DNA of 40,428 bases. Origin: an uncultured Bacteroidota bacterium (lineage in GTDB: Bacteria > Bacteroidota > Bacteroidia > Chitinophagales > Chitinophagaceae). Under the pieces are notes generated by a model, which saw nothing but the letters and a program-made list of their open reading frames with translations, was not told the DNA's origin and did not search any database. The DNA lies in assembly GCA_903903635.1 (NCBI GenBank), contig CAIUZK010000217.1, positions 1 through 40,428 of the forward strand, read 5' to 3'. Made by a program: the position numbers and the translations under genes. Of the stretch, positions 1 to 40,428 are shown in pieces; position 1 is the first letter of the stretch; the number at the start of each line of letters is the position of its first letter.

Positions 1-1
1 A

Positions 2-496
2 TACAATTATTTATTCGATCATGAATCCTATTATGTAAACAATGGCGGAGGCAATGCGGGAGTTACCGTGCTCAATAAAAGCAGCTATATGTTCGTTGCA
101 CCCAAAATAAGCCAGTTTTTTGGCTCACGGGGTTCTATCGAGGCTTATGTTAATTTTGGTGCCGGATTTATGATGAGTGGTACCGAAACAATGCGTAAAT
201 GGGACAAAAGTTACGGAACGGTTACAGCTAATTACGATAGCACTATCAATACTTCAAAGAACCTGAATTCTATGGCTTTCAGGATTGGGGTTGGATTAAC
301 CGAGCACATGCACATGGGTAAAAACTGGTGGTTTTCTGTTACAGAAGATTGTGGTTTCCTGACCTCATCACTTAGCAAAACCAGCGATTTCGATAATCCG
401 TCCCGTACCCCATATAGTCCCAATGGCAAATTGAACCCAAACTATTTTTCATTGCATATTGGTATTACACACGTAAAATTGAGAATTGCCCATTAA
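2..496 (+). CDS. Outer-membrane beta-barrel-like protein, 5' truncated by window edge
   Basis: The reading frame is open from the first bases of the window to the TAA at 494-496, so the true start lies upstream; the GTG at 68 is only the first in-window start-like codon. About 164 residues are visible. They alternate polar and aromatic/hydrophobic residues in short segments, as beta-barrel strands do, and the end (YFSLHIGITH) resembles the end of the next gene (FFSLTIGIMH). That suggests the two are diverged paralogues in tandem. The function is unknown; an integral outer-membrane barrel is an inference from composition and from the neighbour's signal peptide. Confidence 0.6.
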   Translation, partial: YNYLFDHESYYVNNGGGNAGVTVLNKSSYMFVAPKISQFFGSRGSIEAYVNFGAGFMMSGTETMRKWDKSYGTVTANYDSTINTSKNLNSMAFRIGVGLTEHMHMGKNWWFSVTEDCGFLTSSLSKTSDFDNPSRTPYSPNGKLNPNYFSLHIGITHVKLRIAH

Positions 497-599
497 ATTG
501 CTGCAATCATATAGAGGACGATATGACAGGTAAAACTGTATCAATCTTTATTCTGCCTGACTGAGCTTTTAGGTTAGGATGAAGTAAAATTAATTTCTG

Positions 600-1262
600 A
601 TGAAACGAATATTGTTGCTTGCTTTTTTATCTGTGGTTTCTCTCAATTCTTTTGCTCAGGGGAAGTATGGATTTGAAGGTGGAATAGGATATTCGACTAT
701 TAAGAAATCTTATATTACCCCAGCCCTCCAGGGTTATTATTTAGCACGCATATCACGCACTTTTTATGCAGGAGGCGGTTTATCTTTTCAGCGTTATTCA
801 TTTCTCAACAGTATAAACCCTGCATCTCCTGCATTTGGTGATGTTATAAGCATAAGACAATCAAGCGATTACCTTTTTTTTACGCCCAAAGCTGAAATGG
901 GTTTTGGAGTACGTAAACATTGGTTTGGCACATTTTCTATGGGGCCGGGTATCTATCTGGGCGGCGCTCAGTGGCGGCACGAATACCAACCTTTATGGAC
1001 CACGCCCGGTGGAATTCCTTATGGTACTGATACCTCCAATGTCAACACTCCATACAATGTTCCCAACCTGATTTTCAGGATTTCTGCCGGTCTTAAGCAA
1101 CGCATTCCAACCTACCGTTACTGGAATATTGTTATTTCCGAGGAGTTTACCTACCTGCCCGGTATTTTAAATAAAGTGGGGCCGGGCCTGAAAACCAATT
1201 TCTTTTCTTTAACCATTGGCATAATGCACAAATATCCTGTCGTTGCTATGGAAGAAGATTAA
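600..1262 (+). CDS. Small outer-membrane beta-barrel-like protein
   Basis: A 220-residue protein starting with a clear signal peptide: MKR, a hydrophobic core, then cleavage near SFAQ|GK at about residue 20. The mature part is rich in Gly, Tyr and Phe with alternating strand-like segments, consistent with a small outer-membrane barrel of the Bacteroidota type. The C-terminal motif FSLTIGIMH matches FSLHIGITH at the end of the upstream partial gene, 103 bp away, so they are probably tandem paralogues. No catalytic motif is visible. Its specific role is not recognised. Confidence 0.7.
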   Translation: MKRILLLAFLSVVSLNSFAQGKYGFEGGIGYSTIKKSYITPALQGYYLARISRTFYAGGGLSFQRYSFLNSINPASPAFGDVISIRQSSDYLFFTPKAEMGFGVRKHWFGTFSMGPGIYLGGAQWRHEYQPLWTTPGGIPYGTDTSNVNTPYNVPNLIFRISAGLKQRIPTYRYWNIVISEEFTYLPGILNKVGPGLKTNFFSLTIGIMHKYPVVAMEED

Positions 1263-1614
1263 TAAATTTGTTTTAAGTTCTATTCAGTATCTCAGCTTCT
1301 ATTCTCCAGTCTGTTTCAAAAATTACTGGTTTATGATATGGCATTAGCATACTTATTTTTCGTGTATAAATTCAATTGTATGTTTTATATTTAAATAAGT
1401 GAAGCAAATCCACGATTGTTTCATATATTTATATACTAAAAACAAGAGAGCGTATCCCTTGATTCAGACAAACTGAATTTATTAAACTGAAATTCGTAAA
1501 TATTTAATGCTTTAATTCCGGTATAGCTGATTTTACCGGCAGATGTTTTATTCAAATACCCGATTGTTTTTAGAAGAACTATAAGATAAATTACAGTAAC
1601 TAATATCAGTTTCT
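1263..1614. other. AT-rich intergenic region upstream of the giant repeat protein
   Basis: About 350 bp with no convincing ORF. A TAAATTTG (match to the TAnnTTTG -7 box) lies at 1263-1270, directly after the preceding stop; if used, it would give a leader of about 340 nt for the gene at 1615. No clear -33 partner is visible. A short stretch near 1460-1480 shares GATTCAGACA with the inverted repeat at 29.17 kb, which is probably chance. Confidence 0.4.
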
Positions 1615-4600
1615 ATGGCCCCAAATTTATTCCTTTCCAACCTTCTGGTTTCGATAAACCAATGTGCAAAAACCAGACTTTTCAACAGAGCAAATTTTGG
1701 CATTATTAAGTTTGCCGGTATGGCATTCATAATACTATTGCTCTCATTTAGTTCAGATAAAGCCAGCGCCCAGCTAACCGCCGGATTTACAGCCAGCGAT
1801 ACTGCAGGGTGCGCTCCGCTTAGTGTTAACTTCATCAACACCTCCACGGGTGCCACAAGTTATTCGTGGGATCTTGGCAATGGCACATTATCGGCCCTGA
1901 CCAATGCCTCGGGCAATTATTTGGTTGCAGGTACCTATACAGTTACTCTGGTAGCACACAATGGTCCAGCTACCAGTACCTATTCAATGGTTATCAGGGT
2001 CTACGCACCACCAACAGTCAATTTTTATGCCAGTGATACTGCTATATGTCCTTATAGTCCTGTAACTTTTACCAGCACCAGTACGCCGGGATCCTGGGGT
2101 ACTCTTTCTTACAACTGGAACTTTGGCGACGGATACACAAGTACTGCAATATCCCCTGTACACAACTATCCTGCTCCCGGCTATTACAACGTAACCTTAT
2201 TTGCCACCAATGCCAAAGGCTGTATCAACTCTCTGGCACGGCCATCTTATATTCATGTTACAACGCCTGCCGCGATAAGTTTTAACGCTCCTGCCACCAG
2301 CTTCTGCAAAGCCCCTGCCACTGCTGTATTCAATAATACCAGTACAGGTAGCACACCTATTACCTATAAGTGGGATTTTGGCGATGGCAATACTTCAACT
2401 TCCATAAGTCCCTCGCATGTATATACGTTACCTGGCAGTTACAATGTCAGGGTTATTGCCACAGACAGTAAGGGCTGTAAAGACACGTTAACAGTACCCA
2501 ACTATATCACTATCGGCAACCTCACGGCATCATTCACACCTGTTGCTACTGCCTGTGGCGCCACACTTATTACATTCAACAATACGAGCACCACACATAT
2601 TTCAAGCCAGTGGTTTTTTGGCGATGGCGCTTCCTCGGCTGCCGAAACAGGAATGCATGCATATACTGCTGCCGGTACATTTTATGTCAAATTGGTTGTA
2701 TTCGATGGCACTTGTTATGATACGGTAATTCACCTCATCAATGTTTCTTACCCTACCGGCAGTTTCACCATGTCACCGGCCCATCCATGTCCTCCGCCAT
2801 CTACACTTACTTTTACCGGTTCGGTCCCCCCGGGATGCACTGTATCCTGGATTTACGACGATGGAACTATGGCGTCCGGCCCATCAGTTACACATACATA
2901 TGCTGCTTCAAGTATCTATTCTACGAGAATGGTTATCACCAACGGCAGCGGATGCAGAGACACAATTTCGAGGCTGGATACACTTTATAACCTTAATCTT
3001 AATCCTACCGTTACACCTGGTAACGGTTGTATTCCGCTGCCAAATACTTTCAGTGCATATACTTACTCTGTTGTTGCCAATCCTTTCACCCTTACTACCA
3101 TGTTCCTGTCATATCCTTATCCCATAAGTACCTATTCCTGGAATTTCGGAGATGGCTCGCCATTATCCACAAGCGCTCTTCCTGCACACACCTATACTGC
3201 CGTGGGTACTTATACAGTCACGTGCAACATAGTTACTTCCAATGGCTGCCCGTCTACCAATACTACTACCGTTTCCGCCGGCACACCCCAAACTCCTTCA
3301 TTTACTGCGACACCCAGGCGAATATGTGCCGGTAAGTCTATTGCCTTTCACAGCACTTCTGTTACCACATCTCTTATTACCAGTTATAGCTGGTCATTCG
3401 GTGATGGTGGTGGTATAACTGGTCCTGGCGTTATCAATCCCGTTCATACATATACCACACCGGGTATATACAATGTTACGCTTTCTGTAGACTATAATGG
3501 ATGTTCCAGCACTTCCTTTGTTCTGTCCGATACTGTTGACTCTCCCGGATCGATCATACATTATGCATATGATTGTTCCCCTGCAAATGGCATCACATTC
3601 GGCGATTCCTCTTTAGGGGCCACATCTCATCTATGGATGTTCGGAGATGGGGCCACATCTACCCTAAGCGGTATCAATCACTCGTATCCTTCATTATCAA
3701 CCTATAATGTCTCTCTGGCAACTTATAACGCCACTACTGGTTGCCGGGATACCGGGCATGTTAGTTTAAACCTGGCTAAAGCTATTCTCAGTCTGAATGT
3801 ACTCGACACCGCCTTATGTAAGGATCAGAGCGATACCATAACCGGTTCGGTGGCTATACGCACTGCATCACAAATCAAATGGTACGATAACTGGACTTTG
3901 AAAGACACTTTAGATCTTGCACTTAAAGATACTTTTTATGTTCCGGGCTTACACAATATAAATCTTGTGATTAAAGACAATTTCGGGTGTATGGATACTT
4001 CCGGCACGCTGCATATATTGGCTGCCAATCCCATTGATAGTTTCAATTTTACCCCCCCATCAGGTTGCGGACCACTAATTGTTAATTTTACCGACCATTC
4101 AACTGATGTTACCGGCGCTGTATTATCCGGTTATACGTGGTCATTTGGCGATGGTACACCTCCTTATTCCGGTCCGGCCGCTACCAGTCATACCTATACT
4201 GCTTCCGGCTCTTATATTGTTCAGGAAACAGTTACGGATGATGCGGGCTGTACAAGTACTTTTACCAGCTTTACGCATGTTCTTGTTCATAAACCAGTGG
4301 CATCATTTTCTGTTACTTCCACTTCTGTATGTGCCGGAACCAGTGTGCATTTTGTCAATACATCCACAGGTATTACTTCCTCATTATGGTTCTTTGGCGA
4401 TGGTACAACATCAACAGTTAACTCGCCATTGCACGCATATGCTACCACAGGAGTTTATTCTATAAAGCTTGTAGTTTATGATTCCTATGGCTGCCCTTCT
4501 GATACGCTCTCTATGCCCGGAATGGTAACCGTGAACTTTGCTCCGGCCACATCATTTACAATGAGCGATTCATTTGCAGTTTGCGCACCACTCAATGTGA

Positions 4601-7600
4601 GCTTTACCAATACAAGTACAGGAGCCGTTTCCTATTATTGGTTGTTTGGCGACGGCACTTCCTCCCTCGCTACTTCCCCGAGCGATGTATATATTACTAC
4701 AGGCTTATACCATGTTAAACTGATAGGTACCGCCTTCAATGGTTGCACCGATACGGCTTTCCATGACATAAGTATATTCGGTTACCCCGGCGCATTCACC
4801 TATACCCCGCTCTCTGGATGTTCCCCGCTCGATGTGCATTTTACGTCTACAGCTATTGGCGTATTCAATTTTCATTGGGACTTCAGCGATGGCAGTACTT
4901 TTTCCGGTTCCACCGCAGATACTATTTCTCATACTTACCACTCTTCCGGATCCTACATGCCAACACTCATACTCACCGATAGTTTTGGTTGTATCAGCGC
5001 CAGTTTTGGTGCAGACACTATTAAGTCTGATACCATCATGCCCCAGTTTACCATTGTCCCAAGCCCTGCATGTCAGAATACACCCATTACCTTCCACGAC
5101 GCTTCTGTTTCCGGCACATCACTACCCATGACAGGCTGGCTCTGGTCTTTCGGCTCTGGCGCCACCAGCACTTTAAGTAATCCTACTTATACTTATACTA
5201 CCTCGGGCACCCAGACTATATCTCTGGTTGTTACCGATGCCAGTGGGTGCACGGCTACCATTACACACACAGTAACTGTTAACCCGGGGCCACCAGCCAT
5301 TTCCGGCACATCACCCATTTGCAGAGGAACAAGTCTATTCTTTACCGATGCTTTGAGTGGTGGTACCTGGTCCAGCAGCAATCCGCTTATTGCTTCAGTT
5401 GTTTCTGGCAGCGGCCTGGTTACTGGCGTTGCGGTAGGAACTGCAACCATAACGTATACATCTGGTCCAGGCTGCCCTGCAACAAAAGCAGTTACTGTCA
5501 GCCCCAGTCCCGGCCCGATTAATGGAGCCAATGCTTTTTGCGTTGCCGTAACATCCCCTTATACCGATACAAGTACCGGTGGTACCTGGAGCATCAATCC
5601 GGTTACCGTGGCTACCATATCACCCACAGGAGTAGTAACCGCAATTACCGCCGGGGTGGCCAATATTTCCTATACCATTGGCTCCTGCCGGTCTGTAAAA
5701 ACAATAACAGTTACATCTCTTCCCAGCATTATAACCGGTCCTTCATCTGTATGTGTAGGTAATTCGATAACCCTTACAGATTCAATTGGTGGAGGAACAT
5801 GGAGCAGTACCAGCATTCATGTAGTTGTTGGTTCTTCATCTGGACTGGTAACAGGTTTTTCCAGTGGCGCAGCAATTATCACCTATTCATTGGGAACTGG
5901 TTGTACCAAAACTAAACCAATTACCGTAAATCAACTTTCCCCTATCACCGGTCCTTCCGGTGTATGTATTGGTGGCATCATTACCCTGGCCGATTCCCTC
6001 CCTGGCGGATCCTGGTCAAGTAGTAATCCATTTGTTGCTACTGTAGGGAGTAGTTCCGGCAATGTAACGGGTGTGTCAGGCGGAATTGTTACCATATATT
6101 ATACGCTGCCCACAGGTTGTTCAGCCAGTCATGTTGTAACGGTAAATCTTCCACCAACAGTTATTACCGGACCTTTACATGTTTGCAAATTTGATACCGT
6201 TACACTTACTGACTCTATTGGCGGTGGAATGTGGTCTGTTTCACCCTCTTCAATTGCTACTATCGGTTCTATTTCTGGTTTAGTATACGGCGTATCAGCA
6301 GGTACAGCGGTAGTTACCTATTCTCTTAGCAATACTACCGGCTGTACCCGGATGACAACAATAACAGTCAACCCGCTTCCACTTGGCATTACAGGTACAA
6401 ACCATGTCTGTGTTGGCGCGGCTACAACATTGTACGATGCTTCACCTGGCGGCACCTGGAGCACTACTGGTTTATTCGATTCAGTTGGATTAACCTCAGG
6501 TATTGTATCGGGTTTGTCGGCCGGCATTGCTACTGTTTCTTATACTTTGCTTTCTACAGGTTGTTCCATTACCAGCCTGGTTACAGTCAATCCTTTGCCT
6601 GCAAATATTACCGGTTTATCAAGTGTTTGCGTTTTTTCCACCACATTATTAAGCGATGCGGATCCTGGAGGAAGCTGGACTTCTCTTAACATGGGTATAG
6701 CTACAATCGGTGCGACCTCCGGAAATGTTACTGGGGGAACAACAGGTATTGATACTATTGTTTATACCCTGCCTACAGGTTGCAAAATCCGAACAACAAT
6801 CAGTGTTAACAATACACCATCTTCTATATCAGGCATAGGCCACACATGTGTTGGCACTACCACATTACTTACCGATCCATCATTAGGAGGAACGTGGATC
6901 AGCAGTGATACTACTGTTGCCACTGTCGGTAGTACCACAGGCCTTGTTCATGGTGTTGGTGCCGGTACTGCAACTATAACTTATTCCATGGGTATTGGCT
7001 GTACTGCAGTTTTGCCGGTTACCGTTGTTCCCTTCCCTTCGTCCATTACAGGACCGAACCATGTATGCACCGGTGTAACCATAACGCTTGCTGATGTGTC
7101 AACCGGAGGCGCCTGGATAAGTAGTAATCCGTCTATATGCACTGTTGGTTCATCCTCCGGTATTGTAACAGGTGTAAATGCAGGTACAGCCTTAATCACC
7201 TATTCATTAGGCGCTGCTTGCAATGTAATTGCGCCGGTTACGGTCAATTCGTCTCCTGCACCTATTTCCGGTAGTCCGTATGTTTGTTTCGGTTTGTACT
7301 CTACCCTTACTGATGCTACACCGGGCGGCGCATGGACAACGTCGGATGCATATGTTGCGCCTGTATCCGGTACCGGTGTTGTTTCCGGATTTTACATGGG
7401 TTCAGCCATTATAAGCTATACTACAAGCATTGGCTGCTCAAGCACCCTCCTGGTTTCAGTGGTGGTCGTGCCATCTATTACCGGCCTTACCGACAGATGC
7501 GCGTGGGGTGATACAGTTTATGTTAACGATTCTTTTCCTGGTGGAGTTTATACAAGCACACTGATAACCGTTACCAATATGGGTGCTGGTAATGGAAAGG

Positions 7601-9486
7601 TCATCTCTCATGCTCCTGGTACTGCTACACTAACTTATACAATAGGAATCGGCTGTGCTACCACCACCACTATCACAGTTAATCCGAAACCCAGCACTAT
7701 CTCAGGTTCCCTGCACATATGTACCGGCCTTACCTCACTTTTAACTGATGTTACTCCCGGCGGTACATGGAGTAGTCCCGGCTATGGTTCTATCGCTGCC
7801 ATTGGCTCAGGTACAGGTATAGTCACGGGCATTTCTTCAGGTACTGCTATGGTTACTTATACCTTAAATGCTACTGGTTGCAAGACCGATACTATGATCA
7901 CTGTAGGTCCTCCTCCATCCGCTATTAGCGGCATTTCAACCGTTTGTGTCGGAAACACAACGCTGCTTACCGATAGTCTAAGTGGTGGCACATGGAGCAC
8001 CAGCAACCCTGCAGTTGCTTCTGTTGGTTCAGTATCTGGTATCGTTTCGGGCCTGTCTGCCGGTACTGCAACAATCTATTATGTGATGGGTGCATCTTGC
8101 TATGCAACCAGGTCTGTTACTGTTAATCCGCTTCCTGCTGTTTTCACTTTAACAGGAGGAGGCAGTTATTGTTATGGTGGCGCTGGCATGCATGTTATTT
8201 TAAGCGGCTCACAAACCGGGGTCAGATACCAGTTATACAACGGAACCACTCCTGTTGATACTGCTTTGCCCGGTACTGGCGCCAGCGTAGACTTCGGTAT
8301 GCAGCCGGGTGTTGGCACTTATACCGTTATAGCCTCTTATACCAGCAGTTTCTGTAGTTCGAATATGGTTGGCAGCGTTGTAATAAATATCTACCCGGCT
8401 CCTGCAAATTTTGCCATTACAGGCGGAGGTACTTATTGCGCAGGCACAACCGGTACACATATAGGCCTTGCTGGCTCAACTATTGGCACGCACTACCGGT
8501 TGTACTTTGGTACCTCACCCATTGGCACACTGTTGTCCGGCACAGGTGGTCCGCTTGATTTTGGTATTTATTCAGGTATTGGCATTTATAAAGTAATGGC
8601 CACTAATATAGCTACTTCATGTGCTGCAAATATGACCGATAGCACCATTGTTACCATTACACCTACAGTTACGCCTTCGGTACACATAAATGTGCTCCCG
8701 TCCGATACTGTTTGTGCAGGCACTTCTGTTACTTTCACTCCGGTGGCTGTTAATGGTGGTTCTGCTCCGGTTTATACCTGGAAGGTTAATGGTACTACCG
8801 CCACAACCGGTCCTGCATACACCTATGCGCCTGCAAATGGCGATGTGGTTTCTGTTAAACTCCTCAGCAATGCCGCTTGCCCGCTGCCCGATACCGCTGT
8901 TTATTCTGTTACAATGACAGTAAAACCACAACTGCTGCCGGTTGTTACCATAACGGCTATCCCCGGCACATTGCTGGTTCCCGGCCAGGGCGATACACTG
9001 ATAGCTGTTGTTACCAATGCCGGCACATCTCCAACTTACCAATGGTACTTAAATGGCGTTCTTATCCCGGGCGCAACATCTGATACATTGATCAGGGGAA
9101 GTTTCAATAATTCAGATTCCTTAACCTGTGTCGTAACCAGCAATGGTCCTTGTGGTGGTCTGTCAGGCAACAATTCAGTTACCATCATTGTCAGTACTGT
9201 TGGTGTTTTGGTCATCAATAATAATTCTGGCATAAAAGTGTTGCCCAACCCTAATAAAGGTGAATTCACCATTAAAGGAACCACCGGTAGTTCCATCGAT
9301 GAGGAAGTCGCCTTCGAAATCACAGATATGCTTGGTCAGGTTGTATTTACCAGCAAGGTGATTGCCCATGGCGGAATCCTGAACGAGTTCGTACGTCCGG
9401 GTGGTTCACTGGCCAATGGCGTTTATCTGCTTTCAGTTCGTTCCGGCAACTTAAATAATGTATTCCATATAGTTATCGAACGATAA
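1615..9486 (+). CDS. Giant T9SS-secreted PKD/Big2-like repeat protein, probable adhesin
   Basis: A 2,623-residue protein. A hydrophobic stretch at about residues 31-48 followed by SAQ|LTAG marks the signal peptide. The N-terminal extension is long, and Met36 (base 1720) is an alternative start. Residues ~54-1225 carry about a dozen PKD domains with repeated W-(N/D/S/F)-F-G-D-G motifs. Residues ~1227-2175 hold 13 repeats of about 73 residues with GGTWSSSNP and VTGVSAGTATITY-like cores, resembling bacterial Ig-like group 2. Two further GGG-S/T-YC repeats follow (~2177-2345), then Ig-like domains. The last ~85 residues (LPNPNKGEF, MLGQVVF, GVYLLSV) form a type A T9SS sorting tail. This implies export through the Sec and type IX systems to the surface or medium. 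No enzymatic domain is visible, so adhesion or matrix function is inferred. It is monocistronic and closed by a strong terminator. Confidence 0.88.
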   Translation: MAPNLFLSNLLVSINQCAKTRLFNRANFGIIKFAGMAFIILLLSFSSDKASAQLTAGFTASDTAGCAPLSVNFINTSTGATSYSWDLGNGTLSALTNASGNYLVAGTYTVTLVAHNGPATSTYSMVIRVYAPPTVNFYASDTAICPYSPVTFTSTSTPGSWGTLSYNWNFGDGYTSTAISPVHNYPAPGYYNVTLFATNAKGCINSLARPSYIHVTTPAAISFNAPATSFCKAPATAVFNNTSTGSTPITYKWDFGDGNTSTSISPSHVYTLPGSYNVRVIATDSKGCKDTLTVPNYITIGNLTASFTPVATACGATLITFNNTSTTHISSQWFFGDGASSAAETGMHAYTAAGTFYVKLVVFDGTCYDTVIHLINVSYPTGSFTMSPAHPCPPPSTLTFTGSVPPGCTVSWIYDDGTMASGPSVTHTYAASSIYSTRMVITNGSGCRDTISRLDTLYNLNLNPTVTPGNGCIPLPNTFSAYTYSVVANPFTLTTMFLSYPYPISTYSWNFGDGSPLSTSALPAHTYTAVGTYTVTCNIVTSNGCPSTNTTTVSAGTPQTPSFTATPRRICAGKSIAFHSTSVTTSLITSYSWSFGDGGGITGPGVINPVHTYTTPGIYNVTLSVDYNGCSSTSFVLSDTVDSPGSIIHYAYDCSPANGITFGDSSLGATSHLWMFGDGATSTLSGINHSYPSLSTYNVSLATYNATTGCRDTGHVSLNLAKAILSLNVLDTALCKDQSDTITGSVAIRTASQIKWYDNWTLKDTLDLALKDTFYVPGLHNINLVIKDNFGCMDTSGTLHILAANPIDSFNFTPPSGCGPLIVNFTDHSTDVTGAVLSGYTWSFGDGTPPYSGPAATSHTYTASGSYIVQETVTDDAGCTSTFTSFTHVLVHKPVASFSVTSTSVCAGTSVHFVNTSTGITSSLWFFGDGTTSTVNSPLHAYATTGVYSIKLVVYDSYGCPSDTLSMPGMVTVNFAPATSFTMSDSFAVCAPLNVSFTNTSTGAVSYYWLFGDGTSSLATSPSDVYITTGLYHVKLIGTAFNGCTDTAFHDISIFGYPGAFTYTPLSGCSPLDVHFTSTAIGVFNFHWDFSDGSTFSGSTADTISHTYHSSGSYMPTLILTDSFGCISASFGADTIKSDTIMPQFTIVPSPACQNTPITFHDASVSGTSLPMTGWLWSFGSGATSTLSNPTYTYTTSGTQTISLVVTDASGCTATITHTVTVNPGPPAISGTSPICRGTSLFFTDALSGGTWSSSNPLIASVVSGSGLVTGVAVGTATITYTSGPGCPATKAVTVSPSPGPINGANAFCVAVTSPYTDTSTGGTWSINPVTVATISPTGVVTAITAGVANISYTIGSCRSVKTITVTSLPSIITGPSSVCVGNSITLTDSIGGGTWSSTSIHVVVGSSSGLVTGFSSGAAIITYSLGTGCTKTKPITVNQLSPITGPSGVCIGGIITLADSLPGGSWSSSNPFVATVGSSSGNVTGVSGGIVTIYYTLPTGCSASHVVTVNLPPTVITGPLHVCKFDTVTLTDSIGGGMWSVSPSSIATIGSISGLVYGVSAGTAVVTYSLSNTTGCTRMTTITVNPLPLGITGTNHVCVGAATTLYDASPGGTWSTTGLFDSVGLTSGIVSGLSAGIATVSYTLLSTGCSITSLVTVNPLPANITGLSSVCVFSTTLLSDADPGGSWTSLNMGIATIGATSGNVTGGTTGIDTIVYTLPTGCKIRTTISVNNTPSSISGIGHTCVGTTTLLTDPSLGGTWISSDTTVATVGSTTGLVHGVGAGTATITYSMGIGCTAVLPVTVVPFPSSITGPNHVCTGVTITLADVSTGGAWISSNPSICTVGSSSGIVTGVNAGTALITYSLGAACNVIAPVTVNSSPAPISGSPYVCFGLYSTLTDATPGGAWTTSDAYVAPVSGTGVVSGFYMGSAIISYTTSIGCSSTLLVSVVVVPSITGLTDRCAWGDTVYVNDSFPGGVYTSTLITVTNMGAGNGKVISHAPGTATLTYTIGIGCATTTTITVNPKPSTISGSLHICTGLTSLLTDVTPGGTWSSPGYGSIAAIGSGTGIVTGISSGTAMVTYTLNATGCKTDTMITVGPPPSAISGISTVCVGNTTLLTDSLSGGTWSTSNPAVASVGSVSGIVSGLSAGTATIYYVMGASCYATRSVTVNPLPAVFTLTGGGSYCYGGAGMHVILSGSQTGVRYQLYNGTTPVDTALPGTGASVDFGMQPGVGTYTVIASYTSSFCSSNMVGSVVINIYPAPANFAITGGGTYCAGTTGTHIGLAGSTIGTHYRLYFGTSPIGTLLSGTGGPLDFGIYSGIGIYKVMATNIATSCAANMTDSTIVTITPTVTPSVHINVLPSDTVCAGTSVTFTPVAVNGGSAPVYTWKVNGTTATTGPAYTYAPANGDVVSVKLLSNAACPLPDTAVYSVTMTVKPQLLPVVTITAIPGTLLVPGQGDTLIAVVTNAGTSPTYQWYLNGVLIPGATSDTLIRGSFNNSDSLTCVVTSNGPCGGLSGNNSVTIIVSTVGVLVINNNSGIKVLPNPNKGEFTIKGTTGSSIDEEVAFEITDMLGQVVFTSKVIAHGGILNEFVRPGGSLANGVYLLSVRSGNLNNVFHIVIER
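1775..5290 (+). repeat. PKD-domain array within the giant protein
   Basis: The encoded protein shows recurring PKD signatures at intervals of about 80-95 residues, including WDLGNG, WNFGDG, WDFGDG, WFFGDG, WIYDDG, WSFGDG, WMFGDG, WLFGDG, WDFSDG and WSFGSG. Each is typically followed by HxY-x(3-5)-G-x-Y-x-V. A segment around residues 725-800 has lost the FGDG motif (IKWYDNW), so one unit is degenerate. The copies differ strongly in sequence, so this is an old array rather than a recent tandem expansion. Confidence 0.85.
5290..8145 (+). repeat. Array of 13 Big2-like repeats with paired cysteines
   Basis: Thirteen units of about 210-228 bp (70-76 residues) begin with an I(S/T)G-x(3)-x-C-x-G motif. 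They continue with a GG-x-W core, a G-x-V-x-G-x-x-x-G-x-A/T turn typical of bacterial Ig-like group 2 folds, and usually a second Cys in a G(T/I/A)GC motif near the end. The regular two-cysteine pattern per unit suggests one intradomain disulfide each (inference). The nucleotide copies are well diverged. Confidence 0.8.
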
Positions 9487-9508
9487 AATTCTTAACTCAC
9501 TGCATTCC

Positions 9509-9541
9509 GGCCCCGGTTTTTTTTATCACCGGGGCCTTTTT
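9509..9541 (+). terminator. Rho-independent terminator of the giant repeat gene
   Basis: A perfect 9-bp GC-rich stem, GGCCCCGGT (9509-9517) with ACCGGGGCC (9528-9536), has a 10-nt loop and is followed by TTTTT. It starts 22 bp after the stop codon of the 2,623-residue gene. Confidence 0.92.
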
Positions 9542-9609
9542 GTTTCCTGACGTATCTGTTCCCACTGTTCTTTAACAGCTTCTTGTAATGCTGTATTATT
9601 TATTATTCT

Positions 9610-9617
9610 TAGCTTTG
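9610..9617 (+). promoter_or_regulatory. Putative Bacteroidota -7 promoter element for the LpxH-like gene
   Basis: TAGCTTTG matches the Bacteroidota primary-sigma -7 consensus TAnnTTTG and lies 19 bp before the ATG, giving a short leader. No good TTTG -33 box is seen at the usual 19-21 bp spacing. Confidence 0.45.
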
Positions 9618-9636
9618 TTCCACCTCATAATACTGC

Positions 9637-10398
9637 ATGGAATTACCTAAGGGCAAAAAAGTATACTTCGCTTCCGATTTTCATTTGGGCATTCCCAATC
9701 CTGAGTCCAGTCTGGCACGCGAAAAACGTCTGGTAAAGTGGCTCGATGAAATAAAAAATGATGCAGCCATTATTTACCTGGTGGGCGATCTTTTTGATAC
9801 CTGGTTTGAATATAAAAATGTAATTCCCCGGGGCTATAGCCGCTTCCTTGGCAAATTGGCCGAACTTACCGATGCAGGGTTGCGTATCGAAGCTTTCACC
9901 GGCAACCATGACCTGTGGATGCTGGATTACTTTGGCCGGGAGCTGAACATTATGGTTCACCACCAACCTTTAACCATTGAATTGAATGGAAAACGTTTTT
10001 TTATAGCTCATGGCGATGGCCTCGGCCCGGGAGATCATGGCTATAAAGTGCTGAAAAAAGTGTTGCGCAATAAATTGTCTCAATGGCTTTACCGTAGGGT
10101 ACACCCCGATACCGGCGTTGGGTTTGCCGGCTGGCTAAGCCGCCTTGGACCTAAGCACAGCATCGAAATGCCTGCCAAAAAATTTCTCGGTCCTGAAAAA
10201 GAAATGCTGGTGCAGTTTTGCCTCGAAACACTCAACCACGAACATTTCGACTATTTCGTTTTTGGCCACAGGCATATTGCTATCGAATACCCGCTTCCTC
10301 AAAGCAGCCTTTATGTCAATCTTGGCGACTGGTTACAGTTCGACAGTTATGGCGAATTTGACGGAACAGATTTGAAATTGAAATACTATAAACCTTAA
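9637..10398 (+). CDS. lpxH: UDP-2,3-diacylglucosamine diphosphatase-like metallophosphoesterase
   Basis: A 253-residue calcineurin-like phosphoesterase. The full metal-binding motif set is present: DFHLG (14-18), GDLFD (50-54), GNHD (89-92), HGD (125-127) and GHRH (210-213). Length and the DFHLG...GDLFD...GHRH arrangement fit the LpxH branch, which hydrolyses UDP-2,3-diacyl-GlcN to lipid X plus UMP in lipid A synthesis at the inner face of the cytoplasmic membrane. The ATG at 9637 sits just after a -7-like box. It is followed by an AmgK/RapZ-type fusion two genes on, so the cluster has a cell-envelope flavour. An LpxG-like or generic family member cannot be excluded without alignment. Confidence 0.82.
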   Translation: MELPKGKKVYFASDFHLGIPNPESSLAREKRLVKWLDEIKNDAAIIYLVGDLFDTWFEYKNVIPRGYSRFLGKLAELTDAGLRIEAFTGNHDLWMLDYFGRELNIMVHHQPLTIELNGKRFFIAHGDGLGPGDHGYKVLKKVLRNKLSQWLYRRVHPDTGVGFAGWLSRLGPKHSIEMPAKKFLGPEKEMLVQFCLETLNHEHFDYFVFGHRHIAIEYPLPQSSLYVNLGDWLQFDSYGEFDGTDLKLKYYKP

Positions 10399-10430
10399 TC
10401 CCTAAGCGGGAATTCCCGCTGCGAAGGGAT
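10398..10430 (+). terminator. Two-part hairpin after the LpxH-like gene
   Basis: Outer arms ATCCCT (10398-10403) and AGGGAT (10425-10430) enclose a 16-bp palindrome AGCGGGAATTCCCGCT (10405-10420) with an AATT loop. There is no downstream T-run. It could be a weak terminator, an attenuating structure or an operator between this gene and sixA. Confidence 0.4.
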
Positions 10431-10464
10431 AAATGTATTAGCCGGATTGAACCTTCAGCTCAGG

Positions 10465-10472
10465 TAATTTTG
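10465..10472 (+). promoter_or_regulatory. Putative -7 promoter element for the sixA-like operon
   Basis: TAATTTTG matches TAnnTTTG. It would start a transcript of sixA and the overlapping kinase/RapZ gene with a leader of roughly 70 nt. A -33 TTTG is not evident at standard spacing. Confidence 0.4.
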
Positions 10473-10548
10473 TAACACTATAACTCATCCGGCTAACTTT
10501 CACACCATCCGAAACCAATTGCTTCTTACCTTTGACCTTTAACTTTTT

Positions 10549-11058
10549 ATGCAGCGAACTTTAGTTATTATTCGTCACGCCAAAAGCAGTTGGGCTAATC
10601 CGTTACAAAGCGATTTTGAAAGACCCCTCAATGACAGGGGTAAAGCAGAAGCTCCCGAAATGGGCAGGCTTTTAAAAAAGCATGGCATCATTCCCGATCT
10701 TATTATTTCCAGTACGGCAAAAAGAACCAAGCAAACCGCCAAAAAACTGGCAAATGAACTGGATTATGACTTTGATCACATAAAATGGGAGGAAAAATTG
10801 TATCATTGCATCCCTTCTGTATTTGAAGAAGTGATCTACGAAGTGGCAGATAATATTAAAACCGCCTTTATTATCGCCCACAATCCGGGTATCACTGAAT
10901 TTGTCAACAACCTTTCGCCCGATTTCAGCATAGATAATATGCCTACATGCGGCGTTGCAGGAGTACATTTTAATTCAGAAAACTGGAGCCATTTCTCCAT
11001 AGAAAAAAGAAAAGTATTTTTATTCGAATATCCAGGAAAACATGATAACACAAAATAA
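10549..11058 (+). CDS. sixA: SixA-like histidine phosphatase (RHG family)
   Basis: A 169-residue histidine-phosphatase-superfamily protein. The catalytic RHA motif with nucleophile His10 is at residues 9-11, an Arg-rich STAKRTKQTA segment lies at 55-64, and the second catalytic His is in AHNPG (His111). The short single-domain form fits SixA, which removes phosphate from phosphohistidine of HPt-type proteins in the cytoplasm. Annotation by size and motifs only; small sugar or acid phosphatases of the same fold are the alternative. Its last 17 bases overlap the start of the next gene, which suggests translational coupling. Confidence 0.78.
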   Translation: MQRTLVIIRHAKSSWANPLQSDFERPLNDRGKAEAPEMGRLLKKHGIIPDLIISSTAKRTKQTAKKLANELDYDFDHIKWEEKLYHCIPSVFEEVIYEVADNIKTAFIIAHNPGITEFVNNLSPDFSIDNMPTCGVAGVHFNSENWSHFSIEKRKVFLFEYPGKHDNTK

Positions 11059-12523
11059 ATCAATAGTACAGATTACCGGCATTCTTGAAAAGTTGTTTGA
11101 AGAACACTTTGAGAAAAAAGCAGAAATTATCGAACCGCTTGCCGTTTCCGGGTCCGACAGACGATACTACCGCCTCAGTAACAATAATATTTCCGCTATC
11201 GCTACCTACAATACCAATGTTGCTGAAAACAACACCTATTTCTATTTCACCGAACTGTTTCGCCGACATCAGATTAATGTTCCGGAGGTATATAAAGTCA
11301 GTAAAGACCGCCGGGCATACCTGCAGCAGGACCTGGGAAAAACTTCCCTTTTCGACCTGGTAATCAATGAAGGTTATACCGAACCGGTAAGAAAATTATA
11401 TCATAAAGCCCTTGCCCAACTCGCCAAGGTGCAATGGATCGCAGGCCGCGAAGCCGATTACAAGCAGTGTTTTGCCAGCAGGCAATTTGATGAAAAGGCC
11501 ATCATGTCCGACCTGCTTTATTTTAAATATTATTTTGCCGACCTTCAGGGTATACCTTACGACAGGTCTGGTTTAATAAGTGAAATGGAACTGCTAAGTA
11601 AAGACCTTGGCCGCGTGCAACCGCAAGCCCTTATGTACCGCGACTTCCAGAGCCGCAATATTATGGTGCACGAGGGCAAGATATTCTTTATCGACTTCCA
11701 GGGCAGTATGCAGGGTCCGCCACAATACGATATTGCCTCTTTATTATGGCAGGCCAGGGCACAGTTGCCCGCTGCCTGGAAAGAAGATTTACTCAATGGA
11801 TATATCAGCAGTCTCAACGACCTGCATGTACCCCGCATGGATGAGATCTACTTCAGGCGTGGTTATGTACAGTTTGTATTGGTTCGTCTGCTGCAGGTAC
11901 TCGGTTCCTATGGTTTCCGTGGCTTATTGCAGCATAAAGCGCACTTTATTACCAGCATTGCCCCTGCACTCAAAAACCTCAACCTTTTCCTGAGCGATCA
12001 TCCGCAAACACCCGCTTACCCTGAATTAAGAAGTCTGCTTGAAAAAATATCTGCTCCCGATATGCAGGAAAGATATTCCACAACCAGTGCCGGCGATAAG
12101 CCTAAAGTGTCTGTCCAGATCAGTAGTTTCTCCTACAAATCCGGAATACCCAAGGCATCAGGCCCGCATGGAGGCGGATATGTTTTCGATTGCCGTGGCA
12201 TTCTCAATCCAGGCAGATATGCTGCTTATAAACACCTGACGGGAAATGATGAAATGGTCCGGCAGTTCCTGGAACGGGAAACCCGTATGCCCGACTTCAT
12301 GAATTACGTCTATTCACTGGTATCTATTAATATCGAAGATTATATTGCCAGGGGATTTGAACAGCTTAGTGTATCATTCGGTTGCACCGGCGGACAACAT
12401 CGCTCGGTTTATGCCGCCAATCAATTGGCAGCGTATCTCAAAACCCGTTTTAATATCGAAGTAACTACTACCCATTGCAATGAAGATAAATGGGTGTTGC
12501 AAAAAGAAAATTCTGAAGTATAA
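11042..12523 (+). CDS. AmgK-like aminoglycoside-phosphotransferase-fold kinase fused to RapZ C-terminal domain
   Basis: A 493-residue two-domain protein. Residues ~1-330 are a kinase of the APH/choline-kinase fold, with YRDFQSRN (catalytic Asp201, Asn206) and FIDFQGSMQGPPQYDIASLLW (metal-binding Asp218). This arrangement closely resembles AmgK, the MurNAc/GlcNAc anomeric kinase of cell-wall recycling. Residues ~356-485 carry the RapZ C-terminal signature, including GPHGGGYVFDCRG and GCTGGQHRSV (447-456). In enterobacteria that domain senses glucosamine-6-phosphate and acts on GlmS expression. The RapZ N-terminal P-loop ATPase domain is absent and the kinase takes its place. Inference: a cytoplasmic amino-sugar kinase with an amino-sugar-phosphate sensing module. 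The start overlaps sixA by 17 bp. A MurU-type nucleotidyltransferase partner is not adjacent. Confidence 0.85.
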   Translation: MITQNKSIVQITGILEKLFEEHFEKKAEIIEPLAVSGSDRRYYRLSNNNISAIATYNTNVAENNTYFYFTELFRRHQINVPEVYKVSKDRRAYLQQDLGKTSLFDLVINEGYTEPVRKLYHKALAQLAKVQWIAGREADYKQCFASRQFDEKAIMSDLLYFKYYFADLQGIPYDRSGLISEMELLSKDLGRVQPQALMYRDFQSRNIMVHEGKIFFIDFQGSMQGPPQYDIASLLWQARAQLPAAWKEDLLNGYISSLNDLHVPRMDEIYFRRGYVQFVLVRLLQVLGSYGFRGLLQHKAHFITSIAPALKNLNLFLSDHPQTPAYPELRSLLEKISAPDMQERYSTTSAGDKPKVSVQISSFSYKSGIPKASGPHGGGYVFDCRGILNPGRYAAYKHLTGNDEMVRQFLERETRMPDFMNYVYSLVSINIEDYIARGFEQLSVSFGCTGGQHRSVYAANQLAAYLKTRFNIEVTTTHCNEDKWVLQKENSEV

Positions 12524-12546
12524 ATTACATTAACGATCTATTCCAC

Positions 12547-12579
12547 AAGCTGCCGGAACTTATTTCTGGCAGCTTTTTT
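12547..12579 (+). terminator. Rho-independent terminator of the kinase/RapZ gene
   Basis: A 12-bp stem with one G-T wobble, AAGCTGCCGGAA (12547-12558) with TTCTGGCAGCTT (12564-12575), has a 5-nt loop and runs into TTTTTT. It lies 24 bp after the stop codon. Confidence 0.9.
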
Positions 12580-12592
12580 ATTGGCCTCCGGG

Positions 12593-12718
12593 TTAATATA
12601 CCTTGTGCCAGTAGCGGTGATGCGAGCGCTGGTAGTACTTGTGATGAGGTTTTATCTCAATACATGAACTGATAAACATTACAAACAAAATACCTGATAC
12701 TGCTATTGCCTTTTTCAT
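12593..12718 (-). CDS. Tiny histidine-rich lipoprotein (41 aa)
   Basis: A short minus-strand frame with ATG at 12718 and TAA at 12593-12595. The protein begins MKKAIAVSGILFVMFISSC, a classic lipoprotein signal (two Lys, hydrophobic core, lipobox-like ISSC with Cys19). The mature part is only about 23 residues, rich in His, Lys, Tyr and Trp (KPHHKYYQRSHHRYWHKVY). AAAAGG lies 13-18 bases upstream of the ATG. It fits exactly between the terminator at 12,547-12,579 and the promoter of the next gene. The function is unknown; a small basic envelope lipoprotein, possibly metal- or surface-binding, is a guess from composition. Confidence 0.6.
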   Translation of the reverse strand: MKKAIAVSGILFVMFISSCIEIKPHHKYYQRSHHRYWHKVY

Positions 12719-12863
12719 GCCTGTTAATACCTTTTACTTATTCACTGCAAAAAGTCCTCCACAATTTATTAATAAAAATCAAAAGTTTTGGATTTTTTGC
12801 TGATTATCGATTTCTCCATTGGGTCTATTGGTTTAAATAATCACATATAATCCCACATTTCTG

Positions 12864-12871
12864 TATTTTTG
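12864..12871 (+). promoter_or_regulatory. Putative -7 promoter element for the Nfu gene
   Basis: TATTTTTG matches TAnnTTTG and overlaps the TTG codon (12869) that could be mistaken for the gene start. Transcription would begin about 7 bases downstream, leaving a very short leader before the ATG at 12887. Confidence 0.45.
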
Positions 12872-12886
12872 TCCAAATTATCAGAT

Positions 12887-13477
12887 ATGCTGAAGACAGG
12901 AAATACAATTGTTAGTATCTATACCGAAATGACCCCAAATCCGGAAACAATGAAGTTTGTGGCCAACAAACTGCTTTATCCCGGCAAGAGTATCGATTTT
13001 CCCGAAGAATCGGTTGCCGGCCCTTCTCCTTTGGCCAAAGAATTATTCGCATTCCCATTTGTAAAAAGCGTATTTATTGCCAGCAATTTCGTGACGCTTA
13101 CAAAAACCGGCGATACCAACTGGGACGATGTGATACCTTCTATACGTGAATTCCTGAAAGAATACCTGGAGGAAGGCAAAGTAGTTATCAATCAGGATCA
13201 GGTAGTAGTTAAAAAAGAAACTTATACTATGAACGCCAGTGACGAAGATGTTGTTGGCCGTATTAAAGAACTGCTGGAAAACTATGTGAAACCAGCCGTA
13301 GAAATGGATGGTGGCGCTATCAGCTTCCTTGGTTTCGATAATGGCACAGTGAAACTTATGCTCCAGGGTTCCTGTTCAGGTTGCCCTTCATCAATGATTA
13401 CCCTTAAAACCGGTATTGAAGGCATGATGAAACGCATGATACCTGAAGTGAAGGAAGTAGTTGCCGAATCTGAATAA
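12887..13477 (+). CDS. nfuA: Nfu-type iron-sulfur cluster scaffold protein
   Basis: A 196-residue protein with two domains. The N-terminal Nfu_N domain has the signature IYTEMTPNPETMKF (residues ~11-24). The C-terminal NifU-like domain (~117-190) has the cluster-binding CxxC in GSCSGCPSS (Cys163, Cys166). It carries or delivers [4Fe-4S] clusters to apoproteins in the cytoplasm. The ATG at 12887 is preferred over the upstream TTG at 12869, because the latter lies inside the promoter box and adds residues not expected in the family. It stands alone between two terminators. The exact symbol (nfu or nfuA) is by family, not by orthology testing. Confidence 0.88.
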   Translation: MLKTGNTIVSIYTEMTPNPETMKFVANKLLYPGKSIDFPEESVAGPSPLAKELFAFPFVKSVFIASNFVTLTKTGDTNWDDVIPSIREFLKEYLEEGKVVINQDQVVVKKETYTMNASDEDVVGRIKELLENYVKPAVEMDGGAISFLGFDNGTVKLMLQGSCSGCPSSMITLKTGIEGMMKRMIPEVKEVVAESE

Positions 13478-13496
13478 TTTATCATTCTTTATATTG

Positions 13497-13523
13497 CGGC
13501 GGCCTCATCTGGCCGCCGTTTTT
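13497..13523 (+). terminator. Rho-independent terminator of the Nfu gene
   Basis: A perfect 8-bp stem CGGCGGCC (13497-13504)/GGCCGCCG (13511-13518) with loop TCATCT is followed by TTTTT, about 20 bp after the stop codon. Confidence 0.92.
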
Positions 13524-13662
13524 ATGTAAATAATAAGCTGAATTGTATTAATTTTACCTCAGTATTCCGGCGTTATGAGCCAGGCTTTGTCTGGATTTAT
13601 AATAAACCTGTTGCCTTACCCCATTTGAAGTGGGTTTTTGCTTTCAACTTTTAACTATTAAA

Positions 13663-14748
13663 ATGAGTATTCAAAATAATTACGTAGCCATAATGGCAGG
13701 TGGTATTGGTAGCAGGTTCTGGCCCGAAAGCCGCACTCACTTCCCAAAACAATTCCTCGACCTGCTTGGCACAGGCCGTTCACTCATACAATGGACATAC
13801 AACCGTTTTAAGCATATCTGCCCTAAAGAAAATATTTACTTTATTACCAATGAGCAGTACATGGCTACCCTCAAGAGCCAGATACCGGAGATCAGTGATG
13901 CCAATATCATCAGTGAACCCTCACGCAAAAACACTGCCCCCTGCGCTGCCTACTTCGCCCACAAAATGATGGCCCTTAATCCCAAGGCCAATATTATTAT
14001 GTCCCCGGCCGACCATCTTATTATGGACGAGCATTCTTTCGAGCGTTCAGCCCATGAGGCGCTCGATTTTGTATCCCACCATAAATCCCTGCTCACTCTG
14101 GGTATCAAGCCTACCCGCCCTGATACAGGCTATGGCTATATCCAGTACGATCCTGAGCAGGAAAAAGATAAGACTTACCGAGTAAAAACTTTTACTGAGA
14201 AACCATCGCTGGAGCTGGCGCGCACATTCCTCAAGAGCGGCGACTTCCTCTGGAACTCCGGTATTTTTGTTTGGAACGTACAAACCATTATGGAGGCCCT
14301 GGAGCATTTTCTGCCCGAGATGAACGAGGTGTTTTCGCAAGCCAAAAATGTATACAATACGCCTGAAGAACGCGATACTATTACTAAGCTGTACCCGCAT
14401 TGCACCAATATTTCCATCGACTACGGTATCATGGAGAAGGCACGCAATGTGTATGTAATACCTTCTTACTTTGGCTGGTGCGATCTGGGAACCTGGGAGA
14501 GCGCTTACGACAATTGCAACAAAGATTACCTCGGCAATGCTGTTCTTGGTTCAAATGTAATGGTGATCGATGCTACTGAATGCATGATTAAAGCCCCCAA
14601 CGACAAGCTTGTCGTTTTACAGGGTCTGGAGAAATTCATTGTGGTCGACACGCCCGATGTGCTCCTCATCTGTGAGCGCAACCGCGAACAGCAGATTAAG
14701 GAGTATGTAGCTGAAGTAAAACGAAACAAGGGAGATAAATTCTTATAA
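13663..14748 (+). CDS. manC: Mannose-1-phosphate guanylyltransferase, short form
   Basis: A 361-residue sugar-nucleotide transferase. The N-terminal signature MAGGIGSRFWPESR followed by PKQFLDLLG (residues ~10-34) is the GTP-binding pyrophosphorylase motif. The FTEKP motif (~residue 180), which helps bind the sugar phosphate, and NSGIFVW are also present. The enzyme makes GDP-mannose from mannose-1-phosphate and GTP for surface glycans. The C-terminal phosphomannose isomerase domain of the bifunctional ManC/AlgA form is absent, consistent with the short type common in Bacteroidota. The ATG at 13663 (MSIQNNYVAIMAGG) is preferred to the in-frame GTG at 13630, which adds an unlikely leader. No clear hairpin terminator follows. 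Confidence 0.9.
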   Translation: MSIQNNYVAIMAGGIGSRFWPESRTHFPKQFLDLLGTGRSLIQWTYNRFKHICPKENIYFITNEQYMATLKSQIPEISDANIISEPSRKNTAPCAAYFAHKMMALNPKANIIMSPADHLIMDEHSFERSAHEALDFVSHHKSLLTLGIKPTRPDTGYGYIQYDPEQEKDKTYRVKTFTEKPSLELARTFLKSGDFLWNSGIFVWNVQTIMEALEHFLPEMNEVFSQAKNVYNTPEERDTITKLYPHCTNISIDYGIMEKARNVYVIPSYFGWCDLGTWESAYDNCNKDYLGNAVLGSNVMVIDATECMIKAPNDKLVVLQGLEKFIVVDTPDVLLICERNREQQIKEYVAEVKRNKGDKFL

Positions 14749-14925
14749 TAATCCCCGGGTTTTTATTTCCTTTTACCTGAGACAATAGCATTTTGCAATA
14801 AAGTGCTAGTATTAGGTATATACTATATTTAAAGAAGTCAATCTTTCTAACCGGATCTTCGTCTGCTTCCGTAATATATCATCATTACCTATGATACTAA
14901 TCAGTGGTTGGCTCACTATGTTTAG

Positions 14926-14933
14926 TAACTTTG
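14926..14933 (+). promoter_or_regulatory. Putative -7 promoter element for the histidine-rich small gene
   Basis: TAACTTTG matches TAnnTTTG, 27 bp upstream of the ATG at 14961. A TTG at 14908-14910 is a poor, closely spaced -33 candidate. The rest of the 212-bp gap before the gene shows nothing notable. Confidence 0.45.
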
Positions 14934-14960
14934 AATAGCCGGATATAATCGGCATCAATT

Positions 14961-15221
14961 ATGAATAACAAAGCTGATAGTACCGGGAATATTGTAATGG
15001 ACAAAAAAACCATTGAAAATCACAGGCAGGCTGCTGCTCACAATACTGAAGCTGCTAAACATCATCTGGATGCAGTAAAGCATTACGAAGCTGGCGACTA
15101 CGAAAAAGCTGCTCATAGCTCACTACTGGCCCATGGCCACCATGCCATTGCCGGTGAGTTCCTGAACGATGATGCCAAGCATCATGCCCAAAGCCAGAAG
15201 CAGACAAACTATCGTCACTAA
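14961..15221 (+). CDS. Small histidine-rich helical protein
   Basis: 86 residues, 12 of them His, with Ala-His and Lys-His-His repeats (AAHNTEAAKHHLDAVKHYEAGDYEKAAHSSLLAHGHH, described as segments ~25-60). The A-x-x-H spacing and the HYEAGDYEKAA segment resemble a single helical-hairpin TPR-like unit. Met13 (base 14997) is an alternative start giving 74 residues. There is no signal peptide or membrane segment, so it is probably cytoplasmic. Histidine clusters could bind metal, but this is inference; the family is not recognised. The stop codon TAA (15219-15221) is part of the terminal arm of a palindromic element. Confidence 0.65.
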   Translation: MNNKADSTGNIVMDKKTIENHRQAAAHNTEAAKHHLDAVKHYEAGDYEKAAHSSLLAHGHHAIAGEFLNDDAKHHAQSQKQTNYRH

Positions 15222-15381
15222 GGGCATGTAAGAAAATAAAGATTATTTTTTATCTTGTTCTTTTCCATTTTTGCTTCGTTGTAAAAGTCTTTAAATAGCT
15301 CACTATTCGCAGATTTTACGCCTTGCAAAAAAGAAAAATAACTGCGTCAAAAAGCAACCTTTATTTCCTTACAAGCCCTAA
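15219..15381. repeat. About 160-bp imperfect palindromic (MITE-like) element
   Basis: The segment is nearly its own reverse complement from end to end. Outer arms at 15219-15241 and 15359-15381 match at about 20 of 23 positions (TAAGGGCATGTAAG against TTAGGGCTTGTAAG). Middle arms share GTTnTTTTnCnTTTTTGC, and the centre is AATAG-CTCA-CTATT (15294-15307). A 4-bp ACTA is present on both sides (15217-15220 and 15381-15384), which could be a target-site duplication. It supplies the TAA stop of the plus gene and the TAG stop of hutH. It encodes nothing. It is either a miniature inverted-repeat transposable element or a very large bidirectional terminator. Confidence 0.7.
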
Positions 15382-16856
15382 CTACAGATAGCAGGCGGAT
15401 AAGTATCAAGGAAACGCTCTGCCGCTACAAGTTTATCGTGCAGTATATCATCCTGTGGCATAAACGAGGCGTGCTTCCTGAATTCGCTATATACTGCTTC
15501 CAGTGCAGGCGACGACCTTAGCGGGCGTCGTAGCTCCAATGCCTGTGCTGCTGTGAGCAGTTCTATGGCCAGTACACGCTGCACATTCATTATCACCTTT
15601 CTCAGTTTGGTTGCAGCATTGGCGCCCATACTCACATGGTCCTCCTGTCCGTTGCTGCTTACTATGCTGTCTACCGATGCAGGTGTACAATATTGCTTAT
15701 TCTGGCTCACAATTGCCGCGGCTGTATACTGGGCTATCATAAAACCACTGTTCAATCCGGCATTGGGCGCCAGGAAAGCCGGAAGCCCACGCTGTCCGCT
15801 TACGAGCAGATAAGTGCGCCGCTCCGATATATTTGCCAGTTCGGCCATGGCGATTGCCAGAAAATCGGCATGCAATGCCAATGGCTGACCATGAAAATTT
15901 CCACCACTCATTATTGCATCTTCATCATGGAAAACTATTGGGTTATCCGTCACCGAATTGATCTCTGTTTCTACTACTCCGGTCACCATATCTATCACAT
16001 CTGCTGTGGCCCCATGCACCTGCGGCATACACCTGAAGGAGTAAGGGTCCTGCACCTGTTGTTTTGGCTCCTGCTGTATCGGGCTGCCCGAGAGTAGTTT
16101 CAATATCCTTGCAGCAGTAGCTATCTGTCCCTTATGTGGGCGCACCCTGTGTATAGGTGGCTTAAATGGCTCATCTTTGGCCATAAAGGCATCTGCCGAT
16201 AATGCCCCAATCACATCTGCCCATAGCATTAGCCGCCTTGCCGCTATCAGCGACCAGGTGGTGTACGAACTCATGAATTGAGTGCCATTAAGCAAGGCCA
16301 GACCTTCCTTGGCTGCCAGTGCCAGGGGCTGCAATCCGGCTTTCTCCAGGGCCTCGGCTGCTGGCATTTTTTCGCCTTTAAATTTTACCATCCCTTTGCC
16401 AAACAAAGGCAAGCTAAGGTGGGCCAGTGGCGCAAGGTCGCCCGAGGCGCCTAGTGACCCTAATTCATATACTACAGGTAGGATATCATTATTGTAAAAG
16501 TCAGCAAGCCGCTGCACTATCTCCGGTCGCACTCCGCTGTATCCCTGGCTGAGCCCATGCACTTTCAGCAATAGCATAAGGCGCACTATTTCATCAGGTA
16601 CCTCGTCTCCCATGCCACATGCATGTGAGCAGACCAGGTTTTCCTGCAGCAGGGAAAGTTCATTGTCGGCTATTCGCACATTGCACAACGACCCAAAACC
16701 CGTATTGATACCATAATAGGTTTTGCCATTCTTCAGTATGTTATCGAGGTAGGCCCTGTTATGGGCTATACGGCCGGATGCTGCTGCCGATATTTCCAGT
16801 TGAATTGCACCTGATTCTGCCAGGTGTTTAATGGATAAATGTTCAGGTAATGCCAT
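15378..16856 (-). CDS. hutH: Histidine ammonia-lyase
   Basis: A 492-residue member of the MIO aromatic amino-acid lyase family. The Ala-Ser-Gly triad that cyclises into the MIO cofactor is at 137-139 in GSLGASGDLAPL. The catalytic-loop tyrosine lies in YYGINTGFGSL (~47-57). Ser-His in NLVCSHACGMG (~73-83) fits histidine rather than tyrosine or phenylalanine lyases. The reaction is L-histidine to trans-urocanate plus ammonia, the first step of histidine use, in the cytoplasm. ATG at 16856 (MALPEHLSIKHL) is preferred to the 17-residue longer frame start, and a -7-like box lies just upstream. No hutU, hutI or hutG is nearby, so the pathway genes must be elsewhere if present. The stop codon lies in a palindromic element. 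Confidence 0.9.
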   Translation of the reverse strand: MALPEHLSIKHLAESGAIQLEISAAASGRIAHNRAYLDNILKNGKTYYGINTGFGSLCNVRIADNELSLLQENLVCSHACGMGDEVPDEIVRLMLLLKVHGLSQGYSGVRPEIVQRLADFYNNDILPVVYELGSLGASGDLAPLAHLSLPLFGKGMVKFKGEKMPAAEALEKAGLQPLALAAKEGLALLNGTQFMSSYTTWSLIAARRLMLWADVIGALSADAFMAKDEPFKPPIHRVRPHKGQIATAARILKLLSGSPIQQEPKQQVQDPYSFRCMPQVHGATADVIDMVTGVVETEINSVTDNPIVFHDEDAIMSGGNFHGQPLALHADFLAIAMAELANISERRTYLLVSGQRGLPAFLAPNAGLNSGFMIAQYTAAAIVSQNKQYCTPASVDSIVSSNGQEDHVSMGANAATKLRKVIMNVQRVLAIELLTAAQALELRRPLRSSPALEAVYSEFRKHASFMPQDDILHDKLVAAERFLDTYPPAICS

Positions 16857-16872
16857 AAACGTATTTGGAACG

Positions 16873-16908
16873 CAAAGGTAAGTAATGCTGTTTACACATC
16901 TGGTCAAA
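16873..16908 (-). promoter_or_regulatory. Putative promoter of hutH
   Basis: On the minus strand TACCTTTG (16880-16873) matches TAnnTTTG, and TTTG (16908-16905) lies 24 bp further upstream, slightly more than the usual 19-21 bp spacing. The transcript would begin close to the ATG at 16856. Confidence 0.45.
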
Positions 16909-17151
16909 CATCCTATCCCAACTGTGATTCACTGCTGAATTTTTCGGATTTCACTTGTTAAAATAAAATATTTTTTCAGGATCCTAACATTTTATCTCTT
17001 TCATACGCCTATATAGGTATAGACCCTATAAACTAATTGCTTGATCCTATAAACCCAATACTGTAATTACCCTATCAGCTATCTTTTGAGTGTTGTAAAC
17101 ACCCCCTATGAACCCCCTATTCAATCTGCAAAAAAATGCAGACTTACCTAT
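16909..17151. promoter_or_regulatory. Intergenic region upstream of hutH with seven CCTAT motifs
   Basis: No gene is visible. CCTAT (ATAGG on the hutH strand) begins at 17008, 17025, 17046, 17071, 17105, 17116 and 17147. Pairs have extended matches: CCTATAAAC at 17025 and 17046, and ACCCCCTAT ending at 17109 and 17120. CCTATATAGG (17008-17017) is a perfect palindrome. TGTT-GTA-AACA (17091-17101) is another small dyad, and TCTGCA/TGCAGA (around 17125-17142) forms a hairpin with an A-loop. This could be an operator array for hutH or a short untranslated transcript; neither can be decided from sequence. Confidence 0.35.
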
Positions 17152-17180
17152 AAGCCCCGGACTCCGGGGCTTCCCTTTTT
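17152..17180 (+). terminator. GC-rich hairpin with plus-strand T-run
   Basis: A perfect 9-bp stem AAGCCCCGG (17152-17160)/CCGGGGCTT (17164-17172) with an ACT loop is followed on the plus strand by CCCTTTTT. It lies 32 bp past the stop codon of the minus-strand gene at 17205, so it may end that transcript, but the T-run faces the other way. No plus-strand gene precedes it. Confidence 0.65.
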
Positions 17181-17204
17181 ATCATAACCCCCTTTTTGCT
17201 TCAG

Positions 17205-18809
17205 CTACCTTTTTACAACCAGCTTCTGTGTAATGCTATATGCATGACTACGCAGCGTAAGAAAATAAAGACCCGGCTCCAGATGATAATCCGCTGCATT
17301 TACCTGAAGATAATTTTTGCCGGCTTGCACTATTCTGTCCTTCTCAGGTTGTGCAACAATTCTGCCCGAAACATCGGTTAAAGTTACTGATACCTCACCC
17401 GCCTCAGCAATATTATAGGCCACCATTGTACTGCCTGCAAAGGGATTAGGATAGATATTAAGGCTGTTTTGCTCAGGCACAATATTGGCGGTATACACGC
17501 CCGGCCCTGTAATAGTTGAGTCAATTATAGCCGTCAGGATCTTTTGCCGGTTGGTGGGGAGGTTTTTTTCAAAAGTGCCCCAAATCGGCCTTACCACATT
17601 ATTAAATGCTGATATGTAGGTATAATCGCCAAAAAACGTACCTATTCCAGGGTTAAATGGTTGTTCGCTGATCCTGAAATTTTTAAAAGTGGTGCCACCG
17701 TCTTTCGAAACAGCCAGGTACACATCCGTAAGCGTATCAGTTATCAGATAATTGCGGCGGTCATAAAATACCACATAAATATAGCCTGTTGCCGGATCTA
17801 CAGTCATTGAATTCATAAACTGCTGCGCTACGCCGGTATCATTATTTACTTTGATAGGGGGTGTCCAGTTATCCCCTCCATCTGCCGACCGGCATATCCA
17901 TATATCCGTATTATCCACCCCATTTCTCTGATCGCTCCAGCTAATGTAAATATTACCCCTGTATGCGCTGTTGCTGATATCGCAGGCTGTATAAGGTAAG
18001 CCATTGCACCGGTTTATTCCCGGTATGTCAAAATACCATCCATCCGGCACGGTAGTAATCATCTTATCATGGACAAGCCATGTGGCGCCACCGTCCAGCG
18101 ATTTGTCAAACATCAATTGGTCATACGATGCCCAGCCCACATATATTTCGCCATTCGGCCCCACACATGGCACTGCGCCTTCTACAGTTGGGTCGGTATC
18201 AGTGCAGTCTCCCGCAGTTTCATTGAGGCGAACAGGTGTACTCCAGGTTAAACCCCTGTCTGAAGAGGAAGAGAAGAGTATATTACTGCTGTCTGAAGGG
18301 TCTGCTGTACCGTACTTATCAAATTTTGTCCAGGTTACATAAAGCGTATTAGTCTGCCTGTTGATAGCCACGCCCGGTTTGTCAGATATCGACGGCGTAT
18401 CTACCAGCCCGGTATAACCCCCATTTGTCCATGCACCGGTAATGACATTATCCAGCCGCTGGCATACTATCCTGTCTGCCCACATAGGCCAGGTATGTAT
18501 CAGCGGATTGTCGCTTAGGTGAAAATAATAAAATGCTCCTGTGGTATCGGCTATCAGTACAGGATCACCAAAAACCCCCATCGAAGAACTAAGTGTACTG
18601 TTGCTCCAATGATAACCACCATCTGTAGATATATAGCAGTTGGCCAGGTTGGCACCGGCTACCATATGGTTGGGGTTCACCGGATCAATAGCTATACTGG
18701 GTTCATTTGGTCCGTTCAAGCTGTCAATTACCACATTGTGCATTTGTGCAAGGGCGGTATTTCCGGCAATAATGCAAATCGCCAGCAGGGTTTTTCTCCA
18801 CATATTCAT
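17205..18809 (-). CDS. T9SS-secreted Asp-box (BNR) beta-propeller protein
   Basis: A 534-residue protein with a signal peptide (MNMWRKTLLAICIIAG...ALAQ, cleavage near residue 22; Met3 is an alternative start). Five Asp boxes of the S-x-D-x-G-x-x-W/F type are visible: STDGGYHW (61-68), SSDRGLTW (182-189), SLDGGATW (237-244), SADGGDNW (308-315) and SKDGGTTF (368-375), indicating a six-bladed sialidase-like propeller. The last ~85 residues (IYPNPFAGS..., VTLTDVSGRIV, PGLYFLTLRS) are a type A T9SS sorting tail, so it is exported across the outer membrane. Sialidase activity is not established; the catalytic residues were not confirmed, and many such proteins are non-enzymatic. Confidence 0.83.
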   Translation of the reverse strand: MNMWRKTLLAICIIAGNTALAQMHNVVIDSLNGPNEPSIAIDPVNPNHMVAGANLANCYISTDGGYHWSNSTLSSSMGVFGDPVLIADTTGAFYYFHLSDNPLIHTWPMWADRIVCQRLDNVITGAWTNGGYTGLVDTPSISDKPGVAINRQTNTLYVTWTKFDKYGTADPSDSSNILFSSSSDRGLTWSTPVRLNETAGDCTDTDPTVEGAVPCVGPNGEIYVGWASYDQLMFDKSLDGGATWLVHDKMITTVPDGWYFDIPGINRCNGLPYTACDISNSAYRGNIYISWSDQRNGVDNTDIWICRSADGGDNWTPPIKVNNDTGVAQQFMNSMTVDPATGYIYVVFYDRRNYLITDTLTDVYLAVSKDGGTTFKNFRISEQPFNPGIGTFFGDYTYISAFNNVVRPIWGTFEKNLPTNRQKILTAIIDSTITGPGVYTANIVPEQNSLNIYPNPFAGSTMVAYNIAEAGEVSVTLTDVSGRIVAQPEKDRIVQAGKNYLQVNAADYHLEPGLYFLTLRSHAYSITQKLVVKR

Positions 18810-18887
18810 ATTTATCTTGCTGGTAAAGATAGGCAGGATATAAATGTAATCAGGAAATCAACGTTCCTAAGTTTACCTTCTTCCTCT

Positions 18888-18895
18888 TAAATTTG
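18888..18895 (+). promoter_or_regulatory. Putative -7 promoter element for the nitroreductase gene
   Basis: TAAATTTG matches TAnnTTTG and ends 9 bp before the ATG at 18905, implying an almost leaderless transcript. Only a weak GTTC stands in the -33 position. Confidence 0.45.
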
Positions 18896-18904
18896 TAACT
18901 ACGT

Positions 18905-19489
18905 ATGAATAACGATCAATTTCAGCAGGTTGAAAAGACCATCAAGGACAGGCGCTCGGTAAGCTGGGCAAAAATGAACGGGCAGCTAATAGCCAACGAA
19001 ACAGTAAACCAATTACTCGAGTTGGCACATTGGGCGCCCAACCATGGCCATACCGAACCATGGCAGTTTTTTGTGTACAGTGGCGAGGCACTTAAAAATT
19101 TCGGTAAAACCCATGCCGACCTATACTGGAACCATACAGCTGAAGATAAAAGGCTGGAAGCCACACGCGAAAAACTGGAGCATACCGTTGATAAGGCTTC
19201 GCACCTCATCATAGCTGTGATGAAAAGGGGTGAGCATATTAAAATTCCACAGATAGAAGAAATTTCTGCCGCATCTGCCGCAGTGCAAAACATACTGCTT
19301 GGCGCTGCAGCCATGGGTATCTCATCCTTATGGAGCACCGGGGGAATGGCTCACAGCAATGCACTGAAAGACCACCTGCAACTGCTGGCTGATGATATTG
19401 TACTGGGTATGATATACCTCGGATATACTGATGAACCTGCAAAAGAGGGCACAAGGAATGCCATAGCAGGAAAAGTAAAATGGATGTAA
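18905..19489 (+). CDS. YdjA-like nitroreductase family flavoprotein
   Basis: A 194-residue FMN-dependent nitroreductase. RRSV (residues ~17-20) is the FMN-phosphate-binding segment. APNHGHTEPWQF (~44-55) is the characteristic motif of the YdjA branch. The C-terminal half has AASAAVQNILLGAAAMGISSLWSTGG, described as ~121-146, lining the flavin and dimer interface. Such enzymes reduce nitro or quinone-like substrates with NAD(P)H in the cytoplasm; the natural substrate is unknown. It is divergent from the minus-strand propeller gene, with a promoter box just ahead. No operon partner is obvious, as the next gene is a lipoprotein 151 bp away. Confidence 0.85.
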   Translation: MNNDQFQQVEKTIKDRRSVSWAKMNGQLIANETVNQLLELAHWAPNHGHTEPWQFFVYSGEALKNFGKTHADLYWNHTAEDKRLEATREKLEHTVDKASHLIIAVMKRGEHIKIPQIEEISAASAAVQNILLGAAAMGISSLWSTGGMAHSNALKDHLQLLADDIVLGMIYLGYTDEPAKEGTRNAIAGKVKWM

Positions 19490-19640
19490 AAAAGCCATTT
19501 CATTGCAATTCAGGATTATCTGATTATACACATGAATGGCTCGAATAGCCGGGTAGCCATTGGTATAATTGAAAAAAACATGCTATTTTCAGATGATTTT
19601 TTAATATTATGAACGTATCTTTCCGCTTTAAAATGTCCGT

Positions 19641-20363
19641 ATGCGAAAAATAGTTTTATTCTTACTGAGTTTTTGTATCGTTATTGCAGCCTGCAATAAA
19701 ACCGTAAAACAAACACTTGATTACAGTATATCAAACGATGCTGCTCAGACCGGGGTTTATGATTTGTATATTCCCGACACCGGAACTATTACAATGCCAT
19801 TCCTTGTTAAGTTTATGTCCGGTTATCCTCAGGATTCAGTGAAACTGGTATTTCGTGGTGCGCCCAATGGTATCAAAATAACGCCTGATACCATTACCGC
19901 CATTCCTACGTTTACTGCTGATTTTCAGTTTTATACAAACTTTTTCACCCACGGTTCTTACCCGCTTACGCTTACTGCATATACACCCACAAGGTTGCCT
20001 GTTACTTACAATCTTAACGTTCATGTTGTACCTGCAAATGCAGCTTCCATGTTCTTTGGCGCACTTAACGACAGTAATGCATGCACTGCCCGCACTTACA
20101 AATACAGTGCCACAGGCGTAAATTCAGGCTATGTAAACCTGCTCACTATCAATAACTTTGGCGGGTATGGTACCAATGTAAACGTAAATGTAATTTTCAA
20201 CCTGCAGAACAATACCCTGGATATACCTAGCCAGTTATGTGGTAATGGCAGTACAGTAATCGGCCATGGTACTTTTACCGAAACACAAATGGTAATCTAT
20301 TATGATGCCAGCAGTACACCTACCAATCCTGCCGAATCTTGTGTATCTGTTTATACGAGATAA
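19641..20363 (+). CDS. Uncharacterised lipoprotein
   Basis: 240 residues starting MRKIVLFLLSFCIVIAAC, a lipoprotein signal with lipobox IAAC and lipidated Cys18. The mature part looks all-beta, with an Ig-like segment around residues 35-130 (a PFLVKFMSG..., FRGAPNGIKITP, PLTLTAYTP pattern) and a C-terminal segment with three cysteines (CTA, LCGN, SCVS). A location anchored in the outer or inner membrane, facing the periplasm or surface, is inferred from the signal. No family is recognised. It is followed 39 bp later by kbl, but a functional link is not evident. Confidence 0.7.
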   Translation: MRKIVLFLLSFCIVIAACNKTVKQTLDYSISNDAAQTGVYDLYIPDTGTITMPFLVKFMSGYPQDSVKLVFRGAPNGIKITPDTITAIPTFTADFQFYTNFFTHGSYPLTLTAYTPTRLPVTYNLNVHVVPANAASMFFGALNDSNACTARTYKYSATGVNSGYVNLLTINNFGGYGTNVNVNVIFNLQNNTLDIPSQLCGNGSTVIGHGTFTETQMVIYYDASSTPTNPAESCVSVYTR

Positions 20364-20402
20364 TAGTATTACGCGGTTAGCGATAGTTTAAAAATTCAGA
20401 TC

Positions 20403-21596
20403 ATGTCAAGTCCATCATTCTATACACGCCTGCAAAAAGAATTGCAGGAAATTACCGATGCAGGTCTATTTAAGAAAGAGCGCATTATTGAATCGCCTCA
20501 GGGAGCGGAAATTGTCGTAAATGGACGTACCGTACTTAATTTCTGTGCCAATAATTACCTGGGCTTATCCTCGCACCCAAAAGTGGTTGCTGCTGCTAAG
20601 GCGGCTGTAGACCATCGCGGATACGGTATGAGTTCAGTGCGTTTTATTTGCGGTACGCAGGATATCCATAAAGAACTGGAAGAAAAGATTTCTAAATTCC
20701 TGGGTACTGAAGATGCCATACTTTATGTGGCTTGCTTTGATGCCAACGGTGGTGTGTTTGAACCATTGCTGGGCGAAGAAGATGCCATTATCAGCGATGA
20801 GCTGAACCATGCCTCCATAATAGATGGTGTGCGCCTTTGTAAAGCACGCCGCGGTCGTTACAAGCATAACGATATGGCCGACCTGGAAGCCCAGTTGCAG
20901 GCCAATATGGACTGTCGTACCCGCATTATAGTTACCGATTCTGTTTTCTCAATGGACGGCACTATTGCCCAGTTGGACAAGGTGTGCGACCTGGCCGATA
21001 AATATGATGCGTTGGTAATGATAGATGAAAGTCATTCATCGGGATTCATGGGCGCTACCGGAAGGGGTGTACATGAACTGTGTGGTGTAATGGGCCGGAT
21101 AGATATAATTACCGGCACATTGGGTAAGGCGCTCGGTGGCGCTTCTGGTGGTTTTACCAGTGGCCGCAAAGAAATTATCGATATGCTGCGCCAGCGTAGC
21201 CGTCCTTATTTATTCTCCAACTCTTTAGCCCCTTCTATTGTAGGCGCTTCCATAGCCGTGCTGGATATGCTGAGCGAAACAACAGCGCTGCGCGATAAAC
21301 TGGAAGAGAATACACTTTACTTCCGTAAACGCATGACCGAGGCCGGTTTCGATATTAAGCCCGGTACACACGCCATTTGCCCCATAATGTTGTATGATGC
21401 TGTGGTAGCCCAGAAATTCGCCGCCCGCATGCAGGATGAAGGCATTTTCGTAACCGGATTCTTCTTCCCTGTAGTGCCTAAAGGACAGGCCCGTATCAGG
21501 GTTCAGATTTCAGCAGGTCATGAACGCCACCACCTCGATAAAGCTATTGATGCATTTATCAGTGCAGGTAAAGACCTTGGGGTGCTGAAAGCATAG
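20403..21596 (+). CDS. kbl: Glycine C-acetyltransferase (2-amino-3-ketobutyrate CoA ligase)
   Basis: A 397-residue PLP enzyme of the alpha-oxoamine synthase family. The cofactor lysine is Lys242 in [15 protein letters not shown]. Asp208 and His211 in [10 protein letters not shown] contact PLP, and [10 protein letters not shown] (50-59) and [15 protein letters not shown] (~79-93) are typical of Kbl. It cleaves 2-amino-3-ketobutyrate with CoA to glycine and acetyl-CoA, the second step of threonine catabolism, in the cytoplasm. Threonine dehydrogenase (tdh), often adjacent in other bacteria, is not in this window. Serine palmitoyltransferase is the main alternative in this phylum; length and the FICGTQDIH motif favour Kbl. 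A strong terminator follows. Confidence 0.88.
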
Positions 21597-21623
21597 TCTA
21601 TTAATAAAACTTTTTCTTTTTAT

Positions 21624-21660
21624 AAACAGGTGTAACACATAACAAGTGTTACACCTGTTT
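21624..21660 (+). terminator. Rho-independent terminator of kbl, probably bidirectional
   Basis: A perfect 15-bp stem, AAACAGGTGTAACAC (21624-21638) with GTGTTACACCTGTTT (21646-21660), has a 7-nt loop. It lies about 28 bp after the kbl stop and has A-rich flanks on the left arm and T-rich on the right. Confidence 0.88.
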
Positions 21661-21805
21661 CATTTTGGTAATAATCACATTGCTGGCAATACCATTGACT
21701 CAAAGCTTTTCATAGTTACATCATCAATCGTTCCTTAATTTTAAGCTCTAAATCCGGCACAATATTTGCAGTTCAAATTTGTAGCATTCTTAAAATTATC
21801 GGTCT

Positions 21806-22225
21806 ATGAAAAATCTGCTTATTATATGTGCCCTGCTATTAATTACCGCACCTACTATCCGGGCTCAGGAATTATCCCTGGCTACAGCATCTTTATATGA
21901 ATTGAAAACTGTGGATTTTTCCAAATTGCCGCCAACTAGTATTTACTATAAACACAGGGACAGGACACCTGGCACCATAGGCATGATTGTGGGTGGATCC
22001 GTTTTTGTCATTGGTGGTACAATTATGGCTGCTACATTGGACCAAGGTTCTGGAATAGGCTATGGTACCGCTTATATGGGTCTTGCAATTGGTATGACAG
22101 GAGTATTTATTGCAGGTGTAAGCGGATTAGTATATGTTGTCTGCAGAATAGCTCACGTAACCTGGGGAGGTAGGTATGCATTATATAGCACAAACAACCA
22201 ACTGGGTATTGCTCGTAATCTCTGA
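21806..22225 (+). CDS. Small exported membrane protein of unknown function
   Basis: 139 residues. An N-terminal signal (MKNLLIICALLLITAPTIRAQ) is followed by a ~30-residue soluble stretch and two hydrophobic helices (about residues 53-73, TIGMIVGGSVFVIGGTIMAAT, and 84-108), separated by a Gly-rich turn, then a short tail. It resembles small Bacteroidota envelope proteins with a glycine-rich helical hairpin but is not a family I recognise. The gene converges with the ligase-like gene 18 bp downstream. Confidence 0.6.
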   Translation: MKNLLIICALLLITAPTIRAQELSLATASLYELKTVDFSKLPPTSIYYKHRDRTPGTIGMIVGGSVFVIGGTIMAATLDQGSGIGYGTAYMGLAIGMTGVFIAGVSGLVYVVCRIAHVTWGGRYALYSTNNQLGIARNL

Positions 22226-22243
22226 TGGCTTTGTTCGGGCCTA

Positions 22244-23791
22244 TTAACTTCCTGCCTTTATAATTCTGGTCTGCTTAATTTTCCCGGGGTCGTTTTTGAA
22301 GGGACCATCACCTGTTGCAAACAGGAAGATTTCGGGTTTCAATGTCTCGGGATATTCATGCCAGGCAGCCCTGAAATCAGCATTGAGGTCAATCAGCTTT
22401 TCTAATATCGACGTGGCAAATTGTTTTTTAAGTTCGTCGGTAGGCGCTTGCGTAATTTCGAAATAAAAGGCTGGTCTTACTGCGCCATTTTTACCTTCAA
22501 GAACTGACTGGCAGAACGACCTCGTGATCTTTGCCAGTTCTTTATCGGCATAAAGGCATTGCTCAATGTCTTCAGGATATATGTTGGCGCCCATGATGCT
22601 TATGGTGTAGTCGCGCCTGCCATAGATCCACATGATTGGGAATATCAGATTTTTGTTCTCATCGCGGGGTATCAGGTTATCTATTTTATAACCAAGCGAT
22701 TGCAGCTTCTTACTTAGCTCATCATAGCGCATTATACCACCCTCGTCATGAATGTTATACCGGATTCTGGGCGAAAGCATAGACTGGCGGGTAATTGTAA
22801 ATATAAGCTCCCTGTTTTCGTTTACCTCAATATAGTGCATTATCGGATTGTACTGAAAGATCATGGGCAAGCGGGAATCGTTGCCGAAGAGAAGATTTCT
22901 GACATCAGGATGCGATCTCGCCAGATTTCTCAATGCAACGGTGAGTGGTGTTTCTCCGCCTATGCCTATTTCCAGGTCGGTAGCCCCATAGCCGCTATAA
23001 ACCTTTTTGAAGCCCGGAAGCAGATAATCTCTCAAACCTTCCGACATACCCTCACCCCCCACAAGCGCTGATATATTGTATTCCTCCCACGGAAATTTGT
23101 TTTCCCTGGCATAATCATAAAGCTGTTTCAGAAACGGGGGGTAACCTGTTATCAGGTAGTCGTGGCCAGGGCCAAAAAACTGCATGGTGTGTAGTATTTT
23201 GCCAATATCCGGACCCGTATTTTTTACAATACCATTGCGTTGCAGCGCAATACCCATATTAATACCGGTAGCCCAGGCTCCCATTGAAAAAGCATTGATC
23301 GTAATCCATGGCTTACTTCCGAAACTGAAGGTGGAAAAGTAACTGATGAATGCATGCGATTCCAGCCGTTCGCGATGGCTTCGTACCCAATTGTAAGGCG
23401 TGCCTGTGCTTCCCGAAGATTCATCTATTGCAACGCCAGTCTGCGGTATACTGCCGTTCAGACACCTTTGAGCAGTGGAGTATTTCCTTATATAGTTGTC
23501 TTTATCTGTGCAGGGTATGTCACTCCATTTTTTAATGCTGCTGCCGGCAATAAAATCCCGGTAAGCCGGCACCTTATCGTTAGCCAGGTAATAGGCTCTT
23601 CTTGCCCTGATACGGCTTGTATAATCAAGAAACCGTGGCGAAATAAGTCTGAAGGCACTGATAAAAGTATTATACTTTTTGGCCACGAAATGCAGCATCA
23701 CGTCTTTTGCAGCCAGAATTATGAATTTTATCCTGTCGGCCAATATTGGGGTTGACTTATTGAAATGAGCACTATTTGCCAGCGTTTGCAT
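22244..23791 (-). CDS. PaaK-like adenylate-forming enzyme (phenylacetate-CoA ligase/F390 synthetase family)
   Basis: 515 residues. The AMP-binding P-loop DESSGSTGTP (~123-132) and SGYGATDLEIGIGGE (~268-282) are hallmark motifs of the phenylacetate-CoA ligase/coenzyme F390 synthetase branch. A C-terminal lid domain begins near GRRDYTISIMGANIYPEDIE (~392-412). The reaction class is ATP-dependent adenylation of a carboxylate, usually followed by transfer to CoA or another acceptor; the substrate is unknown. There are no phenylacetate genes nearby, so catabolism of phenylacetate is unlikely, and a biosynthetic or surface-glycan role is possible. The start at 23791 is uncertain; Met32 (MLHFVAKKY) is an alternative. 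Confidence 0.78.
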   Translation of the reverse strand: MQTLANSAHFNKSTPILADRIKFIILAAKDVMLHFVAKKYNTFISAFRLISPRFLDYTSRIRARRAYYLANDKVPAYRDFIAGSSIKKWSDIPCTDKDNYIRKYSTAQRCLNGSIPQTGVAIDESSGSTGTPYNWVRSHRERLESHAFISYFSTFSFGSKPWITINAFSMGAWATGINMGIALQRNGIVKNTGPDIGKILHTMQFFGPGHDYLITGYPPFLKQLYDYARENKFPWEEYNISALVGGEGMSEGLRDYLLPGFKKVYSGYGATDLEIGIGGETPLTVALRNLARSHPDVRNLLFGNDSRLPMIFQYNPIMHYIEVNENRELIFTITRQSMLSPRIRYNIHDEGGIMRYDELSKKLQSLGYKIDNLIPRDENKNLIFPIMWIYGRRDYTISIMGANIYPEDIEQCLYADKELAKITRSFCQSVLEGKNGAVRPAFYFEITQAPTDELKKQFATSILEKLIDLNADFRAAWHEYPETLKPEIFLFATGDGPFKNDPGKIKQTRIIKAGS

Positions 23792-23967
23792 TTTTCAGAA
23801 TGGTTTTAAAAAGATGATTGAATGTATACTCAGCAAGCCGCCCAAAAAAGGAAAAGTTGTCTGTATTATTTCCCGGCGCTACGTTGATAATCATTGAATA
23901 TTCAGACTGCAAAGGAATTTCTAGTTCAAAAAAAATCAGGGCATTATGATGGGCTATCAACTATTCA

Positions 23968-24357
23968 TTACGAAATCGAAATTCGCCTCTTCCTCTGCCA
24001 GTTGCTTAACAGGAAAAGTGTACCTACAAGAACAAATGGAAGGGTGATAGTAGCAATAATCCCCAGGCTGATCAATACAGAATGATTCATGTGGTAGTTG
24101 TGCGAATAAATTGCAGGGGTAAATCCAAGGCCAATCAGTATAAAAATTATGCCACCAACCATTTCCCATTTCCAGGCTACCAGCAAAATACCCAGCAAAA
24201 TAAAGGAGGGAATAAGATGCATAAAGAAATGGCCAAGCTGCTGCCATATGGTAAGTCCGGGTTGGAATGCATCTGCAGCGAACATGCTGATGAATAGAAT
24301 AGCCGCAATACAAATAATACGAGGCAGCCAATAAATAACTTTGTGTGCTGTTTTCAT
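23968..24357 (-). CDS. Four-helix integral membrane protein
   Basis: 129 residues with the start taken at MKTAHKVIYWLPRI (24357); the frame can be read 25 residues further upstream, but that extension is low-complexity and spans the promoter. Four hydrophobic helices lie at about residues 11-27, 40-60, 64-83 and 90-115, with a basic C-terminus (NWQRKRR). No catalytic residues are seen. It resembles the small DUF-type membrane proteins widespread in Bacteroidota; no function can be assigned. It has a good promoter of its own at 24401-24433. Confidence 0.72.
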   Translation of the reverse strand: MKTAHKVIYWLPRIICIAAILFISMFAADAFQPGLTIWQQLGHFFMHLIPSFILLGILLVAWKWEMVGGIIFILIGLGFTPAIYSHNYHMNHSVLISLGIIATITLPFVLVGTLFLLSNWQRKRRISIS

Positions 24358-24400
24358 TTTTATGATTTTAAATTTCTGTTTGTAATAAAAACTATCAAAA

Positions 24401-24433
24401 CAAAAATAGCAACACACATAGGAGTAAGTCAAA
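24401..24433 (-). promoter_or_regulatory. Complete Bacteroidota-type promoter for the four-helix protein
   Basis: On the minus strand TTTG (24433-24430), a 21-bp spacer and TATTTTTG (24408-24401) match the TTTG-N19-21-TAnnTTTG consensus of the Bacteroidota primary sigma factor at both boxes. This is the best two-box promoter in the window. The predicted leader is about 37 nt. Confidence 0.65.
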
Positions 24434-24473
24434 TCTCTGCAACCTTGTTGTAAATACCTGCAAGGTGGAAATA

Positions 24474-25313
24474 TCAGGTATTATATCGCACAAGGTGGTT
24501 AGGAAGTGCAATTTTGTAGGGCTCCCCCTTATTCCCTTTTATACAATAACTTGCTGCATGAGCTTTATGCTCAATAGCCGACAAAAATGTCTGATTAATG
24601 CGGGAAAGGTTTTCATGAATAGAATTGGTACGTGTATCAATGATATGGTTAATAGATTCTTCAATGTCCCTCTGCTCCGATTTGCTGGTAATCCGGCAAT
24701 ATATTTTGTACAGGTCTGCCTTATAATCACTTAGTCTCTTCAGGTAAATTCCATCATTCAGATACTTAAGAAAAAGGAAATAAACTGATTTGGGCAATGG
24801 AGTCAGTTTTACTTCAACATTATTATATCCCGGAAGAAAAATACGGTTGTTAACATCTATTTCTAACGGGCTAAGATGTTTTTTCTGTTCTATTATCGAA
24901 AGGATCTTGTTGATTATAAGTTCCGACTCTGTGTTGCGCAACGGTTTTATGCGGCTGTTAACCTCATCAATAAGATGTTCTACTATTTCATCTATCAGGT
25001 CATCCTTTATGTCAAACTTTCTTGAGAACGACTTGCAAAGGTCCACCTCATAAGGATGTATTGTACCATCGGCACAAACCATCTGGCCCATGTCGTAGAG
25101 TTGCTCTATGGCTTCAATAAGTGTATCAGGCTTTATAAAACGGGCTTTATGCGGATTGCCTATAATGCTGTCAATCTGTTCTTTTGATAATCCCTTATGG
25201 GAACCCAGCTCGTAAAGGAAATTAATTTCGGCATCGTCACACCGGCCATCGGCAATGGCTATCAGGTATAAGTTGGTGAAATGATTGCGATGCTTAATTT
25301 CTATCGGTTCCAT
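24474..25313 (-). CDS. TerB-like domain protein
   Basis: 279 residues. Residues ~10-110 fit a TerB-like alpha-helical domain (LIAIADGRCDDAEINFLYELG, then MVCADGTIHPYEVDLCKSF, the paired acidic D-x-x-x-x-x-E helices of the family). The middle (~165-215) contains LTPLPKSVYFLFLKY, a segment often found in Bacteroidota signalling or hypothetical proteins. The C-terminal ~70 residues are helical and include SINHIIDTRTNSIHENLSRINQ. No signal peptide, so cytoplasmic. The biochemical role is unknown; TerB domains bind metal in some relatives. It stands alone between a terminator palindrome and the four-helix gene. Confidence 0.7.
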   Translation of the reverse strand: MEPIEIKHRNHFTNLYLIAIADGRCDDAEINFLYELGSHKGLSKEQIDSIIGNPHKARFIKPDTLIEAIEQLYDMGQMVCADGTIHPYEVDLCKSFSRKFDIKDDLIDEIVEHLIDEVNSRIKPLRNTESELIINKILSIIEQKKHLSPLEIDVNNRIFLPGYNNVEVKLTPLPKSVYFLFLKYLNDGIYLKRLSDYKADLYKIYCRITSKSEQRDIEESINHIIDTRTNSIHENLSRINQTFLSAIEHKAHAASYCIKGNKGEPYKIALPNHLVRYNT

Positions 25314-25438
25314 ACCTTAAACAATTGTAATTAAGGGCAGGCAGCAAATTTTGTAACCGAAAATTACAGTTTTATTTTCAATCTTTCCGGAAATTGCCGC
25401 GCATTGGCTATACAAAACATAGCATCATCGGCAACGGT

Positions 25439-25495
25439 ATAATATTCAAATAAAAACGGCTCCAGAATCTGGAGCCGTTTTTATTTGAATATTAT
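25439..25495. terminator. 57-bp perfect palindrome, terminator of clpC
   Basis: Perfect 28-bp arms (25439-25466 and 25468-25495) around a single central A. The GC-rich core ACGGCTCCAGA/TCTGGAGCCGT is flanked by AAAAA and TTTTT and then AT-rich arms that also pair. It lies 6 bp past the clpC stop on the minus strand and is symmetrical, so it would terminate from either side. Confidence 0.88.
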
Positions 25496-25501
25496 TGGTA
25501 A

Positions 25502-28045
25502 TTAGCTAACGCTGGGTTCTTCAGTTATCGTAGTCGGATGGTCTATCTTAAAGACTATTTTACCATCTGCTTCTGTATAATCTGCAGTAACTGTATCGCC
25601 TGCTTTAATACGATGGTTGAGAATTTCCTCTGCCAGCGGATCTTCAAGGTATTTCTGTATGGCACGATGCAATGGCCTTGCGCCAAATTGCTGGTCATAT
25701 CCTTTCTCAGCAATGTGTTTCTTGGCCGATTCCGAAAGTGTCATTACAAAACCAAGGTTGTTGAGGCGCTTCATCACATCTTTCATAATGATGTCGATGA
25801 TCATGGCAATATGCTTTTCCTCAAGCGAGTTGAAGATAACCACATCATCTATGCGGTTAAGGAACTCAGGCGAGAAGGTTCGCTTAAGCGCTTTCTCTAT
25901 TACGCCACGGTTTGAATCTTCCTGGCTCACTGCCTTTGCGGTTGTAGTAAAACCTACGCCTGCTCCAAAGTCCTTTAACTGGCGTGCTCCGATGTTAGAG
26001 GTCATAATGATCAGCGTATTCTTGAAGTCTACCTTACGACCCAATCCATCAGTAAGCTGTCCGTCATCAAGTACCTGCAACAGGATGTTGAATATATCCG
26101 GATGTGCCTTTTCAATTTCATCAAGCAGAACTACCGAATATGGTTTACGCCTTACTTTTTCAGTAAGTTGTCCACCTTCTTCATAACCCACATATCCCGG
26201 AGGGGCGCCAATAAGCCGGCTCAGTGAGAATTTTTCCATGTACTCACTCATATCCATACGGATAAGCGCATCATCACTGTCAAACATATAGCGGGCAAGT
26301 GCGCGGGCAAGTTCGGTTTTACCTACACCGGTTGGTCCCAGGAATATAAATGAACCAATTGGCTTGCGGGGGTCTTTAAGTCCCACACGGTTTCTCTGTA
26401 TGGCTTTTACTATTTTTTCAATAGCCTCATCCTGTCCTACCACATTGGCGCGAAGGTCATCGTCCATACGGCGCAATTTTGCGCTTTCTGCTTCCACCAT
26501 GCGCATTACAGGTATGCCGGTCATCATGCTTACCACTTCCGCTATCGACTCTTCATTTATCGGGTAGCGCTTATGCTTGGCTTCTTCTTCCCATTCTGCT
26601 TTTGCCTTGTCCAGTTCTTCACCCAGGCGTTTCTCACGGTCGCGCAACGCGGCAGCCTCTTCAAAACGCTGGCTTTTAACCACCTTGTTTTTTTCCTGCT
26701 TTATTTCTTCTATTTGCTTTTCAAGGTCGAGGATGGCTTGCGGCACATTAATATTTTTAAGGTGCACACGGGCTCCGGCTTCGTCCATTACATCTATAGC
26801 CTTGTCTGGCAGCAACCTGTCGGTCATGTATCGGTCGCTGAGTTTCACACAGGCGTCAATAGCCTCTGCATCATAAGCCACATTATGAAACTCTTCGTAT
26901 TTCGAACGGATATTGTTGAGTATCGTTATGGTTTCTTCAATACTTGGTGGCTCTATCAATACCTTCTGGAATCTGCGGTCCAATGCCCCGTCTTTTTCTA
27001 TATACTGGCGGTACTCATCGAGCGTAGATGCGCCAATGCATTGCAGGTCGCCACGGGCAAGTGCTGGTTTGAATATATTGGAAGCATCGAGTGAACCTGA
27101 AGCCCCACCGGCGCCGACAATAGTATGAATCTCATCAATGAACAGGATAACATCGCGGTTTTTCTCCAGTTCATTCATTATGGCTTTCATACGCTCTTCA
27201 AACTGGCCACGGTATTTTGTGCCGGCCACCAGGGCAGCCAGGTCTAAACTGATAACCCTTTTGTCGAAAAGCACACGGGAAACCTTACGCTGAACAATGC
27301 GGAGGGCAAGGCCTTCTACGATAGCGGTTTTACCCACACCCGGCTCACCTATCAGTATCGGATTGTTCTTTTTACGTCTTGAAAGTATCTGGGATACACG
27401 CTCTATTTCTTCGTCACGGCCCACTATCGGGTCAAGGCTGCCTAGTTCGGCAAACCGGGTAATGTCGCGGCCAAAATTGTCGAGTACGGGTGTTTTTGAT
27501 TTTGTGGCTCCTGCTGCCGGCTTACGGGGCTGCTGAAACTGACGCCTTTCGTCATCTTCCTCAAATTCTTCCGATCCCGGATCGTTATAATCAGCCGCAG
27601 GGCCGCCTCCCTGAAGTATACTCAGTTCGTTTTTAAACCGTTCATAATCAATTTCGTAATGATTAAGGATCTGGGTAGCCACATTCTCTTTATTTTTAAG
27701 AATAGAGAGCATCAGATGTTCGGTTTCGACAGTAGGGCTTTTTAAGGCTTTGGCTTCCAGAACGGTTATACGTATCACTTTTTCAGCTTGCTTGGTAAGC
27801 GGCAGGCTGTTGATATTGGCAAGAGGCTTGTTGTTTTTATCCTTTATAGCCACTTCCAGCTCTTTCCGAAGCTGGAAAAGGTCGACCTGCATGGTTTGAA
27901 GTACCTTCAATGCCATACCATCGCCCTCACGAATGAGGCCCAGCAATAAATGCTCTGTGCCAATAAAATCATTGCCCAGCCTCAACGCTTCCTCACGGCT
28001 GTAGGAGATGATTTCTTTTACTTTAGGCGAGAAATTAGAATCCAT
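25502..28045 (-). CDS. clpC: ATP-dependent Clp protease ATP-binding subunit ClpC
   Basis: 847 residues from [21 protein letters not shown] (ATG at 28045; the frame extends 11 residues upstream without support). There are two N-terminal Clp repeats (~1-145). AAA+ module 1 has Walker A GEPGVGKT (233-240) and Walker B VILFIDE (~299-305). A UVR motif in the middle region ([18 protein letters not shown], ~457-474) marks ClpC rather than ClpA. Module 2 has GPTGVGKT (570-577) and LLDE. The GVGF loop (~696-699) fits ClpP docking. It unfolds substrates and feeds them to ClpP in the cytoplasm. ClpP is not in the window. It is divergent from the STAS gene, and no -7 box was found for it. Confidence 0.95.
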
Positions 28046-28127
28046 GAAATTCCTGTTTTTAAATAATAAAGTTAACATTTTTCATCGTATTAATCTATTG
28101 TCATTAATTATTGAACCATCATCCTTT

Positions 28128-28135
28128 TATCTTTG
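28128..28135 (+). promoter_or_regulatory. Putative -7 promoter element for the STAS gene
   Basis: TATCTTTG matches TAnnTTTG in the clpC/STAS divergent region and would give a leader of about 100 nt. That leader contains a small inverted repeat, GCCGG (28182-28186) with CCGGC (28204-28208). Confidence 0.4.
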
Positions 28136-28243
28136 CTTTATTCCTGCTTATAACTAATAACAGAGCAATTGAAAAGTATTGGCCGGATTTAGTATTTTTA
28201 AAACCGGCTCAAAAAAATTTAATATTGATAAACACTCCTGATT

Positions 28244-28618
28244 ATGGATTTCAAAATTGATACCAAAGATAGTTTTACCACCATTATGCCGCTGGAAACA
28301 GAAATAAGTGCTAAAATGACAGGCGAACTGGTACTGAAGATGGAGGAAATGAGGCAAAGCGGCAGTAAAAACTTTATAATCGATTTTCAGCAATGCCTTG
28401 AAATAGACGAAAATGTGCTGCCCGACCTAATAGCCATGCACGAAGACAGCTATGGCCGGGAGCAATCCCTGGTTTTTACAGGTATAAAAGAAAAAGTACT
28501 GGCAATACTTAAAAAAGATGAATCAGATTTGCTACTGAATATTGCACCTACCATAATAGAAGCGATTGATATAGTAAGTATGGAAATACTGGAAAGGGAA
28601 TTATTAGGGGAAGAATAA
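28244..28618 (+). CDS. STAS-domain protein (anti-sigma-factor-antagonist-like)
   Basis: 124 residues, a single STAS-type fold: N-terminal strands, then FIIDFQQCLEIDENVLPDLIAMHE (~46-69) and SLVFTGIKEKVLAIL (~78-92). In classical antagonists the central loop is D-S-S-G with a phosphorylated Ser; here it is IDENV, so the phospho-acceptor is missing and kinase-controlled switching is unlikely. It probably serves as a protein-interaction module in the cytoplasm. It is co-directional with rnz, from which it is separated only by the GxxExxY cassette that begins 2 bases after its stop. A STAS gene next to rnz is, from memory, a common arrangement in this phylum. Confidence 0.68.
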   Translation: MDFKIDTKDSFTTIMPLETEISAKMTGELVLKMEEMRQSGSKNFIIDFQQCLEIDENVLPDLIAMHEDSYGREQSLVFTGIKEKVLAILKKDESDLLLNIAPTIIEAIDIVSMEILERELLGEE

Positions 28619-28619
28619 C

Positions 28620-28644
28620 TGTCTGAATCAGAATTTGCAGAATT
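28620..28644 (+). repeat. Left terminal inverted repeat of the GxxExxY cassette
   Basis: 25 bp beginning TGTCTGAATCAGAATTT. It pairs with 29158-29182 with a single mismatch. Confidence 0.8.
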
Positions 28645-28694
28645 AAAAAATTATCTGAATTGAGTTAAAACTATTGTACAAATTTTGATGTTGT

Positions 28695-29081
28695 ATGATA
28701 AAAGATGATCTTACCTATAAAGTAATCGGGTGCGCCATGAAAGTTCATAGCATTCTGGGCAATGGCTTTCAGGAAGTAATTTATCAGAGATGTCTTGCTA
28801 TTGAAATGACCCGGGAAAGGCTGAATTTTGGAAGGGAAATTGAACAAACAATTTACTATGAAAGTGAAAACGTAGGAACCAGAAGGGATGATTTTATAGT
28901 AGAACAAAAGGTTGTAGTAGAACTGAAAGCAATAATAAATCTGGAAGACGTTCACCTGGCTCAGGCTAAGAATTATGTTGTTGCATATAAATTTCCTTTA
29001 GGTTTGCTAATAAATTTCGGTGCTACAAGTCTTCAACACAAATTGATATTTAATCCAAACTATAATGCATTAAAAAGATAA
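28695..29081 (+). CDS. GxxExxY protein (PD-(D/E)XK nuclease-like fold)
   Basis: 128 residues. The family-defining motif G-F-Q-E-V-I-Y is at 24-30 (GNGFQEVIYQ). A nuclease-like active-site pattern follows: Asp66 in RRDDF, then E-x-K in VELKA (Glu76, Lys78), typical of PD-(D/E)XK enzymes. Known family fact: such proteins are widespread, short and of unknown biological role. The N-terminal helices (TYKVIGCAMKVHSILG) and the C-terminal KLIFNPNYNALKR complete the usual length. It lies inside a pair of inverted repeats between two co-directional housekeeping-like genes, which points to a mobile or selfish cassette. There is no signal peptide. Confidence 0.85.
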   Translation: MIKDDLTYKVIGCAMKVHSILGNGFQEVIYQRCLAIEMTRERLNFGREIEQTIYYESENVGTRRDDFIVEQKVVVELKAIINLEDVHLAQAKNYVVAYKFPLGLLINFGATSLQHKLIFNPNYNALKR

Positions 29082-29157
29082 AAGTAATTTGCAAACAAAA
29101 ATCACGGAAGAGATAATAGTCTCCTTTTTTTAAACATCACAATCCTGAAAATTCAAA

Positions 29158-29182
29158 AATTCTGAAAATTCTGATTCAGACA
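29158..29182 (-). repeat. Right terminal inverted repeat of the GxxExxY cassette
   Basis: 25 bp ending TTCTGATTCAGACA on the plus strand, complementary to 28620-28644 with one mismatch. It ends 6 bp before the rnz ATG, so any native upstream sequence of rnz is displaced or comprised by the repeat. Confidence 0.8.
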
Positions 29183-29188
29183 ATCTAA

Positions 29189-30091
29189 ATGAAAGTAACA
29201 ATTTTAGGTAATAACTCAGCGCTTCCTGCTTTTGGCAGGCATCCTACGGCGCAGGCGGTTTCGGTATACGGCGATGTAATTTTAATTGATTGTGGTGAAG
29301 GCACCCAGATCCAGATGCAGCGTTATGGACTTAAGTGGCGCACAGTCCATCATATCCTCATCAGCCATTTGCACGGCGATCACTATTTCGGCTTGCCCGG
29401 ACTACTCAACAGTATGAGCCTGCTAGGCCGCACTGCCCCCCTGCACCTGCATGCACCCGCAGAGCTTAAACCAATAATAGATGCTATACTGGAAGTAGCC
29501 GATACAGTTTTATGCTACCCATTCTATTTTCACCCCCTGCCAGATGATAGCAGGGTAATAGCCGATACGCCAACATTCAGTATAACCTGTTTTCCGGTCG
29601 AGCACCGCATCAAATGCCATGGTTTCCTTATTGAGCGTAAAACCAAGGGTAGAAAGATAGTACCTGCAAAGTGCAATGAATATGAGATACCCGCCGCTTT
29701 TTACGATTACCTGAAACAGGGCGAGGATTATGAACGCAAAGATGGCTTTCTGGTAAAAAATGAATGGGTTACAGAAGAAGGACCAGCCATAAAGCGATAT
29801 GCCTACTGCGCCGACACCTTATTTACAGATAGTTTTTTGCACATAGTGAAGGGTGTAGATACCATTTACCATGAATGCACCTACCTGGAAGCTGATAAAG
29901 CTAAAGCAGTGGCACGTTACCATAGCACTGCCACCCAGGCGGCTGAAGTAGCTAAAATGGCCGGGGCAAAACAATTACTGCTGGGCCACTTCTCCTCAAA
30001 ATATAAGGAACTGGATGCCTTCAGGGAGGAAGCCAGTGCAATTTTCCCTAATTCGCTCGTGAGTATCGAGGGAACCGTGTATGAAGTTTAG
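29189..30091 (+). CDS. rnz: Ribonuclease Z
   Basis: 300 residues of the metallo-beta-lactamase fold. The zinc-binding motif SHLHGDH is at 59-65 (His60, His62, Asp64, His65). Further ligands include His in PVEHRIKCHGF (~136-146), Asp in YCADT (~206-210) and His in LLLGHFSSKY (~264-273). HEATYLE-like HECTYLE (~229-235) is also typical. It removes the 3' trailer of pre-tRNAs in the cytoplasm. Length and motifs fit bacterial RNase Z well. Its immediate upstream sequence is the right repeat of the GxxExxY cassette, and no Shine-Dalgarno-like sequence is evident there. Confidence 0.93.
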   Translation: MKVTILGNNSALPAFGRHPTAQAVSVYGDVILIDCGEGTQIQMQRYGLKWRTVHHILISHLHGDHYFGLPGLLNSMSLLGRTAPLHLHAPAELKPIIDAILEVADTVLCYPFYFHPLPDDSRVIADTPTFSITCFPVEHRIKCHGFLIERKTKGRKIVPAKCNEYEIPAAFYDYLKQGEDYERKDGFLVKNEWVTEEGPAIKRYAYCADTLFTDSFLHIVKGVDTIYHECTYLEADKAKAVARYHSTATQAAEVAKMAGAKQLLLGHFSSKYKELDAFREEASAIFPNSLVSIEGTVYEV

Positions 30092-30178
30092 AAACCGCCT
30101 GGCATAGTGATGGCTAGTTAAATACGGTTTGGTTATAATGCAAATTTCCGATAACCCCCGGATGCTTTGAAAAATTCT

Positions 30179-30186
30179 TAACTTTG
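30179..30186 (+). promoter_or_regulatory. Putative -7 promoter element for the flavin reductase gene
   Basis: TAACTTTG matches TAnnTTTG and ends 10 bp before the ATG at 30197; the transcript would be close to leaderless. No -33 TTTG at standard spacing. Confidence 0.42.
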
Positions 30187-30196
30187 GCCCAAAAGG

Positions 30197-30913
30197 ATGG
30201 TACAGCAATGGCAAACAGGCGTTGTAAAACGCGTAGAACAAGTAACGCACAATACTAAAAGGTATTGGGTGGAGCTGCCTGATACCCCTCATTTCAACTT
30301 CGTTCCCGGCCAGTTTGTTACACTCGACCTGCCAATTGATGAGCGGCGCAACAAACGCTGGAGAAGCTACAGCATTGCCAGTATGCCCGATGGCGGCAAT
30401 ATGATTGAATTACTCATCGTGCATGTAGAGGGGGGTAAAGCCTCTAAATATATCTTTGAAGAAATAAAAGAAGGCAGCCTGTTTACCTTACGCGGTCCGC
30501 AAGGGGTTTTTGTAGTTCCAAAAAATCTCGATAAGGAACTATTCCTGATTTGCACCGGTACCGGCATTGCTCCATTCAGGAGCATGGTAAAATACATCCA
30601 TCACAATAAAATACCTTTCCAAAAAATATACCTCATCTACGGAACCCGCACCCAGGCCGATTTGCTCTATGCCGATGAAATGAGGGAGTTGGAAAAAAAC
30701 ATGCCGGGGTTCAGTTATATTCCCACTTTATCAAGAGAGCAGTGGGAGGGCCATAAAGGCTATGTTCACCCCATTTATGAGTCATTGTGCAAAGGCTGCC
30801 CGCAAGCAACCTTCATGCTATGCGGATGGAGAAAAATGGTAGACGAGGCAAAGGAGAGGATTCTGGCTATGGGATATGACAAAAAAGATGTGGAAGTTGA
30901 ATTGTATGGTTAA
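30197..30913 (+). CDS. Ferredoxin-NADP reductase-like FAD/NAD(P)H oxidoreductase
   Basis: 238 residues. The N-terminal FAD-binding barrel contains the RSYS motif (~55-58, in RWRSYSIAS). The C-terminal NAD(P)-binding domain starts with CTGTGIAPFRSM (~118-129). MLCGWRKMVDEA (~208-219) and a C-terminal aromatic (VELYG) complete the ferredoxin-NADP reductase-like fold. It transfers electrons between NAD(P)H and a partner such as ferredoxin, flavodoxin or an oxygenase; the partner is unknown. No 2Fe-2S domain is fused. The stop is only 12 bp from the stop of the convergent GLPGLI gene and there is no hairpin between them, so the transcripts probably overlap at their 3' ends. Confidence 0.85.
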   Translation: MVQQWQTGVVKRVEQVTHNTKRYWVELPDTPHFNFVPGQFVTLDLPIDERRNKRWRSYSIASMPDGGNMIELLIVHVEGGKASKYIFEEIKEGSLFTLRGPQGVFVVPKNLDKELFLICTGTGIAPFRSMVKYIHHNKIPFQKIYLIYGTRTQADLLYADEMRELEKNMPGFSYIPTLSREQWEGHKGYVHPIYESLCKGCPQATFMLCGWRKMVDEAKERILAMGYDKKDVEVELYG

Positions 30914-30925
30914 TAACTCCCCACC

Positions 30926-31678
30926 TCATAGTATAGTCCACCAAACATTCCTGGTAGCCCATTTACCCCAATCTTTAAGACTGCTTTGTATGGTTTCGTA
31001 CAGTTCTTTTTGATTTACCTTCTTACCTTTTTCCGGCACTTTAAACTCTTCTTCTTTAGGTGATGTTATTTCTACTTTAGTGGCCACCCATGTGGTATGC
31101 AGCCTGGGTATAGCCAGTTCCAATATCATGCCTGGCAGCCCGCTGAACATTTCAGGTCCGCCGGGAGCCACAATATCTTCGGTATAAAAGGCCACTACAT
31201 AAACCGAATCACAGATGCGGCCTACTGCTTTATGGCACTTAAAATTGGCTATGGTGCGAATCTCTCCTTTTTCCAGCCAGTCCATTTTCCGCATACTGTC
31301 CTGAACCAGAAATTTTTGTTCGTACACATATTTCAGAGCTGTCACTTTTCCATTTATAAAATCGGTAAAAACTATGTTGTCGGTTGCCGGCCCATCGCCC
31401 GAATAAAAGCCCTTGCTGGTATTTTCGGCTTCTCGTCCGGGTTTATAAATACTTCTTGCTGTATCAAAAGTCAGATCAAAGTAAGTGATCTTGAATTTAG
31501 GTACCGACGATTTAATATGCTCATACCAGGACTCATCTCCGTCGCCACTGTTGTCTTTAGCAACCGCATGCACATTGATCTTCTTTTCGAACTCAATTTT
31601 TCCAGCCAGTGTGTATTGCCCATGCACACAGGAAATGGCGAAGAACGATGTTAACAATGCAAGCAGGTATCTGTTCAT
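30926..31678 (-). CDS. GLPGLI family protein, copy B
   Basis: 250 residues with a signal peptide (MNRYLLALLTSFFAISCVHG|Q; Cys17 is a weak lipobox candidate). The family motif appears as GLPGMI at 180-185, preceded by GGPEMFS and followed by LELAIPRLHTTWVA. Residues 139-170 (EIRTIANFKCHK...FYTEDIV, including Cys148 and Cys157) are identical to the same block in copy A at 34,661-35,404, whereas the N-terminal half is diverged. The family is Bacteroidota-specific and uncharacterised. Location in the periplasm or outer membrane is inferred from the signal. It lies 24 bp downstream of a receptor-like gene and is probably co-transcribed with it. Confidence 0.85.
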   Translation of the reverse strand: MNRYLLALLTSFFAISCVHGQYTLAGKIEFEKKINVHAVAKDNSGDGDESWYEHIKSSVPKFKITYFDLTFDTARSIYKPGREAENTSKGFYSGDGPATDNIVFTDFINGKVTALKYVYEQKFLVQDSMRKMDWLEKGEIRTIANFKCHKAVGRICDSVYVVAFYTEDIVAPGGPEMFSGLPGMILELAIPRLHTTWVATKVEITSPKEEEFKVPEKGKKVNQKELYETIQSSLKDWGKWATRNVWWTIL

Positions 31679-31702
31679 AAATGAATACTATTTGGTCAGT
31701 CC

Positions 31703-34516
31703 TTATTTCTTTTCATCAACCGCTACGGCAGCTCCTGGTGTATGTGTAAAATTCCATATCAGGCTTAGCATGGCATACCGGCGAACTGTATTATAGTTAC
31801 TCTGTGTAATTATGCTTGCACTGGCCGACCGGCTGAATCCGGTATTCTGATTAAGAATATCAAAAAGCGTTGCTTTCACTTCCAGCTTTTTCTTCATCAT
31901 TTTTTTCGAAACATAAGCGTTCCATTTTATTACATCGTTGTTGGCAGGGAATGCAACGGTCTTTTCTCTTATCATGGCATTGAATACCGAACCTACGTTG
32001 AAATTATGTGGCAGCTCTACATCGAAATAAATGTCGTTATTGAATTCCCAATAGTTGGTGGTATACGTGCTTATGGTCGATCTGTTCAGGTTGTAGGTTA
32101 TCTTGGGCTCTATTCCGAAATTGTATTTATCCTCTTTATACTTGCTGAATTCCGTGCCAAAACTATAACTATTATTGTTGTTGGTATTCATCAGATTATT
32201 GACCATGTTCCTGCTGTGCCCCTGACCGCCATCTATTGAAAGTCGTACATCAATATCCGGTTTTTTAATCTTAAAATTATAGCCTACCCACCAATTGGCC
32301 GAATAGTTGCCGTTGATATTAATGTACTTCGTCGAGCTATAAGCGCCATTTGTGGTTTGCGCTGTACTTATGGCATCAATATCCGAAGAGGCCGATCCTC
32401 CAACATAAAAGTAGCGGTGCGAAAGCACTTTATAATCCCTGAAATTAAATCTTATCCTGTTGGTAAATTGTTGTTTCAGATCCGGGTTGCCCAGCATAAC
32501 ATTCAAAGGATCTGTGTTCTGGTTCAGGGGTTGTATCTGGCTTATATTGGGTTGCTTCGTACTGCCATTATAATAAAAATTTATGCTGGTTTGCCTGCCT
32601 ATCTTATACGTAAAATTGGCGCTGGGATATAAATTGAGGTAGTTATATCTGGTTGTAAAATCACGATGCAACAGCTCTGATTGCATCAGGTCCGATTGCA
32701 GATAATTGGTACCCGACACTTCTGAACCAAATGAAAAGTTTATCTTCTTGTAATCATACCTGAAATTGATACCCCCCTGGTTCGACAGAATATTATATTT
32801 ATAGTTGCTGCTGAAACTGTCATTCCTTATATCATACTTATTGTTTGCCGTGTCTTTATCAAACGAGAACTTCTTCGACATGCTGTTGTTTAGCGTAAGC
32901 CCATAATCTATCTCCAGGAAAACTCTTTTCGACAATGGTTCGGTATAGGTAGCCTTAACAGCAAATGCAAGTGTCTGAATGCTGTCGGTCTTTCTCTGGT
33001 TGGTAATACTGGTTTTCAATTTGCCACTGGTGTCTGGAGTTACTACTGTAGAATACAGTAATCCTGTACCTTTCGTGTCTTTATAGTTCTCCTTTATATC
33101 AAGAGAAAAAGTCCTCCCTTTTTTTGCAAATTTCTTGCGGTACAGCAAATCCGAATTTAGTTTCTGATCATTGGTATTGCCCGATAACAGACGGTCATTA
33201 CTGGTTTTCAATCCATCCTGGTGGGCTACAATGTTATAGGTCTCGGTATGGTAATTTGATGCAGCATAGTTGTTTTTCAACACCCCATCTATTGTGAATC
33301 TTATAGAGGAATTGGAATCTATTTTCCATTCATAGAATCCATTGAACCCATGCCGCTCAGTTTTGCTGGACTGGGTCTTGTGCTCTGTGTTGATGCGCGA
33401 CGTATCGCCTGCCATCGAATATTGGGCAATATTATCGCCGGTCACATTTACATTCTGTAAAGCATACCGGTAGCTTCCCGATACGTGGTTTTTGTCTTCA
33501 TTCCATTTATCGGTAAAATGCAGTCCGCCGGTTAATACCGATGGCAAACCCTGCCCGCTATAGGTGCCGCTCCATCCTCCGAATTCATCACGAGTTCCAC
33601 CTATGGTCACCGAGTACCCGTTATCTGTTATTTCCGTAATGCCGCCACCGCCGCCAAATTTGTCATTATCTGTCCAGTCCAGCCCAACCTTGTCTGTATT
33701 CGAAGCAATGCCGAAAGCCGACACCTGCCGCTTTCCCTTGAAAGCATTGATCATGGCCTGGTTTTGGTAAAAATTGTCGGTGCCGCCCCCTGCATCTAAC
33801 TTTCCAAAATAGCCTTTCTTTTTACTTTCCTTTATCTCCAGGTTAATGGTTTTGGTTCTTTCACCATCATCCACACCGGTAAACTGTGCCTGGTCGCTTT
33901 TCTTATCATACACCTGCACCTTATTCACTATTCCCGCCTGCAACCCCTGTGTTACCACCTTGGGGTCGTCGCTGAAAAACTCCTCGCCGTCTACCAGTAT
34001 TTTCTGCACTGTTTCGCCCTGTGCGGTTATTTTTCCGTTTTTATCTACCTGTATGCCAGGCAGCCTGCGCAGCAGGTCTTCAACATTTGCACCTTCTTTC
34101 ACTTTGAAGCTGTCGGCCATATACTCGGTGGTATCGCCCTTTATCTTTATAGCCCCTATCTGCTGGGTAATAACAAACTCTGTAAGCAGGTGCTCCCTCG
34201 AAATCATTGGAATGGAACCTATATCGGTTTTGGGCTGGTGCACATTTACTATATCCATATAATCTGCAAAACTCACAAAACTGATGCGCAGAATGTACTT
34301 TCCTTCTTTCACTACTTTTAATTCAAATTTACCTTCCGCATCCGATCTCGTATTGGCAACTATCCCCGAATCATTCGTGCGCATCACTATTACCGATGCC
34401 CGTTGCAGTGGCACATTGTTCAGCGTATCAGCTACCGACCCCTTTATAATATAGGTTTGTCCGTAGCTGTTTATGATGAAACCGAAAAGAAAAAACAGGG
34501 AGAAAATGTATTTCAT
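31703..34516 (-). CDS. Outer-membrane beta-barrel receptor-like protein with regulatory and plug domains, copy B
   Basis: 937 residues. Signal peptide to about residue 20 (MKYIFSLFFLFGFIINSYGQ). A carboxypeptidase-regulatory-like beta-sandwich domain (~22-105; GSVADTLNNVPLQRASVIV) follows. A TonB-plug-like region (~115-235) has VEDLLRRLPGIQVDKNGKI and ILVDGEEFFSDDPKVVTQG. The rest is a long barrel region ending in an aromatic strand (MLSLIWNFTH) with a short tail. This domain order is that of the Bacteroidota outer-membrane barrel family related to TonB-dependent receptors. Substrate is unknown, and no SusD partner is present. It is the upstream partner of GLPGLI copy B and a tandem paralogue of copy A. 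Confidence 0.87.
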   Translation of the reverse strand: MKYIFSLFFLFGFIINSYGQTYIIKGSVADTLNNVPLQRASVIVMRTNDSGIVANTRSDAEGKFELKVVKEGKYILRISFVSFADYMDIVNVHQPKTDIGSIPMISREHLLTEFVITQQIGAIKIKGDTTEYMADSFKVKEGANVEDLLRRLPGIQVDKNGKITAQGETVQKILVDGEEFFSDDPKVVTQGLQAGIVNKVQVYDKKSDQAQFTGVDDGERTKTINLEIKESKKKGYFGKLDAGGGTDNFYQNQAMINAFKGKRQVSAFGIASNTDKVGLDWTDNDKFGGGGGITEITDNGYSVTIGGTRDEFGGWSGTYSGQGLPSVLTGGLHFTDKWNEDKNHVSGSYRYALQNVNVTGDNIAQYSMAGDTSRINTEHKTQSSKTERHGFNGFYEWKIDSNSSIRFTIDGVLKNNYAASNYHTETYNIVAHQDGLKTSNDRLLSGNTNDQKLNSDLLYRKKFAKKGRTFSLDIKENYKDTKGTGLLYSTVVTPDTSGKLKTSITNQRKTDSIQTLAFAVKATYTEPLSKRVFLEIDYGLTLNNSMSKKFSFDKDTANNKYDIRNDSFSSNYKYNILSNQGGINFRYDYKKINFSFGSEVSGTNYLQSDLMQSELLHRDFTTRYNYLNLYPSANFTYKIGRQTSINFYYNGSTKQPNISQIQPLNQNTDPLNVMLGNPDLKQQFTNRIRFNFRDYKVLSHRYFYVGGSASSDIDAISTAQTTNGAYSSTKYININGNYSANWWVGYNFKIKKPDIDVRLSIDGGQGHSRNMVNNLMNTNNNNSYSFGTEFSKYKEDKYNFGIEPKITYNLNRSTISTYTTNYWEFNNDIYFDVELPHNFNVGSVFNAMIREKTVAFPANNDVIKWNAYVSKKMMKKKLEVKATLFDILNQNTGFSRSASASIITQSNYNTVRRYAMLSLIWNFTHTPGAAVAVDEKK

Positions 34517-34617
34517 GATGTGGTTTGGGCAAAAAATAAATAACTGCTGCTTTCATTGCTGCGCTGGTTCTCATATCCCGACACTAATCTATATGCACCT
34601 GCGGAAATAATGGTTGC

Positions 34618-34666
34618 TTGTGATCTAAAATAAATTAACTGAATAATACTATTATTAAGATCACAA
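34618..34666 (-). repeat. Inverted repeat at the end of GLPGLI copy A
   Basis: Arms TTGTGATCT (34618-34626) and AGATCACAA (34658-34666) are perfect over 9 bp, with a 31-nt AT-rich loop. The right arm contains the stop codon of GLPGLI copy A on the minus strand. It could attenuate or stabilise the transcript between the two gene pairs; no T-run follows. Confidence 0.4.
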
Positions 34667-35404
34667 CACGGTCCACCATATATTGCGCGGTGCAAGTTTT
34701 CCCCAGTCTTTAAAGCTGCTTTTTATTGTTTCATAGAGTTCTTTCTCATTCACTTTTTTGCCTTTGTCGGGTATAGCATAGTCTGTTTCTTTAGGCTGTA
34801 TTATTTCCACTTTACTGGCCACCCATGTAGTATGCAGCCTGGGTATGGCCAGTTCCATGATCATACCTGGCAGCCCCCCAAACATTTCAGGTCCGCCGCT
34901 TACCACAATATCTTCGGTGTAAAAAGCAACAACATATACCGAGTCGCAAATACGCCCTACTGCTTTATGGCATTTGAAATTAGCTATTGTGCGGATCTCC
35001 TCTTTTTCTGTCCATTCTATTTTCCTGATGGTGTCCTCAACCAGGAATTTTTGCTCATACACTTTTTTGCCCGCGGTTATCTTGCCCGCCGCGAAATCAG
35101 TGTACACAACATTCTCCATGGCCGGCCCGCCACCAAACATTTTCAGCATTCCGCCGGCTTCTACTTCCTTGCCCGGCTTATATATACTTCTTGCTGTGTC
35201 AAAGATCAGATCGAAATAGGTATTGCTGAATTTGGGAATCTGAGCCTTGAGTTTTTCAAACCATTCATTTTCCTCCATCTCGGCCATTTGGGCATATATG
35301 TTCACTTTGCGTTCATACTCTATTTTCCCTGCTGTTGTAAACTGCCCGTGGGCTGCTGTTGCAAGACATAGTGTAAAACTCAGCGTTATTAATATCCGTT
35401 TCAT
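34661..35404 (-). CDS. GLPGLI family protein, copy A
   Basis: 247 residues with a signal peptide (MKRILITLSFTLCLATAAHG|Q). GLPGMI lies at 177-182, in GGPEMFGGLPGMIMELAIPRLHTTWVA. The block 136-167 (with Cys144 and Cys153) is residue-for-residue identical to copy B, though about 16 of the 96 bases differ, all synonymous; this points to strong constraint rather than recent copying. The N-terminal ~120 residues are considerably more diverged, apart from TYFDL-x-FDTARSIYKPG. It begins 38 bp after the stop of receptor copy A. The function is unknown; a periplasmic accessory of the adjacent barrel is a reasonable inference. Confidence 0.85.
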   Translation of the reverse strand: MKRILITLSFTLCLATAAHGQFTTAGKIEYERKVNIYAQMAEMEENEWFEKLKAQIPKFSNTYFDLIFDTARSIYKPGKEVEAGGMLKMFGGGPAMENVVYTDFAAGKITAGKKVYEQKFLVEDTIRKIEWTEKEEIRTIANFKCHKAVGRICDSVYVVAFYTEDIVVSGGPEMFGGLPGMIMELAIPRLHTTWVASKVEIIQPKETDYAIPDKGKKVNEKELYETIKSSFKDWGKLAPRNIWWTVL

Positions 35405-35442
35405 AAGTAATAAATATTTTAAGGCAATACTGTTTATTTGAG

Positions 35443-38289
35443 TTATTCACTAAAGTTCATGGTAGGCCCTTCTATCGAGGGCTTTGCGCCTGCCGGTGTG
35501 TGTGTAAAGTTCCATACCACCTGCAGCATGCCATGACGGCGTATCGTGTTGAAATTATTTTCAACGATCATGCCTGCCTGGGCTGTTCGGCTGTAACCTA
35601 TGTTCTGGTTCAATATATCCAGTACTGATAGTTTTACTTCCAGTTGGCTGTTCTTCAGCAATTTTTTCCCTGCCGTAGCATTCCACTTTATTACATTGTT
35701 ATTGGTAGGAAACGCTGCTGATTTTTCACGGAGCATAACATCTACCCTGGTCTCAATTTCACATTTCCATGGCAGTTGCACTGTTGTTTCAAAGTTTATA
35801 TTATAAGTCCAGTAGCTGGAGGAGAACTTGCTTATTGTTGATGTGTTCTCGTTATAGGTAACATCAGGATTAAAAGTAAAATTGAATTTCTTCTCCTTAT
35901 CATAATTGAAATAAGGCCCCACGGTATACGAGTTATAATTTGTCCTGTTGTTGGGTATAGTTGTTTGAGCCAATGCGGTATCTGTAACAACAATGTTGTT
36001 CACATGGTTCACCGATACGTTGGATTGCAGCCCTACCATAAGATCCAGTTTCTTGATTTTTTGTCCACCGCCAAAGTAGGCGTAGCCAGAGTAATTGCCG
36101 TTCACATTTATGTATTGTGTTTTGTTGGCGCCCATTATAGATATCTGCTTGGTACTTATGGCATCTGTTACCATGTTGAATGATAAACTGCCATACATAT
36201 ACCTGCTGGTAAGCACTTTGTAGTCATTAAAATTCATCGAAAAACTGTTGCTGAATTCCTGTTTCAGCGAGGTGTTGCCCACAGTAATATTAAGCGGGTC
36301 CGAGTTCTGTTTCAGTGGTTGCAACTGGCTTATAGTTGGCTGCTCGGTACTGCCGTAATAGTTAAAACTAAAACTGGTCTGGTTGCTGATCTTATATGTC
36401 AGGCTGGCCCTCGGAAAAAGGTTTACATAGCTATACCTGAAAGAAGTATCGTGATTATATTTATCAGTCTGCAGGTAGTTTGATCCTGAAATAGCGCCGC
36501 CAAAAGAAAAATTTACTTTCTTATACACAAACTTCAGATTAGCCCCTCCCTTGTTGGTAAATATATTGAACTTGTAATTGCTGCTGTATTCCAGGTCGGT
36601 ACTGTCTTTGAATCTATGGTTCAGTGAATCATAGTTGTACGAGTTATTGGTAGCCTGGCTGTTATTAACGGTAACTCCGTAATTGAGTTCCAGGTATACT
36701 ACTTTAGAAAGCGGCTCTGTATAAGAAGCATTTGCATTAAATGCCAGCGTATGGGTATTCGTCGTTTTTTTCTGGTTCACAAACGATTGTATATAACTCC
36801 CTTTGGGCGAATCAATATACAGATCAGTATTCGATAATAATATACCATCGCTCTTTGTGTCTTTGTAATTTTCTTTCAGATCAACAGATAGTGTGCGGCC
36901 TTTCTTTTTAAATTTTTTCTTCAGCAGCAGGTCGGCATTTACATAATCGGCATTCGAATTGCTGGTAATGGTTCTGTGGTTGAAATTCAGCAATCCCGAG
37001 TCCTGGTTGTAGGTATGCGTACTATAGTCGGTAAACATGTTCGACTTTTTGTATCCGGCATCAGTGGTCAGCTTAAGGGTAGTATTGCTGTCTATTTTCC
37101 ATTCATACATAAAGTCGAAGCCATGGCGCTCTCCTTTACTTGCCTGGGTTTTATCCTGACTCGATATAAATCCTTTATTGTCAGGCAAAACATTCTGTGT
37201 GGTTGTATTCCCTGCCATATCCAGGTTCTGCATGGCATAGCGGTAGTTCATCGTAACGTGATTCTTGTCCCCGTTCCATTTATCGGCAAAATGGGCTCCG
37301 CCGGTCCAGGTGTGCGGGAAACCTTCTCCGCTGTACTGCTGATTTCCTCCGCCGAAATCATCATTCGAACTGCTGGAAAAAGAGTACATATTTCCATCGT
37401 CCGAAATCAAAGTCGTATTACCGGTACCAAATTTATTGTTGTCGTCCCAGCCCAGCCCTATCTTATCGGTGTTCGACATGATTCCGAATGCCGAGAACTG
37501 CCTTTTAGCCTTAAACGCATTGATCATGCCCTGATCCTGAAAATAGCCATCTGTGCCGCCTCCCGCATCTATCTTGCCGAAGTAACCCTTCTTTTTATCC
37601 TCCTTCAGTTGCAGATTGATGGTTTTTGTTTTCTGTCCGTCATCAATGCCTGTAAATTCAGCCTGATCGCTTTTCTTGTTGTATACCTGCACCTTTTGCA
37701 CCGCATCAGCCTGCAGGCCCTGGGTTACCACTTTGGGGTCATCGCTGAAAAACTCTTCCCCATCCACAAGTATTTTCTGCACCGATTCACCCTGGGCGGT
37801 TATTTTACCATTTTTATCCACCTGTATGCCCGGCAGTTTCTTCAGCAGGTCTTCCACTGTGGCTCCTTCCTTTACCTTAAAACTGTCGGCCATGTATTCT
37901 GTCGTATCGCCCTTTATTTTTATGGCCGATATCTGCTGGGTAAGCACAAATTCCTGCAGCAGATGTTCCTTCGATACCATGGGCAGATCGCCGAGGTCGG
38001 TAGTGGTTTTTTTAATAGTCAATACATCCAGGTAGTCGGCAAAACTGGGAAAGGTGATTCTTAATATATATTTACCCTGTTTAGGAACCCTGGCTTCAAA
38101 TTTACCATCCGGCCCCGTATGGGTATAAGTCTCAATAACCGAGTCTGCCGCCCGCATCACCACTATCGATGCCCGGTATAGGGAAACGCTGTTGAGTGTA
38201 TCAGTTACAGAACCTTTGATGGTATATGACTGCCCCGAACAAAATTGAGCAGAAAAAAGCAATACAAATGCGATGACAGCGTACTTCAT
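35443..38289 (-). CDS. Outer-membrane beta-barrel receptor-like protein with regulatory and plug domains, copy A
   Basis: 948 residues from MKYAVIAFVLLFSAQFCSGQ (ATG at 38289); the frame extends 45 residues upstream but that part is not signal-like. Domain order is the same as copy B: regulatory-like domain (~22-105, GSVTDTLNSVSLYRASIVV), plug-like region with VEDLLKKLPGIQVDKNGKI and ILVDGEEFFSDDPKVVTQG, then a barrel ending MLQVVWNFTH and a 20-residue tail. The plug segment is nearly identical to copy B while the barrel loops differ in length and sequence, as expected where loops define ligand specificity. It is the first gene of a probable four-gene minus-strand operon with 38, 144 and 24 bp gaps. 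Confidence 0.87.
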   Translation of the reverse strand: MKYAVIAFVLLFSAQFCSGQSYTIKGSVTDTLNSVSLYRASIVVMRAADSVIETYTHTGPDGKFEARVPKQGKYILRITFPSFADYLDVLTIKKTTTDLGDLPMVSKEHLLQEFVLTQQISAIKIKGDTTEYMADSFKVKEGATVEDLLKKLPGIQVDKNGKITAQGESVQKILVDGEEFFSDDPKVVTQGLQADAVQKVQVYNKKSDQAEFTGIDDGQKTKTINLQLKEDKKKGYFGKIDAGGGTDGYFQDQGMINAFKAKRQFSAFGIMSNTDKIGLGWDDNNKFGTGNTTLISDDGNMYSFSSSSNDDFGGGNQQYSGEGFPHTWTGGAHFADKWNGDKNHVTMNYRYAMQNLDMAGNTTTQNVLPDNKGFISSQDKTQASKGERHGFDFMYEWKIDSNTTLKLTTDAGYKKSNMFTDYSTHTYNQDSGLLNFNHRTITSNSNADYVNADLLLKKKFKKKGRTLSVDLKENYKDTKSDGILLSNTDLYIDSPKGSYIQSFVNQKKTTNTHTLAFNANASYTEPLSKVVYLELNYGVTVNNSQATNNSYNYDSLNHRFKDSTDLEYSSNYKFNIFTNKGGANLKFVYKKVNFSFGGAISGSNYLQTDKYNHDTSFRYSYVNLFPRASLTYKISNQTSFSFNYYGSTEQPTISQLQPLKQNSDPLNITVGNTSLKQEFSNSFSMNFNDYKVLTSRYMYGSLSFNMVTDAISTKQISIMGANKTQYINVNGNYSGYAYFGGGQKIKKLDLMVGLQSNVSVNHVNNIVVTDTALAQTTIPNNRTNYNSYTVGPYFNYDKEKKFNFTFNPDVTYNENTSTISKFSSSYWTYNINFETTVQLPWKCEIETRVDVMLREKSAAFPTNNNVIKWNATAGKKLLKNSQLEVKLSVLDILNQNIGYSRTAQAGMIVENNFNTIRRHGMLQVVWNFTHTPAGAKPSIEGPTMNFSE

Positions 38290-38643
38290 AAGGTGAGTGT
38301 TCATTAGTAAATGGTGAGTGACCATAAAACAACGACAAAATAGTAATAAGTTATGTATCCGGCAGGGGGGTAAAAAGGGGGTATTTAAATATATTAACAT
38401 TCCTTTTGGGTTTTCATGCCCCAAATTTTGAGGTTGATAAAACCACTTTTAGATTACTATCCCTTACTATTCTCGGGTGATTGCGCATTTCTGGAATAGA
38501 GAATAATAAGCCTGGAAACATATTATTCTAAACGAATAAAATATTAGTTTCGTACTAAGAAAGTAAACTGTTCTTGGTATGCTTGCGGAGCAGAGAATTT
38601 AAGTTTGGGGTGGGTGGGAGATTATTACTATCTTAATATTTCA
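38290..38643. other. Divergent intergenic region upstream of the receptor/GLPGLI operon
   Basis: About 350 bp with no gene. It holds G-rich tracts (GGCAGGGGGG and AAAAAGGGGG near 38,362-38,380) and AT-rich sequence. The closest -7-like box for the plus gene is TATGCTTG (one mismatch) near 38,577. A convincing promoter for the minus-strand operon was not found; TATTTTG near 38,340 has one base too few. Confidence 0.35.
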
Positions 38644-38883
38644 ATGACCGATGAAAAAAATATTATGGAAACAATTTTTGAAATAGTTGTGGTAACGATT
38701 TTTTCATTCGTCGGCGCTTTCTGTAGGTGGATATTTTGTCTTTGTAAAAAGCCTTATAAGTACTTTAAAGATAAAGATCCTTATTTTAATGGTATGTTAG
38801 GTCTTGGGATTACAACTCTGATAATAACATTACTTGTAAAATATATAACCGCAATTGAGGCTGTTTTGATTATAAAAAAATAA
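38644..38883 (+). CDS. Small two-helix membrane protein
   Basis: 79 residues from MTDEKNIMETIFEIVVV (ATG at 38644); a TTG at 38605 and a second ATG at 38665 are alternatives. Two hydrophobic helices, about residues 10-28 (EIVVVTIFSFVGAFCRWIF) and 52-73 (LGLGITTLIITLLVKYITAIEA), flank a basic loop (CKKPYKYFKDKDPYFNG). No known motif. Codon use is more AT-rich than that of its neighbours and the surrounding DNA looks like accessory sequence. Confidence 0.5.
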   Translation: MTDEKNIMETIFEIVVVTIFSFVGAFCRWIFCLCKKPYKYFKDKDPYFNGMLGLGITTLIITLLVKYITAIEAVLIIKK

Positions 38884-39289
38884 AGTGAGCTCAATGAATT
38901 AAGCTAGTTCAATCGCTGCACGTCTATTCGCGCTGACCGCTTGAATCATGCTAAGAAATAGGAATTTAGTTCATAAAAGAACCCGTTCTTCAGGATTCAT
39001 AAAGCTGAGAAATTCAGCAACAAAGTGATTACAACCCATTGTTGCAAATTATTGAATGTCAGCATTTTGAAAACGGGTTGTATACAATGTTCCGTAGGGC
39101 ATCCGGAAGTGCATATAAAACTCCGTCTGCGACGGCATTTGAAAAACTGTAGGCAAATTAGTCCCCCAAACCCCGCCTCACTTGTTCGCGTTTGTAACGC
39201 GAATGCCATGACAGTGCAGTTGCATTAATATACCCACCCTCTATAACTTCTGACAGCAATGACCCTATATTAAGTTGAGGAAATCAGTA
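38884..39289. repeat. Hairpin-rich, repeat-like intergenic segment
   Basis: No supported gene in 406 bp. It contains several perfect hairpins: TTCGCGTT-TGT-AACGCGAA (39185-39203), CCGTC-TGC-GACGG (39123-39135), TACAACCC (39030-39037) with GGGTTGTA (39075-39082), and AAGAAC-CC-GTTCTT just before 39,000. The density of dyads and the run CCCCCAAACCCCGCC between them resemble dispersed non-coding repeats of this phylum. A 70-codon open frame on the minus strand (38997-39209) has no gene-like features. Confidence 0.45.
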
Positions 39290-40129
39290 TTAAAAATTGA
39301 ACTTAATGGATAGTCCATTTTGTAAAAAAGGCGAATATATTCCGAAATAATCTCTGCAATTAATTTCATAACCAACTGAAAGCCGGTCGTGCAAAAAGCA
39401 GTAGTGATAACCGATTAATGCAAATACGCCTCCGTAAGATGCCCGCTCACGATGTGAAATGATGACATTATCCAAATGGTAAACATAAATTGTATCGATC
39501 ACTGTATTTGTTCCCCATGTATAGGAGACTCCCAAACCTGCATCAATCTGGTGATGGTCAAGCTTTAGTGCGTATTTGCCATAAAAATCACACATTTTAT
39601 AGTTGTTAAGCTTTTGGATAAAGCCACGCTCATGGCCTTCATATATTATCCGAGGTTCACTATAAACGGAAACATCGTTATACCAGGGTGCGAATTGCTT
39701 CCATACATAATAGCCGATGCCCAAAGTTACATGCCTGTATATTCCATGTTCATAGCTCATACCAAACACCCTCAAATTGTGAATATCTGGCTTTCCAATA
39801 GTAGTAAAATTGGATGATTTCGTCAGTCGTAGTACAAAACCAGAACATGCAACAGAATTAACGAATTCAGATTTTGAAACCGATGAATCGCCTGCCCGTC
39901 CCGGGAACAATCTACCTGGCGTGACAATCTCTGACCTATTGGAATCCTGCTTAGGGAGCATACCCATTTCCATATTCATATCAGTATCCGCTAATACATT
40001 CCCTGTCAATTGGTTTAAAGTCGTGTTTTGAGCATAACTAATGCCGGAGCATACAAATAACAAAAAAGCTATCTGCCAGATGTGCCAAGTAATTAATTGT
40101 TCGAAAACTGATAATATTTTCGTTTTCAT
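39290..40129 (-). CDS. Exported beta-barrel-like protein of unknown function
   Basis: 279 residues with start taken at MKTKILSVFEQLITW (40129); the frame can be extended 34 residues upstream without support. A signal sequence with a hydrophobic core (HIWQIAFLLFVCSGISYAQ, ending near residue 34) leads into an acidic low-complexity stretch with DTDMNMEMGML. The C-terminal ~200 residues alternate aromatic and polar residues (GYYVWKQFAPWYND, GLGVSYTWG, GGVFALIGYHYCF) and end in Phe (LSIKFNF), as outer-membrane barrels do. No family is recognised. It is alone; the 299 bp upstream to the window end show no gene. Confidence 0.62.
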   Translation of the reverse strand: MKTKILSVFEQLITWHIWQIAFLLFVCSGISYAQNTTLNQLTGNVLADTDMNMEMGMLPKQDSNRSEIVTPGRLFPGRAGDSSVSKSEFVNSVACSGFVLRLTKSSNFTTIGKPDIHNLRVFGMSYEHGIYRHVTLGIGYYVWKQFAPWYNDVSVYSEPRIIYEGHERGFIQKLNNYKMCDFYGKYALKLDHHQIDAGLGVSYTWGTNTVIDTIYVYHLDNVIISHRERASYGGVFALIGYHYCFLHDRLSVGYEINCRDYFGIYSPFLQNGLSIKFNF

Positions 40130-40428
40130 ACCATGATGTTTACACAAGTTCTTATTATCTCGCCTATCATTCAAAATAGTATGCAGTTCAAACATTGCAA
40201 ACAAATTTGCACACCCAATACCAAAATGCACAATTGCAAGAAGTTAATCCATTGATTTTCAATAAAAAACCGTGCAGGAATATTTTATTATAGGTATAGG
40301 CACTTAGGTCGCAATATCAATCCTTTGATAACAAGCGTATTGGATCATTTTTGACCATTCTTTTTATAAGGGTATCAAAGATTACCCCCATTTTTTGTCT
40401 TCTGTTATATCTAAAGTGATATTCATCC

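Follow-up and report, generated by a model that had tools for sequence, protein, structure and literature searches.

A GxxExxY nuclease-fold gene between copies of a dispersed repeat: a candidate REPtron-like unit in Bacteroidota

In REPtrons (RAYT/TnpA-REP, REP/REPIN, BIME) each REP type generally has a single full-length tnpA-REP gene, and REPs often lie on both sides of it (passages of PMC6006769). Genomes carry several REPtron types together with dispersed REPs and inverted doublets, and passages of PMC6006769 and PMC3116915 describe transposition of the unit itself as not seen. The repeats of REPtrons are GTAG-tagged short palindromes. In TIRYTs (terminal inverted repeat associated Y1 transposases) a single Y1 transposase gene lies between terminal inverted repeats, most of which follow the consensus GGGG[AT][CG]A[CG] (passages of PMC6006769). 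MITEs are short gene-less inverted pairs at unrelated sites, with ends as on gene-bearing units. The locus described here resembles a TIRYT in having one nuclease-type gene between terminal inverted repeats, but the gene is not a Y1 transposase.

The locus lies in the window, the whole stretch of 40,428 nucleotides that was analysed, from an uncultured bacterium of the Chitinophagaceae. The genome (G000) comprises 5.27 Mb in 275 contigs and has one GxxExxY gene only. The features of the locus are as follows.

28244..28618, + strand: STAS-like ORF (weak Pfam match), upstream neighbour and target-site context
28620..28662, + strand: left arm, starting with TGTCTGAATC, continuing in degenerate units of about 8 nt and ending in GAATT
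28695..29081, + strand: GxxExxY / PDDEXK_3 nuclease-fold gene, 128 aa (ORF, profile matches, invariant residues, confident model)
29140..29182, - strand: right arm, the left arm inverted (pairing with the left arm)
29189..30091, + strand: rnz, ribonuclease Z-like metallo-beta-lactamase gene, downstream neighbour and target-site context

The arms pair in inverted orientation at 81% of positions over 43 nt, and the outer 25 nt contain 24 matches and 1 mismatch. Five mononucleotide shuffles of the window's right 20.4 kb reached no more than 18-19 inverted matches out of 25 within 1 kb, which rules out a chance repeat. The cassette therefore carries the terminal inverted repeats expected of an insertion sequence or transposon. 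The 128-aa ORF is the single ORF of note between the arms, and no transposase ORF was found there. Pairing, shuffles and profile matches uphold the original prediction of a cassette with terminal inverted repeats around one 128-residue GxxExxY gene, and the predicted absence of a transposase also held. The tight fit that it gave between the STAS and rnz genes stands on the rnz side, where the right arm ends 6 bp before the start codon; on the STAS side the gap is 1 bp, not 2 bp. The STAS label itself is weak (Pfam E 0.044, below Pfam's cut-off). Elsewhere in the window, a perfect 25-bp inverted repeat with a short loop (25439-25495) lies directly beyond the end of a clpC-like gene and is probably the terminator of that gene.

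The window protein matched TIGR04256 (GxxExxY) with E 4.3e-36 and 123.8 bits (curated cut-off 35) and PDDEXK_3 (PF13366) with E 8.2e-35 and 120.1 bits (cut-off 22). PDDEXK_3 was its sole Pfam match at E up to 1, and an HUH-Y1 domain was absent. G24, E27, Y30, D66, E76 and K78 were invariant in an alignment of 96 sequences including the window's, in agreement with the GxxExxY motif and intact Asp66/Glu76/Lys78 noted originally. By score and motif the protein is a member of the GxxExxY TIGR04256 / PDDEXK_3 family. A sequence search of the PDB returned 0 matches. The AlphaFold2 model was confident (pLDDT 93, pTM 0.86), and its top Foldseek match was SSO0001 (4ic1; E 5.5e-5), which we take to be a Cas4 protein. 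The four chains of that entry were the only matches with E <0.001, at a large rmsd of 11-15 and a query-normalised TM-score of 0.52-0.59. Weaker matches were LHK-Exo, an R2 retrotransposon protein, AdnAB, ACE1 (Cas4 family), lambda exonuclease and MGME1. From these matches the modelled fold is that of a RecB/Cas4-like PD-(D/E)XK nuclease. The likeness to Cas4 and RecB-type nucleases consists in this closest solved fold and a weak PADLOC match to Cas4b (E 4.9e-5); the window protein differs in being only 128 aa long and in the TM-scores given above. Fold and intact residues together point to a putative nuclease activity. No function for GxxExxY proteins was found in the open-access literature searched, the passages that mention them give neither a function nor an association with arms, and no open-access paper was found for PDDEXK_3.

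GxxExxY matches were present in 29 of 35 genomes of the genus and in 95 of 147 genomes of the family. The genus set consisted of 62 loci including the window's, of which 5 were dropped for short flanks. Inverted arms from flank to flank exceeded the 99% shuffle level at 44 of the remaining 57 loci and were missed at 13. Three of the misses (L042, L095 and L111) have an ORF that runs into the right arm; when this was allowed, their arms matched at 30/36, 42/51 and 42/49 positions. A second, named set was taken as the best 80 of 551 matches and reduced to 77 by dropping 3 with short flanks. An arm score of at least 17 was reached by 54 of the 77 (23 were missed) and by 0 of 141 controls, which were equally long intervals displaced inside those loci. 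The best 80 of 551 come mainly from Bacteroidota, with some from Fibrobacterota, Cyanobacteria, Chloroflexi and others. Counts from the genus and named sets were not summed because the sets overlap (L145, L148 and L217 are the loci of G028, G116 and G015). In both sets cassettes were located through the gene, not by an unbiased scan of the contents of arm pairs.

Many arms start with (T)GTCTGAAYY and then run on in degenerate units of 8-9 nt. Other GxxExxY genes are flanked by arms of the CACAGAG and CACGAAT/CACTAAT classes (L246, L247, L266, L269, L271). The association of GxxExxY genes with arms may thus cover several types of intergenic repeat. The inverted ends of the Spirosoma oryzae cassette (L218) are unusually long and almost identical (alignment score 115), and this cassette is possibly a young copy. 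Two related cassettes lie on different contigs of the Pontibacter fetidus genome (L156 and L164); their arms are 83-91% alike and the gene stretch is 71% alike in DNA, and by this comparison the arms look more homogeneous than the genes. Phage records with the unit numbered 0, viral contigs gave 1 locus, and 8 plasmid records had a GxxExxY match, each at <60% identity. Phages or plasmids as the main vehicle are ruled out by these few, dissimilar records.

Copies of the arm were found throughout the window's genome. The arm pattern TGTCTGAATCWGAATTT occurred at 23 places with at most 1 mismatch, 2 of them in the cassette and 21 elsewhere; a reversed control pattern gave 2 matches at up to 2 mismatches. 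Most of the copies inspected are lone arms about 43 nt long. In 16 loci, 19 solo arms were inspected; no fewer than 9 belong to a larger compound repeat, and some copies were consequently amplified together with something else. The compound repeat has the form TTGCACACTGCGCA .. TATTGATAATCAA .. arm at L012, L016, L018 and L020-L023 (for example L018:1968-2110), with a variant form in L010 and L017. At L014:1234-1310 and at L025 (about 2091, minus strand) the arm is split by a second short palindrome of the type GTGCGCC..GGCGCAC, as if another repeat had entered it. Six repeat strings of the arms had no match in the open-access literature.

Gene-less copies in relatives also take the form of inverted pairs. 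In the complete genome G038, 9 regions jointly hold all 12 arm hits, and 8 of them contain an inverted pair of 127-142 bp. The eight units are on average 70% alike, and the 140 nt upstream of them 40% alike. The units of G038, though not the copies in the window's genome, are therefore MITE- or REPIN-like: they are short, have inverted ends and are scattered among unrelated flanks. The arm-pair units differ from MITEs in that no consistent target duplication was detected and no transposase partner is known. Neither of the two GxxExxY genes of G038 is flanked by the arm dispersed in that genome, which counts against a simple account there. Further gene-less pairs were found in hand-picked regions of G133, G111, G123 and G079. 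Altogether 20 regions were picked by hand, several for close inverted hits, and 16 had a pair; the 9 of G038 were unselected. Tight clusters of arms on the same strand, resembling tandem arrays, were seen at G097:C66:102313-102956 and G079:C1:467250-479842. It is mostly arms, single or in inverted pairs, that are dispersed.

Arm class was compared with protein type. Clade II proteins are 24-36% identical to the window protein, and their genes have xCAAAG-type flanks in 12 of 13 cases and TCTGAAYY in 1 of 13. Among the other 49 genes, with which the fragment genes L053, L112 and L114 were pooled by default despite flanks that look like clade II, 39 have TCTGAAYY and 8 have at least 2 xCAAAG-type motifs. 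Across 53 cassettes, protein similarity was correlated with arm similarity (Mantel r 0.35, p 0.0005; best of 2000 permutations 0.19). Arms of the window's type end in GAATT or GGATT, and this difference required 4 changes on the protein tree (30 of 36 rows labelled), against a shuffled mean of 8.5, with 3 of 2000 label shuffles as low; vertical descent at the same site helps this result. Dispersed arms followed the gene as well. The 3 genomes with the type F gene contain 9, 7 and 6 type F arms; of the 32 lacking it, 3 contain 5, 2 and 1 (Fisher p 0.003 for any copy). Type B arms had at least 2 copies in 7 of 9 genomes with the gene versus 2 of 26 without (p 0.0002). The family arm pattern was found in 43 of 95 genomes with TIGR04256 versus 8 of 52 without (p 0.0003), and 402 times in all 147 genomes, cassette arms included. 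In G145 and G133 the arms of one cassette match the type that is dispersed most often (9 of the 13 hits in G145 and 8 of the 15 in G133; the cassette itself supplies one in each).

There were exceptions. Dispersed arms occur without a full matching gene in G008 (5 type F arms), G033, G020, G010 and G001, and G009 and G025 have their own type-B gene without an exact type-B arm copy. No GxxExxY match was found in G080 (18 arm hits, genome 79% complete) or G039 (6 hits). G111 (L235, L236, L238-L242, L252) has 84 arm hits and a GxxExxY fragment only; repeats seem to outlive the gene there. Gene loss would explain arms without a matching gene, including those of G111, G080 and G039. By these sequence comparisons arm class follows protein clade, and the dispersed arms tend, with the exceptions given, to go with the gene type that they match. 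Joint inheritance or transfer of entire cassettes, and not recognition, could account for part of the match.

Ownership of the arms by a RAYT/TnpA-REP (HUH) enzyme or another known transposase was considered, since REPs show the same behaviour (passages of PMC6006769) and Y1_Tnp genes are present in 7 of 8 genomes searched, the window's included. A scan for TCTGAAYY/GAATT-type arms covered 30 Y1_Tnp loci (of 32 matches), each a stretch of 2-3.3 kb; 1 of the 30 contains such an arm, and 0 of 30 are flanked by a pair. The arm-rich G111 has no Y1_Tnp match at all. Y1/RAYT ownership is mostly refuted in the eight genomes tested, where Y1 loci are not flanked by TCTGAAYY arms, and a known transposase as owner is highly improbable.

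The STAS-rnz junction was followed across relatives. An rnz match was present in 34 of 35 genus genomes, and 30 loci were compared. The junction was occupied by the cassette in 6 of the 30 (G000, G027, G018, G015, G028 and G020); the G018 gene has an in-frame stop, and G020 was counted as occupied though its contig ends before STAS. In another 6 (G008, G024, G026, G022, G031 and G033) only 0-9 bp separate STAS from rnz; these junctions are empty or nearly empty, and the 9 bp of G024 may be a remnant. Three (G010, G014 and G017) keep gene-less arm-like sequence. Among the remaining loci STAS is more distant in 2, and in 13 it is absent from the stretch covered. In other genera the gene was at the junction in 0 of 28 loci; STAS lay upstream in 21, in 5 of them within 4 bp of rnz, 7 had no STAS in the stretch covered, and L060 has almost no upstream sequence. 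The rnz tree pairs occupied with empty sisters (G028/G022, G020/G033 and, less firmly, G015/G024). The tree of the same-site GxxExxY genes broadly agrees with the rnz tree, and the AU test of a single origin versus several insertions gave p 0.46. From the junction states, the absence in other genera and the trees, the arrival of the cassette at this junction falls inside the genus; afterwards it was passed on, lost or regained. A private recent insertion in the window is ruled out by the gene at the same place in five relatives.

The alternation of occupied and empty states between sister species at one fixed junction would also be produced by a homing-type drive, in which a relative's cassette is copied into the empty junction once the nuclease has cut it. 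Such a drive is very unlikely, as different gene types sit at many unrelated junctions, and it leaves the dispersed arms and inverted pairs unexplained.

Both parts of the cassette have been kept for a long time. Among 13 gene pairs, the 10 with measurable dS gave dN/dS 0.01-0.15 at dS 0.6-2.4 (dS at least 1.4 in 8), and these ratios show purifying selection on the protein. In 14 cassettes the arms pair at 71-93% of positions, against 28-37% under neutral decay, a plain Jukes-Cantor figure to be read with local alignment favouring the best stretch. The 14 cassettes make up seven pairs with dS 1.4-2.4, with some repeats because the window's cassette and L032 are each in two pairs, and L043 was left out since its upstream arm is cut off. 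Because dN/dS is low and the arm match lies far above the neutral expectation, both protein and arm pairing have been maintained. Genes at the same place, broadly agreeing trees and high dS with low dN/dS argue for long residence. Of 124 cassettes passing the arm score, 72 were anchored at the arm ends and searched for target duplications. None of 6-9 bp or of 4 bp was found among the 72, those of 2-3 bp were not above chance, and 5-bp duplications occurred in 2 of 72 versus 0.3 expected. Target duplications of old insertions could have been lost over time.

The original prediction had taken the cassette for a selfish mobile unit. Its expectations of repeats elsewhere in the host, of repeat copies without a gene and of relatives with an empty STAS-rnz gap all proved right, in the 21 further places, in the solo arms and gene-less pairs, and in the six empty or nearly empty loci. 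The multi-copy selfish unit was not borne out: the genome has a single gene-bearing copy, five relatives have the gene at the same place with broadly agreeing trees, and synonymous sites are far diverged at low dN/dS. The comparison of empty and occupied junctions was one between species. That the whole cassette is a tiny insertion element, moved as a unit by its own nuclease, is unlikely. It stays a rival because other phyla have genes of the same type and Pontibacter fetidus has two related cassettes; that six relatives have the STAS-rnz junction empty, one of them with 9 bp left, also agrees with it. The long vertical residence and the lack of a consistent target duplication speak against it, as does the genus tree, in which the genes of one genome fall in different clades except for L093/L094 and L089/L098, and L093 and L094 are just 76% alike in DNA. 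A selfish cassette hopping as a unit fits these data less well than a REPtron-like unit.

If the nuclease gene had a housekeeping role and the arms were its regulatory or RNA-processing hairpins, with the repeats spread by an unrelated agent, the purifying selection and the maintained pairing would be accounted for. Cassettes also sit tightly between genes: in 23 of 79 the ATG of an ORF of 60 aa or longer lies no more than 10 nt from the right end, compared with 9% of random positions. Many arms of the window's genome ride in the compound repeat. Set against this are the abundance of the arm pattern across the family, the tendency of its class to follow gene type, and the RNA predictions: the predicted RNA fold of the window cassette is not unusual (z -1.6), and no terminator-like site was found in 28500-29300. 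A known RNA family at the locus is ruled out by the absence of an Rfam match in 28000-30200. Taken together, such a regulatory role is improbable.

The evidence leans slightly towards the gene and its two arms being a REPtron-like unit in which a PD-(D/E)XK nuclease takes the place of the HUH transposase. The likeness to REPtrons lies in a gene flanked by copies of its own dispersed repeat, in one gene per type-specific repeat (here a tendency with exceptions), in the presence of several types in one genome, and in dispersed non-autonomous copies, both single and as inverted pairs. The cassette is not a member of that group, as its enzyme is PD-(D/E)XK and not HUH-Y1, and its arms are degenerate runs of 8-9-nt period in the TGTCTGAAYY, xCAAAG or CACGAAT classes, unlike the tagged REP palindromes. 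In the proposed mechanism, the RecB/Cas4-like nuclease would recognise its own arm class. The arms, single or as hairpin-forming inverted pairs, would be non-autonomous elements that spread through intergenic DNA, and the gene-bearing copy would mostly stay put, inherited and kept by selection. The nuclease itself would move the arms. It would bind and cut them, presumably as a single-stranded DNA hairpin or a cruciform, and the cut hairpin might be joined or copied at a new site by host repair or replication. Joining or copying of this kind would leave no consistent target duplication. In its general form the proposal is more tentative and falls somewhat short of an even chance: lone PD-(D/E)XK GxxExxY nucleases, without a transposase, would disperse hairpin repeats that form a large interspersed class with a degenerate short period (types TGTCTGAAYY..GATT, CGCAAAG, CACAAAG/CACAGAG, CACGAAT) in Bacteroidota and other phyla.

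The link to the arms gives the common GxxExxY family its first concrete candidate substrate and suggests that a class of bacterial repeats owes its spread or upkeep to this family. GxxExxY proteins that each have their own repeat class would offer an origin for widespread intergenic repeats. If true, a non-HUH enzyme would be added to the long-lived, near-domesticated mobile systems of the RAYT/REPIN kind.
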